A DNA stretch of 64,000 nt, taken from NCBI GenBank assembly GCA_026398875.1, contig JAPLSB010000024.1, positions 62,001 through 126,000 on the forward strand, given 5' to 3'. A model generated the notes under the pieces. That model searched no databases, was not told the origin of the DNA, and was given only the letters and a program-made list of their open reading frames with translations. Position 1 is the first letter of the stretch. Every line of letters begins with the position of its first letter. This DNA is from Gammaproteobacteria bacterium (lineage in GTDB: Bacteria; Pseudomonadota; Gammaproteobacteria; Nevskiales; Nevskiaceae). The position numbers and the translations under genes are program-made. Below, piece by piece: positions 1 through 64,000 of this stretch.

Positions 1-360
1 GATCTGCACGGGCATCTGACGGCCCTTGGCGGCATCAGCGAAGGCGTCACCACCGCGCAGCTCACGGCGCTGTATCGCGAGCTGGCCGAACTGATTCTCG
101 GCCGGCTTGCCGAAGCCGAGATGTTCGACTTCGACGATGCCACCTTCATCACCGGCATCCGCGGCGCGATCAAGCGCAACCTCGGGCTGTCATTCAAGTT
201 CAAGCCGGTTTCGGACCTGCTGTTCGTGCTGCGTGCACTCAGCGGTCACTACTGGATCCTGCGCGCGCTCCGGGCGCGGGTTCCGGTGATCGCGATCCTC
301 AAGCCACACGGGGTACAACTTGCACAGGGCGGCGCGGATAAGCCCACGCCGCGCGCCTGA
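1..360 (+). CDS. C-terminal part of a probable ABC1/UbiB (AarF)-family kinase-like protein
   Basis: The gene enters from the left edge and is open from base 1 to the TGA at 358-360, giving 119 visible residues. The tail has a hydrophobic-basic segment (SDLLFVLRALSGHYWILRAL) that resembles the closing helices of ABC1/UbiB proteins, where a similar 'R.L.G.Y..L..L.AR' pattern occurs. ABC1 proteins are atypical kinases or ATPases linked to ubiquinone and lipid metabolism. The kinase core lies outside the window, so the assignment rests on this tail alone. A family-unknown protein remains possible. The next gene starts 464 bases downstream. Confidence 0.4.
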   Translation, partial: DLHGHLTALGGISEGVTTAQLTALYRELAELILGRLAEAEMFDFDDATFITGIRGAIKRNLGLSFKFKPVSDLLFVLRALSGHYWILRALRARVPVIAILKPHGVQLAQGGADKPTPRA

Positions 361-824
361 TCCGGCGTCAAGCGCCGCAGTGCGGACAAGTTCACAGTTC
401 TGTATCGGCGGCGCCGGCTGATGCTCAACGGATGAACGAGCCCAAGTGCTTGTATGGATGACTTTTTTCGTGCACCGTCCAGGTGGACGGCCGGTAGCGC
501 GGGCACGCTGCACGCGTGCAATCCGTTGCAGCGCGGCACCAATGCTCTATTCTGGCGCGTCGACAAAATCGGATTTCGAGTTCCGAATGACGGACGAGGA
601 TGGATTTCTCGGCTTGTTCAGCGATCATCCATTTTCGGCAACCCTGGCGGTCCGACACATCCCGCCCGGTTGGCATTCGCTCGAACGCACAAAAAACTTA
701 CGGACTTCTGAAGCAGATCAAAGGCTCTGCAGCGCCACCGCCCACCCCCCCCGCGATGACACTGCGCTGATTAACCGTGCCTGCGACAGCACCTTCACAA
801 CATTTTCTTCGAGACAATTCTGGA
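361..824. other. 464-bp non-coding stretch upstream of the UDP-glucuronate decarboxylase gene
   Basis: No convincing gene is present. Short open frames here have no recognisable domains. A run of eight or more C lies near 746-754. I see no clear sigma-70 promoter and no clean hairpin terminator, although this is where the promoter of the polysaccharide locus would be expected. Confidence 0.4.
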
Positions 825-1796
825 ATGGGAACCAAGCGAGAGTTCGGACCGCAGCGCATCCTCGTTACCGGCGGCGCCGGCTTCATCGGTTCGCACCTGT
901 GCGCGCGGCTGCTGGCGGAAGGTCAGGAGGTGCTGTGCGTCGACAACTTCTACACCGGCTCGCGCGAAAACCTGCAACCGATCCTCAACCATCCGCGATT
1001 CGAGTTCCTGCGTCATGACGTGACGCATCCGCTGTACGTCGAGGTTGACCAGATCTACAACCTCGCCTGCCCGGCGAGCCCGATCCACTATCAGTTCGAT
1101 CCGGTCCAGACCACCAAGACCAGCGTGCACGGCGCGATCAACATGCTGGGTCTGGCCAAGCGCCTGAAGGTGCCGATCTTCCAGGCCTCGACCAGCGAGG
1201 TCTATGGCGATCCGGAAGTCCATCCGCAGCCCGAAGACTACTGGGGTCACGTCAACCCGGTCGGCTATCGCTCGTGCTACGACGAAGGCAAGCGCTGCGC
1301 CGAAACCCTGTTCTTCGATTACCACCGCCAGCACAAGGTGGAGATCAAGGTCGCCCGCATCTTCAACACCTACGGCCCGAACATGCACCCGAATGACGGG
1401 CGCGTGGTGTCGAACTTCATCATGCAGGCGCTGCTCGGCAGGCCGATCACTATCTACGGCGAAGGCCAGCAGACCCGTTCGTTCTGCTTCGTCGACGATC
1501 TTGTCGAAGGCTTCATTCGCCTGATGAATTCGCCGACCGAGGTCACCGGCCCGATCAACCTCGGCAACCCCGGCGAATTCACGATCCGCGAACTGGCGGA
1601 CCTGATCATCGAGCTGACCGGCTCGAAATCGACCATCGAACACCTGCCGCTGCCGCCAGACGACCCGAAGCAGCGCCGCCCGGACATCACCCGCGCCCGT
1701 AATACCCTCGGCTGGGAGCCGAAGATCGCGCTGCGCGAAGGTCTGAAGCAGTCGATCCCGTATTTCGAGCGCGTGCTGCGCGGCCAGAAGCGCTGA
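825..1796 (+). CDS. UDP-glucuronate decarboxylase (UDP-xylose synthase)
   Basis: A 323-aa extended short-chain dehydrogenase. It converts UDP-glucuronate to UDP-xylose through a UDP-4-keto-pentose intermediate, in the cytoplasm. The NAD-binding glycine motif GGAGFIGSH is at the N-terminus, the STSEVYGDP stretch follows, and the catalytic Tyr-x3-Lys pair is in SCYDEGK. The segment [18 protein letters not shown] is typical of the UXS branch. The ATG at 825 is chosen because it puts the Rossmann motif about 10 residues from the start. A GTG at 777 would add 16 unrelated residues. galE follows after 8 bases, so the two are probably co-transcribed and feed nucleotide sugars into the downstream polysaccharide locus. 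Confidence 0.9.
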
Positions 1797-1804
1797 GGCT
1801 AGTT

Positions 1805-2809
1805 GTGACAGAAGACGCAAGCGGCCAGACCATCCTGGTTACCGGTGGTGCTGGCTTCGTCGGCAGCCATGCCTGCAAGGCGCTGGCGGCGGCGGGTTAT
1901 CGTCCGGTGGTCTACGACAACCTGAGTCGCGGCCATCGCGAAGCCGTCAAATGGGGGCCGTTGATCGAAGGCGACATCCTTGACCGCGCCCAACTAGAAG
2001 CAGTCATGCGCGAGTTCAAGCCCGCTGCCGTGATGCACTTCGCAGCGTTCGCCTACGTCGGCGAATCGATGGCCAACCCGGCGCTGTACTTCGAGAACAA
2101 CGTGGTCGGCACCGCTCGCCTGCTCGAGGCGATGCGCACAAGTGGCGTCAAGACGCTGGTTTTCTCATCGAGCTGTGCGGTCTATGGCGGCGTCCACGAC
2201 CAGCCGATCGATGAGTCCACACCGTGCGACCCGAGTTCGTTCTACGGCCAGACCAAGCTGAACTGCGAGCAGCTGATTCGCGGCTTCGTGCGCAACCACG
2301 GCTTCAGTGCCATCGCGCTGCGCTACTTCAATGCCGCGGGTTCAGACCCGGACGGCGAAATCGGCGAAGACCACGATCCGGAGCCGCACATCATCCCGGT
2401 CGTCCTGCGGGTGGCTGCCGGGCTTGACGACAAGGTCACGCTGAACGGGTCGGATCATCCGACCCACGACGGCACCTGTGTCCGCGATTTCGTTCATGTC
2501 AGTGATCTCGCGCACGCCCACACGCTGGCCGTGGCGCGCGCGTTGCTTCACGACAGGAGCTTCGAGGCGGTCAATCTCGGTGCCGGCAACGGCTTTTCGT
2601 TGAATGAGATCGTCGAAGCAGCGCGGCGCGTGACGGGCCGCACGATTCCGGTGGCGTACACCGACCGTCGGCCCGGTGATCCGCCCTATGCTGTTGGCAA
2701 GGCGGACCACGCACGAGATGTGTTTGGATGGGCACCGAAGTTCACGAAACTTGATGATGCAATCGAGCACAGTTGGCGCTGGATGCAACGAAAGCGGCAG
2801 CTGACATAA
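1805..2809 (+). CDS. galE: UDP-glucose 4-epimerase
   Basis: A 334-aa NAD-dependent epimerase that interconverts UDP-glucose and UDP-galactose (or the N-acetyl forms). The N-terminus has GGAGFVGSH. The active-site region has SSSCAVYGG, followed by YGQTK with the Tyr-x3-Lys pair. ALRYFNAAGSDPDGEIGE and HDGTCVRDFVHVSDLA are GalE hallmarks. The start is a GTG at 1805, preceded by a TGAGG sequence overlapping the stop of the previous gene. Together with the upstream decarboxylase it supplies precursors for the glycosyltransferases of this locus. Confidence 0.92.
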   Translation: MTEDASGQTILVTGGAGFVGSHACKALAAAGYRPVVYDNLSRGHREAVKWGPLIEGDILDRAQLEAVMREFKPAAVMHFAAFAYVGESMANPALYFENNVVGTARLLEAMRTSGVKTLVFSSSCAVYGGVHDQPIDESTPCDPSSFYGQTKLNCEQLIRGFVRNHGFSAIALRYFNAAGSDPDGEIGEDHDPEPHIIPVVLRVAAGLDDKVTLNGSDHPTHDGTCVRDFVHVSDLAHAHTLAVARALLHDRSFEAVNLGAGNGFSLNEIVEAARRVTGRTIPVAYTDRRPGDPPYAVGKADHARDVFGWAPKFTKLDDAIEHSWRWMQRKRQLT

Positions 2810-2899
2810 AGCACAGGTACTCTCAGGGGTACCGAAGCAAAAGCCGAAACGCAGCGACCCGCCGTTCGACAAGCCATCGGACTCGATACCCGACCTACC

Positions 2900-3673
2900 A
2901 TGTCCAGTAGCGCCGAAACCAGACCGCCAGCTGATGCCACCCCGATCGGTGCCGCGACAACAGCATCGCGCCACGCCGTCAACCCATCGGCTGTATCGGC
3001 GCGTCGACTGTCACGCAGCCAGCGCCGCGGCCTCGGGCTCACCCGGCCGGATGCACGTTCGCAGCTGTCCGAGATCTTCGGGAGAAGCCTCGACATCGCC
3101 TTCGCGCTTGGACTCGGCCTGGTGTTCAGCCCGGTGATCGTCGCCTCGGCGATCGCACTCGGGCTGTCGGACGGTCCGGTGTTGTTCACTCAGCGGCGGC
3201 TTGGACGAGGCGGCACGACGTTCAAGGTCTACAAGTTCAGGACCATGGTCCCGAACGCCGCCGCGAGGCTTGAGGAGCTGCTCGAAGCCAACCCGGAACT
3301 CCGGAGGGAATGGGAAAGCAGTTTCAAGCTCAAGCACGATCCGCGCGTCACACGGCTTGGGCGATTCCTGCGCAAGACCAGCCTCGACGAGCTTCCGCAG
3401 TTGTGGAACATCCTCAAGGGTGAAATGAGTCTGGTTGGCCCGCGTCCGATCGAGCCGTTCGAGATCGAGAAATACGGCCGCTTTGCCAAGCACTATTACT
3501 CGCAACGCCCCGGGCTCACCGGCCTGTGGCAGGTCTCCGGTCGCAGTGACTCCAGCTACGAACGCCGCGTAGTGCTCGATGCGTTCTATGCCCGGTACCG
3601 CAGCCTGCCGATGAACCTCGGCATCATCTTCAAGACTGTGCGCGTGGTGCTGAAGGGCAGCGGCGCGTACTGA
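2900..3673 (+). CDS. Undecaprenyl-phosphate sugar phosphotransferase (monotopic PGT, WcaJ/RfbP C-domain type)
   Basis: A 257-aa bacterial sugar transferase. It starts repeat-unit assembly by moving a sugar phosphate from a UDP-sugar onto undecaprenyl phosphate at the inner membrane. Visible signatures are VYKFRTM, the DELPQLWNILKGEMSLVGPRP block, and RPGLTGLWQVSGR near the C-terminus. There is one hydrophobic segment at about residues 67-90 and no multi-span N-terminal domain. It is therefore the short monotopic form rather than full-length WbaP or WcaJ. The first 55 residues are polar, basic and of low complexity. It lies 90 bases after galE. The donor sugar cannot be read from sequence. Confidence 0.88.
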   Translation: MSSSAETRPPADATPIGAATTASRHAVNPSAVSARRLSRSQRRGLGLTRPDARSQLSEIFGRSLDIAFALGLGLVFSPVIVASAIALGLSDGPVLFTQRRLGRGGTTFKVYKFRTMVPNAAARLEELLEANPELRREWESSFKLKHDPRVTRLGRFLRKTSLDELPQLWNILKGEMSLVGPRPIEPFEIEKYGRFAKHYYSQRPGLTGLWQVSGRSDSSYERRVVLDAFYARYRSLPMNLGIIFKTVRVVLKGSGAY

Positions 3674-3918
3674 CGGACCTTCCCGATCCGGTCCACGCGC
3701 CGTCAGGGTATCAACGGCCCGCTCGACATCGTCGACATAGTGGCCTCACTCATTTTCGGTGTGATCCAGTAGCCGGTGACAACCTTGTCCGGTGCAACCG
3801 GTAGATGCGCACCGCGTCGAACAACATTGTGCTGTGATTGACGTGATCCACTTCGCGCCGGCTGCGCCCACCAGGAGAACTGCCGGACTGGCCCCTCGCT
3901 GGCCGGTGATGGCCGCGA
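3674..3918. other. Convergent intergenic region, nothing recognised
   Basis: These 245 bases separate the plus-strand phosphotransferase gene from the minus-strand WcaI-like gene. I see no gene, strong hairpin or T-run. Confidence 0.35.
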
Positions 3919-5199
3919 TCAATGCGCGTTTTGCGGTTTCTTCGCGTCCCCAGGTGCCTTGATCATGTCGATCAACTCCTGCTCAAACCGCGCCAGAATC
4001 GCTTCCTGATCAAGGTGCTTCTCCGCGTACCGACGCGCGTTGCCGCCCATCCGCCGACATGCCTCCGGATCTTCAGCAAGCCGGATCAGCGCGGCCTGCA
4101 AGGCCTGCGGACTCTCCGGAGGAACGGCCACACCGGCATCGTGCCCGACCAGCACATCCCATAACGCAGTGCCTGGGTCAGCCGTGGCCACTGCAGGTCG
4201 GCCGATGGCGAGAATGTTGGTGAGCTTGGACGGCATCACCAGATCGGCTGCGTCGGCTTTCTGAATCACCAGATGCACGTCTGCGGCAGCCAGCATGTCG
4301 CCAAGCCGCTCTCGTGGCTGTAGCGGGAGAAAGCCGATGTTCGCCAACCCTGCATCCCGAGCGAGCGCCTGCAGACGCTCGAACTCGGGACCGGCGCTGA
4401 CGATCAGGAAATGAAATCTTGGATCACTGCTCAGCCCGCGCGCCACGTCGATGATCATCTCCAAACCCTGCTTCGCGCCCATGGCGCCGGCATAGAGCAC
4501 CAGCATGTCGGCCTGCCCCATCGGGACGGAGGCGCGGAACGGGTTATCGCGTCCAGCTGGCTTCAGCCCGTGGACATCGGCCCAGTTCGGCAGGAACAGC
4601 AGTCGCGACTCGTCGGCTCCCTTTGCGACAGCGCGCCGGCACATGGCCGGCGTGATCGACGCGACCCGCGAAGCCGAGCGGACGAGATAGTTCTCGAGCC
4701 GATACAGCAGCGAGCCGAGCAAGCCGAGCTTCAGCATCTTCAGCCTGAGGGCAGCATCCACCTGGAAGTCCTGGATGTGATAGACCCAAGGCACCTTGCA
4801 AAGCCACGCGCTGAACAGCGGCGGAATGCCGGAGAACATCGTCGGACACACCGCGATCACGGCATCAAATCGATTCCGCCCGCGAAACAGTGTCCGCCAT
4901 TTCCAGAGACTCCCCAGAAAGAACGTCACGTCCAGAAGGATCCGTTGCAGCGCGGTGACCCGCCCCTGTGTCGGGACGTAGTGCGGTACGCGGTGCACCG
5001 TCACGCCGTCCCAGTCCTCGGTCAGGAAGCGCGTGCGCGGGTACGCCGCGGACAGTCGCCATTCCGGGTAATGCGGAAAGCCAGTGACCACCTCCACCGT
5101 GTGGCCACGCGCCCTGAACCACTGCGCCATCTCGCCGCTGTACTTCGCGACTCCGGTCTTGTCCGGATGAAAGTACAGCGAGTGAATCAGGATCTTCAT
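3919..5199 (-). CDS. WcaI-like family 4 glycosyltransferase
   Basis: A 426-aa GT-B glycosyltransferase. The N-terminus MKILIHSLYFHPDKTGVAKY and the TGFPHYPEW motif are characteristic of the WcaI (colanic acid) group. The donor-binding half includes LVLYAGAMGAKQGLEMIID and a VMPSKLTNILAIGRPAVAT segment, with the conserved glutamate region relaxed. It should add a sugar to the lipid-linked repeat unit on the cytoplasmic face. It is the downstream partner of the epimerase gene, 29 bases away on the same strand. The acceptor and donor are unknown. Confidence 0.87.
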   Translation of the reverse strand: MKILIHSLYFHPDKTGVAKYSGEMAQWFRARGHTVEVVTGFPHYPEWRLSAAYPRTRFLTEDWDGVTVHRVPHYVPTQGRVTALQRILLDVTFFLGSLWKWRTLFRGRNRFDAVIAVCPTMFSGIPPLFSAWLCKVPWVYHIQDFQVDAALRLKMLKLGLLGSLLYRLENYLVRSASRVASITPAMCRRAVAKGADESRLLFLPNWADVHGLKPAGRDNPFRASVPMGQADMLVLYAGAMGAKQGLEMIIDVARGLSSDPRFHFLIVSAGPEFERLQALARDAGLANIGFLPLQPRERLGDMLAAADVHLVIQKADAADLVMPSKLTNILAIGRPAVATADPGTALWDVLVGHDAGVAVPPESPQALQAALIRLAEDPEACRRMGGNARRYAEKHLDQEAILARFEQELIDMIKAPGDAKKPQNAH

Positions 5200-5228
5200 G
5201 AAGTCTCGTCAGAAAGGGCCAATGGCGG

Positions 5229-6203
5229 TCAGTAGAGCGGCAGGTTCCGACAGTCGTTGCGCCAGTCCCGAATTGCCTCTGCCAGCGTGTACTGCGCCTT
5301 GAAGCCGATCGTCGCGAGATTGGCGGCCGACAGATGCGTCGAGTAATACAACTTCTCGATCCGCCGATAGTGCACCGGGTTGCGAAGACCGACGGCATCG
5401 GCCGCCTGAAATGGTAGCGCCGCGATTCGCAGCAGTTTCATCGGCAGCACCGGAATGAAGCGCCGCCAACCGTAGGTCTCGCTGAATGCTTCGCAGATCG
5501 CGCGGATGGTGGTGGGCGCCGGGTACACGCCATGAAAGGTATCGAGGTCCGAACGGTCCGTCTCCACCGCCAGCAGCAAACGCACCAGATCCTTGACGTA
5601 GATCGAACTCTTGATCGTGCTGCTGCGACCGACGTAGCAGAACAGGTTGCGCTTCAGCGCCCGGTACAGGCTCACGTAGTTGCCGCCGCCTCGACAGCCG
5701 AATACCACACCCGGCCGAACCACCCGCAGCCGCCGGTGCGCATCGCGGCTGCGCCATGCCCGCAGAACCTCCTCGGCCAAGGCCTTGGAAATGCCATACC
5801 CGGTATCGGCATTCGGCAGATCGGCTTCACTGCGGCAGGCCTCGCCGGCCTGGAACACCATCACGGTGCTGGTGAACACGATGTTCTGGATGCCAACGCG
5901 TTCGGCCCAGTCGACCACCATGCGCGTGCCGAGATAGTTCGCACCAAAGTAATCGTCCCAGGGATACCCGGGCTCGCGGCAGACTGCAGCCAAATGAAAG
6001 CAGGTGGTGATCGGCACCGGCGGACACCATTCCAGCGGTTGCCGCAGATCGACCTCGACATGCTCGACCTTCGGCAGCGCCAGTGCTGGCGGTCGCACGT
6101 CAAGGACAAAGATTCGCTCGACATCCGGCATCAGGGCGAGCGCTGTGCACAGATGAGAGCCGATGAAGCCGCTGCCACCCGTCACCACGATATTTCGCGA
6201 CAT
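5229..6203 (-). CDS. NAD-dependent epimerase/dehydratase (extended SDR)
   Basis: A 324-aa SDR protein with GGSGFIGSH at the N-terminus and a YGISK catalytic Tyr-x3-Lys. The usual serine stretch appears as FTSTVMVF. It probably modifies a nucleotide sugar for the polysaccharide, but the exact reaction is not readable. It heads a two-gene minus-strand unit with the WcaI-like gene. Divergent to it, across about 500 bases, lie the tandem HlpA-like glycosyltransferases. Confidence 0.8.
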   Translation of the reverse strand: MSRNIVVTGGSGFIGSHLCTALALMPDVERIFVLDVRPPALALPKVEHVEVDLRQPLEWCPPVPITTCFHLAAVCREPGYPWDDYFGANYLGTRMVVDWAERVGIQNIVFTSTVMVFQAGEACRSEADLPNADTGYGISKALAEEVLRAWRSRDAHRRLRVVRPGVVFGCRGGGNYVSLYRALKRNLFCYVGRSSTIKSSIYVKDLVRLLLAVETDRSDLDTFHGVYPAPTTIRAICEAFSETYGWRRFIPVLPMKLLRIAALPFQAADAVGLRNPVHYRRIEKLYYSTHLSAANLATIGFKAQYTLAEAIRDWRNDCRNLPLY

Positions 6204-6700
6204 TCAGTATCCGTAAGCGCCTGCAGAGGCGCCGACTTGCGCCAGCGCAGATGGAGTCGCAGCCCCGCAGGGCCGCTTTTGCTCTTGGTTGCGGCCTGCC
6301 AGGCAAGCAGACCTACGCCACTTCGGCTCGGGCGAGCCATTTCACACCGCATTATCAAATGCTTGCCGCGGAGCGGCAAACCGGGATCCGCGTCTACACA
6401 AGCTTCGCGCGATCGACAGGGGGTGTTGTCCGTGCGCAGCAACGCAGCGGCACCGCTGCCGAAACCTCACGACTGGACGAAGGAGGGACTGCCCATGCCG
6501 TACCATCTGCCGGACCCGGCGAAGTCCACTGCGCTCGGAACCCGCGATCGACGAGCGCACGGCCTCGCCATCAGGGAGTCCGTCTGACGCCCGTTCGACA
6601 CGTGACGGTGCACGCGAACCGTGCCTGCCCGTGCAATGGACGCTCGGGGAAGATACCTTGCCAAACGATGCGAACCGCCACGAGCCGAAGCACACCGTAC
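6204..6700. other. Divergent intergenic region (497 bp) between epimerase and glycosyltransferase genes
   Basis: This should hold promoters for both directions. The long open frame that runs through it on the plus strand has no family resemblance before about base 6750, so it is not treated as coding. The only notable signal is a 30-codon ORF with a textbook Shine-Dalgarno at 6480-6587, listed separately. No clear -35/-10 pair was identified. Confidence 0.4.
6495..6587 (+). CDS. Possible 30-aa small ORF with perfect Shine-Dalgarno
   Basis: ATG at 6495, TGA at 6585-6587. An AAGGAGGGA sequence ends about 7 bases before the ATG, which is stronger than the ribosome site of any neighbouring gene. 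The peptide is polar and basic (MPYHLPDPAK...), with no membrane segment and no family I recognise. It could be a leader peptide or small protein in the leader of the downstream glycosyltransferase gene, or chance. Conservation is unknown. Confidence 0.2.
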   Translation: MPYHLPDPAKSTALGTRDRRAHGLAIRESV

Positions 6701-7768
6701 ATGACCGCAATCTCGGAAACTCCAGCGCCACGGGAAGCGACGATCTTTCAGCCCCCGTCTCCGCTCCGAACCGCCGTGCTGTTTCTGATTTTCAATCGGC
6801 CGCAGGTGACCGAAACCGTATTCAGGGCCATCCGCGCTGCCCGGCCACCACGGCTGTACGTGGCCGCAGATGGCGCCCGCAGCCACAAGGCCGGGGAAGC
6901 GGAGAAATGTGCGCTGACCCGTCGTGTCATAGAACAGGTCGACTGGCCATGCGAGGTGTTCACCTTGTTCCGGGACACCAATCTTGGCTGCCGGGCTGCA
7001 GTCAGCGGCGCGATCAGCTGGTTCTTCGAGCACGAAGAAGAGGGAATCATCCTCGAAGATGACTGCCTACCTGTGCCCAGCTTCTTCTGGTTCTGCGAAG
7101 AATTGCTGTCGCGTTACCGGCATGACGAGCGAATCGGACAAATTTCCGGCACTGCGTTCTTCGCTGAAGCGTTTCTCGACACCGCGACCACCGACTACAT
7201 CTATTCGCGCCATTTCGCGATCTGGGGCTGGGCAACTTGGCGTCGTGTCTGGAAAACCTATGATCACAGCTTGAGCCTCTGGCCTGAATTCTCCCGAGAG
7301 CGGCTGCTACCTGCCGCCTATCCGGTCAAGAACGAACGCATGGCTCGAAGCCTGCATAACGACAAGGTGCTCAACAACACGGTCGACACCTGGGACTACC
7401 AATGGACGTTTGCCAACGCCTCGCAGTCCAAACTCGCCGTGGTTCCGCGGAGCAACCTCATCGTCAACATCGGCTTCGGTGATGACGCCACGCACACCAC
7501 ATTCCGCCATCCGGTTGCCCCGCTGTCGGCCAGCGACATCGCGCTGCCGACAACGCCGCCGACTTTCGTCCACCCCGATTTTGTCTATGACCGCTCGCTG
7601 TCCCGGCGCCTGTACCGCGGACTCTTCCTGTCAAAGGTCGATTCCGTCGTCGGCCGCCTGCGCGATCGACAATTTCTGCGGGCAAAGTCACGGGCACTGG
7701 ACCGTGCAATCAAGGCCTGTCTGAAGATCCGTGAACGCCCAGACCATCCCGACCGGCATAGACACTGA
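6701..7768 (+). CDS. HlpA-like (hemolytic protein-like) nucleotide-diphospho-sugar transferase, copy 1
   Basis: A 355-aa GT-A fold protein. Signatures are AVLFLIFNRPQVTETVF, the PPRLYVAADG block, and EGIILEDDCLPVPSFFWF, where EDDC is the metal-binding acidic motif. GWATWRRVWKTYD follows. The family is often annotated as hemolytic protein HlpA-like, but it looks like a glycosyltransferase for surface polysaccharide. The ATG at 6701 gives about 23 residues before the first strand, matching the second copy. An ATG at 6668 is possible. The C-terminus overlaps the start of copy 2 by 38 bases. The two proteins share most core residues, so they are a tandem duplication. Confidence 0.8.
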   Translation: MTAISETPAPREATIFQPPSPLRTAVLFLIFNRPQVTETVFRAIRAARPPRLYVAADGARSHKAGEAEKCALTRRVIEQVDWPCEVFTLFRDTNLGCRAAVSGAISWFFEHEEEGIILEDDCLPVPSFFWFCEELLSRYRHDERIGQISGTAFFAEAFLDTATTDYIYSRHFAIWGWATWRRVWKTYDHSLSLWPEFSRERLLPAAYPVKNERMARSLHNDKVLNNTVDTWDYQWTFANASQSKLAVVPRSNLIVNIGFGDDATHTTFRHPVAPLSASDIALPTTPPTFVHPDFVYDRSLSRRLYRGLFLSKVDSVVGRLRDRQFLRAKSRALDRAIKACLKIRERPDHPDRHRH

Positions 7769-8777
7769 ATTCACTCCAGCAGCGCCGCTACAGACAGCGG
7801 TGCTGTTCATCATCTTCAACCGGCCGGATGTCACGGCGCAGGTGTTTGAAGCCATCCGCAAGGCGCGGCCGCCGCGGCTGTACATCGCTGCCGACGGCCC
7901 ACGCAGCAACCGGCCCGGCGAGGCGGAAAAGTGCCAGCGCACGCGCCAGCTGGTCGAGCGAATCGACTGGTCCTGCGAAGTCCAGATGCTGCTGCGCAAC
8001 CAGAACCTCGGGTGCCGCCGTGCGGTCAGCAGTGCAATCGACTGGTTCTTCGAACACGAGACGCAGGGCATCATCCTTGAGGACGACTGCCTGCCGGTGC
8101 AGAGCTTCTTCTGGTACTGCGAAGAGATGCTGAATCGCTATCAGCACGACGAGCGCATCGGCCAGATCTCTGGATCGGCGTTTTGCGAGCACGAATTCCT
8201 CGCCGGCGTGACCACCGATTACATCTTCTCGCGCCACTTCTCGATCTGGGGCTGGGCCACCTGGCGTCGGGTGTGGGAAACGAACGCATCCGCCATCGAA
8301 CTCTGGCCTGAGTTTTCACGCCAACGCCTGCTGCCGGGGACTTATCCGGACCGCAACGAGCGCTATACCCGCAGCAAGAACAACGACAGCATCGCCACCA
8401 ACGCGATCGATGCCTGGAGCTTTCAGTGGATCTTCGCGAACGTGTCGCAGAATCGGCTCGCTGTGGTGCCGCGCCACAATCTGATCATCAACATCGGTTT
8501 CGGTGAGGAAGCGACGCACACCACGTTCCGTAACCCGATCGTCCCGACCTCGGCCAGCGAATTGCCGTTACCGACCCAGCCTGCGCGCTTCGTGCACGCC
8601 GACCACGTCTATGACCACTCGCTGTCCCGACGCCTTTATCGCGGCCGACTGCGCTCGAAGTTCGACTCGCTGATGAACCGGCTTCGCGACCCTGTATTCA
8701 TGCGGCTGAAGCTGTGCAAGCTGCTCCATCTGCGCCCGCCGCCCCCCAAGCCGCTGACGACCGGCACGATCAGCTGA
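7731..8777 (+). CDS. HlpA-like nucleotide-diphospho-sugar transferase, copy 2
   Basis: A 348-aa paralogue of the preceding gene, with the same blocks: AVLFIIFNRPDVTAQVF, PPRLYIAADGPRS, GIILEDDCLPVQSFFWY and GWATWRRVWET. No ATG precedes the conserved domain, so a GTG at 7731 is used. It lies inside the end of copy 1 (38-base overlap) with a weak GAAG site upstream, which implies translational coupling. The copies differ mostly in the regions after the EDD motif, so they may use different donors or acceptors. Confidence 0.8.
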   Translation: MNAQTIPTGIDTEFTPAAPLQTAVLFIIFNRPDVTAQVFEAIRKARPPRLYIAADGPRSNRPGEAEKCQRTRQLVERIDWSCEVQMLLRNQNLGCRRAVSSAIDWFFEHETQGIILEDDCLPVQSFFWYCEEMLNRYQHDERIGQISGSAFCEHEFLAGVTTDYIFSRHFSIWGWATWRRVWETNASAIELWPEFSRQRLLPGTYPDRNERYTRSKNNDSIATNAIDAWSFQWIFANVSQNRLAVVPRHNLIINIGFGEEATHTTFRNPIVPTSASELPLPTQPARFVHADHVYDHSLSRRLYRGRLRSKFDSLMNRLRDPVFMRLKLCKLLHLRPPPPKPLTTGTIS

Positions 8778-8830
8778 CCTCATCAGCTTCACCGCCGGAC
8801 GCCGTCTGCTGACGGAAGCGCTGCTTTGCG

Positions 8831-9736
8831 CTACAGCGGCTCCACGGCGCCAGTATCGACATTGAGCACCGGAAGGCCGCGGATCACCGGCAGCCGCTCG
8901 GCGCCGCTGATGAACGTCAGGTTGCCGCCGGCATCCCGGCTCTCGCGGGTCTTTGAGTCCGTGAAACCGGCGGTGCCGGCGAACGCGCGGACCGCCTCGT
9001 TCTCCAGATCCTTGCGGACGAAGAACGCGTTGACGCCAGCCGAGCAGGTACCGACCAGCACATAGCCCATCGATGTTGCGAGGCTGACCATCGCACCGAA
9101 CGACGCGCCGAAGTACAGGTTCGACGCATGCGCTCGGGTTCGGTAGAAGCTGCTGTCGTACGGCACCGTGATGTTCCGATCACCACCAAAGACCGCGTTG
9201 TATTCCACCACCAGCAGTCGCGGGCGGTAGCCGGTGATTGCCTTGAGCACGTGGTAATCCATGCCGTCGATATCGACCGACAGCAAACCGAGATCCTCGT
9301 CGAACCCGCTGTGCGCCAGCACCTCGTTGATGTTCTCGCGCGTGATGAACGAGCCATGCGCAGTCAGCTCGTGCTTCCAATAGAAATGCGCGCTTCTTAT
9401 CTTCTCGACGTTGCGCACCGAGCCATCGACGACGAAGCCGGACCAGTTGTCCTTCATCAGCAGGTATCGACAGTTGGACTCGAGGAAATCTTCGACCCCG
9501 AACTCGATGAAGGTCCGATTCGCGATCGGAACGATCTGCGTCAGCTTCTGAATGATTCCGTCTTCGCCCCACTGGGAAAAGACCTTGAACTCATGCTCGT
9601 GGAGATTCGGAGAGCTGTTATTGCGGCGCAACTCGAGGATGACCAGACTCTGGCTGATCGCCTGCGTGTCGAGCCGTTCTTGCAGCTTCACCAGCGCCTT
9701 GATCAACGCCAGCAATCGGTTGAGGAGCTTCATCAT
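8831..9736 (-). CDS. FkbM-like protein (methyltransferase-fold, polysaccharide locus)
   Basis: A 301-aa protein. The central stretch FSQWGEDGIIQKL, then FIEFGVEDFLESNCRYLL and LSVDIDGMDYHVLKAI, matches the group of FkbM-related hypothetical proteins found in polysaccharide clusters. These resemble SAM-dependent methyltransferases, although the classical glycine-rich motif is degenerate (EFGVED). The N-terminal 40 residues are helical and basic. It lies 8 bases after the ligase/polymerase gene, as the last gene of a minus-strand run. It may O-methylate a sugar of the repeat unit. Activity is not certain. Confidence 0.65.
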   Translation of the reverse strand: MMKLLNRLLALIKALVKLQERLDTQAISQSLVILELRRNNSSPNLHEHEFKVFSQWGEDGIIQKLTQIVPIANRTFIEFGVEDFLESNCRYLLMKDNWSGFVVDGSVRNVEKIRSAHFYWKHELTAHGSFITRENINEVLAHSGFDEDLGLLSVDIDGMDYHVLKAITGYRPRLLVVEYNAVFGGDRNITVPYDSSFYRTRAHASNLYFGASFGAMVSLATSMGYVLVGTCSAGVNAFFVRKDLENEAVRAFAGTAGFTDSKTRESRDAGGNLTFISGAERLPVIRGLPVLNVDTGAVEPL

Positions 9737-9744
9737 GTTTTTGT

Positions 9745-11034
9745 TCAGATCTGGCTCAATCGATTAAATCGACGAGTTCTCAAGGAGTTGTACATGGCGA
9801 TCAACAACGCGACGCTGATCCACCCATAACGTTGATACAGCCCAGGTGCAGTCAACGAGTAGATCAGGAACGCAGTCTCGGCACCGATCAACGCACCGGC
9901 CAGATTTCTGATCTCTCGTTCGTCGGACAACTTCAACGTCTCCCGACTAAGTACGGCAATTGCTGCAACGATTGCCACGATGGACAGCATGCCGAGCAGC
10001 CCAGTTTCGTACCATGCCCCGAGAATCACATTATGGGTTGCAAAGCCAACACTGGTGATCCAGCCACCTGCGACCGTCCCCACTCCGAGCAACGGCTGCT
10101 CTGAGATGCTGCTCCAGGCGGCACGGTACGTATCGACTCGCTCGCCAAACGTACCCACCTTGCCGCCATCGGAAAGCGCATACAGATCAGCGACAGCAGA
10201 CAAATCCACATCAGCAGTCTCAATGATCACACCAACTGCGATGAGCACCGCGACGCCAAGACCTGCGAGAACCAGTCCTAACCGCATACGCCCGGTCAGA
10301 AAAATCCAAAGGCCCGCCGAGAAAACCGCAGAGATGATGCCGCTGGCTGACGCAGACAAAATGAGACCCGCGATAACCAGTGTCAGGCAAACGCTGGTCA
10401 TGACGCGATTCAAGCGAGAAAGCACCCCACCCGTCGCGAGGGCCAACGATGGCGCCAGAGCAATCGCGAGCGACGCGCCAAGATCATTGGGGTGTCCAGT
10501 GAAGCCGACCGCGCGACCGACCATGCTTTCAGTCAACGGAATGATTGCCGGGTCGATCAGGGTTTGGGCAAGCCCGCCGAGTCCCGATACGGCACAACCT
10601 ATCGTCCAGAACGATACCGCTGCGACAACGTGCTTGAACGACGGCAGAACCAGGATGCCGAGCGCGAACCATACAACTGTCAGATAGAAGAATTTGATGG
10701 CTGCGAACGCGGAGCCCATCAGGCCGTCTACCGAAAGGCTCAGAGAAGAAACCAGAGCCGCGACGGTGTATGCGGCACTCGCGATGACGATAGTCCCCAA
10801 GCCGTGCGGCCTGGGCAGACTTCCTCTTCCAAGCAAGGCCGCAACGGTCAAGACGAGCGCCAGCGCAAATAGCACATCGGAAGCAGTGACACCTCCAGCG
10901 CGGACCACCAGTAGCGGAAGTGTCAAGCAGCCGAGGTAGTAGAGGTTCCGCGCAATACGGAAAAGCAGCTCGATCCCACCTGACGAAGAGTCGTTCGCCG
11001 GACCGACCCCGGCACTCGGAATGTCAGCGTCCAT
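9745..11034 (-). CDS. O-antigen ligase/polymerase family membrane protein (Wzy/WaaL-like)
   Basis: A 429-aa protein with about ten or more hydrophobic segments and the O-antigen ligase domain. GFTGHPNDLGASLAIA lies before the domain. The large periplasmic loop includes GTFGERVDTYRAAWSSISEQPLLGVG, followed by THNVILGAWYETGLLG with the conserved H-N pattern. It polymerises or ligates lipid-linked repeat units at the periplasmic face. With a flippase and a chain-length regulator nearby, a Wzy role is the better guess. Its start overlaps the end of the flippase gene by 11 bases. Confidence 0.83.
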   Translation of the reverse strand: MDADIPSAGVGPANDSSSGGIELLFRIARNLYYLGCLTLPLLVVRAGGVTASDVLFALALVLTVAALLGRGSLPRPHGLGTIVIASAAYTVAALVSSLSLSVDGLMGSAFAAIKFFYLTVVWFALGILVLPSFKHVVAAVSFWTIGCAVSGLGGLAQTLIDPAIIPLTESMVGRAVGFTGHPNDLGASLAIALAPSLALATGGVLSRLNRVMTSVCLTLVIAGLILSASASGIISAVFSAGLWIFLTGRMRLGLVLAGLGVAVLIAVGVIIETADVDLSAVADLYALSDGGKVGTFGERVDTYRAAWSSISEQPLLGVGTVAGGWITSVGFATHNVILGAWYETGLLGMLSIVAIVAAIAVLSRETLKLSDEREIRNLAGALIGAETAFLIYSLTAPGLYQRYGWISVALLIAMYNSLRTRRFNRLSQI

Positions 11035-12304
11035 CGACAGTCACTGGACCAACTTGCCCCGGTTCCGTAGCCAACGGAATCGTCCGGATTGCACGGGCCA
11101 ACAAGGCAGTGCAGAGCATTACGACGACAAGCTGCGCAACAACCAGCGTGATCGCAAGACTGTCGGGCTGGCCGTCGCGAACAAGATTCCAGGCCAGCAG
11201 CAGCAATGCAGGAAGCACGAGAATTTCGCACCACGTCTGGATCATCGGCTGGCCAAGACCCTTGGCCAGCTCGCCAAGGAACTTGCGCGTTGCACCGATC
11301 CAGGCTGCCAGCACCAGCCACTGCGACGCTGCCGTCGCCGCGCCGAATTCCTCGCCGAAGAACAGCGGATTGAGCCATGGCAGCACCGCGGCCAGCAGCA
11401 GGCAGAACGCGGCGTTCACGGTACTGAGTTTCAGCACCTTGACCAGCAGGCGTTGAACGCCGGCACGGCCCTCGGCGGCACGGCTGGCCGCATCGGCGTA
11501 GATGACGAAGCCCGAGTTCGACGCAATGATCCTTGGCAGCGTCGAGAACGACTGGGCAACGACATACAGACCCAGCGCAGCCGGCCCGAGCAGGGTGGCC
11601 CCGATGATCTGGTCAAGCCTGAATGTTTCCATTGGCGAGGCCGATCCGATAAACGCCCGCAGGCCGAAACGCTGCAGCTCCTGCACCGTACGAACCTCGC
11701 CGTTGTGCGCATCCGGGATACCCACCCTTGCGACCATCGACAGCGCCACGACTGCCGACAGCAGATAGGAGCATGCCCAGGCCACGCTGAGCGACAGCAG
11801 CGTGACTCGATCAAGCCACCACAGCGCGCAGGCGATCAGCGAATAGCTGGCTGCCGGCACCAGCCTTGCGATGGCAACCTGCCGGAAGCGATCAAGTCCT
11901 TGCAGGACCGCATAGCCGTATTCCTGGGCAATCAGCCCGACGATCGCGAACATCATCAACGCGGCGGGAAGCAACAGGCCGTCCGGGAGCTGGCCATGCG
12001 CCAAGGCCAGCGCGCTGGCGAACAGCAGCAGCGCAAGCAGCATCCGCATCAGTGCCTGGACCAGCACCGGACGGCGACTGGACACGGCAAGGCCGCGATC
12101 GGCAGCCACGTAGTAGTTGAGGGCAACCGGCAGCCCCATCTGCGCCAGCTGCGCGACGATGATCGGAACCAGCACGACCAGCGCCAGATGACCGCGCTCT
12201 TCAGGTCCAAGACCGCGTGCCGCGATGATGCCGCTGCCGATCAGCACCGCCTGCCCGAGCAGGGAGCTGATCGCCATTGCTCCGATGTTGCGAACGAAGT
12301 TCAT
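11024..12304 (-). CDS. Wzx-type polysaccharide flippase (MOP superfamily)
   Basis: A 426-aa integral membrane protein with roughly 12 predicted helices starting at MNFVRNIGAMAISSLLGQ. The sequence pattern (long hydrophobic helices, LGPEERGHLALV early, ETFRLDQIIGATLLGPAALGLYVVA in the middle) is typical of Wzx/RfbX transporters. It flips the undecaprenyl-linked oligosaccharide across the inner membrane. It overlaps the polymerase gene by 11 bases and follows the FkbM gene by 46 bases, so the run from wzz to 8831 is probably one operon. Confidence 0.83.
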   Translation of the reverse strand: MNFVRNIGAMAISSLLGQAVLIGSGIIAARGLGPEERGHLALVVLVPIIVAQLAQMGLPVALNYYVAADRGLAVSSRRPVLVQALMRMLLALLLFASALALAHGQLPDGLLLPAALMMFAIVGLIAQEYGYAVLQGLDRFRQVAIARLVPAASYSLIACALWWLDRVTLLSLSVAWACSYLLSAVVALSMVARVGIPDAHNGEVRTVQELQRFGLRAFIGSASPMETFRLDQIIGATLLGPAALGLYVVAQSFSTLPRIIASNSGFVIYADAASRAAEGRAGVQRLLVKVLKLSTVNAAFCLLLAAVLPWLNPLFFGEEFGAATAASQWLVLAAWIGATRKFLGELAKGLGQPMIQTWCEILVLPALLLLAWNLVRDGQPDSLAITLVVAQLVVVMLCTALLARAIRTIPLATEPGQVGPVTVDGR

Positions 12305-12350
12305 CCTGCTCCACGTCCGTGGCGCGCCGCGTTCGCGTGGCGACCTGCGT

Positions 12351-13121
12351 TCAAGCCTCCCCCCGGCCGAACAGAACGTCCATCTGCAGCACTTCCCCGT
12401 TGTGCGGATCCTTCATCCACGCCAGCGGACGCAGGAAGCGGAAGCCGCGCGCCTTCATGAATTCGAGCATTTCCGGGAACAGCATCTCGCCTTCATACAA
12501 CGGCCGCAGCGAGGCTTCGAGCAGCACGTAGTCAGCCCGCGCCAGCGCATCGGTTGCGCCGGCCAGCACCTTGGCCTCGAAACCTTGCACGTCGATCTTG
12601 AGCAGCGTCATGCCGACCGGCTGGATCGTCGGCAGCAGTGAATCCAGCGTCTGCACCTTGACCTGGATCGTGGTGGCTTCGCGGTACTGCGGAAACGCTT
12701 CGAGATGGCGCGCCGCCAGCGGCAGGATCGAGCTGGAGTGCGACAGCGTGTTGACGTGGAACGCCGTGCTGCCGATGAAGTCGCCGCAGGCCACCGGATG
12801 AACGGTAGACCGGGAAAACGACGCCACATTTTTCGACAGCCGGGTGAACGAGTCCGGCTGAGGTTCGAACGAATGCACGCGGGCGTTCGGGAAGGTTTTC
12901 AGCGACGCCACTGCGAACTGGCCGACGTTCGCACCGATGTCGATGATCGTGTCCGGAACGATACCCTGACGGCGCAGTTCGGACGTGATCTCGAACGAGG
13001 CAGCGGAGAACTTCGGCCAGGTGATCAGCGCCACCCACGCCCTCGGGTTAAGTCCGAGTGCGATCAGCCGGGGCAGCGTGTCTCGCCCGAGCTGGGCCAG
13101 CTTGAGCCGGATATTGGTCAT
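12351..13121 (-). CDS. FkbM family methyltransferase
   Basis: A 256-aa SAM-dependent methyltransferase. Motif I is DTIIDIGANVGQFAVAS, followed by VHSFEPQPDSFTRL and LLKIDVQGFEAKVLAGA, all diagnostic of FkbM. It probably O-methylates a sugar of the exported polysaccharide. The catalytic core is intact, unlike the more divergent FkbM-like protein at 8831-9736. Flanking genes on the same strand are the GT9-like gene, 18 bases upstream, and the flippase gene downstream. Confidence 0.9.
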   Translation of the reverse strand: MTNIRLKLAQLGRDTLPRLIALGLNPRAWVALITWPKFSAASFEITSELRRQGIVPDTIIDIGANVGQFAVASLKTFPNARVHSFEPQPDSFTRLSKNVASFSRSTVHPVACGDFIGSTAFHVNTLSHSSSILPLAARHLEAFPQYREATTIQVKVQTLDSLLPTIQPVGMTLLKIDVQGFEAKVLAGATDALARADYVLLEASLRPLYEGEMLFPEMLEFMKARGFRFLRPLAWMKDPHNGEVLQMDVLFGRGEA

Positions 13122-13139
13122 CAGGGGTCCGTAAATGGG

Positions 13140-13997
13140 CTAGCCAAGAAACCAGTCGAGCCTTGGGTTCAACGTGGCCGGGTTTTCGAGGTCCTTGAGG
13201 TACAGGCCGCAGCCTTGCTCGAACAACCCGGGAGGCCGGAAGTAGTTGCTGCCTTCCGGGAAGAACACGAGTTCAGGCACGCGGTAGTAGTACGCGAGAT
13301 GCAGAAAAAAGCTGTCCGGGCCGATGTAGCGATCCGAGGCCTTCAGTGCGCGTGCAGCATCGGCCAGCGCCGGCTTGAGCAGGTAATGGTCGACCTCCCC
13401 GGCCACCGCTGCGAACGTGCCATCCACGTCGACCAGCGTTATCGCGATATCGCGCACCCGGGCTGCCTCGACAAGACCGCGGACCGCGCCGACGGTCAGC
13501 GCCTTTTCGGCGATCCGGGAACTGGGGTTGATCAGCATGGTTTTCGCCTTGCCCGTTGGCAGCGCGACTGGCGGAAACCGGTGATTGCCGATCAGCGGCG
13601 CCAGGACTTCGGCCCGATCCTGATAGACCGTGGTGTGCTTCGGGATCTCGATGATCGTCGCGCCGCGTCCCGACACCATCCAGCGGTTCCTGACACTGGG
13701 CGGCTTCTCGAAGATCAGCGTGTCACTCGGGCCGACATGGGATTGCGACCATCGCCGCAGCGTCAGCGCATCCTTCAGCGCCTGAACGGGCCCGTGCTTC
13801 TTCAGTGCATAGAACGCCGGCACCTCGTCGAACAGCACCTGATCGGGTGCGCGCGGCTGTTCGAGCAGTTCGCCGACCTTCGCGGTGATCGACGTACCGA
13901 CGATGCGGACGCGCTCCACTGCGGAGCCTGCACGCTCCAGCAGCGCGGCGGTGATCAGGGCATCGCCGTAACCGAGCAGGGAAAGAAGGGTGATCAC
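13140..13997 (-). CDS. Heptosyltransferase-like (GT9-like) glycosyltransferase
   Basis: A 285-aa protein. LLGYGDALITAALLERAG at the N-terminus resembles the G-D-x-L-x-T-x-x-L motif of GT9 heptosyltransferases. The C-terminal part KASDRYIGPDSFFLHLAYYYRVPELVFFPEGSNY resembles the GT9 donor-binding half. It is shorter than typical WaaC/WaaF proteins (about 320-350 aa). In this locus it could transfer a sugar in core or repeat-unit synthesis. The assignment is by pattern, and some GT9 residues are not evident. Confidence 0.55.
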   Translation of the reverse strand: MITLLSLLGYGDALITAALLERAGSAVERVRIVGTSITAKVGELLEQPRAPDQVLFDEVPAFYALKKHGPVQALKDALTLRRWSQSHVGPSDTLIFEKPPSVRNRWMVSGRGATIIEIPKHTTVYQDRAEVLAPLIGNHRFPPVALPTGKAKTMLINPSSRIAEKALTVGAVRGLVEAARVRDIAITLVDVDGTFAAVAGEVDHYLLKPALADAARALKASDRYIGPDSFFLHLAYYYRVPELVFFPEGSNYFRPPGLFEQGCGLYLKDLENPATLNPRLDWFLG

Positions 13998-14036
13998 GTC
14001 AGCACGAATGGCAGGTTGGAGAATGACCCGCAGCCA

Positions 14037-14921
14037 TCAGGCTCGGGCCTTGGCGCGGGCCTTGGCGCGGGCGGGCATCGCCAGCGCGGCCATCACGCCA
14101 AGCACCAGACCGACGATCAAACCCAGCACCGAAATCAATCCGCGCTTCGGGCTGTCACGCTTTTCCGCGACACGGGCCGGATCGATGACCTTGAACGCGT
14201 ACTCCGAGCTACCGTTGGCCACCATCACCTGCTTGATCTCGTTTTCGATCAGCCCGTAGATGGCGCGCTGCAATTCGACGACGCTGGTCTTCTGCAGCTG
14301 CCCGTTCAGGTAGTCGAGGTTGCGCTCGGACCGCTCGATGGCACGCCGCCTGAGCGTGGCGTTGGCGCGCGCGACCAGTTCGTTGGCCCAGTCCGCAGCA
14401 AGTTTTGGATCATTCCAGGTGATGGTGAGTGTCACCAGACCAGTCTTCTTGTCTTCGGAGACCGATCGCACCTTCTTGGCGAACTTCTGCTCGGCTTTCC
14501 ACACGGTCGGCTGATCGGCGGGATCCGCCTTCTTCCAAGTCTTGGCACTGGCATCCCAGTCCTTCTCGAACAGGATTGGCAGGAGCTGCCGGTCGACGAT
14601 GAACGCTTCGGTCAGTGCAGCGGAACCCAGCGTCGCGATCGATTCCGCCTTGCGGCCACCGCCCCCAAGGCTGAGTCCACCGAGTGATGCCAGTCCTCCG
14701 AATTGCGACAGCAGCGCGCCCGCCCCTCCCAGCTTGCTCGCGCCGGCTTCGTCGCCGACGGGGGCAAGCACGACGGTCGAGACGAATTTCTCCGGCAACA
14801 GGAACGCCGTCAGCAGCGAAGCAGCACCGAAACAGATCGTGACGACGACAATCAGCAATCGATTGGCCCACAGGGTGGTGGATATATCGACCAGCGAAAT
14901 GTCTTCAGCGGTGCTATTCAT
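14037..14921 (-). CDS. wzz: Wzz-type polysaccharide chain-length determinant
   Basis: A 294-aa inner-membrane protein. EDISLVDISTTLWANRLLIVVVTICFGAASL forms the N-terminal Wzz domain with TM1 (residues about 25-45). A periplasmic coiled region follows, then VIDPARVAEKRDSPKRGLISVLGLIVGLVLGVMAAL with the P-x-x-P-x-like stretch and TM2. It sets polymer length together with the Wzy-like protein. The ATG at 14921 has an AGGA site 5-8 bases upstream. The frame is open upstream to a TTG at 14954, which is less likely. No C-terminal tyrosine kinase domain is present. The cytoplasmic tail is an unusual ARAK repeat encoded by a 12-bp tandem repeat. Confidence 0.88.
   Translation of the reverse strand: MNSTAEDISLVDISTTLWANRLLIVVVTICFGAASLLTAFLLPEKFVSTVVLAPVGDEAGASKLGGAGALLSQFGGLASLGGLSLGGGGRKAESIATLGSAALTEAFIVDRQLLPILFEKDWDASAKTWKKADPADQPTVWKAEQKFAKKVRSVSEDKKTGLVTLTITWNDPKLAADWANELVARANATLRRRAIERSERNLDYLNGQLQKTSVVELQRAIYGLIENEIKQVMVANGSSEYAFKVIDPARVAEKRDSPKRGLISVLGLIVGLVLGVMAALAMPARAKARAKARA
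14041..14071. repeat. 12-bp tandem repeat encoding the (ARAK)n tail of Wzz
   Basis: The unit CGGGCCTTGGCG recurs about 2.5 times and encodes the last 11 residues of Wzz, ARAKARAKARA. Because the unit is a multiple of three, copy-number change would lengthen or shorten a basic cytoplasmic tail without a frameshift. Confidence 0.7.
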
Positions 14922-15161
14922 CAGATCCTGTGATGCCGGAAAGCGGGCGAGCAAGAATTATGGCAGCTCAAGTCCGGCTTTCCCGGACGAAACGGCAAAG
15001 AAAAGCCCTGCGGCGGACGGCACATTGTCCCTGTTCTGTGACTGGATATCGGCATAATCCATGCCGGGTCTCGGGCACTGCGTGCACCAGCGCACAAATA
15101 GTCTGGCTGCAGGCGAATGATGGCCGGGGCAGGAACAGTGAGTCGACCAAAGAGGCTATCG
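14922..15161. other. Divergent promoter region between wzz and wzi
   Basis: These 240 bases separate the minus-strand wzz start from the plus-strand wzi start. A CATAAT at about 15053 could be a plus-strand -10 box for wzi, but the nearest TTGTCC -35-like box is about 22 bases upstream, which is too far to be confident. Confidence 0.3.
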
Positions 15162-16673
15162 ATGCGGTTTGCCAACGTCTTGCAGGCCTTTCGTGCAACG
15201 CTGAAGCACGGCGCCGTGCTGTTCGCCGCCGTGATCGCCGCACCCGTCCACGCAGCGCCGTGGGCCGATGTCGGTGACCGCAGCCTGCGCAGCGATATCG
15301 AGACACTTGCCGCGCATGGACTGATCAGCGGCCCCATCACGACCTGGCCGCTTCCGGCCGGCTTCCTGGCCCCGCTACGAACGCTGGGATCATTTGCCGG
15401 CCAGCCCGAGTTCGTGCGGCTCGCCGCTGCCCGCGTGCTGCGGCAGCTCGATGGTCGAGAGCAGTTTTCGGGTTGGAGCCTGTCGAGTGAGTTCAGGCTC
15501 GCGACCGAGCCGAACCTGATCCGCGATTTCGGCGACAACGCGCGCGATGAGGTCGATCTGCGCGCCGGGCTGGATTACTACGGCAAACGCTTTGCGGCGA
15601 ATCTGCGCGTCGGCGCGCTCAGCGCCATCGACGGCGAAGGCTATCGGCCGACACTCGATGGCAGCTACGCCACTGCCCTGCTTGGGGATTGGCAGCTGTA
15701 CGGCGGATGGGTCGAGAAGTGGTACGGCGCCGGGCAGGTATCAAGCCTGATCCTGTCGAACAACGCCCGCCCTTTCCCGAAGATTGGCATCACGAGCAAT
15801 AGCCCGCGCGCCTTCGAGACCCGCTGGCTGAGCTGGCTCGGCACCTGGCAGCTTGATTTTTTCGTCGGCCTGCTTGAAGAACGCGATCGCCTGATCCGCG
15901 ATGTCTGGGTCGGCAGCCTGCGGTTCGAGTTCATGCCGGTCAGCGGGCTGACGGTCGGCATCACCCGCTCCGTGCAGTTCTGCGGCGACTCCCTCGGCTG
16001 CAACCCGCTGGAAGCAGCGTTCGCGATCAACAACACGCCTGGTGACCGCAACAATTCGAACGATCAGGCGACGATCGAGTTCAAGTACGCGTATGCCTTC
16101 AACGCGATCAACGTTTCGCCTTACGTCCAGTTCCTGAACGATGACACCGGTCCGTTCATCAACTCCTACACGAGCTATCTCGCTGGCCTGCGCTGGGCCG
16201 GCCCTTGGGGCAACAGCGGCACGACCTGGACCTTCACCACCGAGTACAGCGATACCCGCGCGACCGACGACTGGTTCGAGTTCGACGATCGTCTGGCCGG
16301 CTTTGCGTACAACAACACCGAGTACCTCGACGGCTCGCGATATCGGGGGAGAACGCTGGGCTTCTCGCTCGATTCCGATTCGGTGCTGATCTCGTTTGCC
16401 GGCGCGATCACCGACACGGCCGGGCGCCGGTACCGGCTCGAATATCACAACGCGCAGATCAGTTCCGGCGAACTGACGAATGCACCGCTCAACGAGTTCT
16501 ACGTCAATACGGTGAGCAGCCAGCCGGTCACCGTGAATCAAATCGAAACGGGCATCAGCGCGCCGTGGCGCAACGTGTTGTTCGATCTGTCGGTGCGCTG
16601 GCAGGATGCGACGCCATTTCCGGATCGCGGCTCGGAATTCAATATCGAAGCCGGGGTGCAGTTGCGGTTCTGA
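15162..16673 (+). CDS. wzi: Capsule assembly Wzi family outer-membrane protein
   Basis: A 503-aa protein. A signal peptide is visible (basic start, then GAVLFAAVIAAPVHA, cleavage before APWADVGDRSLRSDIETL). The opening ADVGDRSLRSDIETLAAHG and the later long alternating beta pattern ending in a C-terminal Phe (LRF) fit the Wzi/OmpA-like 18-stranded barrel family. Wzi anchors capsular polysaccharide at the cell surface. The ATG at 15162 is preceded by AGAGGC at a good distance and directly precedes the signal peptide. An in-frame ATG at 15117 is rejected. It closes the polysaccharide locus and is transcribed away from the other genes. Confidence 0.87.
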   Translation: MRFANVLQAFRATLKHGAVLFAAVIAAPVHAAPWADVGDRSLRSDIETLAAHGLISGPITTWPLPAGFLAPLRTLGSFAGQPEFVRLAAARVLRQLDGREQFSGWSLSSEFRLATEPNLIRDFGDNARDEVDLRAGLDYYGKRFAANLRVGALSAIDGEGYRPTLDGSYATALLGDWQLYGGWVEKWYGAGQVSSLILSNNARPFPKIGITSNSPRAFETRWLSWLGTWQLDFFVGLLEERDRLIRDVWVGSLRFEFMPVSGLTVGITRSVQFCGDSLGCNPLEAAFAINNTPGDRNNSNDQATIEFKYAYAFNAINVSPYVQFLNDDTGPFINSYTSYLAGLRWAGPWGNSGTTWTFTTEYSDTRATDDWFEFDDRLAGFAYNNTEYLDGSRYRGRTLGFSLDSDSVLISFAGAITDTAGRRYRLEYHNAQISSGELTNAPLNEFYVNTVSSQPVTVNQIETGISAPWRNVLFDLSVRWQDATPFPDRGSEFNIEAGVQLRF

Positions 16674-16705
16674 TCACCGGCCTCGCCATCGAAAGGGTGG
16701 TAGGG

Positions 16706-16724
16706 CAATTGAGGTCAGACCCCG
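16706..16724. repeat. CAATYGRGGTCAGA motif, copy 1
   Basis: The sequence CAATTGAGGTCAGACCCCG lies just downstream of wzi. A closely related sequence occurs at 28065-28078. Similar motifs are, from memory, common dispersed intergenic repeats in gammaproteobacteria. Confidence 0.45.
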
Positions 16725-16755
16725 CTTTCACGACCGCCGATTTTGGGGTTTTTCG
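16719..16755 (+). terminator. Possible terminator of wzi
   Basis: ACCCC (16719-16723) can pair with GGGGT (16745-16749), followed by a T-run on the plus strand. The loop is long (about 21 bases), so this is weak. Confidence 0.3.
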
Positions 16756-16839
16756 TTTCCGCGACGCTTAAGAGGGTATGCCGGCTTCTCGCCGCACGCG
16801 CCCTGCAGATCGGGTGCAGCGGAAACGTCGAGCAGCGCC

Positions 16840-17673
16840 CTAGCCGCCCTGCACGTTGACCAGCCAGGCCGTGCCTTCGAACCACTTGTTGTACAGCGCG
16901 TCGTAGGTGCCGTCGTTGCGGATCTGGTTCTGGAAATGGTCGAGCCAGTTCAGGAAATCCGGATCGCCCTTGCGGATTGCCCAGCCGAGCGGCTCCTTGG
17001 TGAACGGTTCCTTCAGATGGACCAGCGCGTCCTTGTACTGCGCGCCGTAGACGACGTTGAACGGCAGGTCGTAGACGAAGGCATCGGCGCGGCCGTTGCG
17101 TACTTCCAGCGCAGCATCGGCCTCGGTCTCGAAGGTCTTGAGCTTGGCCTTGCCGAGATAGCGGCGCGCGGCGATCTCGCCGGTGGTGCCGAGCTTGGTG
17201 GCGACGGTGTACTTCGGGTCGTTGAGTTCCTTGACCGACTTCACCGTGTCCTTGTTCTTGGCGTTCAGCAGGATCGTCTGGCCGATGATGATGTACGGCT
17301 CGGCGAAGTTGACCTGCAGGTTGCGCTCCGGCGTGATGGTCATGCCGGAGATCAGGATGTCGAACTTGTCGGTGAGCAGCGCCGGGATGATGCCGTCCCA
17401 CTGGGTGTTGATGAAGGTCACCTTGACGCCCATGTAGCGCGCCATCAGCTTGGCCAGATCGACATCGAAGCCGATGATCGCGCCGCGCTTGTCGCGCATC
17501 TCGAACGGGATGTAGCCGGCCTCCATGCCGACCCGCAGCTCGCCGCGCTTCAGTACCTGGTTCAGGGTCGACTTCTCCCACAGCGCCTGATCGGCGGCCT
17601 GCGCCGGATCCATCGGCGTGAGCCAGGCGAGCAGCAGCAGCGTGGCAGTCAGCAGGGCCTGGCGCATCGTCAT
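16840..17673 (-). CDS. Amino-acid-type ABC transporter substrate-binding protein (family 3)
   Basis: A 277-aa periplasmic binding protein. The signal peptide is MTMRQALLTATLLLLAWLTPMDPAQA, cleaved before ADQAL. GELRVGMEAGYIPFEM and GFDVDLAKLMARYMGVKV, then FDILISGMTITPERNLQVNFAEPY, are classical SBP_bac_3 motifs. It should bind a polar amino acid or related small ligand. No permease or ATPase gene is adjacent, so it is an orphan binding protein here that works with a distant transporter or as a sensor. The ATG at 17673 is chosen. A longer frame upstream is not supported by a signal peptide. Confidence 0.87.
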   Translation of the reverse strand: MTMRQALLTATLLLLAWLTPMDPAQAADQALWEKSTLNQVLKRGELRVGMEAGYIPFEMRDKRGAIIGFDVDLAKLMARYMGVKVTFINTQWDGIIPALLTDKFDILISGMTITPERNLQVNFAEPYIIIGQTILLNAKNKDTVKSVKELNDPKYTVATKLGTTGEIAARRYLGKAKLKTFETEADAALEVRNGRADAFVYDLPFNVVYGAQYKDALVHLKEPFTKEPLGWAIRKGDPDFLNWLDHFQNQIRNDGTYDALYNKWFEGTAWLVNVQGG

Positions 17674-17721
17674 CAATTCTCGTAAAGGGGATTGCCGGAG
17701 ATTATCACCGGGCCTCCGCAA

Positions 17722-17754
17722 GGCCGGTCAGGGCGCTGCCCTGCCCTGACGGCC
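17722..17754. repeat. Inverted repeat between binding protein and protease genes
   Basis: GGCCGGTCAGGGC (17722-17734) and GCCCTGACGGCC (17743-17754) form a 12-bp stem with one bulged base and an 8-base loop. No T-run follows on either strand, so it is not a standard terminator. It could be an operator or mRNA hairpin. Confidence 0.5.
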
Positions 17755-17781
17755 TGCGGTTGGCAGCGAATCGGTCAGCAA

Positions 17782-17808
17782 GAAACCGGCCTCATTCAAG
17801 GCCGGTTC
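17782..17808 (-). terminator. Hairpin terminator after the 1750-aa protease gene
   Basis: On the minus strand an AACCGGCC / GGCCGGTT stem with an 8-base loop begins 4 bases after the protease stop codon. It is followed by TTTCTT-type sequence. The stem is perfect, but the T-tract is short. Confidence 0.55.
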
Positions 17809-17811
17809 GGG

Positions 17812-20800
17812 TCATCGGCGAGGGCAAGCGTGCGCTGCTTGGCGGATGCGGATGCGCCGCCGCCAGCCGGCAGCGAGGCCGAGCATCAGCAGCAGCGCGC
17901 TGCCCGCCGAACCGCCACCGCTGGCACCGCCACTGCTGCCGGCTGTGGTCACCGTGAAAGCTGCACTGCGCTGTCCGGCGCCGCTGCCGAGTGTCAGCGT
18001 CGCCAGTGCCGCCGTTCCGCCACTGCTCGACGCGGTCAGCTGCACCACCACCGTGTCACCGGCGGTCACGGTGCCGGCAGCGGCGGTGAACGGCGCGCCG
18101 TTGACGCTGTACTGGCCGCCGCTGACGGTGATCGCCACCGCTGCTTCGATGCCGGACACGGTGATGGTGTTCGACGTGAGCAGCGCGGCCGGTGTCGCAT
18201 CGACCACCGGCACGAAGGCGAACAGATCCGGCTGCACGTCGGCCGCCCGAGTGGTCACCGTGAAGCCGGCGCTGACACCGCCGATGTCGAGCACGGCGGT
18301 CACTGCCGTGCTGAAGGCGGACGAGGCGGTCACTTGCACGATCACGCTGTCGCCATCGTTGACGACACCCGGCGTGCTGACGAAGGCCCCGCCATTGATG
18401 CTGTAACGGCCACCGGTGACGCTGATCGCCGACGGGGCATTGATGCCCTGGACGATGACGCTGTTGCTGGTCTGCAGCGCACCCGGATTGACGCCGCTGG
18501 CGCTGTTGAAGCTGAACACGACGGCCACCGTGTCCCTTCCGCGCGTGGTGACGCTGAAGCTGCCGCTGACACCGCCGATGCTCAGCGTCACCGAGCCGGT
18601 GCTGAAGAACGCATTCGGCGCGGTGAAGCGGACGGCCACCGTCTGGCCATTGCCGATCGTGCCCGGGCTGGCGGTGAACGCACCGCCGTCGATGCTGTAG
18701 CTGCCGCCCGCGCTGATTGCGATCGGCGCCGGCTGATTGATGCCGGTGACGGTGATCGCGGCACTGGTCTGCGGCTCGCCGGGCACGGCAGCAACCACCG
18801 CCGGAAACGCGAAGGCATCCGGCGTGGTGTCGGCCACGGCGGTCGTCACGTTGTAGGCAGCGCTGACGCCGCCGACGGTCACCGTCATCGTCGTCGTTGT
18901 CGAGGCCAGCGACGACGCGGTCTGGCGCAGGCGCAACGCCTGACCGTTGCTGATCGTGCCGGGCGCGGTCGTGAACGGCCCGCCGTTGACGCTGTAGCTG
19001 CCGCCGGTCACGGTCACCGTCGACGGCTGATTGATGCCATTGATGTTGACGGCGGCACTGGTCTGCACCGAGCCGGGCGCGGCATCGACCGTGGCCGGGA
19101 AGCTGAATGGCAGCGGCGTCGTGGTGTCGTCATTGCGGATGCTGATCGTCTGCGTCGACGGCGTGCCGATCGTCACGTCGCCGCTCGGCGTCCCGAGCGC
19201 CAGCACCAGCGTCTCGTCGGCTTCCTGCACACGGTCGCGGACGACCGACACGGTCAGGCTGGCGACCAGCTGGCCGGCCGGAATCACCAGCTGCGCAGCA
19301 CTCAGCCGGTAGTCCTCGTCGGCCGTGGCCGTGCTTGCCGGATCGACGACCACCGGTACCGTGACGGTGTTGCGCGCCGGGCTGCTCAAGGTCACGGTGA
19401 CCGTCAGCAAGGGATTGGCACCGACCGAAGGATCACCTTCGACCACGCTCTGGCTGGCGGCGGTGAAGCCAAGGTTCGGCGTGATGCCGCCGTAGTTGGC
19501 CGTCGCGATTGCCGAGGCGCGGCTGTTGTTGCCGCTGGCGTCGGCGAATGCGCCACTGCGAACGCGGGCAGTGACGGTGCCGTTCCTGCTCATGCCGGAC
19601 ACGGCGATGGTGTAGCTGAGCCCGCTGCCGCTGACCACAGCGCTGGTCGGCACGGCCGTGCCGCCGAGTTCGATGTCGTCGGCCGTGAAATCGCGGGTTG
19701 CTTCGCTGAGCGTCACCGCGAAGCGCACCGGCTCGGTCAGCACCGGATCCTGCTGGCCGCTGGCAAGCTCGATGCTGGCCGATGGGCCTTCAAGGTCGAT
19801 CGCGTAGACCTCACCCGCCGTGAAGCTGCCGTTGCCGGCGCCGCTGCCACCGAGCGGTGCGCCATTGGCCTGGCTGACGATCGAGTCGTCGTCGGCAACA
19901 TCAAGCCGCAAGGTGCCGCTGCCGGTGCCGGTCGACACCCGTACCGTGTACGGGCTGCCCGAGCCGGACACCGAAGCCACCGTGGCGCCCGCCAGGCTGC
20001 CGGTGGTGGTCAGCCGGAAATCGCTGGCATCGACGCCGACCACCGACTCGCTGAAGCGCACCCGGTAGGCCACGCTGCTGCTGCTGCTCGGGCTGCTGTT
20101 GATCCGCTCGATGCTGGAGACGGTCGGACCGGTGCCGACCGACGCCGTGTTGCAGACCGCTGGCGTCACCTGCAAGGACCAGGCACGGATGTTGCCCCTG
20201 TCCTGCGCGGACACGTCCTGCGCGCGCAGCGCCCAGCTGCCGTTGCCGACTTCGCCGCCGAGCACCGCAAGCGGCCCGGCCGGCGTGTAGCTGCCGGTGA
20301 ACGGCGCATTGCCGGCGCTGATGTTCTGGATGCTGCCGCCGCTGCTCTGGTCATCGAGCAGCACCTGGCAGAAGTTCCTGCCGCTGCCGCCGGCGCCGTC
20401 GATCAGCAACACGCGGGCACCGCTCGGTGCCACGAGGCTGATCACCAGATCGCTGACGAAGCTGTGGTCGATGCCGACGGTGGTCGCGCCCTGGTCACTG
20501 GTGCAGCTGCTGCCGTCGATGCTGACGCTCAGCGCGCGGACTCGGCCGCTCAGGCCGGCCACCGTCAGCGGCGCATCGACCGGCGGGCGGTCGTCCGGCG
20601 TCGGGCCGTCGGGGATCGCCGTCACCGGGCCGCTGTAGCTGAACGTCACCGGCGTGCCGGCGCTGCCGGTCGGCTCGCTGATGCCGAAGCGCTGCGGCGT
20701 CGCCGCGCGGCTGTAATCCACCTGCAGCGTGAATCCGAGGTTCAGCCCGCAGGAATAGCCGGGGTTGAGCCGGAACGCGAAAGCCACGCTGTTGCTGGCG

Positions 20801-23064
20801 CTGTTGCCAACGGCGAGGTCGGGATACGCCGAGCTGCCGTTGAGCACGGTCACGTCGCTGCTGGTCGCAGAGAGCGTGGCGCTGATGCCGGTCGCGGCCC
20901 GCGCGCCGACATTGCGCAGCGGCACGCGCAGCGAAAACGCTTCGCCCGGCTCGATCACCGTGTCGCCATCGCCGGAAATCTGCGTGAACACGGCGGCTTC
21001 GGCGTCGAGGAATGGCTCCGGCGTCGCGCCGATCGCGGCCAGCGCCGGGGTCGGCATGACGATACCGACCCCGGTATCTCGATCGACGCCGGGCGCTTCG
21101 ATGTCGATCGCCGTGCCATTCAGCGTGTCGCGCAGCACCATTGCCGACAGGCTTGGCCGCGCGCCCTTGACGAGGGCCGCGATCGCGGCTGCGTGCGGAG
21201 CCGCCGCCGAGGTGCCGTAGAACGTCGAAAAGCCGGGTGCCGACGTGCTGACGCCGTCAGCCGCGGTGACATCCGGCTTGGCGCGGCGCTGGCCACCGGT
21301 GGCGAAACTGCGGTCACCCGGCGTCAGTTCGTCACCGCCGGGGCTCAGCAGCACCCTGCGCGGGCCATCTGCGCTGAAGCCTTCGCTGGCATTGTCCGGC
21401 CCGAACAGCGCCGGGAATGGCCCATTCGGGCTGATGCCGTCGAAAGAAACAGCAGCCGGCGTTGCCGCCGTGCTGTACGCGCCGACCACGGCGCTGTGGC
21501 CGCGCGTCGCACCACTGGTGGCCAGCGCATCGTCGACCTCGCCTCGGAACACGCTCAGGTAGAACGGCGGCGGGATCGCCGCTCCCGACGAGAACAGGCT
21601 CACCACCACGCGATCACCGCTGCTGGCGCCGCCGCCGATGAATTCATACGGGATGTCGTCGCCGTCGACGCCGTCCTGGGTGTCGGCGCTGCTGTCGCGC
21701 AGTTCGCTGAGGTCGCTGTTCAGCAGGTAAAGGTCGTAGTCGGTGCTGGCGAAGCCTTGGTCGAGCGTGTAGTGCTCGGCCCAGATCAGCGCCAGCGGCG
21801 TGGCGGTGCTGGCCGCTTCGATGCTCAGCGACTGGCCGCCATCGCCGAAGTCGTGCAGCGTGCCAACGCCTTCGAGGATCGGCGGACTCGGCAGGGTGCT
21901 GGCGCGGAAATCGCCTTCCCAGGTACCCGAGGTGCCATCGCTGAGGTTGCCTTCGTTGCCGGCCGACGAGAAATAGCTCACGCCGCCGGCAATCACCGCG
22001 CTGACCGCCTGCGCCACCGGGCCGTCCTGCCAGGGCGACTCGTCGAGGTAGATGACATCGTCGACGATGATCGTGCAGCCGGCCGCAGCCAGGTCGAGGA
22101 TGTTCTGCGCGAAGCTGGCCTCACTGGTGAACGCGGTCGCAAAGCCGAGCCGCGCCGCCGGTGCGAGGTCATGGATGATCTCCAGCATCGCCGTGCCTTC
22201 GTCACCGCTGCCGGCCTGACCTGGCAGCACGGTGACGCCGGCCGGCAGATCGCCGCTGGCCTGCGCCGCAGCCAGCGCATCGACACCATCGGACAGCGCG
22301 CAGATGAACTGCCCCTGACCATTGGCGCCGTAGGTGCTGCGCGCCTGCTCGACGCCGTGTACCTGCACGCCCTCGGAGCGGTTCAGCGCACTGGCCAGCG
22401 CCTGATCGAGCCGCGTGCGATGGCTGCGGCTGGCCGTGACCGGCGGCACCACGACCGGGCCCGGCGTCGATGCACGGCCACTGGTGTAGGCCGGCACCGC
22501 TTCGCGGATGCGACTGATGGCGCGCAGCGCCGCCAAACCTTCGAGCTGCCCCGCCGCAACCCGGACACGGATGCTGCGTGCGCTGTAGGCCAGCGATTTC
22601 GGTGACAGCAGCTCGGCACCGGCGCGATTCAGTGCTGCCAGCACGGCAGCGGCATCGGCACCGCGACGCAGCGTGATATCGACGGCGTAGCGGCCATCGC
22701 GGCCGGCCTGCGCATAGCGGTAGCGCGGCGACAACAACGCCAGCCGCGCGTCGCCACGCTGCTTCAGCAGGCTGATCAGCAGCCGCGAATCGAGCTTGCG
22801 CTGGGCGGCGGTGGCGCTCGCCTTGACCTGCCGGATCGCAGCGATCTGCGCTGCCGCCGCCGGCGCGATTTTCGTCGCGACGCGGGTCGGTGCCGATGCA
22901 GCGGACGGCTGGACCGACCGCGCCGGCAGGCCGGCGTGGCCGACCAGCGACAGCGATACCAGCACGCCGATGGCCAGCGGCGCAGCGCGGCGCTTCAGTC
23001 GAACCGCAGTTGTGATCGTGATCCTGCGCAGCCCGCCGCCAGCTCCATGATGTCCGTTGTCCAC
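17812..23064 (-). CDS. Giant secreted S8/S53-like serine protease with GlyGly-CTERM-like anchor
   Basis: A 1750-aa protein. A signal peptide follows a basic start (AVRLKRRAAPLAIGVLVSLSLVGHAG), then a propeptide of about 200 residues. In the catalytic domain I read Asp259 (ALSDGVDAL), Glu289 in GDEGTAMLEIIHDLAP where subtilisins have His, Asn370 in SSAGNEG, and Ser619 in YGTSAAAPH. Asp/Glu/Ser is a sedolisin-like triad. Downstream are a P-domain-like region (about 832-970), Ig-like modules, a Calx-beta-like module (about 1200-1311) and four repeats of about 99 residues (1312-1707). The tail SGGASGGGSAGSALLLMLGL plus WRRR looks like a GlyGly-CTERM sorting signal for rhombosortase. The GTG at 23064 has AGGGGAG upstream. 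The frame is open further to 23328, but without a plausible leader. Confidence 0.85.
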   Translation of the reverse strand: MDNGHHGAGGGLRRITITTAVRLKRRAAPLAIGVLVSLSLVGHAGLPARSVQPSAASAPTRVATKIAPAAAAQIAAIRQVKASATAAQRKLDSRLLISLLKQRGDARLALLSPRYRYAQAGRDGRYAVDITLRRGADAAAVLAALNRAGAELLSPKSLAYSARSIRVRVAAGQLEGLAALRAISRIREAVPAYTSGRASTPGPVVVPPVTASRSHRTRLDQALASALNRSEGVQVHGVEQARSTYGANGQGQFICALSDGVDALAAAQASGDLPAGVTVLPGQAGSGDEGTAMLEIIHDLAPAARLGFATAFTSEASFAQNILDLAAAGCTIIVDDVIYLDESPWQDGPVAQAVSAVIAGGVSYFSSAGNEGNLSDGTSGTWEGDFRASTLPSPPILEGVGTLHDFGDGGQSLSIEAASTATPLALIWAEHYTLDQGFASTDYDLYLLNSDLSELRDSSADTQDGVDGDDIPYEFIGGGASSGDRVVVSLFSSGAAIPPPFYLSVFRGEVDDALATSGATRGHSAVVGAYSTAATPAAVSFDGISPNGPFPALFGPDNASEGFSADGPRRVLLSPGGDELTPGDRSFATGGQRRAKPDVTAADGVSTSAPGFSTFYGTSAAAPHAAAIAALVKGARPSLSAMVLRDTLNGTAIDIEAPGVDRDTGVGIVMPTPALAAIGATPEPFLDAEAAVFTQISGDGDTVIEPGEAFSLRVPLRNVGARAATGISATLSATSSDVTVLNGSSAYPDLAVGNSASNSVAFAFRLNPGYSCGLNLGFTLQVDYSRAATPQRFGISEPTGSAGTPVTFSYSGPVTAIPDGPTPDDRPPVDAPLTVAGLSGRVRALSVSIDGSSCTSDQGATTVGIDHSFVSDLVISLVAPSGARVLLIDGAGGSGRNFCQVLLDDQSSGGSIQNISAGNAPFTGSYTPAGPLAVLGGEVGNGSWALRAQDVSAQDRGNIRAWSLQVTPAVCNTASVGTGPTVSSIERINSSPSSSSSVAYRVRFSESVVGVDASDFRLTTTGSLAGATVASVSGSGSPYTVRVSTGTGSGTLRLDVADDDSIVSQANGAPLGGSGAGNGSFTAGEVYAIDLEGPSASIELASGQQDPVLTEPVRFAVTLSEATRDFTADDIELGGTAVPTSAVVSGSGLSYTIAVSGMSRNGTVTARVRSGAFADASGNNSRASAIATANYGGITPNLGFTAASQSVVEGDPSVGANPLLTVTVTLSSPARNTVTVPVVVDPASTATADEDYRLSAAQLVIPAGQLVASLTVSVVRDRVQEADETLVLALGTPSGDVTIGTPSTQTISIRNDDTTTPLPFSFPATVDAAPGSVQTSAAVNINGINQPSTVTVTGGSYSVNGGPFTTAPGTISNGQALRLRQTASSLASTTTTMTVTVGGVSAAYNVTTAVADTTPDAFAFPAVVAAVPGEPQTSAAITVTGINQPAPIAISAGGSYSIDGGAFTASPGTIGNGQTVAVRFTAPNAFFSTGSVTLSIGGVSGSFSVTTRGRDTVAVVFSFNSASGVNPGALQTSNSVIVQGINAPSAISVTGGRYSINGGAFVSTPGVVNDGDSVIVQVTASSAFSTAVTAVLDIGGVSAGFTVTTRAADVQPDLFAFVPVVDATPAALLTSNTITVSGIEAAVAITVSGGQYSVNGAPFTAAAGTVTAGDTVVVQLTASSSGGTAALATLTLGSGAGQRSAAFTVTTAGSSGGASGGGSAGSALLLMLGLAAGWRRRIRIRQAAHACPRR
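17944..19131 (-). repeat. Four ~99-residue tandem repeats in the protease C-terminal half
   Basis: Units run approximately 19131-18832, 18831-18535, 18534-18241 and 18240-17944. Each holds F.F....A.P...QTS, then I.VTGIN.P..I..., GG.YS.NGG.F...PGT, an NGQ/GDTV.V..TA step and a GGVS..F.VTT ending. They look like bacterial surface adhesion or Ig-like modules. The DNA copies have diverged, so this is an old duplication. Confidence 0.8.
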
Positions 23065-23469
23065 GCGCGCTCCCCTGCTCTGCTGGCCCGCTGCGGGTGC
23101 CCGAGGCGCGCTTCGCGCATCGCGGGCGGCATGCCCGATGCGGATACGCTGACCATCGAGCTGACCGCTCCCCGAGTCGTGTTGAGGGTTGTCGCCGGCA
23201 AGCGCCGGCTTCCCAAGGCGTTGATAGTGCCAAGAACAGGGGGTCGATGGGCGCTTCGACAGCCCAAACGGCTGCCGGTCGCCGCGCGCCGGTTCGATGC
23301 AGGCGCGATTTCGGCGCGGCCCCGGCATTTCAGGTGTACGGGCTGACCCGCAATCTTTATCCTGTCATTGACATTTCATTCGCGACCGTCATGCCACCCG
23401 CCATCACCACCGGCGGCGGTCTTGCAACAGCCCCGTCTGCAACGTCGGGCGCTCACAGAAGGAATCACG
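23065..23469. other. Divergent intergenic region (405 bp) between protease and dusA
   Basis: A perfect TTGACA lies at 23368-23373 on the plus strand. The hexamer 17 bases downstream (ATGCCA) is a poor -10, so a dusA promoter is only possible. The protease reading frame remains open across much of this region, but the composition of the encoded peptide gives no sign of coding. No other gene is seen. Confidence 0.35.
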
Positions 23470-24528
23470 ATGGACCCGAGCAACGCCCCTGCGTCGCCGA
23501 ACGACACCGCGAGTGCCGAGACCGCGACGTTCAATCCGTGGCGCTTCTGCGTCGCGCCGATGATGGACTGGACCGATCGTCACTGCCGTTACTTCCACCG
23601 CAAGCTGAGCCGCCACGCGCGGATGTACACCGAGATGGTGACCACCGGCGCGCTGCGCCACGGCGATGTCCATCGCCATCTGCGCTTCGACGGCGCCGAG
23701 CATCCGGTGGCGCTGCAGATCGGCGGCAGCGATGTGCCGCTACTGGCCAACGCTGCCGAGCTTGGCGCGAAGTACGGCTACGACGAGCTGAACCTGAACT
23801 GCGGATGCCCGTCCGACCGCGTGCAGGACGGCGGCTTCGGTGCCTGCCTGATGATGGGACCGAAGCAGGTCGCCCAAGGCGTTGCAGCGATGATGAAGGC
23901 CAGCGGCCTGCCGGTAACGGTGAAATGCCGCATCGGCGTGGACTACAGCGAGGACTACACGTTTCTGCGCGACTTCGTCGAACCGATCGCCGAGATCGGC
24001 TGCACGACGTTCATCGTCCACGCCCGCAAGGCCTGGCTGAGCGGCCTGAGCCCGAAGGAAAACCGCGAAATCCCGCCGCTTCGCTACGAGCAGGTCTACC
24101 GGCTGAAGCAGGAGTTTCCGCAGCTGACGATCTGCATCAACGGCGGCATCCACACGATGGATGAGTGCCTGAATCACCTGAAGCACGTCGATGGCGTGAT
24201 GCTGGGACGCGAGGTCTACGAGAACCCGTACCGGCTGGCCGAAGTCGATTCGAAGCTGTTCGGTGATACCCGGCCGGCGCCGACGCGGGTGGAAGTCGTC
24301 GATGCGATGTACGACTACATCCACGACGAACTGGCTGCCGGCAACAGCCTGCACCACATCACCCGGCACATGCTCGGCCTGTATCGCAACCAGCCTGGTG
24401 GCAAGCAGTTCCGCCGCGTGCTCAGCGAACACGACGCCAGCCGCGAACCGGACTGGGACACCATCGAAGCCGCGCTGGCCGAAGTCGAACGCGCCGCGGC
24501 TGCTGCGGGCAATCGTGCCGTCGCGTGA
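23470..24528 (+). CDS. dusA: tRNA-dihydrouridine(20/20a) synthase DusA
   Basis: A 352-aa FMN-dependent TIM-barrel enzyme that reduces uridine 20/20a in the tRNA D-loop with NADPH. Visible motifs are FCVAPMMDWTDRHCRYFHR, ELNLNCGCPSDRVQDGGFGACLM with the catalytic Cys, VTVKCRIGVD, HARKAWLSGLSPKENR and NGGIHTMDEC. The long HARKAWL-to-ENR stretch separates DusA from DusB and DusC. The ATG at 23470 has an AAGGA site 5-9 bases upstream. Upstream in-frame codons are not needed. The stop overlaps the GTG start of lpxH by 4 bases, which suggests translational coupling. Confidence 0.95.
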   Translation: MDPSNAPASPNDTASAETATFNPWRFCVAPMMDWTDRHCRYFHRKLSRHARMYTEMVTTGALRHGDVHRHLRFDGAEHPVALQIGGSDVPLLANAAELGAKYGYDELNLNCGCPSDRVQDGGFGACLMMGPKQVAQGVAAMMKASGLPVTVKCRIGVDYSEDYTFLRDFVEPIAEIGCTTFIVHARKAWLSGLSPKENREIPPLRYEQVYRLKQEFPQLTICINGGIHTMDECLNHLKHVDGVMLGREVYENPYRLAEVDSKLFGDTRPAPTRVEVVDAMYDYIHDELAAGNSLHHITRHMLGLYRNQPGGKQFRRVLSEHDASREPDWDTIEAALAEVERAAAAAGNRAVA

Positions 24529-25232
24529 TCCTGATCCTGTCGGACCTGCATCTGCCGAACACGCCGTCACCACTGCGCGACCGCTTCCTCGCGTTTCTCG
24601 ATGGTCCCGCGCGCGCCGCCGAAGCGGTCTACCTGCTCGGCGACCTGTTCGAATACTGGATCGGTGATCGCGAGGGCCTTGCCGACTACGCCGCCGAAGC
24701 CGCCGCGCTGCAGCGTCTGCGTGCCAGCGGTGTGCGCCTGTACTTGCAGCACGGCAATCGCGATTTCATGCTGGGCCGCCGCTTCGCGAAAGCCGCCGGG
24801 CTGGAACTGCTGGCCGATCCGCTGATCGTCGATCTGGCTGGCACGCCGACCTTGCTCAGCCACGGCGACATCTGGTGCACCGACGATCTGGCCTACCAGC
24901 GCTGGCGGCGCTTTTCGCGCAATCCGCTGGCGCAGTTCATCTATCGCCGTCTGCCACGCACCTGGCGACAGGGCGTGGCCGGCAAGGCGCGCAGCGGCAG
25001 CGCCCACAAGCCGGTGGCGATACTCGACGTCAATCCGCAGGCCATCGAACAGGCGTTTGCCGTCTCCGGCGTGACCCGGATCATTCACGGCCACACCCAT
25101 CGCCCGGACACGCATGCACTGCAGGTCAACGGCCGCGCGGTCGAGCGTCTGGTGCTCTCCGACTGGCACGAGGCGCATTGCGAATACCTTGAAGTCGATG
25201 CCGCCGGCCTGCGCCGACGGCGGCTGCCATGA
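24525..25232 (+). CDS. lpxH: UDP-2,3-diacylglucosamine diphosphatase LpxH
   Basis: A 235-aa peripheral membrane metallophosphoesterase of lipid A synthesis. It hydrolyses UDP-2,3-diacylglucosamine to lipid X and UMP. The dimetal motifs are complete: SDLHL, GDLFEYWIGD, HGNRDFMLG, LSHGDIWCTDD and HGHTHRPDTH. The start is GTG, overlapping the dusA stop (GTGA). Its own stop overlaps the ATG of the next small gene (ATGA), so three genes are tightly coupled. Confidence 0.95.
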   Translation: MILILSDLHLPNTPSPLRDRFLAFLDGPARAAEAVYLLGDLFEYWIGDREGLADYAAEAAALQRLRASGVRLYLQHGNRDFMLGRRFAKAAGLELLADPLIVDLAGTPTLLSHGDIWCTDDLAYQRWRRFSRNPLAQFIYRRLPRTWRQGVAGKARSGSAHKPVAILDVNPQAIEQAFAVSGVTRIIHGHTHRPDTHALQVNGRAVERLVLSDWHEAHCEYLEVDAAGLRRRRLP

Positions 25233-25510
25233 CCGGAACGGGTGATTACGCCGGGTGGCTGAGCATGCGTGATCTCGACGATGCCGCCGGCCTTCCGAAG
25301 GGCACTGCGTTCCGCGCCTTCAAGCGCCTGCTCGGCGTCCTGGAAGAAGGCCGGGACTTCGTCGTTCTCGATCTGCAGACCGCGCAAGCGCTTGTTGCAG
25401 CGTTGATCGACGGCGATCGGCTGTATCGCAGTTCGGTCCACCCGGTGCTGCTCGCACCGGCTGCAGCCGCGCAGGTTCGCATGGCGATGGCCGCGCTGAC
25501 GGATCGGTAA
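25229..25510 (+). CDS. Small conserved-looking protein of unknown function (93 aa)
   Basis: A 93-aa protein whose ATG overlaps the lpxH stop codon (ATGA). The middle GLPKGTAFRAFKRLLGVLEEGRDFVVLDL looks like a compact helical unit, with a helix-turn-helix flavour in the first half. The C-terminus is Ala-rich. There is no signal peptide or membrane segment. The tight coupling to lpxH argues that it is a real gene. I do not recognise a named family and do not assign a function. Confidence 0.6.
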   Translation: MTGTGDYAGWLSMRDLDDAAGLPKGTAFRAFKRLLGVLEEGRDFVVLDLQTAQALVAALIDGDRLYRSSVHPVLLAPAAAAQVRMAMAALTDR

Positions 25511-25580
25511 TGATGTTTACAGTCGTTTACTTTTGGCAGCCTACGCAGGTAGGATGCCGCTCCCTATCCGGAGCCCCCCC

Positions 25581-25898
25581 ATGAGCGCCCTCGACTTCCT
25601 GAAGAAACTCCCCGCCGCGTTCGATGCCAACGGTGCCGCCGGCACTGAGGCCGTCGTGCAGTTCGCCATCTCGACCCCGGCGCACCTGATCATCAAGGGC
25701 GGCAGCGCCCAGCTCGTCGAAGGCACCGCCGGCAACGCCGACGTCACGCTGACGATGGAAGATGACGATCTCGTCGCGCTGCTGAAGGGCGACCTGAACG
25801 GCATGACCGCGTTCATGACCGGCAAGCTGCAGCTCGACGGCGACATGATGCTGGCGCAGCGCATGACCAGCTTCTTCGATGCCTCGAAGTTCGGCTGA
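25581..25898 (+). CDS. SCP2 sterol-binding domain protein
   Basis: A 105-aa single-domain protein. The pattern LIIKGGSAQLVEGTAGNADVTLTMEDDDLVALLKGDLNGMTAFMTGKLQLDGDMMLAQRM is typical of the SCP2 lipid-transfer fold. It probably binds hydrophobic ligands such as fatty acyl chains in the cytoplasm. The start ATG at 25581 has a GGAG upstream. Frames further upstream are not supported. A strong terminator follows 30 bases after the stop, so it is the last gene of its unit. Confidence 0.88.
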   Translation: MSALDFLKKLPAAFDANGAAGTEAVVQFAISTPAHLIIKGGSAQLVEGTAGNADVTLTMEDDDLVALLKGDLNGMTAFMTGKLQLDGDMMLAQRMTSFFDASKFG

Positions 25899-25926
25899 TC
25901 AGCCTCCGCTGAGCACCGCTGTGAAG

Positions 25927-25954
25927 ACCCCGGACCGCAAGGCCCGGGGTTTTT
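25927..25954 (+). terminator. Rho-independent terminator after the SCP2 gene
   Basis: CCCCGG (25928-25933) pairs with CCGGGG (25944-25949), with a 10-base loop that can add two further pairs. A TTTTT run follows at 25950-25954. This is one of the clearest terminators in the window. Confidence 0.85.
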
Positions 25955-25967
25955 CGTTGGGCGCTCG

Positions 25968-26663
25968 ATGACGCCCGCGTTCGCGCTGGAAATGCTGGCC
26001 GACGGCGATGTCCAGCGCCTGAGCCTGCGGGCCCTGCATCGGCCGAAGTTCGGTGCGATCTGTGCCGACTGGCTGACGTCCGATCTCGCGCGCCGCATCG
26101 CCGCCGGCCGCAAGCAGCCGCTGGCCAAGGCCATCGGCCTGAACAAGCCGCGCACGCCGGAAGACGGCCCGCTGCGGGTGCTCGACGCCACCGCCGGGCT
26201 TGGCCGCGACGGTTTCACCGTGGCCATGCTTGGCGCTCATGTCAGCCTGCTGGAACGCAATCCGACCACTTGCGCGCTGCTGCGCGATGCCCGCGTCCGC
26301 GCCCTGGCCGCTGCCGGCGCACGGGCCGCCGCCGAACGCATCGAGATCCTCGAAGGCGACGCCGCCACCGTGATGGCCGACCCGGCCAACCGCAGCCGCT
26401 GGGACGTGATCTACCTTGACCCGATGTACCCGGACGACGGCAAGAGCGCGCTGCCGTCGAAGGAAATGCAGCTGCTGCGCGAACTGACGGGTGGCGATGC
26501 CGATGCCGACGCGCTGCTGGCACCGGCGCTGGCCGCTGCCGGCCGCCGTGTCGTCGTCAAGCGGCCGTCGAAGGCCCCACCGCTTGATGGCCGGGCGCCA
26601 TCACTGTGCTTCGATGGCACCCAGCTGCGCTTCGACGTCTACCTCTGCCCGTTCAACGCTTGA
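25968..26663 (+). CDS. rsmJ: 16S rRNA (guanine(1516)-N(2))-methyltransferase RsmJ
   Basis: A 231-aa SAM-dependent methyltransferase that modifies G1516 of 16S rRNA. Motif I is LDATAGLGRDGFTVAMLGA, followed by LLERNPTTCALLRD and DVIYLDPMYP, the RsmJ signature. VVVKRPSKAPPL is also typical. The start ATG at 25968 lies 13 bases after the T-run of the preceding terminator. Its 3' end overlaps the convergent thioredoxin-like gene by 11 bases. Confidence 0.93.
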   Translation: MTPAFALEMLADGDVQRLSLRALHRPKFGAICADWLTSDLARRIAAGRKQPLAKAIGLNKPRTPEDGPLRVLDATAGLGRDGFTVAMLGAHVSLLERNPTTCALLRDARVRALAAAGARAAAERIEILEGDAATVMADPANRSRWDVIYLDPMYPDDGKSALPSKEMQLLRELTGGDADADALLAPALAAAGRRVVVKRPSKAPPLDGRAPSLCFDGTQLRFDVYLCPFNA

Positions 26664-27102
26664 GCGCGGCCGCCAGCACGGCCGGATCAAATCCCGACGG
26701 CAGCTTGCGAAGCATGTGGCCGTCCTGATCAAGCACCAGCAGGGTCGGAAAGCCGGTGACGCCATAGCGCGCCATGAACGCGGGCGCCTCGGGCGCTTCG
26801 TAATCAATCCGGCTCAGCTCGTAGCCGGCAAGGATCGCGGCCTTGACGGCCGGGTCGGTGAACACCTCGGCGTGCAGCCGCCGACAGGCCGGACACCAGA
26901 TCGCCGAGAAATCGGCCAGCACCGGCTTGCCGCTGCTGCGCGCCTGGGCCAAGGCCTGTTCGAGCGACGCGAAGGGGAGCTCGGTTGCGGCCAGCGCCTG
27001 TTCGCCGCGCCAGGTCTGGACCTCGACATTGCCGAAGTACAGCGCCAGCGGCACCAGTGCGTAAGCGAGCCAGCGCAGCCCTTTTCGCGTGATCGACACC
27101 AT
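26653..27102 (-). CDS. Membrane-anchored thioredoxin-fold protein
   Basis: A 149-aa protein. The N-terminal segment LRWLAYALVPLALYFG (about 9-24) is a membrane anchor or uncleaved signal, so the thioredoxin domain faces the periplasm. The redox motif is WCPAC (Cys70 and Cys73), and the cis-proline loop is GVTGFPTLLVLD. It resembles DsbD-gamma or thioredoxin-like reductases more than TrxA. It is probably a disulfide reductase for an extracytoplasmic partner. It converges with rsmJ, overlapping by 11 bases, and is divergent from sixA. Confidence 0.82.
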   Translation of the reverse strand: MVSITRKGLRWLAYALVPLALYFGNVEVQTWRGEQALAATELPFASLEQALAQARSSGKPVLADFSAIWCPACRRLHAEVFTDPAVKAAILAGYELSRIDYEAPEAPAFMARYGVTGFPTLLVLDQDGHMLRKLPSGFDPAVLAAALKR

Positions 27103-27152
27103 TGGTCCCCGAGGTCATCCAGTTGCCGCGGAGCTTACGTTAGGCTTCGGGC

Positions 27153-27656
27153 ATGAAACGTCTGCTGCTGATTCGCCACGCCAAATCGAGCTGGGACTAC
27201 CCGATGCTCGCCGACTTCGACCGCCCGCTGAACCCGCGTGGCCGCCACGACGCGCCGATCATGGCGCTGCGCCTGCAAGCGCTGCTGACGCCGCCGTTCC
27301 GGATGATCGCGAGCCCGGCGGCGCGCGCACTGACCACGGCCCAGCTTTTCGCGGAAACCTTCGAGGTGCCGGAATCGCGAATCAGTCTGGATGGCCGGAT
27401 CTACGAGGCAACGCCGGGCACGCTGCTGCACATCATCAACACGCTCGACGACGCCGACGACCAGGTGCTGCTGTTCGGTCACAACCCCGGCTTCACCGAC
27501 ATCGTCCAGCTGCTGGTCGACGGGCCCCTGCCGTTCATCGAACTGCCGACCTGCGGCATCGCCATGCTCGGCTTCGAGCAGACGCGCTGGCAGGACATCG
27601 TGCCCGGCTCGGGCAAGCTCCTTGGCTTCCGCTATCCGAAGGAAAGCCTGCGCTAG
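27153..27656 (+). CDS. sixA: Phosphohistidine phosphatase SixA-like
   Basis: A 167-aa histidine phosphatase. LLLIRHAKSSWD has the RHG-type motif as RHAK with the catalytic His9. The second conserved Arg lies in SPAARALTTAQLF, and HNPGFTDIVQLL holds the second His. SixA removes phosphate from histidine residues of phosphotransfer proteins. The RHAKS start is typical of the SixA branch rather than phosphoglycerate mutases. The target in this organism is unknown. Confidence 0.85.
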   Translation: MKRLLLIRHAKSSWDYPMLADFDRPLNPRGRHDAPIMALRLQALLTPPFRMIASPAARALTTAQLFAETFEVPESRISLDGRIYEATPGTLLHIINTLDDADDQVLLFGHNPGFTDIVQLLVDGPLPFIELPTCGIAMLGFEQTRWQDIVPGSGKLLGFRYPKESLR

Positions 27657-27709
27657 CGCGCTGCCGCGTCGTCACGCGGTGCAGTCTGCCGACCTCACCG
27701 CGTCGTCGA

Positions 27710-27994
27710 TCAGGCCAGGTACTCGCAGAGATAAGCAGCCGGGCCGCCCACGGCGCGCACGTCGAAGCCGCTGTTGGCCGCCACTTCGAACGAGGTGCCG
27801 GCTGGATAGTTGACCCAGCCGGAACCGGCGATGTCGGCCTGCAGCAGGCCACTGGTCACCGTCATCCGCTCGGCCTTCGCCGTGCCGAAGTGGTACTGCC
27901 CCGGCAGGATCACGCCGACCGACGCCGGCATGCCGTTGCGCTCGAAGCCGACGCTCTGGACCGCGCCTTCGAAATAGCTGTTGTGCTTGAGCAT
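27710..27994 (-). CDS. ppnP: Pyrimidine/purine nucleoside phosphorylase PpnP (YaiE family)
   Basis: A 94-aa cupin-fold protein. MLKHNSYFEGAVQSVGFE, then PASVGVILPGQYHFGTAKAERMTVTSG, are diagnostic of PpnP. It splits nucleosides with phosphate to give a base and ribose 1-phosphate. The ATG at 27994 gives the usual family length and has AGGAG upstream. A longer frame to 28060 is open but adds unrelated residues. It lies 69 bases after the DUF2891 gene on the same strand. Confidence 0.92.
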   Translation of the reverse strand: MLKHNSYFEGAVQSVGFERNGMPASVGVILPGQYHFGTAKAERMTVTSGLLQADIAGSGWVNYPAGTSFEVAANSGFDVRAVGGPAAYLCEYLA

Positions 27995-28063
27995 GCCGCC
28001 GACTCCTGAAGGGAAATGAGAATGGGCGCGCATCCTGACCGCTGCGCCCGCCCTCGGCAAGCA

Positions 28064-29080
28064 TCAATCGGGGTCAGATACACACGCCGCGCGCAGCGCG
28101 AGCAGCGCGAAGCTGGCCAGCCAGTGTTCGCCCATGTAGTCGCCGGCGACGGCCGGCAGGCTGGCGGCCAGGTGGCGATCGGCTGCCGCATGCATCGGCG
28201 CGATCCGGGGATCGCCGGCCGGCAGCGCCGCCGCCAGCGCTCGCCAGCACCAGGCACGGCTCAGGTTCAGGCCATCGAGGTGGGCGATCTTGCCGTCGCT
28301 GCGGTCGCTGACGATGGCCGGCTCGAACAGGCTGCGCGGCTCGCCCCTTGCCAGACGCGGCAGGAAGGCGTCGAACCACGGCAGGAATTCGGCCGCCGGC
28401 AGCAGTCGCTGCAGCGCCAGCGCCTCGATCAGCGTTGAGGACAGGAAATCGTCGCTGCTCGGCTCCCAGGCTTGGGCGTCGCGGTCGTCGGCATGCCAGC
28501 GCCATGCGCTGGCGCGCAGCAGATCAACGAGCTCCAGCGCACTGACGGCGCTTGCGTATTCCTGCGTCAGCACCAGCGCGAACGCGGTGTTGAAGTGGCT
28601 GCCGACGCGTACCGGATAGGTGGCCCGCGGCAGGAAATCCCGGAACCGCGCGACGATGTCATCGGCCAGCGGCTGCAGGGTCGCGGCCCAGCCGGCGTCG
28701 TGGCGCAGCAGTTCGGCCTGCAGCATCAGCAGCCAGGCCCAGCCGTACGGACGCTCGAAGCCGCGGTTTGCCGGCCGCGCAAAAAACGCGCATTCGCCGG
28801 CGACGTTACCGACGCTGAACAGGGCATCGAAACGGGCGCGGATGGCCGCGGCTTCGGGCAGCGACGGATGCAGACGCAGCACGGTCGCCAGCGTCCAGTA
28901 GCCGTGCACGCAGGAGTGCCAGTCGAAGCTGCCGTGGAAAATCGGGTGCAGGCGGCGCGGCGGCGCCAGATCGGCATCCGACGTCAGCACCTGGCCGAGC
29001 TTGTACGGGTATTCGCGGCCGACATGGCCAAGCGCGATCCGGGCGAACTGCGCTGCCTGTGCCGGGCTCAGCGCCGTCAT
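28064..29080 (-). CDS. DUF2891 domain-containing protein
   Basis: A 338-aa soluble protein. HPIFHGSFDWHSCVHGYWTLATVLRLHP, the ERPYGWAWLLMLQAEL block, GSHFNTAFALVL and the C-terminal YMGEHWLASFALLAL match DUF2891. The family has an alpha/alpha-barrel look with conserved His and Trp, and its function is not established to my knowledge. Its start overlaps the DUF979 stop (ATGA), so it belongs to the DUF969-DUF979-DUF2891 operon. The last codons and stop (encoding VSDPD) lie in a short repeat motif seen also at 16706. A role in a pathway with the neighbouring 5-oxoprolinase is inference. Confidence 0.85.
   Translation of the reverse strand: MTALSPAQAAQFARIALGHVGREYPYKLGQVLTSDADLAPPRRLHPIFHGSFDWHSCVHGYWTLATVLRLHPSLPEAAAIRARFDALFSVGNVAGECAFFARPANRGFERPYGWAWLLMLQAELLRHDAGWAATLQPLADDIVARFRDFLPRATYPVRVGSHFNTAFALVLTQEYASAVSALELVDLLRASAWRWHADDRDAQAWEPSSDDFLSSTLIEALALQRLLPAAEFLPWFDAFLPRLARGEPRSLFEPAIVSDRSDGKIAHLDGLNLSRAWCWRALAAALPAGDPRIAPMHAAADRHLAASLPAVAGDYMGEHWLASFALLALRAACVSDPD
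28065..28078. repeat. CAATYGRGGTCAGA motif, copy 2
   Basis: CAATCGGGGTCAGA matches the copy at 16706 in 12 of 14 positions. Read on the minus strand it supplies the last codons and the TGA stop of the DUF2891 gene. Confidence 0.45.
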
Positions 29081-30027
29081 CGGTAGACCACGACGGCCAT
29101 CAGCACGATGTTGAAGGCCAGCAGCGCCAGCGCGGTCGGCAACTGCGCCTTGATCACCGCATGCCGATCGCGCAGTTCGAGCAGCGCGGCCGGCACCAGG
29201 TTGAAGTTCGCCGCCATCGGCGTCATCAGCGTGCCGCAGAAGCCGGACAGCATGCCGATGGCGCTCATCGCCACCGGATCGCCGCCATTGGCCTGCACCA
29301 CCAGCGGCAAGCCGATGCCGGCAGTCATCACCGGAAACGCGGCGAAGGCATTGCCCATGATCATCGTGAACAGCGCCATGCCGAGGCAGTAGGCGGCGAC
29401 ACTCGTGTACGGCCCGCCGATTGCCAGCCGGTCAGCCAGATCGGCGATTACCGGCCCGACACCCGCCAGTGCGAACACCATGCCCAGCGACGCCAGCATC
29501 TGCGGCAGCAGCGCCGCCCAGCCCACCGTGTCCATCAGCCGCCGGCCTTCGTGGGCGGCAGCGCTTGGCGGCTGGCGCAGCAGCAGCGTGCCGAGCGCAA
29601 CCGCCACCACCGCGCCCAGCGTCAGCGCCACCAGCGTCGCGTGGCTGGCGTCGATCAGCGGCGCGCCGTCGATCTGCAGCCGCGTCAGGCCCAGCACGCC
29701 GACCAGCGTGACCAGCGGAATCGCCAGCGCCGGCACCAGCAGCCGGACGCCAAGCCGTTCGCTGCTGGCGCGGCGTTGCTCGGCGCTGGTGGTCGGCGGA
29801 CGTCCCTGCCCCAGCCCGCCCAGACCGGCGATCAGCACCATGACGATCACCAGCACGCCATTGGCCAGATCGCCCAGCCGGTCCCCGGCCAGAAAGCTCA
29901 GCGCAAACAGGCCCCAGAAGACGGCATTGGCGGCGCGCCTCGGGTTCGCGCGATCACCGGCGCTGGCGACAGCGAAGCCGGCAAACATCAGCCCGGCGAC
30001 CAGGTAGACGAAGCCGAGCCCGATCAC
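29077..30027 (-). CDS. DUF979 family membrane protein (putative transporter subunit)
   Basis: A 316-aa protein with about nine hydrophobic segments. VIGLGFVYLVAGLMFAGFAV at the start and NAFAAFPVMTAGIGLPLVVQ with GMLSGFCGTLMTPMAANFN near the end are DUF979 features. The start is a GTG at 30027, overlapping the DUF969 stop (GTGA). The long frame upstream lies in DUF969 coding sequence and is rejected. DUF969 and DUF979 nearly always occur as a pair, likely a two-part transporter. From memory, they often sit with pyroglutamate-related genes, as here. Confidence 0.85.
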   Translation of the reverse strand: MIGLGFVYLVAGLMFAGFAVASAGDRANPRRAANAVFWGLFALSFLAGDRLGDLANGVLVIVMVLIAGLGGLGQGRPPTTSAEQRRASSERLGVRLLVPALAIPLVTLVGVLGLTRLQIDGAPLIDASHATLVALTLGAVVAVALGTLLLRQPPSAAAHEGRRLMDTVGWAALLPQMLASLGMVFALAGVGPVIADLADRLAIGGPYTSVAAYCLGMALFTMIMGNAFAAFPVMTAGIGLPLVVQANGGDPVAMSAIGMLSGFCGTLMTPMAANFNLVPAALLELRDRHAVIKAQLPTALALLAFNIVLMAVVVYR

Positions 30028-30719
30028 TTGAGCCCGCCCGTCAACACCTCGGGCACCGACAGCGCCCGGCTCAGCCGGCGGTCGAAGCGGCGCAGCCGAA
30101 CGCCGTGGATCAGCGCCGCCGCAACCGCACTCGGGATCGCCCACAGCGCCAGTGCCAGCGGCGCGACGCGGATACCGTTGCCGGCCAGGAAGCCGACGAT
30201 CAGCAGGATCGAGCCGATGGCGATGAAGATGTCCTCGCCGAAGAACAGCGCGATGTTGTCGACCGCTGCTGCCTGAGCGCGGATGCGCTGTCGCCAGTCA
30301 TCGGGCAGCGCGCGCAACCGCGATTCGGCGGCCGCCTCGGCCATCGGCGCGATCAGCGGGCGCACCATCTGCGCGTGGCCGCCGAGCGAGGTCAGCCCGA
30401 GCGCGGCGGTGATCTGGCGCAGCGCGAAATACAGCATCAGCAGCCGGCCGGTGGTGGCCGACTGCAGCCGCGCCACCAGCGCCCGCGCCCGCTCCTGCAG
30501 CCCGGCACGCTCCAGCAGGCCAATCGCCGGCAGGATCAGCCAGACCACCGAAATGTAGCGGCTGTCATTGAACGCCTTGCCAAGTGCGGCGATCACTTCG
30601 ACGATATTCAGGCCGGCCGCCAGCCCGGTCAGCAGCGCCGCGACAACGATCACCAACAGGGCGTTGATCCGTGCGGCAAAGCCCACGATGACAACGACGA
30701 TGCCGCTGAGGACCAGCAT
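30024..30719 (-). CDS. DUF969 family membrane protein (putative transporter subunit)
   Basis: A 231-aa inner-membrane protein with about six hydrophobic segments. MLVLSGIVVVIVGFAARINALLVIVVAALLTGL starts it, and GLTSLGGHAQMVRPLIAPMAEAAAESR is the family's conserved polar loop. It is probably the partner of DUF979. The ATG at 30719 has a GGAG about 10 bases upstream. An extension to 30767 lacks support. It heads the minus-strand operon DUF969-DUF979-DUF2891. Confidence 0.85.
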   Translation of the reverse strand: MLVLSGIVVVIVGFAARINALLVIVVAALLTGLAAGLNIVEVIAALGKAFNDSRYISVVWLILPAIGLLERAGLQERARALVARLQSATTGRLLMLYFALRQITAALGLTSLGGHAQMVRPLIAPMAEAAAESRLRALPDDWRQRIRAQAAAVDNIALFFGEDIFIAIGSILLIVGFLAGNGIRVAPLALALWAIPSAVAAALIHGVRLRRFDRRLSRALSVPEVLTGGLK

Positions 30720-30879
30720 GAACGGGAATCTCCGGACCGAGACCGCGGGCGAATGCCGCGAGAGCAAGGCAGTGTGCCTTGCTGGCGGTGCGAAAATCGC
30801 AACACGTACCGTGTCGCATCGGCAGCGGTTGCGATGCCTGCCAGCCCGCAGTTCCGTCCGCCATCACGAGGCTCGAACC

Positions 30880-31599
30880 ATGCGCCTGCACTACCGCAGC
30901 CCCCTGCTTGCCAGTGCCGTGATGATGCTCGCAGGCAGCCTGACCACGCCGACCGCACAGGCCACCGACACCCAGCAGACCGGCTGGGCCGCCTGGTTCA
31001 ACGGCTACCGCTTCAATGACCAGCTCGGCCTGATTTCGGACATCCAGCTGCGCAGCCGCGATGAATGGGCCGGTCCGCGCAACCTGCTGATCCGTCCCGG
31101 CCTGTCGTGGTTTGTCGCGCCCGGCCACAGCCTGACCCTGGGCTATGCCTACATCGGCACATTCAATGCGGATGCTCCGGACGCCATCGAGCACCGCATC
31201 TGGCAGCAGTACCTGTCGACGTACCGGATCGAGCAGCTGCGCGTGTCGCAGCGGCTGCGGCTGGAGGAACGTTTCATCGGCCGGCCGAATGCAACGGACG
31301 TGCAGTCGCTGCGCTTGCGCTGGTTCTCGCGGCTGGTGCTGCCGATCGACGGCGGCTCGGACTGGGTCAGCGGGCCGTTCGTGGCGCTGCAGAACGAAGC
31401 CTTCGTCAACCTGAGCAATCGCGACGACCTGAACGGCCAGTTCTTCGACCAGAACCGCGCCTATGTCGCGTTCGGCTGGCGGCTGAACGCCCATGCCGAC
31501 ATCGAGATCGGCTACCTGAACCAGTACCTCAACGGCCGCAGCCGCGACACCGTGAACCACGTGCTGCAGGTGGCGCTGTACACGAACTTCCGGCGCTGA
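30880..31599 (+). CDS. DUF2490 domain-containing outer-membrane-like protein
   Basis: A 239-aa protein. A signal peptide (SPLLASAVMMLAGSLTTPTAQA) precedes an alternating beta pattern with TGWAAWFNGYRFND, HRIWQQYLSTYRIEQLRVSQRLRLEERF and a terminal aromatic/basic end (TNFRR). DUF2490 proteins are thought to form small beta-barrels in the outer membrane. Their function is unclear. The ATG at 30880 has GAGG upstream. The frame is open further but without coding signs. It converges with the 5-oxoprolinase gene, 4 bases away. Confidence 0.85.
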   Translation: MRLHYRSPLLASAVMMLAGSLTTPTAQATDTQQTGWAAWFNGYRFNDQLGLISDIQLRSRDEWAGPRNLLIRPGLSWFVAPGHSLTLGYAYIGTFNADAPDAIEHRIWQQYLSTYRIEQLRVSQRLRLEERFIGRPNATDVQSLRLRWFSRLVLPIDGGSDWVSGPFVALQNEAFVNLSNRDDLNGQFFDQNRAYVAFGWRLNAHADIEIGYLNQYLNGRSRDTVNHVLQVALYTNFRR

Positions 31600-31603
31600 A
31601 CGC

Positions 31604-34600
31604 TCAGCCCGGCGCGCGATCCGGCGCAGCACAGCCATAGCCGCCACCACCCGGCGTCTCGATGACGATGCTGTCGCCAGCATCAAGCACGACGCTGTCG
31701 GTCCCGGCCAGCCATTCGACGCGGCCATCGGCGCGCGTCACCCGGGCGCTGCCGCAGGCCGCATCGCCACCGCCGGCCAGCCCGCGCGGCGGCACCCGGC
31801 GCCGGTTCGACAGGATTCCCGCAGTCATCGGCTGCAGAAAGCGGAACACGCGAATCACACCGTCACCGCCGCGCTGCGCACCATCGCCGCCGGAACCGTG
31901 ACGGATCGCGAAGCGCTCGACGCGCAGCGGATGGCGCGCCTCCAGCACCTCGACATCGGTCAGCCGGCTGTTGGTCATGTGCGTCTGCACCGCACTGGCG
32001 CCATCGAAGCCCGGCCCGGCGCCAGCGCCGCCACAGATCGTTTCGTAGTACTGGTGCGCGGCGTTGCCGAACGTGAAGTTGTTCATCGTGCCCTGGCTCC
32101 CGGCCAGTGCGCCGAGTGCTGCGAACAGCGCATCGGTGATCGCCTGGCTGGTCTCGACATTGCCGGCCACCACCGCCGCAGGCGGCCTGGGATTCAGCAT
32201 CGAGCCTTCCGGGACGATCATCCGGATCGGCCGCAGGCAGCCGTCGTTCAGCGGCAGCGCGTCGTCGATCAGGCAGCGGAACACGTACAGAACGGCAGCA
32301 CGAGCGATGGCGCGCGGCGCGTTGAAGTTGCTGGAGAGCTGCGCCGACGTGCCGGTGAAATCGACGGTGGCGCTGCGGGTTTCGCGGTCGCTGCGCACCG
32401 CCACACGGATCTGCGCGCCGTCGTCCATCTCGATCACGTTCGCGCCGTCGGCCAGCCGGCCAATCACCTCGCGCACCGCCGCTTCGGCGTTGTCCTGCAC
32501 ATGGCCGAACCAGGCCGCAAGCCGGTCGCGGCCGAGCTGCGCGGCCAGCGCCCGCAGTTCCTCGGCACCGCTGGCGCAGGCAGCGATCTGCGCCTTCAGA
32601 TCAGCGAGGTTGCGATCCGGATTGCGTGCCGGATGCGACCCCGACGTCAGCAGCGCCCGGGTTTCCGCTTCGCGCAAGCGGCCCTGCTCGACCAGCAGGA
32701 AGTCATCGATCAGCACGCCTTCGTCAGCAATCGATGTCGAGCCCGGCGGCATCGAGCCGGGCGTGATGCCGCCGATATCGGCGTGATGGCCGCGGGCAGC
32801 GACGAAGGCGATCAGCACCTCATCGGCATCGAACACCGGCATCACCACGGTGACGTCGGGCAGATGGGTGCCGCCGCGATACGGGTTGTTGAGCATCCGC
32901 ACATCGCCGGGGCGCAGCGGATCGGATGCACCGCGCGCATCGACGATCGCTCGCACGCTGTCGCCCATCGAACCGAGATGCACCGGGATATGCGGCGCGT
33001 TGGCGATCAGGTGGGCATCGGCATCGAACAGCGCGCAGGAAAAATCCAGCCGCTCCTTGATGTTCACCGAGGTCGCCGTCGCCCGCAGCCGCTCGCCCAT
33101 CCGCTCGGCAATCGCCATGAAGCGGCTGTTGAACAGCGCCAGCGCCACCGGATCGGCATCGCGGCGCGCGGCGTCCTGCGCTTCGACGGCCGCTTCGCGG
33201 CGCAGGATCAGGTTGGCCTGCGCGTCGATGCTGGCGCGCCAGCCGGCATCGACGATCGTGGTGCCGGTTGCTTCCAGCAGCAGCGCCGGGCCATCGATGC
33301 AGAAGCCGGCCGGCAGCTGTTCGCGACGCCAGACCGGCACCCGGTGTGACTGCTCGCCATCGTGCATCTCGACGTGGTCGAGCGGCTGCAGCAGGTCGGC
33401 ACCGGCAGCCGGCGGCAGCAGCGTTGCCGTCAGTCGCGGTGCGCTACCAACCGCTTCGGCCACCAGCATCTCGACGATCAGCGGCGCATCGTCGGCAGCG
33501 AAGCCGAACGCAGCGCGATGGGCAGCGGCAAAGGCCAAGCGCATTGCATCCGGCGTGCCGAACGGCACTTCAAGCGCCGCATCGGTACCGGCCCGCTTGA
33601 GCCGGGCGGCGACCGTCACGCAGCGTTCGGCAAAGCGGTCGCGCTGCGCATCGAGCGCCGACTGCGCTGCTGCAGACAGCGCATCGGCAGCCGCGCGCAA
33701 GGCCGCATCGTCATCGGTCAGTGGCTGCTCGATCGAGCGCTCGCGCAATACGCGGACATCGGCCTGACCGATGCCCCAGGCCGACAGCACGCCGGCCAGC
33801 GGATGCAGCAGCACCGCCGTGATGCCCAGCGCTTCGGCCACCGCGCAGGCGTGCTGGCCGCCGGCGCCGCCGAAGCTCAGCAGCGCGCACTGGCGCACGT
33901 CGTGGCCGCGCTCGGTCGAAATCGCAGTGATCGCACGCGCCATGTCGGCGACCGCCATGCGGATGAAACCGGCAGCCAGATGTTCGGCGGTCTGCGCCTG
34001 GCCGGTCGCAATACTCACCGCAGCCGCCAGCGCCTCGAACTTCGCGCGCACCGCTGCCGTATCAAGCGGCGCATCACCGTCCGGCCCGAACACCGCCGGA
34101 AAATGCCGCGCCTGCAAGCGCCCAAGCAGCACATTGCAGTCGGTGATCGTCAGCGGCCCGCCACGGCGATACGCCGCCGGCCCCGGCACGGCACCGGCCG
34201 ACTCCGGGCCAACGCGCAGCCGCGCGCCATCGAAGTGGCAGATCGAGCCGCCACCGGCGGCAATGGTGTGGATGTCGAGCATCGGCGTGCGCAGCCGCAC
34301 GCCGGCCACTGTGGTTTCGAAGCGGCGCTCGAACTGGCCGGCCCAGTGCGAGACATCGGTCGAGGTGCCGCCCATGTCGAAGCCGACCACCGCCGCGAAG
34401 CCCGCAGCACGCGCCGCGACCGCCATGCCGTTGATGCCGCCGGCCGGACCGGACAGCACGGCGTCCTTGCCGCGAAAGGCATCGGCCGCCACCAGCCCGC
34501 CGTTCGACTGCATGAACTGCAGCCGTGCACCGTTGGCAAGCTCGCGTTCGACGCGCGACACGTAGTCGCGCAGCACCGGCGACAGATAAGCATCGACCAC

Positions 34601-35236
34601 CGTGGTATCGCCGCGCGGCACCAGCTTCTGCAACGGGCTGAGCTCGTGGCTGACCGAGACCTGCGAATAGCCGATGTCGCGTGCCATCGCTGCGACCCGC
34701 GCTTCGTGCGCGTGATGCTGCCAGCCGTGGATCAGCACGATCGCGACGCTGCGGAAGCCGTCATCGAAGGCCCGCTTCAGCGCGCTGCGCGCGGCATCGG
34801 CATCCAGCGGCCGGACCACCGCGCCATCGACACCGATGCGCTCGTCGATCTCGATCACGCGGGAATACAGCATCTCCGGCAGCACGATCTGCCGCGCAAA
34901 GATGTCCGGCCGGCTTTGCGTGCCGATGCGCAAGGCATCGGCATGACCGGCAGTGATCGCCAGCACCGTCGGCGTGCCGCGCCGCTCGAGCAGCGCGTTG
35001 GTCGCCACCGTGGTGCCCATCTTCACCGCGTCGACCCGCGCGCCCGGCTCCCCATGCGCGGCAAGCAGTCGGCGGATGCCCTCGGTGGCGGCATCGGCGT
35101 AGCGTTCCGGGTGGTCGGACAGCAGCTTGTCGCTGATCAGCCGGCCGTCGGGCGCACGCGCGACGAGATCGGTGAAGGTGCCACCGCGGTCGATCCAGAA
35201 CTGCCAGCCGGACGTGTCGTCAGCGAGGTCGCGCAT
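31604..35236 (-). CDS. 5-oxoprolinase (ATP-hydrolysing), fused HyuA-HyuB type
   Basis: A 1210-aa single-chain enzyme matching the eukaryotic-type OPLAH length. It opens 5-oxo-L-proline to L-glutamate using ATP. The HyuA half starts with WIDRGGTFTDLVARAPDG and contains GFDMGGTSTDVSHW, both nucleotide-binding motifs of the hydantoinase A fold. The HyuB half begins near residue 690 with DPVALALFNSRFMAIAERMG and has MLNNPYRGGTHLPDVTVV, YYETICGGAGAGPGFDG and GGDGVIRVFRFL. No frameshift is seen. It lies next to the DUF969/979/2891 set, transcribed in the same direction but separated by the plus-strand DUF2490 gene, suggesting a pyroglutamate utilisation region. Confidence 0.92.
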   Translation of the reverse strand: MRDLADDTSGWQFWIDRGGTFTDLVARAPDGRLISDKLLSDHPERYADAATEGIRRLLAAHGEPGARVDAVKMGTTVATNALLERRGTPTVLAITAGHADALRIGTQSRPDIFARQIVLPEMLYSRVIEIDERIGVDGAVVRPLDADAARSALKRAFDDGFRSVAIVLIHGWQHHAHEARVAAMARDIGYSQVSVSHELSPLQKLVPRGDTTVVDAYLSPVLRDYVSRVERELANGARLQFMQSNGGLVAADAFRGKDAVLSGPAGGINGMAVAARAAGFAAVVGFDMGGTSTDVSHWAGQFERRFETTVAGVRLRTPMLDIHTIAAGGGSICHFDGARLRVGPESAGAVPGPAAYRRGGPLTITDCNVLLGRLQARHFPAVFGPDGDAPLDTAAVRAKFEALAAAVSIATGQAQTAEHLAAGFIRMAVADMARAITAISTERGHDVRQCALLSFGGAGGQHACAVAEALGITAVLLHPLAGVLSAWGIGQADVRVLRERSIEQPLTDDDAALRAAADALSAAAQSALDAQRDRFAERCVTVAARLKRAGTDAALEVPFGTPDAMRLAFAAAHRAAFGFAADDAPLIVEMLVAEAVGSAPRLTATLLPPAAGADLLQPLDHVEMHDGEQSHRVPVWRREQLPAGFCIDGPALLLEATGTTIVDAGWRASIDAQANLILRREAAVEAQDAARRDADPVALALFNSRFMAIAERMGERLRATATSVNIKERLDFSCALFDADAHLIANAPHIPVHLGSMGDSVRAIVDARGASDPLRPGDVRMLNNPYRGGTHLPDVTVVMPVFDADEVLIAFVAARGHHADIGGITPGSMPPGSTSIADEGVLIDDFLLVEQGRLREAETRALLTSGSHPARNPDRNLADLKAQIAACASGAEELRALAAQLGRDRLAAWFGHVQDNAEAAVREVIGRLADGANVIEMDDGAQIRVAVRSDRETRSATVDFTGTSAQLSSNFNAPRAIARAAVLYVFRCLIDDALPLNDGCLRPIRMIVPEGSMLNPRPPAAVVAGNVETSQAITDALFAALGALAGSQGTMNNFTFGNAAHQYYETICGGAGAGPGFDGASAVQTHMTNSRLTDVEVLEARHPLRVERFAIRHGSGGDGAQRGGDGVIRVFRFLQPMTAGILSNRRRVPPRGLAGGGDAACGSARVTRADGRVEWLAGTDSVVLDAGDSIVIETPGGGGYGCAAPDRAPG

Positions 35237-35269
35237 TCAGTTGCAGAGGTCGGCGGGTCGCAACCCGCC

Positions 35270-35890
35270 CTATGCCGGGTCGCGGTCGAGCGGCTGCCAC
35301 AGGTCCCAGTCGATCTCGATGCCGGGCACGGCGGTGACGGCCAGCGTGCCTCGCATCTCGATCACCGCACTCGAACCGTAGCGTCCATCGGCCCAGTCAC
35401 GGTAGACCGTCACGACACGGTCGATCGGATGCACCAGCCAATACTCGCGAACGCCGTGACGTTCGTAGAGATCGCGTTTGACGATGTGATCGCGTCCGGC
35501 CGTTGCGGGCGACAACACTTCGATGATCCAGTTCGGCGCGCCCGATACGCCTTGCCGCGTGATCTTGCTGACGTCGCAAATCACCATGACATCGGGCTGG
35601 ACCACGCTGGCATTTTCATTCGACGTGTCGAGCCGCACGTCCAGCGGTGCGCTCACGACGCGGCAGGGTTTACCCAGCAACTGATTGCCGATCTGGCGAA
35701 CCAGTTCGGTGCTGACCGACTGATGCTCGAACGCCGGACTCGGCGCCATCGCGCGCGCGTCGAGGTCATCCGGCGAGCCTTCCAGCAGGTAAGCCACGCC
35801 ATCGATGATTTCCCAGCGTTCGTCCTCCGGAAACTTGAGGTAGTCGGCGTAGGTGTAGTGGCGGTCGTTGAGGATCGCTGGACGCGTCAT
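35270..35890 (-). CDS. Uma2 family (DUF820) endonuclease-like protein
   Basis: A 206-aa restriction-endonuclease-like fold protein. The N-terminus has YTYADYLKFPEDERWEIIDG, and the core contains VVQPDVMVICD, WIIEVLSPAT and a D...E-x-K-like set (KRDLYERHGVREYWLV). These are typical of Uma2 proteins, whose cellular role is largely unknown. The ATG at 35890 is fixed by a GGAGG site at the right distance. The same frame stays open for 2.6 kb upstream antisense to fadH, but this is a high-GC artefact. Confidence 0.88.
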   Translation of the reverse strand: MTRPAILNDRHYTYADYLKFPEDERWEIIDGVAYLLEGSPDDLDARAMAPSPAFEHQSVSTELVRQIGNQLLGKPCRVVSAPLDVRLDTSNENASVVQPDVMVICDVSKITRQGVSGAPNWIIEVLSPATAGRDHIVKRDLYERHGVREYWLVHPIDRVVTVYRDWADGRYGSSAVIEMRGTLAVTAVPGIEIDWDLWQPLDRDPA

Positions 35891-35946
35891 GACGGGCCTC
35901 CGTTGTGGCTGCGCGAGTATGTCCCCGTACGACGGCGATGCAAGCG

Positions 35947-38028
<2,082 letters not shown>

Positions 38029-38067
38029 TCATGCCGACGCGTCGGTAATCAGGCGTGTCGAAACGCC

Positions 38068-39780
38068 TCAATCCTGCCGTTCGCGCCACCACAGCAGGCT
38101 GACCGTCAGCAGCCAGCCGAGCCAGAACGGCCAGCGCGGCAACGGCTGCGGCTGTTTGACCGGCGTCGGCTCGGCCGCCACGACAGCCGCCAGACGCTGC
38201 GTCGCTTCGCGGTCGCGCGCCGCGCGCAGGCCAGCGGCATCGTCGGCGGCGCGGACATACAGCGCGGTGGTCATGCCGCCGCTCTGCAGCTGATGCCAGC
38301 CGGCCGCACCGGGCCAGGCTGCCGCGCAACCGCTGGCTTCGACGAGCAAGGTCTGCACTGTGCCATCGGGCGCCTGCAGGCCGGCCGCAGCACCAAGCCC
38401 GCAGATCGTGAGCCGATCGCCGATCCAGCTGTCTCGCGGCAGCTGCGGCCCGCGCGCGGACGGCGGCACCGGGCGGCTGATCTGGGCAATCACATCGCTC
38501 CACAGCGCGCCGTAGCGGCTAGCATCGCCAGCCAGCACCAGTCGGTAGCTGTCGAGCAGCGTCCACAACGCGATGCGCCCGCCGCCGCGCGCAGTCCACG
38601 CGGCCAGCAGCTGACCATCGTCGGCGCGCAGCAGCGGTGTCAGCGCTGGCGTCGCATCGATGGCGACCGGGCCGGCAGTGAAAGCGGCGCGCTCGCGCAT
38701 CGCCAGACGCGCATCGAGCGTGACGGTAGCCGGCGTTTCGAGCGGCGTCGTGGCGATGCCGAGCGCGGCCCATTCGGCGGCGACCTCGGGCGCCAGCGGG
38801 CCACTGAGCTTCAGCAGCACGCCAAGGCCGCCATCGACCGCTGCCAGCAGCGCGGTCTTTTCATCCGCAGCCAGCGTTGCCCAGGCCCGCTCGTCGATGA
38901 CCAGCAGATCGCTGGCGGCGAGCAGCGTCAGCGTCAGCGGATCGAGCCCGACCGGCGCGCTGTCAGTCGACAGCGCAACACCATCGCTGAGCCAGGTGCG
39001 ATACGACACGAGCAGACCGGCGTCCTGCGCCCAACGCCGCCAGTACTTGGCATCGGCGTCCGGCGTTCCGGCCAGGTACTGCACTGCCAGCTGCTCGCCC
39101 GGCTCGATCAGCAACGGCACCGCCGCGTGATCGAGCAGCGCATCGGCGGCATCGACCGCCCGCAATTCGAAGCGCACCGGCCCGGCCGCGCGGGCGATCG
39201 CGGAGACACGAAAGCGGCCTTCGCCGTCGACCGCACTGACATCGACTTGTGCGCCGCTGGGATCGTGCAGCGCCACGCGCAGCGCCGGTGCAGCGGCCCG
39301 TCCCCGGATCTGGATCTGGGTGCCGACGTGCGCGTGCTCCGGCGCCTCGACGGCGACGATGCCGGCCTCCGGTGCTGCATCGAACTGCAGCGCCAGACCA
39401 GCCGCAGTGTCCTGATCGCGCGCTGGCAGGCCGTTGCCGATCACGCGCAGCCGGCGGCTGTCCGGGTGGCGGCGCAGTGCGGTTGCCAGATCAGGCACCT
39501 GATCCGGCAGCCGCTCGGCCTGCCCGGTCGCAACCGCGCCCGGCAGCGCGACCGCCTGCGTCCGCCATGGCAGCTTGCGCTGCTGCGCGGCGGTGGCGCC
39601 CGGTGTCAGCACCGTCAGTGTTGCGACATCGACCGGCAGCGATGGCGGCTGCAACGCAGCAGCCAGCAGAGCGCCCGCGACCGGCTGCAGCCACAGCCGC
39701 GCGTCGCGCCAGCCATGCCGGCGCGCGCGCCAGCTGCCGACCGCCGTGGCCAGCGCGATCAGCAGCAGCGCCGCGTTCAT
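38068..39780 (-). CDS. Membrane protein of MoxR/VWA cluster (GATase-like periplasmic domain)
   Basis: A 570-aa protein. It has N-terminal hydrophobic segments (MNAALLLIALATAVGSW, then a second near 30-45), a long middle domain, and a C-terminal anchor (WPFWLGWLLTVSLLWW). The middle resembles the GATase-like domains that accompany BatA-type proteins, with LLVIDERAW and GGLGVLLKLSGP stretches. Its ATG overlaps the stop of the DUF4175-like gene by 4 bases. It is the last gene of the cluster. Function is unknown, and a role in a membrane complex with the MoxR ATPase is inferred from context. Confidence 0.6.
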   Translation of the reverse strand: MNAALLLIALATAVGSWRARRHGWRDARLWLQPVAGALLAAALQPPSLPVDVATLTVLTPGATAAQQRKLPWRTQAVALPGAVATGQAERLPDQVPDLATALRRHPDSRRLRVIGNGLPARDQDTAAGLALQFDAAPEAGIVAVEAPEHAHVGTQIQIRGRAAAPALRVALHDPSGAQVDVSAVDGEGRFRVSAIARAAGPVRFELRAVDAADALLDHAAVPLLIEPGEQLAVQYLAGTPDADAKYWRRWAQDAGLLVSYRTWLSDGVALSTDSAPVGLDPLTLTLLAASDLLVIDERAWATLAADEKTALLAAVDGGLGVLLKLSGPLAPEVAAEWAALGIATTPLETPATVTLDARLAMRERAAFTAGPVAIDATPALTPLLRADDGQLLAAWTARGGGRIALWTLLDSYRLVLAGDASRYGALWSDVIAQISRPVPPSARGPQLPRDSWIGDRLTICGLGAAAGLQAPDGTVQTLLVEASGCAAAWPGAAGWHQLQSGGMTTALYVRAADDAAGLRAARDREATQRLAAVVAAEPTPVKQPQPLPRWPFWLGWLLTVSLLWWRERQD

Positions 39781-41870
39781 CGCGCTACCCCGCTCAAGCC
39801 ATCGAGCCAGGCCTGACCGGCAGCATCCGGCCGCCGCCGCGCCGCCACGGCTGCCGGTGGCAGCGGCAGCAGCGGCCACAGCCGGGCCGCGAGCGCGCGG
39901 CGACAGTCGGCACAGGCTGGATCGCGACGCAGACGGTCGGCCTCGGCCAGCAGGCCGAGCGCATCGGGCGTCTCCGGGTGCGCCTTGACCCAGGCCAGCA
40001 GCGGCGCCAGCGCGACCGGCTCGCGACCGTCGCCGTCCAGTTGCCGCAGCAGGGCCGGAAACGGCGTGTCGTCATCGACGCGCGGATCAAGCGGGCGACT
40101 GCGGTCGCTCAGGCCCTCGCGCTCGCCGCCGAGCCGGCGCGTGGCGTCGAACGGCGGCAGGTCTAGGCCGGTGCGCGCCCGATAGATGCGCTCGGCCTGC
40201 TGCAGCTGCTTGATCAGCGCCAGCGCCTTGTATTCGTAAGGCAGTGCTGCGTCCGGCTGGGCTTGCCGCAAGCGCAGTTCGGCTTGCCACATCTCGTTGA
40301 GTGCCGAGCGCAGCAGCACTTTCGTGGCCGGGTCCATCAGGGTGGCGGCTTCCGATTCGTTGTGCTCGTGCCCGTACTCGTGCAGGACGTCCTCCGCGCG
40401 GCCGAGACCGGCAGGCGCAGCTGCGGCTTCGCCTTCGCCTTCGTGCGGCGCACCGTTCTCGAATTCCTCGCCAAGGAACTCGCCGTAGCGCAGGCGCAGG
40501 ATCTTCTGATCGACGCCGAGCGTGTCGGCCTGCTCCTGCAGCTGATTGGCGCTGATCGTCGGCCGCGCCGCCAGCAGCGCTTCGGTGTCGATGATGATCT
40601 GGCGCTGGCTGCGGAAGTAGGCCGGCGCCACTTTCTGCAGACCGCCCTCCAGGCCTTCGCCGACGGCGCTGCTGTCGGCCGGCCAGCGCAGGATCAGGCT
40701 CGGGCTGCTGCTGCTTTGCGGCGTCGGCGCGCGCTGGTCGGCGACCGTCAGCCGCACGATCAGATCGTCGCCCTGCCCGTAGCCGAGCGCCGTCAGATCG
40801 AGCCGATGCCGGTAGCGCCGACGGCGCGCATCGCCGTCACCGGTCAGCGGCAGGCGCTGCTCGCGAACCTTGACCTGGTCGCCGGCGCCCTGGGCGTGGC
40901 TGATGGTCAGCTCGGCAGCGCCAAGCCCGTAGTCGTCCCTGGCTTCGAACAGCAGCAGCCATTCGGCCTGCGCAGCCCGGATCACGGTCAGCGTCTGCTC
41001 CGGTGCGCGAACGATGATCTCCGGTGGCTGGTCGGCCACGACGTCGAGGCGGTAGCCGCGATCATCGGCAAGGGCGGCGGCACCCCGCAGTTCGATCCGG
41101 TAGACGCTGGCAGCGTCGATCGTCCGGCTGCCCTGCCAGAAATCACCGGCGCGGCGCAGATCGAGCCGGCTGCCGTCGTGGAAGCTCAGCGTCACCGCTT
41201 CGGCATCACGGTCGAGCGCCAGCTGCCAGGCGACGGTACTGCCGGTCGGCACGCTTGCATCCGCCGTATCGACCCGGCGCGGCGGCAACTGCGTGTAGGC
41301 CGGTGGCGTGATCGCCAGCCGGACCGATACCAGCTGCGTGCTCCCTTCGGATCGGCGTTCGTCTGCCGCTGGCTGCGCGAACGCCACCAGCCACGGGCGC
41401 AGCTGCGGCAGCAGCAGCGTGAAGCCAGCCGCAGCCAGCGCGGCAGCGGCCAGCCACAGCAGCCGGCGGCGCGGCCACGGCGCGCGCAGGTCCGGCGGCG
41501 CCTGCGTCAGCTGCGCGACCATCCGAGCCCGGATACGCGCCTGCTGCAGCGCGGCCAGCGGGCCTGCCGGCAATGCTGGCTGCACGGCCAGGGCGCTACT
41601 GTCCTCGAAGGCCGGACAGGCGCTGTCGAGCCTGCGCAGCAGCCAGCCGAGATCGTGACGCGCGGCATGACGCCAGATCGCGAGGCCCAGACCGATCGCG
41701 CTGGCCAGCAGCACCGCCATGGCGGCCATCGACCCGCCCAGCGCACCGGCCAGCCCGGCCAGCGCGGCGGCCAGCGGCAGCACGGCCGCGCCATCGATCA
41801 GCGCAGCGCGCAACAGCACGGTTCGGCGCAGACGGCGCAGCAGCGGCAGCAGGGCGGTGTCGGCAGTCAT
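39777..41870 (-). CDS. DUF4175-like membrane protein of MoxR/VWA cluster
   Basis: A 697-aa protein. Two or three N-terminal hydrophobic segments (about 25-60 and 130-150) are followed by a large domain. It has ITPPAYTQLPPRRVD, an Ig-like region, and the long helical part LADQRAPTPQ to VAPAYFRSQRQIIIDTEALL. The order of segments and the ARDDYGL motif fit DUF4175. The ATG at 41870 overlaps the BatA-like stop (ATGA), so I use it instead of an upstream start at 41945. Periplasmic or coiled regions may scaffold partners. Function is unknown. Confidence 0.65.
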   Translation of the reverse strand: MTADTALLPLLRRLRRTVLLRAALIDGAAVLPLAAALAGLAGALGGSMAAMAVLLASAIGLGLAIWRHAARHDLGWLLRRLDSACPAFEDSSALAVQPALPAGPLAALQQARIRARMVAQLTQAPPDLRAPWPRRRLLWLAAAALAAAGFTLLLPQLRPWLVAFAQPAADERRSEGSTQLVSVRLAITPPAYTQLPPRRVDTADASVPTGSTVAWQLALDRDAEAVTLSFHDGSRLDLRRAGDFWQGSRTIDAASVYRIELRGAAALADDRGYRLDVVADQPPEIIVRAPEQTLTVIRAAQAEWLLLFEARDDYGLGAAELTISHAQGAGDQVKVREQRLPLTGDGDARRRRYRHRLDLTALGYGQGDDLIVRLTVADQRAPTPQSSSSPSLILRWPADSSAVGEGLEGGLQKVAPAYFRSQRQIIIDTEALLAARPTISANQLQEQADTLGVDQKILRLRYGEFLGEEFENGAPHEGEGEAAAAPAGLGRAEDVLHEYGHEHNESEAATLMDPATKVLLRSALNEMWQAELRLRQAQPDAALPYEYKALALIKQLQQAERIYRARTGLDLPPFDATRRLGGEREGLSDRSRPLDPRVDDDTPFPALLRQLDGDGREPVALAPLLAWVKAHPETPDALGLLAEADRLRRDPACADCRRALAARLWPLLPLPPAAVAARRRPDAAGQAWLDGLSGVAR

Positions 41871-43009
41871 CGCGGCTCGCGCGCGGATCGAGTCGCCAGC
41901 ACGCGTTCGAGCAGCGCCAGCGCGGCAATCAGCGGTATCAGCCACGGCAGCAGCGGCACGGCACGCGGCTTCGCGTCATCAGCGCCACGCAGCGGCGCGA
42001 CGCTGGCCGCCAGCGCCCGATCCGGCGTCGGCAGCGCCGGCCGCAGCCACGGCAGCAAGCGCTGCGGCAACTGCGGGTCGCGCAGCGCCGGCAGCTGCGC
42101 CGGGTCCAGCGGACCAGCCAGCGTGACGATCTGGCCACGGCCGACCCGCTGCCGGCGCAGCAACGGCTGGCCCAAGTCATCGCGCAGCAGCACCTCGCCG
42201 GCCTGATCGGCAGCATCCCCGCGCAGCAACGTCAGGCCGTCAGCAATCCGTGCCGACAGTGCCGTATCGATGGCGGCACCAGCGATCAGCAAGGAAGTAC
42301 CTTCGGGCACCGGCACGCCGTCTGCGGCTTCGTCGACGGCAAGCACCAGCCCGTCGGCACGCCAGGCGGCCAGCAGCGCCCGCGCCACCATTTGCGCCGT
42401 GCCGTCGGCCCGGATCGCGACGCGCAGCGGCGGTGGAGGCACGGCGGGCGTTGCCGGCGTCACCGTCGCGTCGGCGACGATCCGCCAGTCGACATCGCGG
42501 CCAAGCTGCAGGCGCTCGCCATCAAGGCCGCTCAGCAGCTCCGGGACAATCAGCGTCAGCCGCACGGTGCTCGGCAGCTCGGCATCGAGCGCCCGAATCA
42601 GGCTGATCAGGCGCGCTGCCGATTCCGGCTGTGGCGCAGGTTGAGCAAGCGACGGCAGGCCGGTGGCCAGCCAGTAGCCGTCGGCCGGCAACGCGCCAAT
42701 GGTGGCGCGTGCGCGTGCCGGATCGATGCCAGGCGCGACATAGACCCGAGTGGTCTCGCGGTCGCCATCGGCACGCCACAGCGGCTCGGCCAGCAGCACC
42801 GCCAGCAGCGCGATCAGCAGCATCCGCAGCGCCAGCAGCAGGCGTTGATCGAGCCGAAAACGGCGGCGCGGCGGGGTGCGCGCCATCAGCCAGGCGAGTG
42901 CCGCAAACGGGATCTCGCGCGCAGCAGAGCGGCGCAGCAGATGGATCACCAGCGGCACCAGCAGCGCGATCAGCGCCAGCGCGCCAAACGGCCTCGTCAG
43001 TTCGATCAC
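41867..43009 (-). CDS. BatA-like protein with N-terminal double-transmembrane domain
   Basis: A 380-aa protein. The N-terminus RPFGALALIALLVPLVIHLLRRSAAREIPFAALAWL is the BatA N-terminal TM domain, followed by a second hydrophobic segment, LLALRMLLIALLAVLLAEPLW. The rest is a VWA/GATase-like region without an intact metal-binding DxSxS motif, and it ends with a third anchor (LLPWLIPLIAALALLE). Its ATG overlaps the stop of the DUF58 gene by 4 bases. BatA-type proteins act with MoxR ATPases. The specific partner here is unknown. Confidence 0.75.
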   Translation of the reverse strand: MIELTRPFGALALIALLVPLVIHLLRRSAAREIPFAALAWLMARTPPRRRFRLDQRLLLALRMLLIALLAVLLAEPLWRADGDRETTRVYVAPGIDPARARATIGALPADGYWLATGLPSLAQPAPQPESAARLISLIRALDAELPSTVRLTLIVPELLSGLDGERLQLGRDVDWRIVADATVTPATPAVPPPPLRVAIRADGTAQMVARALLAAWRADGLVLAVDEAADGVPVPEGTSLLIAGAAIDTALSARIADGLTLLRGDAADQAGEVLLRDDLGQPLLRRQRVGRGQIVTLAGPLDPAQLPALRDPQLPQRLLPWLRPALPTPDRALAASVAPLRGADDAKPRAVPLLPWLIPLIAALALLERVLATRSAREPR

Positions 43010-43893
43010 CGAGGCGCGCCTCGAGCACCGAACAGGCGCTGCAGCGCCGCGTCGGCCGGCTCATCGAGCACCTGTTCAACGGCGCGCACGCCGTGCGTGG
43101 CCAGCTGTCGCAGCTGCGCCTGCCGATCGGCACCGAAGCGTTCGAGGAAGCGGGCGCGAGCGGCATCGGCGTCGAGCGTGCGGGCACGGCCGGTTTCCGG
43201 CTCCACGAAGCACGGGCTGCCAGTGAACGGGAAGCGGGCTTCGCCGACCGTCAGCAGGCGAATCATGCGGACATCACGGCGCGCCGCAGCCAGCTGCTGG
43301 CCGGCATCGAGCAGCGCGCCGTCGAGCCCGTCGCCGATCACCACGACCAGCGCGTCCGGCGCAATCCGTGCCGACAGCAGCGGCGGCACGGCGCGGGCAC
43401 AGTCGCGGCCATCGGCCTGCAGCGCCGCCAGCGCCAGCAGCAAGCGATCGCGGTGGCGCGCACCCGCTGCCGCCGGCAGACCTTGGGTGACGGCACCACC
43501 CACGGTGACCAGCCCGACGCTGTCGCCCTGGGCCACGGCGCGCTCGGCGATGCCGGCGGCAAGGATCTTCGCGGCATCAATACGCGCGTGCTCGGGGCGC
43601 TCCGGATCGGCCTGCGCCATCGACGCCGAGCAGTCGATGACCAGCCAGACGCTCAACGGCGTGTCGCGCGTGGCGTCGCGGACGAAATGGCGATCCGAGC
43701 GGGCGTAGAGCTTCCAGTCGATGTGCCGCGGCTCATCGCCCTGGCCGTAGGCGCGGTACTGGGCGAATTCGAGCCCGGCGCCGCGACCGCGGCCGGCATG
43801 CAGCCCGAGGCCCTGCCCGTCCGGCCGCAGGCGGCTGGCGATCTGCAGCCGCGCCAGCCGGGCACGAACGTCGGCCGGAATCAGCGGGCGCAT
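43006..43893 (-). CDS. DUF58 domain-containing protein (VWA-like)
   Basis: A 295-aa protein. The LEFAQYRAYGQGDEPRHIDWKLYARSDRHFV block is the DUF58 hallmark. It is followed by a von Willebrand A-type segment, SVWLVIDCSASMAQ, whose DCSAS satisfies the MIDAS DxSxS pattern. DUF58 proteins are standard partners of MoxR ATPases and may sense or bind clients. The start ATG at 43893 lies 46 bases after the moxR stop. Its stop overlaps the BatA-like start. Confidence 0.88.
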   Translation of the reverse strand: MRPLIPADVRARLARLQIASRLRPDGQGLGLHAGRGRGAGLEFAQYRAYGQGDEPRHIDWKLYARSDRHFVRDATRDTPLSVWLVIDCSASMAQADPERPEHARIDAAKILAAGIAERAVAQGDSVGLVTVGGAVTQGLPAAAGARHRDRLLLALAALQADGRDCARAVPPLLSARIAPDALVVVIGDGLDGALLDAGQQLAAARRDVRMIRLLTVGEARFPFTGSPCFVEPETGRARTLDADAARARFLERFGADRQAQLRQLATHGVRAVEQVLDEPADAALQRLFGARGAPR

Positions 43894-43939
43894 CGTGCGC
43901 GCCGCAAGGTCGCGGCAGCTGTCCGGTCGAAGCGCAGCT

Positions 43940-44920
43940 TCACGGCGCGGGCAGCGCGTCCAGCACGGCGGCAACGACCTCGTCGCTGCTGCGCGCCTCG
44001 GCCTCGGCAGCAAACGACAGCAGCAGACGATGGCGCAGCACCGGTGCCGCCAGCGCACGGACGTCGTCGCGGGTCGCCGCAAAGCGGCCATGCAGCAGCG
44101 CCCTCGCCTTGGCGGCCAGCGCCAGCGCCTGGCCCGCGCGCGGACCGGCACCCCAGCGCAGCCAGTCGCGCACACGGGCGACCTGCGTGTCCTGCGGCCG
44201 TGTCGCCCGCACCAGCCGAGTGATCCAGTTCAGCAGCTCATCGCTCAGCGGTACGTCGCGGGTCAGCCGCTGAAGTGCGATCACTTCATCGCCGGTCATC
44301 GCGGCCGTGATCGCCTGTGCCGCAGTGCCGGTGGTCTGGCGGATGATCGCCCGCTCTTCGGCCTCGCTCGGATAGTCGACGCGGATGTGCAGCAGGAAAC
44401 GGTCAAGCTGCGCTTCCGGCAGCGGATAGGTGCCGGCCTGCTCGATCGGGTTCTGGGTCGCCAGCACGAAGAACGGCTCGGGCAGCGGCCAGGTGGTGCC
44501 GGCGTACGACACGGTGTGCTCCTGCATCGCTTCGAGCAGCGCGGCCTGGGTTTTCGGCGGCGTGCGGTTCAGCTCGTCGGCCAGCAGCAGATTCGTGAAC
44601 ACCGGGCCTTTCTGGAACTTGAAGCTGCGGCGGCCGGTGCCGTGATCCTCTTCGAGAATCTCGGTGCCGAGGATGTCGCTCGGCATCAGGTCTGGCGTGA
44701 ACTGGATGCGCCGGAAATCCAGCGCCAGCGCCTGCGACAGCGAGCGCACCAGCAAGGTCTTGCCGAGCCCGGGTGCGCCTTCAAGCAGGCAATGACCGCC
44801 GGCCAGCAAGCCGACCAGCAACTGCTCGACCACCGCGCCCTGGCCGACGATGACCCGGGCAATGCCCTTGCGGACATCATCGAGACGGGCAAGCTGCTGC
44901 TGGATTTCGGCTTCGTCCAT
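43940..44920 (-). CDS. MoxR family AAA+ ATPase
   Basis: A 326-aa AAA+ protein. Walker A is EGAPGLGKT, Walker B LLLADELNRTPPKTQAALLEAMQE is the MoxR signature, and ATQNPIEQAGTYPLPEAQLDRF holds sensor 1. MoxR ATPases act as chaperones for metal insertion or complex maturation together with VWA proteins. The ATG at 44920 begins with the conserved helical region. A frame open to 45040 would translate an inverted-repeat element, so it is rejected. The intergenic region upstream is filled by that element. Confidence 0.93.
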   Translation of the reverse strand: MDEAEIQQQLARLDDVRKGIARVIVGQGAVVEQLLVGLLAGGHCLLEGAPGLGKTLLVRSLSQALALDFRRIQFTPDLMPSDILGTEILEEDHGTGRRSFKFQKGPVFTNLLLADELNRTPPKTQAALLEAMQEHTVSYAGTTWPLPEPFFVLATQNPIEQAGTYPLPEAQLDRFLLHIRVDYPSEAEERAIIRQTTGTAAQAITAAMTGDEVIALQRLTRDVPLSDELLNWITRLVRATRPQDTQVARVRDWLRWGAGPRAGQALALAAKARALLHGRFAATRDDVRALAAPVLRHRLLLSFAAEAEARSSDEVVAAVLDALPAP

Positions 44921-44950
44921 GGCTTCGTCAGCGGTTTCAAAGTCGGTGAA

Positions 44951-45150
44951 GAAAAAAGTTGAACGCAAAGGCGCAAAGGCAACAGAAAGGACGCAAAGGA
45001 GAAGCAGGAAACTTTTTCGGGTCCTTGCCTCGCAAGCCATCTCTGCGGCCGGTCTTGGCTGTTCCCAGAAAAGCTTCTGGCTTCTCTTTTCCTTGCCGTT
45101 CTCCTCTTGGCTGTTCTTCGCGCCTTTGCGTTGAACTTTTGCTTTTTCTG
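44951..45150. mobile_element. ~200-bp MITE-like inverted-repeat element
   Basis: The left end (44954-44976) reads AAAAGTTGAACGCAAAGGCG and onward. The right end (about 45119-45140), reverse-complemented, reads AAAAGTTCAACGCAAAGGCG and onward. They match over more than 20 bases with one mismatch. Inside, both sides carry A/G-rich versus C/T-rich arms that can pair. Base composition differs from the neighbouring genes. It lies between the DUF4159 and MoxR genes. No transposase is encoded. A dispersed, non-autonomous, REP- or MITE-type element is most likely. Confidence 0.65.
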
Positions 45151-45170
45151 GTGTTTGTGCCCAAGCGAGT

Positions 45171-45803
45171 TCAAGCAGTCAGCGCATAGACCACGATATT
45201 GACCGCGAACCTGGTGTTGTCCTCGGCATTGAAGCGCTTGTTGCGCCAGTCGTAATCCCACTCGCAGCCGTAGTCCTTGTTGCTGTACAGCACGCCGAGG
45301 CGGCCATTGATCTCGATGCCCTTGAGATAGTCGTGAACCAGGTCATCGCCCCAGCCGTTCAGCTCGATGGTGTTCGCTGGCGGGCCATCGAATGTGAAGA
45401 AGCTGGAATAGACCGCGTGCTGCTTCGGCAGCTTCTTCAGGCTGCTGTTGCCGAACATCGCGGCCATCTCGCGCTCGAAGCTTTTCGCGAACAGCCCGTC
45501 GATGTCGTGGTTGCAGTCATCGGCGAACACGAAGCCGCCGTTGCGGACGTAGGCCTCGAAGTTCTTCCGCTCGTCCGGCGTGAACTCCACCAGCTTGTTG
45601 CCGGCGATGTAGACGAACGGTGCGGTAAGCATCCGCGGGTCGGCCAGCGGAATGATCTTTTCTTCCGGGTCGACCCGAAGCGTCGTGTACTGCAGCAGCG
45701 TGTCGATGATGTTCGACGGCATCCGCTGATCGACGTCCCAGTTGCCGGACTCGTACTGCAGCCGGGTGAAACAGAAATCGTAGACCGCGGATGCCGTCGC
45801 CAT
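45171..45803 (-). CDS. DUF4159 domain-containing protein
   Basis: A 210-aa protein. FCFTRLQYESGNWDVDQRMPSNIIDTLLQYTTL, then MLTAPFVYIAGNKLVEFTPDERKNFEAYVRNGGFVFADDCNHDIDG, are characteristic of DUF4159, a GATase-like fold found beside MoxR/BatA clusters. No signal peptide is present, whereas many relatives have one. It lies 7 bases after the TldE-like gene, which links the peptidase pair to the MoxR set. Its function is unknown. Confidence 0.88.
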   Translation of the reverse strand: MATASAVYDFCFTRLQYESGNWDVDQRMPSNIIDTLLQYTTLRVDPEEKIIPLADPRMLTAPFVYIAGNKLVEFTPDERKNFEAYVRNGGFVFADDCNHDIDGLFAKSFEREMAAMFGNSSLKKLPKQHAVYSSFFTFDGPPANTIELNGWGDDLVHDYLKGIEINGRLGVLYSNKDYGCEWDYDWRNKRFNAEDNTRFAVNIVVYALTA

Positions 45804-45810
45804 CGTCCGA

Positions 45811-47145
45811 TCAGACCGCGTCGGACAATGACGTGAACGTGAACTCGCGGATCTTCATTGGCGGAATCAGCATGATGAATGGCGATTCGTCATCGCCGAC
45901 CCGCTCCGGCTTGCCGAGCTCGTCGACGTTGTTGAGCATGATCACCGGCGACTCGTTCCAGCGGAAATTCTTGATCGGATACTTGATCTCGCCGTTCTCG
46001 ATGTAGAACGTGCCGTCACGCGTCAGGCCGGTCAGCAGCACCGTCTGCGGATCCACCGAGCGGATGTACCAGGTGCGGGTGACGAGGATGCCCTTCTTGG
46101 TCGACTTGACCAGATCCATCGTCGACTTGTCGCCGCCGACCATGATCAGGTTGCCGGGCTGCCCGATCGCCTTGGCCTTCTTCGCCTTCGCCCAGTAGCG
46201 CGAGTACTGCAGGCTGTCGACCTTGCCATTGGTGATGATCGCCTGCTTCTCGCGCTTCAGCCCGTCGTTGTCCCATGGCAGGACGGCCGCGCCCGGATAG
46301 GCAGGGTCGGCAAACAGCGTGACCTTGTCGTCGAACACCTTTTCGCCCTGCCGGTTGCCACCGCCCTTCTTGGTCAGGAAGCTGCGGCCTTCGTCGGCGG
46401 AGCGGGCATCGAAGCCCTGCATCATGAAGCTGATCAGCCCGGCGCTCGCGGCCGGTTCGAGGATCACCGTGTACTTGCCCGGTTCCAGCGCCTTGGCATC
46501 GACCGACTGCTTGGCCTTGGCGATCGCGGTCTGGATCTCGGACTTCGCGTTGAACTGACTGACGTCGGCCACGTTGCGCGCCACCCAACCCGAACCGCGC
46601 GCGTCATCGGTACGCACGGTGCAAGTGAAGTCGACGTTGGTCGATTGCTGGTAGCCGAAGTTGCCCTTCGAGTTGGCGAGTGCCGAGAAGCGCACGGAAT
46701 CGCTGAAGAAGCCGGCGGCAACCAGTTTGCCGGCCTTCGACGGCGTGATGCTGTCAGCCGCCACCTGCGCCCGGTACTCCGGCGTGATGCCGGCCGTTGC
46801 GGCGACGTAGGTCGGCGTCGCGGCGTAGTCCTGCTTGCCGATCGCCGGCATGAATTCCGGATTGTCCGGTGCCAGCTTCGCGAGGTCTTCGGCGCGCTTG
46901 ACCACGCGGGCAAGTGCCGCGTCATCGAACTCGTTGATCGTCGCGATGCCGACCTTCTTGCCGAACGCGACCTGCACCGCCAGTTCGCAGTTGCTGACGA
47001 TGCCCGACGTCGACACCGAGTTCAGCGCATAGCGGATGTTGCCGGCCACCGAGCCTTCGAGCGACGCGGTGCATTCATCGGCCTTCGACAGCTTGATGAC
47101 CTTGTCGAGAATCGCCTTGGCTTGTGCTTCAGTGAAAATGCTCAT
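45811..47145 (-). CDS. TldD/PmbA family protein, TldE-like (no signal peptide)
   Basis: A 444-aa protein of the modulator-of-gyrase family. VAFGKKVGIATINEFDDAALARVVKRAEDLAKLAPDNPEFM is typical. There is no HExxxH motif, as expected for the TldE/PmbA-type partner that pairs with the metalloprotease TldD. The N-terminus MSIFTEAQAKAILDK is cytosolic in character. The gene lies 15 bases after the TldD-like gene, so the two probably form a heterocomplex. If so, this subunit would have to travel with the Tat-targeted partner, or the pair would not be assembled as in E. coli. Confidence 0.87.
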   Translation of the reverse strand: MSIFTEAQAKAILDKVIKLSKADECTASLEGSVAGNIRYALNSVSTSGIVSNCELAVQVAFGKKVGIATINEFDDAALARVVKRAEDLAKLAPDNPEFMPAIGKQDYAATPTYVAATAGITPEYRAQVAADSITPSKAGKLVAAGFFSDSVRFSALANSKGNFGYQQSTNVDFTCTVRTDDARGSGWVARNVADVSQFNAKSEIQTAIAKAKQSVDAKALEPGKYTVILEPAASAGLISFMMQGFDARSADEGRSFLTKKGGGNRQGEKVFDDKVTLFADPAYPGAAVLPWDNDGLKREKQAIITNGKVDSLQYSRYWAKAKKAKAIGQPGNLIMVGGDKSTMDLVKSTKKGILVTRTWYIRSVDPQTVLLTGLTRDGTFYIENGEIKYPIKNFRWNESPVIMLNNVDELGKPERVGDDESPFIMLIPPMKIREFTFTSLSDAV

Positions 47146-47160
47146 GGATAGACAGTGTCC

Positions 47161-48795
47161 TTAGCCGAGGCTGCGCGCGGTGTTGATGACATTGATGCCG
47201 TTGAACCGGGCCGTCGATGACCCGTGCGACACCGCTGATACCTGCGCCGGCTGACCCTTGCCGTCGAAGAACGAACCGCCAAAGCGGTAGTCGCGTTCGT
47301 CGCAGATCGCCGCGCAAGCGCCCCAGAATTCCGGCGTGCGGATCTGGTAGGCCACGTCTTCGATCTGCTCGGTGATCTTGCCGTTTTTGATCTCGAAGAA
47401 CAGCTGGCCGCCGAACTGCGCGTTGTAGCGCTGCTGATCGATCGAGAACGAACCGTCGCCAACGATGTAGATGCCGTTCTCGACACCCTTGATCATCTCG
47501 TCGACCGACAGCTTGGCCTTGCCCGGCGCCAGCGACACATTGGCCATGCGCTGGAACTGCACGCTCTGCCAGGAATCGGCATAGCAGCAGCCCTGCGAGG
47601 CCTTCTCGCCGATGATGTGGGCCTGATCGCGAATCGCCTGATAGTTGACCAGCACACCGTCCTTCACCAGATCCCAGCGCTTGGTCGCGATGCCTTCATC
47701 GTCGTAGCCAACCGCGCCGAGCGTTGTCGGCTGCTGCTTGTCGGCGAACAGCGTGACGTTCGGGCTGCCGTACTTGAAGTCCTTCGCTTTCCACTTGTCG
47801 AGCGTGGCGAAGCTGGTGCCGGCGTAGTTGGCTTCGTAGCCGAGCACGCGGTCGAGTTCCAGCGGATGGCCGACCGATTCGTGGATGGTCAGCCACAGGT
47901 GCGACGGATCAAGCACAAGATCGTACTTGCCGGGCTTCACCGAACGCGCAGTGAGCTTGGCGCGGGCCTGCTTCGCGGCAGCCACCGCGTCGCCGACCAT
48001 GTCGTACGAATCGGTATAGCCGACCACGCCACCCGGCAGCTTCACCTGCCCGGATGCCTTGGCATCGAGATACTCGTAGCCCATGCCCATCGGTGACGAC
48101 AGTTCGCTGCGCGTGCGGAACTTGCCGCTCTTCTTGTCGATCGCGGTGACCTGCATCGGCGTCCAGATGCGATGGATGTCCTGATCGATGTAGCTGTTGT
48201 CGGTCGAGGCGAAATACTTCTGTTCGTTGACGAGAAACATCGTCGAGTTGATGTAGTCAGCACCTGCCTTCAGGGCGGCGTTGTTGACCGCCATCAGCAG
48301 CTCGACCTTGTCCTTGACCGGCACCTGCATCGCATTCTTCTTGATCGGCGTGGCCCAGGAGACCTCTCCGACCCCTTTGGTCGGGGCCAGTTGTACCGGC
48401 GTAGTCTGGAACTTCGAGTTGGCCTTGGCGATCGCTGCAGCCTGCTGCGCGGCCTTGGCGATGGCATCCGGCGACAGGTCGCTAGTGGCGGCAAAGCCCC
48501 AGGTGCCGTTGACGATCACGCGGATGCCGATGCCGGTCGATTCGGTGTTGACCACGTTCTCGACGCGGGTTTCGCGAGTGATCACGAACTGCCGCAAATA
48601 GCGGCCGATTCGGACATCGGCGTAGGTCGCACCCGCCTTCGTTGCCGCGTTCAAGGCGGTGTCGGCCAGCGTCTTGCGCATTGCGCGGTCGGCCGGTGTG
48701 GCCAGCACCTCGGCCGCCACCGCATGTCCATAGACCGGCAGCATCAGCGCGCCGACACTGGTGCTTGTGCGTTTCAGAAAGTCGCGTCTGTCCAT
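47161..48795 (-). CDS. TldD-like metallopeptidase with Tat signal peptide
   Basis: A 544-aa protein. DRRDFLKRTSTSVGALMLPVYGHAVAA matches the twin-arginine consensus, with a short hydrophobic stretch and an A-V-A-A cleavage region. The peptidase motif is HESVGH (His305, Glu306, His310), the HExxxH zinc site of TldD. The domain with YADVRIGRYLRQFVITRE and NTESTGIGIRV is typical. E. coli TldD is cytosolic and processes microcin precursors and CcdA, so Tat export is a marked difference. The start ATG at 48795 directly precedes the RR motif. ATG at 48807 is possible. It heads the cluster. Confidence 0.88.
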   Translation of the reverse strand: MDRRDFLKRTSTSVGALMLPVYGHAVAAEVLATPADRAMRKTLADTALNAATKAGATYADVRIGRYLRQFVITRETRVENVVNTESTGIGIRVIVNGTWGFAATSDLSPDAIAKAAQQAAAIAKANSKFQTTPVQLAPTKGVGEVSWATPIKKNAMQVPVKDKVELLMAVNNAALKAGADYINSTMFLVNEQKYFASTDNSYIDQDIHRIWTPMQVTAIDKKSGKFRTRSELSSPMGMGYEYLDAKASGQVKLPGGVVGYTDSYDMVGDAVAAAKQARAKLTARSVKPGKYDLVLDPSHLWLTIHESVGHPLELDRVLGYEANYAGTSFATLDKWKAKDFKYGSPNVTLFADKQQPTTLGAVGYDDEGIATKRWDLVKDGVLVNYQAIRDQAHIIGEKASQGCCYADSWQSVQFQRMANVSLAPGKAKLSVDEMIKGVENGIYIVGDGSFSIDQQRYNAQFGGQLFFEIKNGKITEQIEDVAYQIRTPEFWGACAAICDERDYRFGGSFFDGKGQPAQVSAVSHGSSTARFNGINVINTARSLG

Positions 48796-49104
48796 CGGGA
48801 TCGCCATCTCCACAGGTTCAGGTCGGGTCGCGAGCCGGTCGCGTCACGGCTGATGCCGGACGTGCTGGATCACGAGATTGCCGTTGGACAGCCGCGGCGA
48901 GCGATTCGTTTGAACGGTCGCTCGAAACTAAATCGCGCGGTCCACACGGGCGGATGACTTCGGTCAGCAGGAATCGCGCCGTATCCGATGGGACAAGCGG
49001 CTTGCCAGCGGTTCCTGGCTCGGCCTGCGCACGGCGCCGGGCATGACGGACAAAAAAAGGGAGCGGCAGTCATCGACTGTCGCTCCCCGGTGGTCAGCAG
49101 CGCG
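48796..49104. other. Intergenic region with terminator, upstream of the Tld cluster
   Basis: The stretch holds a strong minus-strand terminator at 49052-49087 for the upstream subtilisin gene. The remaining 250 bases should contain the promoter of the Tld/MoxR cluster. I see no clear -35/-10 pair. Confidence 0.4.
49052..49087 (-). terminator. Rho-independent terminator after the subtilisin gene
   Basis: GGGAGCGACAGT on the minus strand pairs with ACTGCCGCTCCC around a 5-base loop, with one mismatch. A TTTTTTTG run follows. This is strong and isolates the protease gene from the Tld cluster. Confidence 0.88.
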
Positions 49105-50853
49105 TTACCGAGGGCGCCCGCAAAGCGTGAAGGCACCGTTGCCCGCGTAGGCATAGACGCGCCAGCGGTAGCGGTACGAGGCGCTGCCGGTTGCGTTGAC
49201 CGTTTCCGACGAGGAGTTCGACGTCGACGACGCGACATTCGACCAGGACGTGCCGTTCAGCGTGCGGCGCTGCAGGTACAGGTCGAAATCGGCACCGGCC
49301 GGGCCGCTCAGCAGACCGGTGATCGCGGTGCCGGAGGTCACCGTGAAGCCGGTGCTGTTCGGCGCATACGACGAGCTGCCGGTGGCCGCGATGCTGTTGG
49401 CGTACGTGGCGTAGCCGGTCGGGCAGCTCGCGGGTGGCGGCGGCGGTGGTGGCGGCGGCGGCGGTGGCACCGCGCCGCCGAGCGCGGCAGCTGCGTCGAC
49501 GATGCCGGAACCGCACTGGCTGCAAGTCGCTGGAAATGCGCGCGCAGTGCCCTGCAGCTGCGCCAGCACCTGATCCGGCGTGATCGTTGGCGTCTTGGCA
49601 TAGAGCAGCGCCGCGACTCCGGCCACGACCGGCGCGGCCATGCTGGTGCCCTGATAGAACGCGTAGCTGTCGGCACCCGGCGTGCGGGTGCCAGCGTTCA
49701 ACGTCGACAGCACGCCGTTGGCGTTGCCGCTCTGCTGGTCGCCACCCGGTGCTGCGATTTCCACCGACGTGCCGAAGTTCGAGTAGTACGCCCGTCCGCC
49801 GCTGCGCCCCACCGACGCCACGGTGATCACGCCGGTGCAGCTGGCAGGTGTGAAGTTCGCGGCATTGGCATTCGAGTTGCCCGCCGACACCACAACGGTT
49901 GCGTTGCGGCTGCGCGCGCTGTTGATCGCCGCCTGCGTGGTTGCCGAGCAGCTGCCGCTGCCGCCCAGGCTCAGGTTCAGCACCTTGGCCGGGTTGGCAT
50001 TGGCCGGCACGCCGCTGACGGTGCCGCCCGATGCCCAGATGATCGCGTCGGCGATATCCGAGGTCGAACCACCGCAGCGACCGAGCACGCGCACCGACAG
50101 CAGGTTGGCGTTGAACGCGACACCGGCGATGCCGAGTGCATTGTTGGTCCGCGCCGCCGCAATACCGGCGACATGCGTCCCGTGCCAGCTCGAATCGCTG
50201 GCGGCCGAGCCGAGGCCGCACTGCCCGGCGGTGTTGTAGTCGCCGGGATCCGACGGGTCGGCGTCACGGCCGTTGCCGTCGTTGTTGGTGGTCGACGAAA
50301 TGAAGTCGTAGCCGCCGACGATCGCCGAACCGAAATCGGCATGCGGACGGTGACCGGTATCGAGAACCGCAATCGTCGCGCCGCTTCCGGTACCAAGGTC
50401 CCAGGCCTCCGGCGCACGGATGCCGGCGGCGCTCTCGAACAGATGCCACTGCTCCGAGTAGCGGCTGTCATTCGGCACCAGCATCGGCTTCATGATCCGA
50501 TCTTCTTCGGCGTACTCGACGCGCGGATCAGACTCCAGATCGGCCAGCAGGTCGGCAAGATCGCGATCGCCGAGATCGCGATCGATCCGGATCACTTCTG
50601 CGCCCGTAGCCATGGTCCGCAGGCGCTGCAGCAGCAGGCCCCGGCGCAGGCCGACGGCGCGCAGCCGATCACCGATGGCGAGTTCTGCCTGCTTCGACAG
50701 CAGCGCGTTGTCGCGGAACTTGACGATGATCTGCGGTTGAAAACCGTCCTTGGCGACGGCGGCCATGCTGAACAGGGACAGGCTGGCTGCGATGCCGAGT
50801 CCGAAGATGCGGCATGTCAATGCCCCAAGCGATGCTGATGTCGTGCGTTTCAT
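49105..50853 (-). CDS. Secreted subtilisin-like serine protease (S8) with C-terminal PPC-like domain
   Basis: A 582-aa protein. A signal peptide (FGLGIAASLSLFSMAAVA) precedes a propeptide of about 100 residues. The catalytic triad is complete: Asp in AVLDTGHRP, His in SSWHGTHVAGI, Ser in QGTSMAAPVVAG. Oxyanion Asn lies in VSAGNSNANAAN. A linker of 12 consecutive prolines (49432-49467) joins a C-terminal beta domain (about 100 residues) resembling a pre-peptidase C-terminal domain. It resembles the extracellular proteases of Xanthomonas-type bacteria. Secretion is probably by type II, not proven by sequence. Confidence 0.9.
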   Translation of the reverse strand: MKRTTSASLGALTCRIFGLGIAASLSLFSMAAVAKDGFQPQIIVKFRDNALLSKQAELAIGDRLRAVGLRRGLLLQRLRTMATGAEVIRIDRDLGDRDLADLLADLESDPRVEYAEEDRIMKPMLVPNDSRYSEQWHLFESAAGIRAPEAWDLGTGSGATIAVLDTGHRPHADFGSAIVGGYDFISSTTNNDGNGRDADPSDPGDYNTAGQCGLGSAASDSSWHGTHVAGIAAARTNNALGIAGVAFNANLLSVRVLGRCGGSTSDIADAIIWASGGTVSGVPANANPAKVLNLSLGGSGSCSATTQAAINSARSRNATVVVSAGNSNANAANFTPASCTGVITVASVGRSGGRAYYSNFGTSVEIAAPGGDQQSGNANGVLSTLNAGTRTPGADSYAFYQGTSMAAPVVAGVAALLYAKTPTITPDQVLAQLQGTARAFPATCSQCGSGIVDAAAALGGAVPPPPPPPPPPPPASCPTGYATYANSIAATGSSSYAPNSTGFTVTSGTAITGLLSGPAGADFDLYLQRRTLNGTSWSNVASSTSNSSSETVNATGSASYRYRWRVYAYAGNGAFTLCGRPR

Positions 50854-51053
50854 GTGGTCTCCCGGTACACAGGTGGGGTTGAATCTCGAGCCCGCTGCAC
50901 GGCTCGCGAAACAGCGTCGACGAGCGGCCCTGCGCGGACTTCAGGTGTGCCCCTTCAGATTACCGGTGTCGATGCCCGTGCACACCCTGAACGGCGATCT
51001 GCAGCGTCAAAAATGCAGCGCAGTTCTCAGTGCGCCACGGCTGCCCACACCGA

Positions 51054-52307
51054 CTAGGCCAGAGGCTTGGCGAGAATCTCGGTCTCGCCTTCAAGGCGAC
51101 CGATCACCACGGCACCGCAGCCGTCGCCATAGACATTGACCGCCGTGCGGCACATGTCGAGCACCCGATCGACCGCCAGCAGCACGCCGAGTCCCTCAAG
51201 CGGCAAGCCCACCGTTCCGAGGATCACGGCGATCGCGACAAGGCTGGCGGACGGAATGCCGGTCACGCCCATCGATGTCACCACCGCCATCGCGACGATC
51301 ACGAACTGGGTGACGAAATCGAGGTGCAGGCCATACGCCTGGGCGAGAAACATCGCTGCCGCACATTCGTACAGCGCGGTGCCATCAAGGTTGATCGCAG
51401 CACCCAGCGGAAGCGTGAAGCCGGTGACCCGCTCCGACACACCGGCGCGTGTGCGCAGACATTCCAGCGTGACCGGCAGGGTTCCAGCCGAACTGGAGGT
51501 CGAGAAGCCGGTCAGCAGCGCCGGCGTCATCGCCTTCAGCATGCGCAGCGGCGAGACCCGCCCGATCACCGCCAGCAGCAGCGACATGGTGACCACGACG
51601 TGGAACAAGAGCCCGGCCAGCGTGGCGAAGAAGAACATGGCCAGCGGCCGGATCGCCTCGATCCCGGTCGCCGACAAGGCCTTGGCAACCAGCGCGAATA
51701 CGCCGATCGGCGCAAAGCGCATCACCAGCGCCGTGATGTGCATCATCGTCTCGCGGACGCCCGACCAGAAGTCGCGCTGGACTTGTCCGGCCGCACCGGG
51801 AATCCGCGCCGCAAAGATGCCGAACAGCATGCTGAAGAACACCAGACCCAGCAGATCGCTGTCGGCCGCCGCCTTGATCGGATTGGCCGTTACCAGCCTG
51901 TAGAAGACGTCGCCGATGTCCGACAGCTTCGCGCTGCTGACGTTTTCGCTGAGCTTGGCGCCGCCGGCCGCGAGTCCGAGCAGTTCACGCGCCGGCTGTC
52001 CGTCGACAATTCCAGGCTGGACCAGATTGACCATGGCCAGGCCGGTGACCACCGCGAACACGGTCGTCGCCGTGTAGAAAAGCATCGTGCGGACGCCAAT
52101 GCGCGACAGCGCGCCGGCATCGCCGAAGGTTGCCATGGCGCTGATGATCGACGACACGATCAACGGCACCACCACCATCTTCAGTGCGTTGAGAAACAGC
52201 CCGCCAATGAATCCGCAAAACGCCAGCACCGGACTGGCCGCCGGGACCAGCGCGCCGACAGCAACCGCAAGACTCAGCGCGATGGCGATCTGCCAGTGAG
52301 ATTTCAT
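51054..52307 (-). CDS. Dicarboxylate/amino acid:cation symporter (DAACS family)
   Basis: A 417-aa membrane protein with about eight hydrophobic segments. LKMVVVPLIVSSIISAMATF is the first re-entrant region. GFSTSSSAGTLPVTLECL is the serine-rich motif, and PLGAAINLDGTALYECAAAMFLAQAYG is the NMDGT-like substrate/cation site. SMGVTGIPSASLVAIAVIL is the second hairpin. It couples Na+ or H+ to uptake of glutamate, aspartate or C4-dicarboxylates. Which substrate is unknown. It lies 25 bases after ppiD on the same strand. Confidence 0.9.
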   Translation of the reverse strand: MKSHWQIAIALSLAVAVGALVPAASPVLAFCGFIGGLFLNALKMVVVPLIVSSIISAMATFGDAGALSRIGVRTMLFYTATTVFAVVTGLAMVNLVQPGIVDGQPARELLGLAAGGAKLSENVSSAKLSDIGDVFYRLVTANPIKAAADSDLLGLVFFSMLFGIFAARIPGAAGQVQRDFWSGVRETMMHITALVMRFAPIGVFALVAKALSATGIEAIRPLAMFFFATLAGLLFHVVVTMSLLLAVIGRVSPLRMLKAMTPALLTGFSTSSSAGTLPVTLECLRTRAGVSERVTGFTLPLGAAINLDGTALYECAAAMFLAQAYGLHLDFVTQFVIVAMAVVTSMGVTGIPSASLVAIAVILGTVGLPLEGLGVLLAVDRVLDMCRTAVNVYGDGCGAVVIGRLEGETEILAKPLA

Positions 52308-52332
52308 CGCGCCGAATCCCGATTCGCGTGGA

Positions 52333-54258
52333 CTACGGCGCCGGCGCTTCTTCGGCCGGCAAGGCCTTGATGTCGACCTTGATCGATTGCTTCAGTGCCT
52401 CGCGGTAGGCGTTGAATTCAGCGCCGGCACGAGCATCGCGAATCGTGGCGAGTTCGGTATCACGCTCGTTGCCGTCCTTCTGTCGACCGTCGCGTACCGA
52501 GCTGACGGCGATCACGGCAGCCGCACCACCTTCCAGCGCGGCATTGCCGGCACTGACAGCAGCGCCGACCGGCCGAGGAAGCTTGAACACGGTCTGCAGC
52601 AGCGCGATCCCGACGCCGCTCTTGTCGCGAGTGACGCCGTCCTGCTTCTGCACGGTCGCACCAAATGCCGCGGCAACCTCGTCGATCGACTTGCCCGACT
52701 TGATCTCGGCCAAAGCCTTCGAGGCATCGGCATCGGCGCGCTTCCGCGCCTCTCCGTTGCGAAGTTCTTCACGCAGCGCGGCTTCGACTTCCGGCAACTC
52801 GCGCTGGCGAGGGGCTTCGTATTCGGCCTTGCGGATTACCACGAGGCGGTCGCCGTCTAGCGTGATCGGCTTCGAGTTGACGCCATCGGTCAGCACGTCC
52901 TGCGCGAACGCCGCTTCGATGACCGCGGGCGTCGATGTAATCCCGGCGCCACCGGCGCGGGTGAACCAGTCCGTGGTCTCGATCGTCAGGCCGAGTGCCT
53001 TCGCGGCCGGCTCCAGCGATGACTCGTTCTCGAATGCGAGCTGCTCGAGCTGCTGTGCCTTTTCCTGAACCCGTGCCTGAAGGTCCTTGTTGACGTACAA
53101 CTCGGTCAACGCCTTCTGCACGTCGGGCTCGTCGAAGGACTGCGTCCGGGCCGGTACCAGTTCGGTGAGCTTGATGATGTGCCAGCCAAACTCGGTTTCC
53201 ACCGGATCGCTGACATCGCCGGACGCGCTCATCTGGTACAGGGCCGACTCGAACTTCGGTGGCAGCAAGCCGTCGCCACGCTTGACGATGCCGAGGTCGC
53301 CGCCCTTGTCCTTGCTGCCGGTATCGTCAGACGACGTCTTGGCCAGTTCCACGAAGTCGGCGCCATTTTTCAGCTGGGCCGCCAACGCATCCACCTTCTT
53401 GCGCGCAGCGTCCTTGTTAGCACCGAAATTGATCAGGATGTGGCTGGCACGTCGCGTTTCCGCCGTGGTGAACCGCGACTTTTCGGCTTCGTACAGCGTC
53501 TTGAGAATGTCCGCGCTCGGCGCATCAGCCTTCGCGATCTTGCCCTGCGCCAGCTCGATGTAGGACAGCTTCATGCGTTCCGGCGCTTGCAGGGAAGCCT
53601 TGCGTTCCTGGTAGCGCGTCGCGATCTGCTCGGCCGTGATGTTCACGGCGTCGAGATACTTGGCCGGGTCGAACTGGATGAAGCTGAAGTCCCGCTCCTG
53701 CTTCAGCAGCTTGGTCGCCAGCGCGGCCTCATCGACAGTGACCACGGCGCTGCCGAGAATCACATCGCGCAGTTGATCCACGATCAGACTGTCACGCTGC
53801 AGCGCTTCGAAGCTGTCGGTCGTGTAACCGTTCTGTGCCAGCAACTGACGGTAGCGCTCGGCAGAGAACTTTCCGTTGTCCTGAAACGCAGGCACGACGG
53901 TCACGTAGTCGCGCAATGCCGCGTCGCTGGCGCGATACCCGCTATCTCGCGCTTCAGAACGCAACAGCGCGTCCTGAACCATGTCCTGCAGCACGTTCTC
54001 GCGCATGCGCTGCGGATTGATCTGATCGGCACGGAAGTTTTCGCCAAGCAGCTGCTGCAGCTGCCGGTAGCGCTGATCGTAGGCGCGGCGCACCTGGTCC
54101 TGCGTGATCTTCGTGTCGCCGACCTTGGCGACGGTCGGATTCGCGTTGCTCTGAAAGTAGCCTTCGATTCCACTGAAAGCGAACGGCACCCCAATGATGG
54201 CAAGCAACACGCCGACGATAAGAGGACCGTTCAGGCTGTCGCGGATTTGCTGCATCAT
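52333..54258 (-). CDS. ppiD: Periplasmic chaperone/peptidyl-prolyl isomerase PpiD-like (SurA family)
   Basis: A 641-aa protein anchored by one N-terminal helix (LNGPLIVGVLLAIIGVPFAFSGIEGYF). The SurA N-terminal domain follows, with NENVLQDMVQDALLRSEA-like helices. The parvulin domain runs about residues 260-370: RRASHILINF, FVELAKTSSDDTGSKDKGGDLGIV, TEFGWHIIKLTEL. PpiD helps fold secreted proteins near SecYEG. Its place downstream of hupB and two tRNA genes reproduces the gammaproteobacterial lon-hupB-ppiD order. The stop is 25 bases before the symporter start. Confidence 0.93.
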   Translation of the reverse strand: MMQQIRDSLNGPLIVGVLLAIIGVPFAFSGIEGYFQSNANPTVAKVGDTKITQDQVRRAYDQRYRQLQQLLGENFRADQINPQRMRENVLQDMVQDALLRSEARDSGYRASDAALRDYVTVVPAFQDNGKFSAERYRQLLAQNGYTTDSFEALQRDSLIVDQLRDVILGSAVVTVDEAALATKLLKQERDFSFIQFDPAKYLDAVNITAEQIATRYQERKASLQAPERMKLSYIELAQGKIAKADAPSADILKTLYEAEKSRFTTAETRRASHILINFGANKDAARKKVDALAAQLKNGADFVELAKTSSDDTGSKDKGGDLGIVKRGDGLLPPKFESALYQMSASGDVSDPVETEFGWHIIKLTELVPARTQSFDEPDVQKALTELYVNKDLQARVQEKAQQLEQLAFENESSLEPAAKALGLTIETTDWFTRAGGAGITSTPAVIEAAFAQDVLTDGVNSKPITLDGDRLVVIRKAEYEAPRQRELPEVEAALREELRNGEARKRADADASKALAEIKSGKSIDEVAAAFGATVQKQDGVTRDKSGVGIALLQTVFKLPRPVGAAVSAGNAALEGGAAAVIAVSSVRDGRQKDGNERDTELATIRDARAGAEFNAYREALKQSIKVDIKALPAEEAPAP

Positions 54259-54273
54259 GAGTTTCGATCTCGC

Positions 54274-54302
54274 AAATAGAAAGGGCGCTCAATGAGCGCC
54301 CT
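54274..54302 (-). terminator. Terminator after the tRNA pair
   Basis: AGGGCGCTC (minus strand) pairs perfectly with GAGCGCCCT around a 3-base loop, followed by TTTCTATTT. It separates the tRNA genes from the ppiD gene. Confidence 0.88.
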
Positions 54303-54313
54303 GGGGTGTTACT

Positions 54314-54390
54314 TGGCGGAGCGGACGGGACTCGAACCCGCGACCCTCGGCGTGACAGGCCGATACTCTAACCGACTGAGCTACCGCTCC
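54314..54390 (-). tRNA. tRNA-Asp (GTC)
   Basis: Read on the minus strand it starts GGAGCGG and ends CCGCTCCG plus an encoded CCA, with a 7-bp acceptor stem. The D-arm is GCTCAGTCGGTTAGAGT, the anticodon arm CGGC-CTGTCAC-GCCG gives anticodon GTC, and the T-arm is GCGGGTTCGAGTCCCGT. All arms fold normally. It lies 35 bases downstream of tRNA-Val, probably in one transcript. Confidence 0.97.
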
Positions 54391-54425
54391 GCGAAACTGC
54401 AAAACTTGACCTTCTTACCATGAGT

Positions 54426-54501
54426 TGGTGGGTGCTGAGGGGCTCGAACCCCCGACTCCCGCCGTGTAAAGGCGATGCTCTACCAGCTGAGCTAAGCACC
54501 C
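54426..54501 (-). tRNA. tRNA-Val (TAC)
   Basis: On the minus strand it begins GGGTGCT and ends AGCACCC-A with an encoded CCA. The D-arm is GCTCAGCTGGTAGAGC, the anticodon arm CGCC-TTTACAC-GGCG gives TAC, and the T-arm is GGGGGTTCGAGCCCC. It sits between hupB and tRNA-Asp. Confidence 0.97.
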
Positions 54502-54535
54502 TTCTCGTTCCGGGCTGTCACCCCGAACTGGTCTG

Positions 54536-54808
54536 TTACTTTACCGCATCCTTCAGCGCCTTGCCAGCCTTGAATGTAGGATTTTTGCTGGCTTCGATCT
54601 CGAGGGTCTTGCCCGTCTTGGGGTTGCGACCGGTACGAGCGGCACGAGACCGAATCGCGAAGGTACCGAATCCTACCAGAGAAACCTTGTCGTCGTGCTT
54701 CAAAGCGGAAGCAATCACATCAATCAGGGAGTCGATGGCGTTGCCGGCATCGGTCTTGGTAAGGCCGGACTTTTCGGCAACAGCAGCAATCAGCTCGGAT
54801 TTGTTCAT
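54536..54808 (-). CDS. hupB: HU family DNA-binding protein (HupB-like)
   Basis: A 90-aa nucleoid protein starting MNKSELIAAVAEKSGLTKTDAGNAI. The DNA-binding arm region VSLVGFGTFAIRSRAARTGRNPKTG is complete, and PTFKAGKALKDAVK ends it. Length and sequence match HupB. The ATG at 54808 has AGGGGAA about 8 bases upstream. Upstream in-frame ATG at 54868 is rejected. Its own sigma-70 promoter is visible at 54946-54974. It sits downstream of lon as in most gammaproteobacteria. Confidence 0.97.
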   Translation of the reverse strand: MNKSELIAAVAEKSGLTKTDAGNAIDSLIDVIASALKHDDKVSLVGFGTFAIRSRAARTGRNPKTGKTLEIEASKNPTFKAGKALKDAVK

Positions 54809-54945
54809 GTAGATCGTTCCCCTAGGATAGTTTGATCGGCTCGGGCCGATGCTGGCGCTCCAGTCCACTGTATTGGTCAGGGGCCGGATCGTCTGCGAAA
54901 GCTGTTGCGCCGGCGGAAATCGCGCGGCTGTGCATCGGAGAAAGC

Positions 54946-54974
54946 CTTATATCAAGCGGGTTTCAGAGCGTCAA
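54946..54974 (-). promoter_or_regulatory. Sigma-70-type promoter of hupB
   Basis: On the minus strand TTGACG (54974-54969) and TATAAG (54951-54946) are separated by exactly 17 bases. Transcription would start near 54939, giving a 5' leader of about 130 bases before the hupB ATG. It lies inside the lon-hupB intergenic region and points toward hupB. Confidence 0.75.
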
Positions 54975-55050
54975 TGAGACAAAACAGCGGCGATCTTCCG
55001 TGATCACCATTGTCCAGAGATGCCCACTCAAGTTTCGACTGTCCGCGCCT

Positions 55051-57447
55051 TCAGTGCGGCCTGACGCCGTCATTGGAGGCCGGCGTCGGCGCGGCAGCGC
55101 CCTCGACGACCGCCTTCGGCTCAGGCACCCGTTCCAGCGCGATTCTCAGCACATCCTCCACCCAGCGCACTGGCTCGATGTCCAGTTTGCCCTTGATGTT
55201 GTCGGGGATATCGGCGAGGTCCTTCACGTTTTCCTGCGGGATGATCACCGTGCGGATGCCGCCGCGCTGCGCCGCCAGCAACTTTTCCTTGAGTCCACCG
55301 ATCGGCAGCACCTCGCCGCGAAGCGTGATTTCACCGGTCATCGCGACATCAGCACGTACCGGAATACTGGTCAGCGCCGATACCAGCGCCGTGCACATGC
55401 CGATACCCGCCGACGGCCCATCCTTCGGCGTCGCACCTTCCGGCACATGCACGTGCAGGTCGTGCTTTTGATAGAAGTCCGGGTCGATGCCCAGCTGCTT
55501 CGCACGCGAACGGACAACTGTCAGCGCGGCCTGAATAGACTCCTGCATGACGGTGCCAAGACTGCCGGTCTGGGTCATCTTGCCCTTGCCCGGCGTCAGC
55601 GCCGATTCGATGGTCAGCAGTTCGCCGCCCACCTCGGTCCATGCCAGACCCGTGACCTGACCGACCTGATTCGATTCCTCGGCCCGCCCATACCGGTAAC
55701 GTGGCACGCCGAGATACTTGTCAAGATTCTTGTCGGTCACCTTGACCATCTTGTCGGTCGGCTTCAGCAGCACCTGCTTGACCACCTTGCGGGCGATCTT
55801 CGACATCTCGCGTTCCAGGCTGCGAACACCGGCTTCACGGGTGTAGGTACGGATCACGGCCCGAACCGCGCTTTCGCTGATTTCGAGTTCCGATTCCTTC
55901 AGGCCGTTTTCCTTGATCTGCTTCGGGATCAGGTAGCGCCGGGCGATGTTGAGCTTCTCGTCTTCGGTGTAGCCGGGGATGCGGATCACTTCCATGCGAT
56001 CAAGCAGCGGCCCGGGGATATTCAGCGTGTTCGCGGTGCAGATGAACATCACGTCGGTGAGGTCAAGATCCACTTCGAGGTAGTGATCCTGGAAGGTGTT
56101 GTTCTGCTCCGGATCAAGAACTTCGAGCAGCGCGGACGACGGATCGCCGCGGAAATCCGTACTCATCTTGTCGATCTCGTCGAGCAGGAAGAGGGGATTC
56201 TTGACGCCAACCTTGGTCAGGTTCTGCACGATCTTGCCGGGCAGCGATCCGATGTAAGTCCGCCGATGACCACGGATCTCCGCTTCGTCGCGCACGCCGC
56301 CCAGCGACATCCGCGCGAACTTGCGGTTGGTGGCCTGCGCAATCGAGCGGCCAAGCGAAGTCTTGCCGACGCCAGGCGGACCCACCAGACATAGGATCGG
56401 GCCCTTCAGCTTCTTCACGCGGCTCTGGACAGCAAGGTATTCAAGGATCCGCTCCTTGACCTTCTCAAGACCGTAGTGATCAGAGTCAAGCTGGTCCTGC
56501 GCCTTCGGCAAGTCGATATTGGCCTTGGTGGTCTTCTTCCAGGGCACCTGCGTCATCACGTCGAGGTAGTTGCGGACGACGGTCGCTTCCGCCGACATCG
56601 GCGGCATCATCTTCAGCTTGTTCAGTTCGGCCGTGGCCTTCGCCTTGGCGGCCTTCGGCATGCCGGCCTTGGCGATCTTGCGTGCCAGCTCTTCCTGCTC
56701 GTTCGGCGCATCGTCCAGCTCACCCAGTTCCTTCTGGATGGCCTTCATCTGCTCGTTCAGGTAGTACTCGCGCTGGTTCTTCTCCATCTGCTGCTTGACC
56801 CGTCCGCGGATCTTCTTCTCGATCTGCAGGATGTCGATCTCGCCTTCCAGCTGGGCCAGCACGTATTCCAGACGCGGCTTCGGATCGCCGATTTCAAGCA
56901 CCTTCTGCTTGTCCTCGAGCTTCAGGGACAGATGGGCGGCGATGGCATCGGCCAGCCGACCGGGCGAATCCATGCTGGTGAGGCTCGGCAGCAGTTCGGC
57001 CGGGACCTTCTTGTTCAGCTTCACGTACTGCTCGAAAGTCGCGACGGCCGTGCGCATCACGGCATCCGCCTCGCTGCCACCGGAGCCGCTTTCATCCGCG
57101 GGGATCACGCGGAAATCGGCGGTCAGGTAATCGCCATTCATCTCCAGCTTCAGCACCTGCGCGCGCTGAGCACCTTCGACCAGCACCTTGACGGTGCCGT
57201 CCGGCAGTTTCAGCAGCTGCAGAATCGAGGCGAGTGTCCCGGTGTCATACAGGTCGTCAACGCCCGGCTCGTCGGTATCGGCGTGCTTCTGAGCGACCAG
57301 CAGGATGCGCTTGCCGTCCTGCATCGCCGCCGTCAGCGCCTTGACCGACTTTTCGCGGCCGACGAACAGCGGAATCGCCATGTGGGGGTAGACCACCACA
57401 TCGCGTAGCGGCAGTACCGGCGTGGATGCTTCGTTCGTGCTGGGCAC
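55051..57447 (-). CDS. lon: ATP-dependent protease Lon
   Basis: A 798-aa AAA+ serine protease that degrades misfolded and regulatory proteins. The N-terminal substrate domain begins [22 protein letters not shown]. Walker A is [15 protein letters not shown]. The protease domain has [11 protein letters not shown] with the catalytic Ser and, later, [17 protein letters not shown] with the catalytic Lys. The start is taken as GTG at 57447, which has a GAGG site 8 bases upstream. A TTG at 57477 would add 10 residues. The C-terminal tail is short and acidic/Ala-rich. It is flanked by clpX and hupB as usual. Confidence 0.97.
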
Positions 57448-57570
57448 TATCGGAACCTCGGTAGAGTTCGATGACAACGGGAAAAGAGGGCTTGACGATT
57501 ATGCAGTAGATGGGAGGTGCGTCCCGTGCTGCACTTTTCAAGCGCAGCCACGCTGCAAATGGCGGTCCTG

Positions 57571-57608
57571 AAAAAAGAAAGCCCGCCGCGACAGGATCGG
57601 GGCGGGCT
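57571..57608 (-). terminator. Rho-independent terminator after clpX
   Basis: On the minus strand GCCCGCC and GGCGGGC form a 7-bp stem, followed by TTTCTTTTTT. It lies 20 bases after the clpX stop, so lon is probably expressed from its own promoter as well. Confidence 0.85.
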
Positions 57609-57628
57609 CTCGACGACTCGAACGTCCG

Positions 57629-58906
57629 TCAGGCCGAGTTCTTGACGTCCCGGCGCGGCGCCTCAAGATTTTCGTAGACGATGAACGGCTTTGCCTCGCC
57701 TTTCACGACCGATTCGTCGACCACGACCTTCGACACGTTCTGCATCGACGGCAAGTCGTACATCACATCGAGCAGGATGGTTTCGAGAATGGTGCGCAGG
57801 CCGCGCGCGCCGGTCTTGCGATCACGGGCCTTGCGCGCAACCGCGTTGAGTGCGTCTTCCCGGAACTCCAGCGTGCAGCCTTCCATCTGGAACAGCTTGG
57901 CGAACTGCTTGACCAGCGCGTTCTTCGGCTCCTTGAGGATCGAGATGAGTGCCTTCTCGTCTAGCTCTTCAAGCACGGCAAGAACCGGCAGACGACCGAC
58001 GAACTCCGGAATCAGGCCGTAGCGGATCAGATCTTCCGGTTCCACGCCGAGCAGCATGCGCGACACCTGATGGCTGTCCTTCTGCGACTTCACGTCTGCG
58101 CCGAAGCCGATGCCGGTCTTCTCGGTACGGTTCTGGATCACCTTGTCAAGGCCCGCGAAAGCGCCACCGCAGATGAACAGGATGCCGGCGGTGTTGACCT
58201 GCAGGAATTCCTGCTGCGGGTGCTTGCGGCCACCCTGCGGCGGAACGCTGGCGATGGTGCCTTCGATCAGCTTCAGCAGCGCCTGCTGCACGCCTTCGCC
58301 GGACACATCGCGGGTGATCGACGGGTTCTCGCTTTTCCGCGAGATCTTGTCGATTTCGTCGATGTAGACGATGCCGCGCTGCGCCTTCTCGACGTCGTAA
58401 TCGCACTTCTGCAGCAGACGCTGAATGATGTTCTCGACATCCTCGCCGACGTAGCCGGCTTCGGTCAGCGTTGTTGCATCAGCGATCGCGAACGGCACGT
58501 CGAGCAGACGAGCCAGCGTTTCGGCAAGCAGCGTCTTGCCGGAACCGGTCGGACCGATCAGCAGGATGTTCGACTTCGAAAGCTCGACGCCATCGGTCGA
58601 GCCTTTCTGGCTCAGCCGCTTGTAGTGGTTGTAAACCGCAACCGACAGCACCTTCTTGGCCTGATCCTGGCCAATCACGTACTCGTCGAGCACCGCACGG
58701 ATTTCCTGCGGCTTCGGCAGTCCCTTGACCTGCGGCTTGGCGTGGACTTCCTCGCGGATGATGTCGTTGCACAAGTCGACGCATTCGTCGCAGATGTACA
58801 CCGACGGGCCCGCGATCAGCTTGCGGACTTCGTGCTCGCTCTTGCCGCAGAACGAGCAATACAGCACACGGCCACCCTGCGTGCCGCTGCGTACGTTGTC
58901 AGGCAT
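57629..58906 (-). CDS. clpX: ATP-dependent Clp protease ATP-binding subunit ClpX
   Basis: A 425-aa AAA+ unfoldase. The N-terminal zinc finger has Cys17, Cys20, Cys39 and Cys42 (YCSFCGKSE, then [10 protein letters not shown]). Walker A is [10 protein letters not shown], Walker [11 protein letters not shown], and the pore region is GYVGEDVEN. It feeds substrates to ClpP. The ATG at 58906 has GAGG at the right distance. A TTG further upstream adds four residues and is less likely. The gene lies 136 bases after clpP on the same strand. Confidence 0.97.
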
Positions 58907-59042
58907 TTCCGACCTCAATCAATGTTCTGAATCGTTATAGCATCATGTCAGGTGACAGCGGAATGACTGCAATTCCCATGCTGTGCCGCAAATCCCGCGC
59001 GGCGTCGGAAATCCGGCGCGGCCTTTGCGGACAGCAACGGCG

Positions 59043-59666
59043 TCATGCCGCGGCCGGACCTGCCACGCGCTTGTCGATGATGTGATCGATCAAGCCGTAG
59101 GCCTTGGCCTGCTCGGAATTCATGAAGTAGTCGCGCTCGACGTCGCTGGCAACCTTCTCGATCGGCTGACCGCAATGGTCGGCCATCAGGCGGTTGAGCT
59201 TTTCACGCAGGTACAGGATTTCCCGCGCCTGGATCTCGATGTCAGTCGCCTGACCCTGCGCACCACCGGACGGCTGGTGAATCATCACGCGCGAGTTCGG
59301 CAGCGCGAAACGCTTGCCCTTGGTGCCCGCCGACAGCAGAAACGCGCCCATGCTGGCCGCTTGCCCGATGCACATCGTCGAGACATCCGGCTTGATGAAC
59401 TTCATCGTGTCGTAGATCGACAGGCCCGACGTGATCACGCCACCCGGCGAGTTGATGTACAGGTGAATGTCCTTGTCCGGATTCTCCGACTCCAGGAACA
59501 GCAGCTGGGCGACGACCAGATTGGCCATGTAGTCGTCGATCGGGCCGACGAGGAAGATCACGCGTTCCTTCAGCAGACGCGAGTAGATGTCGAACGCGCG
59601 TTCGCCACGGGCGGTCTGCTCGACCACCATCGGGACCAGCTGCGAGCGGTTGCGGAGGTCAGTCAT
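59043..59666 (-). CDS. clpP: ATP-dependent Clp protease proteolytic subunit ClpP
   Basis: A 207-aa serine peptidase forming the double heptameric chamber used by ClpX. The triad is Ser105 ([14 protein letters not shown]), His130 (MIHQPSGG) and Asp179 (ERDYFMN). [19 protein letters not shown] forms the oxyanion region. The short N-terminal propeptide is like that of other proteobacterial ClpPs. It lies 84 bases after tig, and clpX follows. Confidence 0.97.
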
Positions 59667-59750
59667 TCGGGTATCCGGTAGTTGTTGGCGTTTTCAGGAC
59701 CCGCCGGCAGTATCCGGCCGGCGGGCGCGGCTGACGATCAGTCAGCTCTA

Positions 59751-61088
59751 TCAGGCAGGTTGGGCCTGATTCTGCGATTTCAACAAGTCTTCGAGCGACA
59801 TCGACTCATCGGTCACCTGAGCGCCGGCAACCAGCAACTCGACGACCTGCTCCTCGATGACCACGCTGCGCAGGCCCTGCATCAGGTCCTGGCGCTGCTG
59901 GTACATCGTGATCACTTCGGACGGGTCCTCGAAATCGGCCGCGATGTTGGCCAGCGCTTTCTCGACCCGGGCCGGATCGAACTGCACGTTGCGAGCGTTG
60001 ATGACCTCACCGACCAGCAGGCCCAGTGCAACCCGACGCTTGGCGGCAGGCTCGAACATCTCGGCCGGCAGCATCGCGCGCAGCTGTTCCGGCTTCATCT
60101 TCTGCGCCGGGTTGTTCGCGCCGATGCGGTTGGCGGTCTCGGCGCGCATGCGCTCGACTTCCTCGGCCACCAGGCCGGCGGGCACATCGATCGGGTGCAG
60201 ATCGAACAGCTGATCCATCACCTCACGCTTCAGGCGGTTGTTGACAGCCTTGTTGCGCTCGGTTTCGAGCGCTTCGCGGCACTTGGCACGCAGGCCGGCT
60301 TCGCCACCTTCCTCGATGCCATGGGCCTTGAGGAACTCCTCGTCGATCTCCGGCAGGCGCGGCTCGCGCACTTCCTTGAGATTGACGGTGAACACGGTCT
60401 TCTTGCCGGCCAGCGTCTCGTTGCGGTAATCGGCCGGGAAGTTCACCTCGACGTCGAAGGTTTCGCCCGCCGAGTGACCAAGCAGCCCGTCCTCGAGGTC
60501 AGGCAGGAAGCGTCGTTCGCCGATCTCGATCGCGGCGTTCTCGCTCTTGCCGCCCTGGAAGGCTTCGCCATCGAGCTTGCCTTCGAAATCGAGCGCCACC
60601 ACGTCGCCCTTCTGCGCGCCGCGCTCGACCGCCGCCAGCGTGCGGCGCGACTTGCGCAGGTTTTCGATCAGCCGCTCGACGTCGGCATCGGTCACTTCGA
60701 CCTGCGGACGGGTCAGCTTCAGCGTCGACAGGTCGCCAAGCGTGATGTCCGGATAGACATCGAAGCTGGCGACGTAGGTCAGCGGCTGGCCGACGGCTTC
60801 CGCCTTGACCTCGAAACTCGGCTGGCTGGCCGGCTGGATCTTCACCTGGTCAAGCGCCTGCGGCCAGGTCGTGCGGACCAGTTCGCTGACCGCGTCATTG
60901 CGCGCGTCGGCGCCGTACTGCTGCTGGATGACCTTCAGCGGGGCCTTGCCCGGACGGAAGCCCGGAACCCGTGCGCGGCTGGCAAAACGCTTGATGCGCT
61001 CGCCGATTTCGCGCTCGAAGCGGTCGGCCGGGATCGTGACATGCAGCCGGCGCAGCAGGCCGCCAGCGGATTCGACTTGGACTTCCAT
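59751..61088 (-). CDS. tig: Trigger factor
   Basis: A 445-aa ribosome-associated chaperone and peptidyl-prolyl isomerase. The ribosome-binding loop is SRARVPGFRPGKAPLKVIQQQYG (the GFRxGxxP signature). The FKBP-like PPIase domain starts near GDVVALDFEGKLDGEAFQGG, and the C-terminal helical domain follows. MEVQVESAGGLLRRLHVTIP is the usual N-terminus, so the ATG at 61088 is used rather than an in-frame start at 61175. It heads the tig-clpP-clpX-lon block. Confidence 0.97.
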   Translation of the reverse strand: MEVQVESAGGLLRRLHVTIPADRFEREIGERIKRFASRARVPGFRPGKAPLKVIQQQYGADARNDAVSELVRTTWPQALDQVKIQPASQPSFEVKAEAVGQPLTYVASFDVYPDITLGDLSTLKLTRPQVEVTDADVERLIENLRKSRRTLAAVERGAQKGDVVALDFEGKLDGEAFQGGKSENAAIEIGERRFLPDLEDGLLGHSAGETFDVEVNFPADYRNETLAGKKTVFTVNLKEVREPRLPEIDEEFLKAHGIEEGGEAGLRAKCREALETERNKAVNNRLKREVMDQLFDLHPIDVPAGLVAEEVERMRAETANRIGANNPAQKMKPEQLRAMLPAEMFEPAAKRRVALGLLVGEVINARNVQFDPARVEKALANIAADFEDPSEVITMYQQRQDLMQGLRSVVIEEQVVELLVAGAQVTDESMSLEDLLKSQNQAQPA

Positions 61089-61232
61089 CGTTAAAGACTC
61101 TTCAGGATTGTGGTGATGATGAGTGGCCGCCTTGCCCGGATCGGGTCGCTTGGCGGTCTGTCGTGACGCGGTCAACGTGATCTCGGCAGCAATGGTCCGT
61201 CATAGGGACAACAGCGGCTCGGTTTACGGGTG

Positions 61233-61314
61233 TGCGAAAGGCGAGACTCGAACTCGCACGCCTTGCGGCGCTGGAACCTAAATCCAGTGCGTCTACCAAT
61301 TCCGCCACTCTCGC
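61233..61314 (-). tRNA. tRNA-Leu (TAG), CCA not encoded
   Basis: On the minus strand it begins GCGAGAG, and the 3' acceptor strand is CTTTCGC with discriminator A (one G-U pair). The D-arm is GGCGGAATTGGTAGACGC, the anticodon arm CTGGA-TTTAGGT-TCCAG gives TAG, and a long variable arm (CGCCGCAAGGCG) marks class II. The next bases are CAC, not CCA. The anticodon and variable arm make the call safe. Confidence 0.95.
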
Positions 61315-61510
61315 CCGTTCTTCGCGCCGGATTTCTGCCAAACATGCCCTTCGGCGCAATGCCGAAGTATATCAGCGGCCCACTGGCCAAAGTCCCGCGC
61401 GCTGCAGCGTCGCGGCGGGCCGTGATCGGCTGCCGTCAAGCTGCCAGAATGCGGCCGCCGGAGACTGTCATCCCGGACTCTTGCTGCACTGCCTGCCACG
61501 ACTGTCGTCC
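61315..61510. other. Divergent region between tRNA-Leu and the ABC permease
   Basis: A TATACT box lies on the minus strand at about 61366-61371, at a distance consistent with a tRNA-Leu promoter, but no good -35 is present. No plus-strand promoter or Fur-like box was clearly seen. Confidence 0.3.
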
Positions 61511-62521
61511 ATGCTCTCCGGCCCCGCTCGCGCCCTGCTGCTTCCCGGCCTCGTCATCCTGCTGATCGCGGCAGTGCCGCTGAGCCTGAGCGTCGGCATG
61601 ATCCAGATCGACTGGCCACGCATCGGCGACGACGACACCGCCAGCATTGCGCTGCTGCAGTTGCGTCTGCCCCGAGTGCTGCTGGCCGTGCTGATCGGCG
61701 CCGTGATGGCGCAGACCGGGGCGGTCGCGCAGGCGCTGTTCCGCAATCCGCTCGCCGAGCCGGGACTGATCGGCGTATCGGCCGGTGCGGCACTGGCGGC
61801 CGCACTCGTGCACACGGCGCTGGTCGGCGCCAGCGCCGTGGCGGTGCTGCCGCCGAGCCTGCTGCTGCCGATCGCCGCATTCGCTGGCGGCCTCGCGGCA
61901 GCGTTTGTCGTGCTGCGGCTGGCGCGCCGCGACGGCCAGACCGACATGACCACGATGCTGCTGGCCGGTACTGCCATCAATGCGTTCGTCGCCGCGATCG
62001 TCGGCCTGCTGTCGGCGCGTGCCGACGATGCCGGCCTGCGCGGCTTCACGTTGTGGATGTACGGCAATCTCGGCCGTGCCGGCTGGAACGAAATCGCCGT
62101 CGCTGCACCGCTGCTGCTGGCGGTCGGCCTGTGGCTGCCGCGCGAGGCGCGCGGCCTTGACGCGCTGCTGCTCGGCGACGCGGAAGCGCAGCACCTCGGG
62201 ATCGACGTCGAACGCCTGAAGCGTCGGCTGCTGATCGCCGTCGTGCTGGCGACCGGCGCTGCCGTGTCGCTGGCCGGCGTCATCGGCTTTGTCGGTCTGG
62301 TGGTACCGCATGCGATCCGGCTGCTCGCCGGGCCCGGCCACCGGCTGCTGATGCCGGCCTCTGCCCTGTTGGGCGCCATCCTGCTGACCCTGGCCGACAC
62401 CGTTGCGCGAACGGCAGCGGCTCCGGCGGAATGGCCGGTCGGCGCCTTGACCTCGGCACTCGGTGCCCCGTTCTTCCTTGCGTTGCTGCTGCGCATGCGA
62501 ACCCGGATCGGCCTGCCATGA
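61511..62521 (+). CDS. hmuU: FecCD/BtuC-family ABC transporter permease (haem/iron-siderophore type)
   Basis: A 336-aa membrane protein with about nine or ten hydrophobic segments. LRLPRVLLAVLIGAVMAQTGAVAQALFRNPLAEPGLIGVSAGAALAA is the FecCD signature, and GFVGLVVPHAIRLLAGPGHRLLMPAS is the cytoplasmic coupling region. It forms the inner-membrane channel for haem, ferric-siderophore or B12 import. The ATG at 61511 is used. Open frame upstream overlaps the tRNA. Its stop overlaps the ATPase start (ATGA). The haem assignment follows from the HmuV-like ATPase. Confidence 0.85.
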   Translation: MLSGPARALLLPGLVILLIAAVPLSLSVGMIQIDWPRIGDDDTASIALLQLRLPRVLLAVLIGAVMAQTGAVAQALFRNPLAEPGLIGVSAGAALAAALVHTALVGASAVAVLPPSLLLPIAAFAGGLAAAFVVLRLARRDGQTDMTTMLLAGTAINAFVAAIVGLLSARADDAGLRGFTLWMYGNLGRAGWNEIAVAAPLLLAVGLWLPREARGLDALLLGDAEAQHLGIDVERLKRRLLIAVVLATGAAVSLAGVIGFVGLVVPHAIRLLAGPGHRLLMPASALLGAILLTLADTVARTAAAPAEWPVGALTSALGAPFFLALLLRMRTRIGLP

Positions 62522-63324
62522 CGCTTGCCGCGACAACCGTGACCTGCATCGCCGGCCAGCGCCGTCTGCTGGACGCCGTCAGCCTGCAGGTGACACCCGG
62601 CGCGCTGCATGTGCTGCTGGGCCCGAACGGTGCCGGCAAGTCGACCTTGCTCGGCGTGCTGGCCGGCGATCGGCGGCCACAGGCCGGACAGGTCACGCTC
62701 GACGACCGGCCGCTTGGCGAATGGCCGACGATCACCGTGGCGCGCCGCCGCGCCGTGATGATGCAGCGCGATGAACTGCGCTTCCCGTTTTCAGTCGACG
62801 AGGTGGTCGCATTGGGCCGTCTGCCCTGGCAACGACGCGCGAACGCCGCCGGCGAGCGCGCCATCGTGGCGTCGTCGCTGGCGCAGGCCGGTGCCGCCCA
62901 GCTGGCCGGACGCCGCTATCCGGAACTGTCCGGCGGCGAGCGCGCACGCGTGCAGCTGGCACGCGCACTTGCACAGATCCACGCCGACGACGGTGACGCG
63001 GCCGCCCGCTACCTGCTGCTCGACGAGCCGACGGCAAGCCTCGACTTCGCGTTCCAGCACCAGGTGCTGCTGACCCTCAGGCAACTTGCTGATCGCGGCA
63101 CCGGCGTGCTGGCCATCCTGCAGGATCCGAACCTGGCACTGCGCCATGCGGACGCGGTCAGCCTGCTCGCCGCTGGCCGCGTGGTCGCCTCCGGATCACC
63201 GGCATCGGTGCTCGACGCCGATCGCCTGAGCGCGGTCTACGGCCTGCCGATCGTCGCTGCGAAGGTGGCTGACGGACCGCCGACACTGCTGGTGGCCAAA
63301 GGCTTGCAAGGGATCCCCGAATGA
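62518..63324 (+). CDS. hmuV: HmuV-like haem ABC transporter ATP-binding protein with Q instead of H-loop His
   Basis: A 268-aa ATPase. Walker A is GPNGAGKST (residues 35-43), the Q-loop MMQRDELRFPFSVDE, the signature LSGGERARVQLARAL, and Walker B RYLLLDEPTASLD. The insertion QIHADDGDAAARYLLLDE resembles HmuV. The H-loop, usually HDLNLA, reads ILQDPNLALRHAD, so the switch His is Gln202 (codon CAG at 63121). The gene overlaps the permease stop by 4 bases. No receptor or binding protein gene is in the window. Confidence 0.83.
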   Translation: MTLAATTVTCIAGQRRLLDAVSLQVTPGALHVLLGPNGAGKSTLLGVLAGDRRPQAGQVTLDDRPLGEWPTITVARRRAVMMQRDELRFPFSVDEVVALGRLPWQRRANAAGERAIVASSLAQAGAAQLAGRRYPELSGGERARVQLARALAQIHADDGDAAARYLLLDEPTASLDFAFQHQVLLTLRQLADRGTGVLAILQDPNLALRHADAVSLLAAGRVVASGSPASVLDADRLSAVYGLPIVAAKVADGPPTLLVAKGLQGIPE

Positions 63325-63355
63325 CCCTCACTCGTCTGGCCTCCGCTTCCGAACC

Positions 63356-64000
63356 ATGTCATCGTTTCGCCATGCCCAACTGTCTCCTGCCGCTGAGCGA
63401 ATGAGCTCGACGCATGCCGGACCGCGTGCCGCCGACGCCGGTCTGCGCTGGAATCAGGGCCTGCAGTTCCGGATCGCCTGCCTGTTCGCGATCCTGCTCG
63501 CGATACTGGCCAGCGTGGCCTTCTACGCGGCCGAGCGTCTGATCAGCGGCGGTGTGGAACAGGCCAGCTACCGGCACGAAACATCGATCAATCGCCGTCT
63601 GCTGGCGGAGACGCAGCAGGTGCTGCGCGCCACCGAGCAGTTCGCGCAGACCCTCGCTCTGACCGCCGGCCACAGCGATGCAGCCACGATCACGCAATTG
63701 GGCGAAGCACTGCTGCAGGGCCTGCCGATCGCCAGCTTCGGCCTGTGGCCCGAGCCGGTATCGACGGCACCGGGCGCGCGCCACGGCAATCGCTATTGGC
63801 AGATCACCGTCGGCGGCAGGCCGCAGTTGCGCGGTGACGATGCCAGCACGGCGGTCGCCTGGTGGCGCGAGCCCTGGTACACGACGGTACGACTGGCGGG
63901 CGGCTTGGTGCATGGCTGCCAGTGGTCGGCACCGTATCGCGATCCGCTGCTGACGCGCGATGTCGTCACCTGCAGCGTGCCGCTCACCGGTGCCAACGGC
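63356..64000 (+). CDS. Membrane-bound sensor/signalling protein, truncated by the window end
   Basis: At least 215 residues from an ATG at 63356. An in-frame ATG at 63401 is equally likely. One membrane segment (FRIACLFAILLAILASVAFYA) is followed by a periplasmic domain of more than 140 residues. The WWREPWYTT and later CQWSAPYRDPLLTRDVVTCSVPL pattern is typical of Cache-type sensor domains. Output domains (kinase, cyclase or phosphatase) lie outside. It begins 31 bases after hmuV and might be co-transcribed. Confidence 0.55.
   Translation, partial: MSSFRHAQLSPAAERMSSTHAGPRAADAGLRWNQGLQFRIACLFAILLAILASVAFYAAERLISGGVEQASYRHETSINRRLLAETQQVLRATEQFAQTLALTAGHSDAATITQLGEALLQGLPIASFGLWPEPVSTAPGARHGNRYWQITVGGRPQLRGDDASTAVAWWREPWYTTVRLAGGLVHGCQWSAPYRDPLLTRDVVTCSVPLTGANG

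Follow-up and report, generated by a model that had tools for sequence, protein, structure and literature searches.

The gene pair described here is best read, from its sequence, as encoding an exported variant of the TldD/E-type metallopeptidase, in which the catalytic subunit bears a twin-arginine (Tat) leader and the partner subunit bears none. The protease TldD/E of E. coli acts within the cell, where it matures or degrades peptides. The pair lies in a stretch of 64,000 nucleotides of a gammaproteobacterial contig, which as a whole is called the window below, and all window coordinates refer to its minus strand.

The tld gene pair and its leader

The upstream gene (47161..48795), recognised as an open reading frame with characteristic motifs and Pfam matches, encodes P0001, a TldD-like metallopeptidase of 544 residues and the catalytic subunit of the pair. 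Its ATG is at 48795 and its N-terminus reads MDRRDFLKRTSTSVGALMLPVYGHAVA-AE. The leader comprises residues 1–28 (48712..48795), with MDRRDFLKR followed by an uncharged hydrophobic stretch and with AVA before AE at a cleavage site that was read by eye. Alternative starts further upstream, at 48807 or 48813, would retain the twin arginine as well. The metal site of the HExxxH type, HESVGH, occupies residues 305–310 (47866..47883). The stop codon of this gene is separated by 15 nt from the start of the downstream gene (45811..47145, ATG at 47145), which encodes P0002, the TldE-like, non-catalytic partner of 444 residues. As the original prediction for this DNA had stated, P0002 has neither HExxxH nor a leader; its first predicted helix begins five residues after its start. 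In each subunit the three PmbA/TldD domains of Pfam all score above the curated cut-offs, and both are members of the TldD/TldE (PmbA/TldD) metallopeptidase superfamily. The presence of HExxxH in TldD and its absence from TldE also hold for 10 whole-pair stretches in relatives.

We compared the pair with 80 related loci, the best of at least 572 matches in a contig scan whose query combined eight aligned Tat-type TldDs; TldE was not used in the selection, and the sample represents the Tat-type TldD family, not TldD at large. The named phyla among the rows are Pseudomonadota, Bacteroidota, Chlorobiota and Acidobacteriota. Counting genes on the plus strand of at least half length gave 130 TldD-like and 93 TldE-like members, and 129 TldD-like N-termini were scored, one being cut. 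In all 129 a start codon falls exactly on the aligned M1 and the motif is followed by an uncharged hydrophobic stretch; RRx[FLM] occurs within the first 10 residues of 128, with RK in the remaining one. Beyond residue 40 of these proteins the same pattern turns up only three times in 64,629 residues, so its presence at 128 of 129 N-termini is above chance. By these features, the window TldD-like protein is one that carries a Tat leader conserved in its relatives.

The TldE-like proteins present the opposite picture: neither a strongly hydrophobic 16-residue stretch nor an RR motif was found in or before the N-terminus of any of the 93. A misplaced start that hides a leader was considered and rejected, since in 85 of the 93 genes the 80 codons upstream contain no in-frame start; in 60 there are fewer than 15 open codons upstream. 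The claim that only one member of the pair carries a Tat signal therefore holds for the window and, with 128 of 129 TldD-like against 0 of 93 TldE-like proteins, for its relatives.

The two genes also keep a fixed arrangement. A whole TldD gene stands upstream on the same strand of 90 of the 93 TldE genes, at a median distance of 24 nt (range 11 to 270) that stays under 40 nt in 62 of the 90 pairs. The three unpaired cases are two cut TldE genes and one TldE behind a cut TldD, so wherever both genes are whole, TldE lies downstream of a TldD. Two loci (L047 and L057) have no TldE of half length, and in L057 the start of one is present at the contig end.

The metal site and relation to canonical TldD/E

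The metal ligands of E. coli TldD are His262, His267 and Cys454, and the site is held together by Lys456, Glu270 and Asp272 (PMC5810440). Alignment places Asp511-Gly-Lys of the window TldD (47257..47265) on Cys454-Gly455-Lys456 of the E. coli protein, so that its third ligand would be Asp511 and not Cys. The equivalents of Glu270, Asp272 and Lys456 are retained, and we infer a putative His-His-Asp metal site. The same source names Asp as a possible replacement of Cys454 in the TldD of Gemmatimonas sp., in a passage that does not mention a leader, export or a partner (PMC5810440).

Does the Asp ligand go with the leader? Taking each distinct sequence of the C-terminal 250 residues once gave 230 rows, from which 22 rows without a ligand letter and two misaligned canonical TldDs were left out of the ligand count. 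A leader classifier assigned RR to 165 of the Asp forms, RK or KR to 5 and none to 5, two more being cut at the N-terminus; among the Cys forms it assigned none to 27, KR to one and RR to one. Inspection by eye moved two Asp forms (L202 and L204, with an RRDFLR motif) from none to leader-bearing, and the two Cys hits (L219 with KR, L214 with RR) were judged not to be leaders. Thus, all 172 leader-bearing TldDs with a readable ligand have Asp (165 RR, 5 RK or KR, 2 by eye), and all 29 Cys forms lack a leader (27 by classifier, 2 by eye), although the 80 nearest loci supply 120 of the 177 Asp rows. Three Acidobacteriota proteins (L199, L201 and L203) are Asp forms without a leader. They rule out a strict one-to-one link and indicate that Asp does not require export.

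We also placed 108 rows on a quick tree, which drew on every kept column, that of the ligand among them, and came with long-branch warnings. On this tree the leader changes at least five times and the ligand three times. L208 and L210, which have both leader and Asp, are placed among Cys forms that lack a leader. L129, L139 and L140, all Cys forms without a leader, fall inside the Asp group under a long-branch warning. Well-supported independent pairs number two; on average, ligand and leader agree in 1.2 of them, and in none do they run counter to each other. With only two such pairs the link is not a statistical result, and we take these data as suggestive of an Asp ligand that goes with the leader. 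A possible reason for the exchange is the risk that oxidising surroundings pose to a thiol ligand.

How does the window pair relate to the E. coli-type pair? The source genome (24 contigs) contains four PF01523 matches, namely the window pair and a separate pair on two other contigs, so the possibility that the former is the only Tld pair of this genome was discarded. The separate TldD is leaderless, with HEAVGH and CGKDGQ, and its partner is a leaderless PmbA/TldE. Identity of the window proteins to this canonical pair is 23% and 24%, and they fall far short of the NCBIfam equivalog cut-offs for E. coli-type or archaeal TldD (71.5 bits against 513 and 134.8 against 635). Compared with E. coli TldD/TldE (PmbA; PDB 5nj5), the window pair has in common three Pfam domains in each subunit, HExxxH in TldD only and the equivalents of Glu270, Asp272 and Lys456, and modelling predicts a heterodimer for it; it differs by the Tat leader and by Asp in place of Cys454. 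The original comparison with E. coli TldD and TldE therefore has to be amended, given the canonical pair in the same genome, the low identity to it and the other third ligand. By sequence, the window pair is distantly related to the E. coli-type pair and is not that pair itself.

The distribution of the Tat-type TldD family outside the 80-locus set is patchy. At E <= 1e-20, and with leaderless relatives included, P0001 has matches in 12 of 41 relatives and in 22 of 185 genomes of its class. At the same threshold and likewise with leaderless relatives included, the alignment has matches in 16 of 299 genomes of the phylum; the corresponding figures are 14 of 148 for the phylum to which a Spirosoma genome belongs and 21 of 119 for that of an Acidobacteriota genome.

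Probable export of one subunit or of both

The asymmetry of the leaders had been taken to mean that TldE is carried through Tat as a hitchhiker, or else that TldD acts outside without it. Both options survive our analysis, and we judge it reasonably probable that the heterodimer is co-exported with TldE as the hitchhiker. Three observations favour hitchhiking: TldE lies downstream of TldD, half of the genomes that were searched whole have no untagged TldD with which TldE could pair, and the two subunits are predicted to dock.

The second observation comes from 14 genomes, chosen for spread among the 80 loci and searched whole with PF19289. In seven of them (G510–G514, G519 and G523) the 25 matches consist of 13 Tat-tagged TldDs and 12 leaderless TldEs, with no others found in the assemblies. 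Another genome, G522, resembles these seven and was left out of the count, one TldD being cut by a contig end; the remaining six have further Tld members.

The prediction of docking comes from AlphaFold2 models of TldD and TldE joined in one chain, the only combination modelled. The fused window chain gave a pTM of 0.79 (39 sequences), and a Spirosoma pair fused through a linker of 43 codons gave 0.81 (38 sequences). By our reckoning, two halves that each fold well but take no set position to one another would give a pTM of little over 0.5. In the Spirosoma model the linker region is disordered (residues 517–564 are below pLDDT 50), so the linker hardly forces the docking. Compared with the PDB, the window model has TldD or TldE/PmbA chains as its 16 best matches, every one of which covers about half of the fused chain.

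Co-export is also what we hold most likely in view of known systems. Tat carries folded complexes, and partners that have no signal ride along, as in HybOC and the 135 kDa PaoABC (PMC4273604). In E. coli TldD/E, which is about 65 Å wide, both subunits are required for activity (PMC5810440). The window pair resembles HybOC hydrogenase and PaoABC aldehyde oxidoreductase in being a putative metal-bearing oligomer with one Tat-led subunit and one leaderless partner; it differs from these redox enzymes in being a peptidase, one whose co-export is a proposal. TatC is encoded in the source genome. We envisage that TldD and TldE, made from adjacent genes, would both fold, load metal and form a hollow heterodimer in the cytosol, and that the complex would then cross the membrane by Tat on the leader of TldD alone. 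Outside, the His-His-Asp TldD would trim unfolded peptides entering the shared cavity, as can be surmised from E. coli TldD/E.

The other option, which we regard as unlikely though well ahead of those that follow, is that exported TldD does without TldE on the outside, acting as a homodimer or as a pair of TldD paralogues, and that TldE stays in the cytosol, for example as a holding partner during TldD folding and metal loading before export. It would account for the lack of a leader on every TldE of the 80 loci. Two or three TldD-like genes are present at 49 of these loci (L046, L051, L083 and L094 among them), 34 of which have a single TldE, so some TldD may act without TldE. According to PMC5810440, E. 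coli TldD and TldE can each homodimerise, and an active TldD homodimer from Sulfolobus, reported elsewhere, is cited there; however, the same source finds activity in E. coli only with both subunits and describes the TldD homodimer as too unstable to purify. The predicted docking of TldD with TldE, the pairing that was modelled, also speaks against this option.

There is little to recommend a third explanation, in which the leader is non-functional and both proteins are cytosolic, or translation begins past the twin arginine. Cytosolic TldD/E is the known form, and in-frame start codons between RR and residue 40 in 123 of the 129 TldD-like genes leave room for a true start downstream of the motif; a leaderless TldD product from such a start is possible. 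On the other hand, 128 or 129 of the 129 genes, across four phyla, retain the M1 start, the RR motif and the hydrophobic stretch, and Asp at the metal site accompanies the leader. It is very improbable that TldE exits independently, through a pathway that needs no classical leader: we found nothing in its favour except the absent leader itself, and the adjacent Tat-tagged partner would make a separate route unnecessary.

Operon context and meaning

On the minus strand the gene order is TldD, TldE, DUF4159, MoxR, DUF58 and BatA. The DUF4159 protein (45171..45803) is leaderless in the window. It is followed by three conserved neighbours: a MoxR-type AAA ATPase (43940..45040, longest ORF), a DUF58 (vWA-like) protein (43006..44175, longest ORF) and a BatA/two_anch membrane protein (41867..43009). 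Relatives match the MoxR ORF mostly from about residue 40, and the DUF58 ORF overlaps the end of MoxR; the true starts of both are therefore probably downstream of the longest-ORF starts. Two large ORFs (39777–41945 and 38068–39879) continue the gene row after BatA; a Pfam search at E 0.05 matched neither.

Of the 80 loci (L040–L119), 63 have DUF4159, some of the others being cut by contig ends. At least 47 of these 63 relatives have a signal-like leader, often with RR or R-A/K-x-F-L; the figure is a lower bound, as the classifier missed leader-like DUF4159 proteins that were seen by eye (L053, L061, L043 and L105). RR was assigned by the classifier in 18 of the at least 47, in at least two of these (L083 and L097) by chance, owing to the chosen start. 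The leader is absent from the window protein and from all nine Bacteroidota relatives. The DUF4159 leaders fit an export-related operon, and a second Tat passenger is a possibility that these sequences raise.

Searches of the open-licence literature returned nothing for TldD with a Tat signal or for modulator of DNA gyrase with twin-arginine, nothing that joins TldD or PmbA to twin-arginine (PMC11508158 has the terms, unjoined in the text retrieved) and no mention of DUF4159. In S. maltophilia, an operon has been described that contains a MoxR ATPase gene and two genes for TldD, and some of its genes are downregulated in biofilm in all isolates; its authors treat TldD as a gyrase inhibitor (PMC7688217). 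Its gene content, as given there, fits that of the window operon, and it is probably an operon of the same type, although the match is by content and not by locus tags.

Combining these observations, we tentatively propose, while doubting that every part will hold, a system of at least six genes spread over several phyla: an extracytoplasmic TldD/E, assembled in the cytosol with help from MoxR and the vWA proteins, that would exit by Tat with TldE (and DUF4159 where this has no leader) as passengers, its Cys ligand replaced by Asp to avoid an exposed thiol where conditions are oxidising. The help in assembly, from MoxR, DUF58 and BatA, is speculation.

If exported, the window pair would represent a peptide-trimming cage outside the inner membrane, and its co-export would bring a peptidase into the group of Tat hitchhikers. 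In the family one could also follow, as a natural series, how a metal ligand and an export leader changed together, and it would provide a setting for the adjoining DUF4159-MoxR-DUF58-BatA genes.
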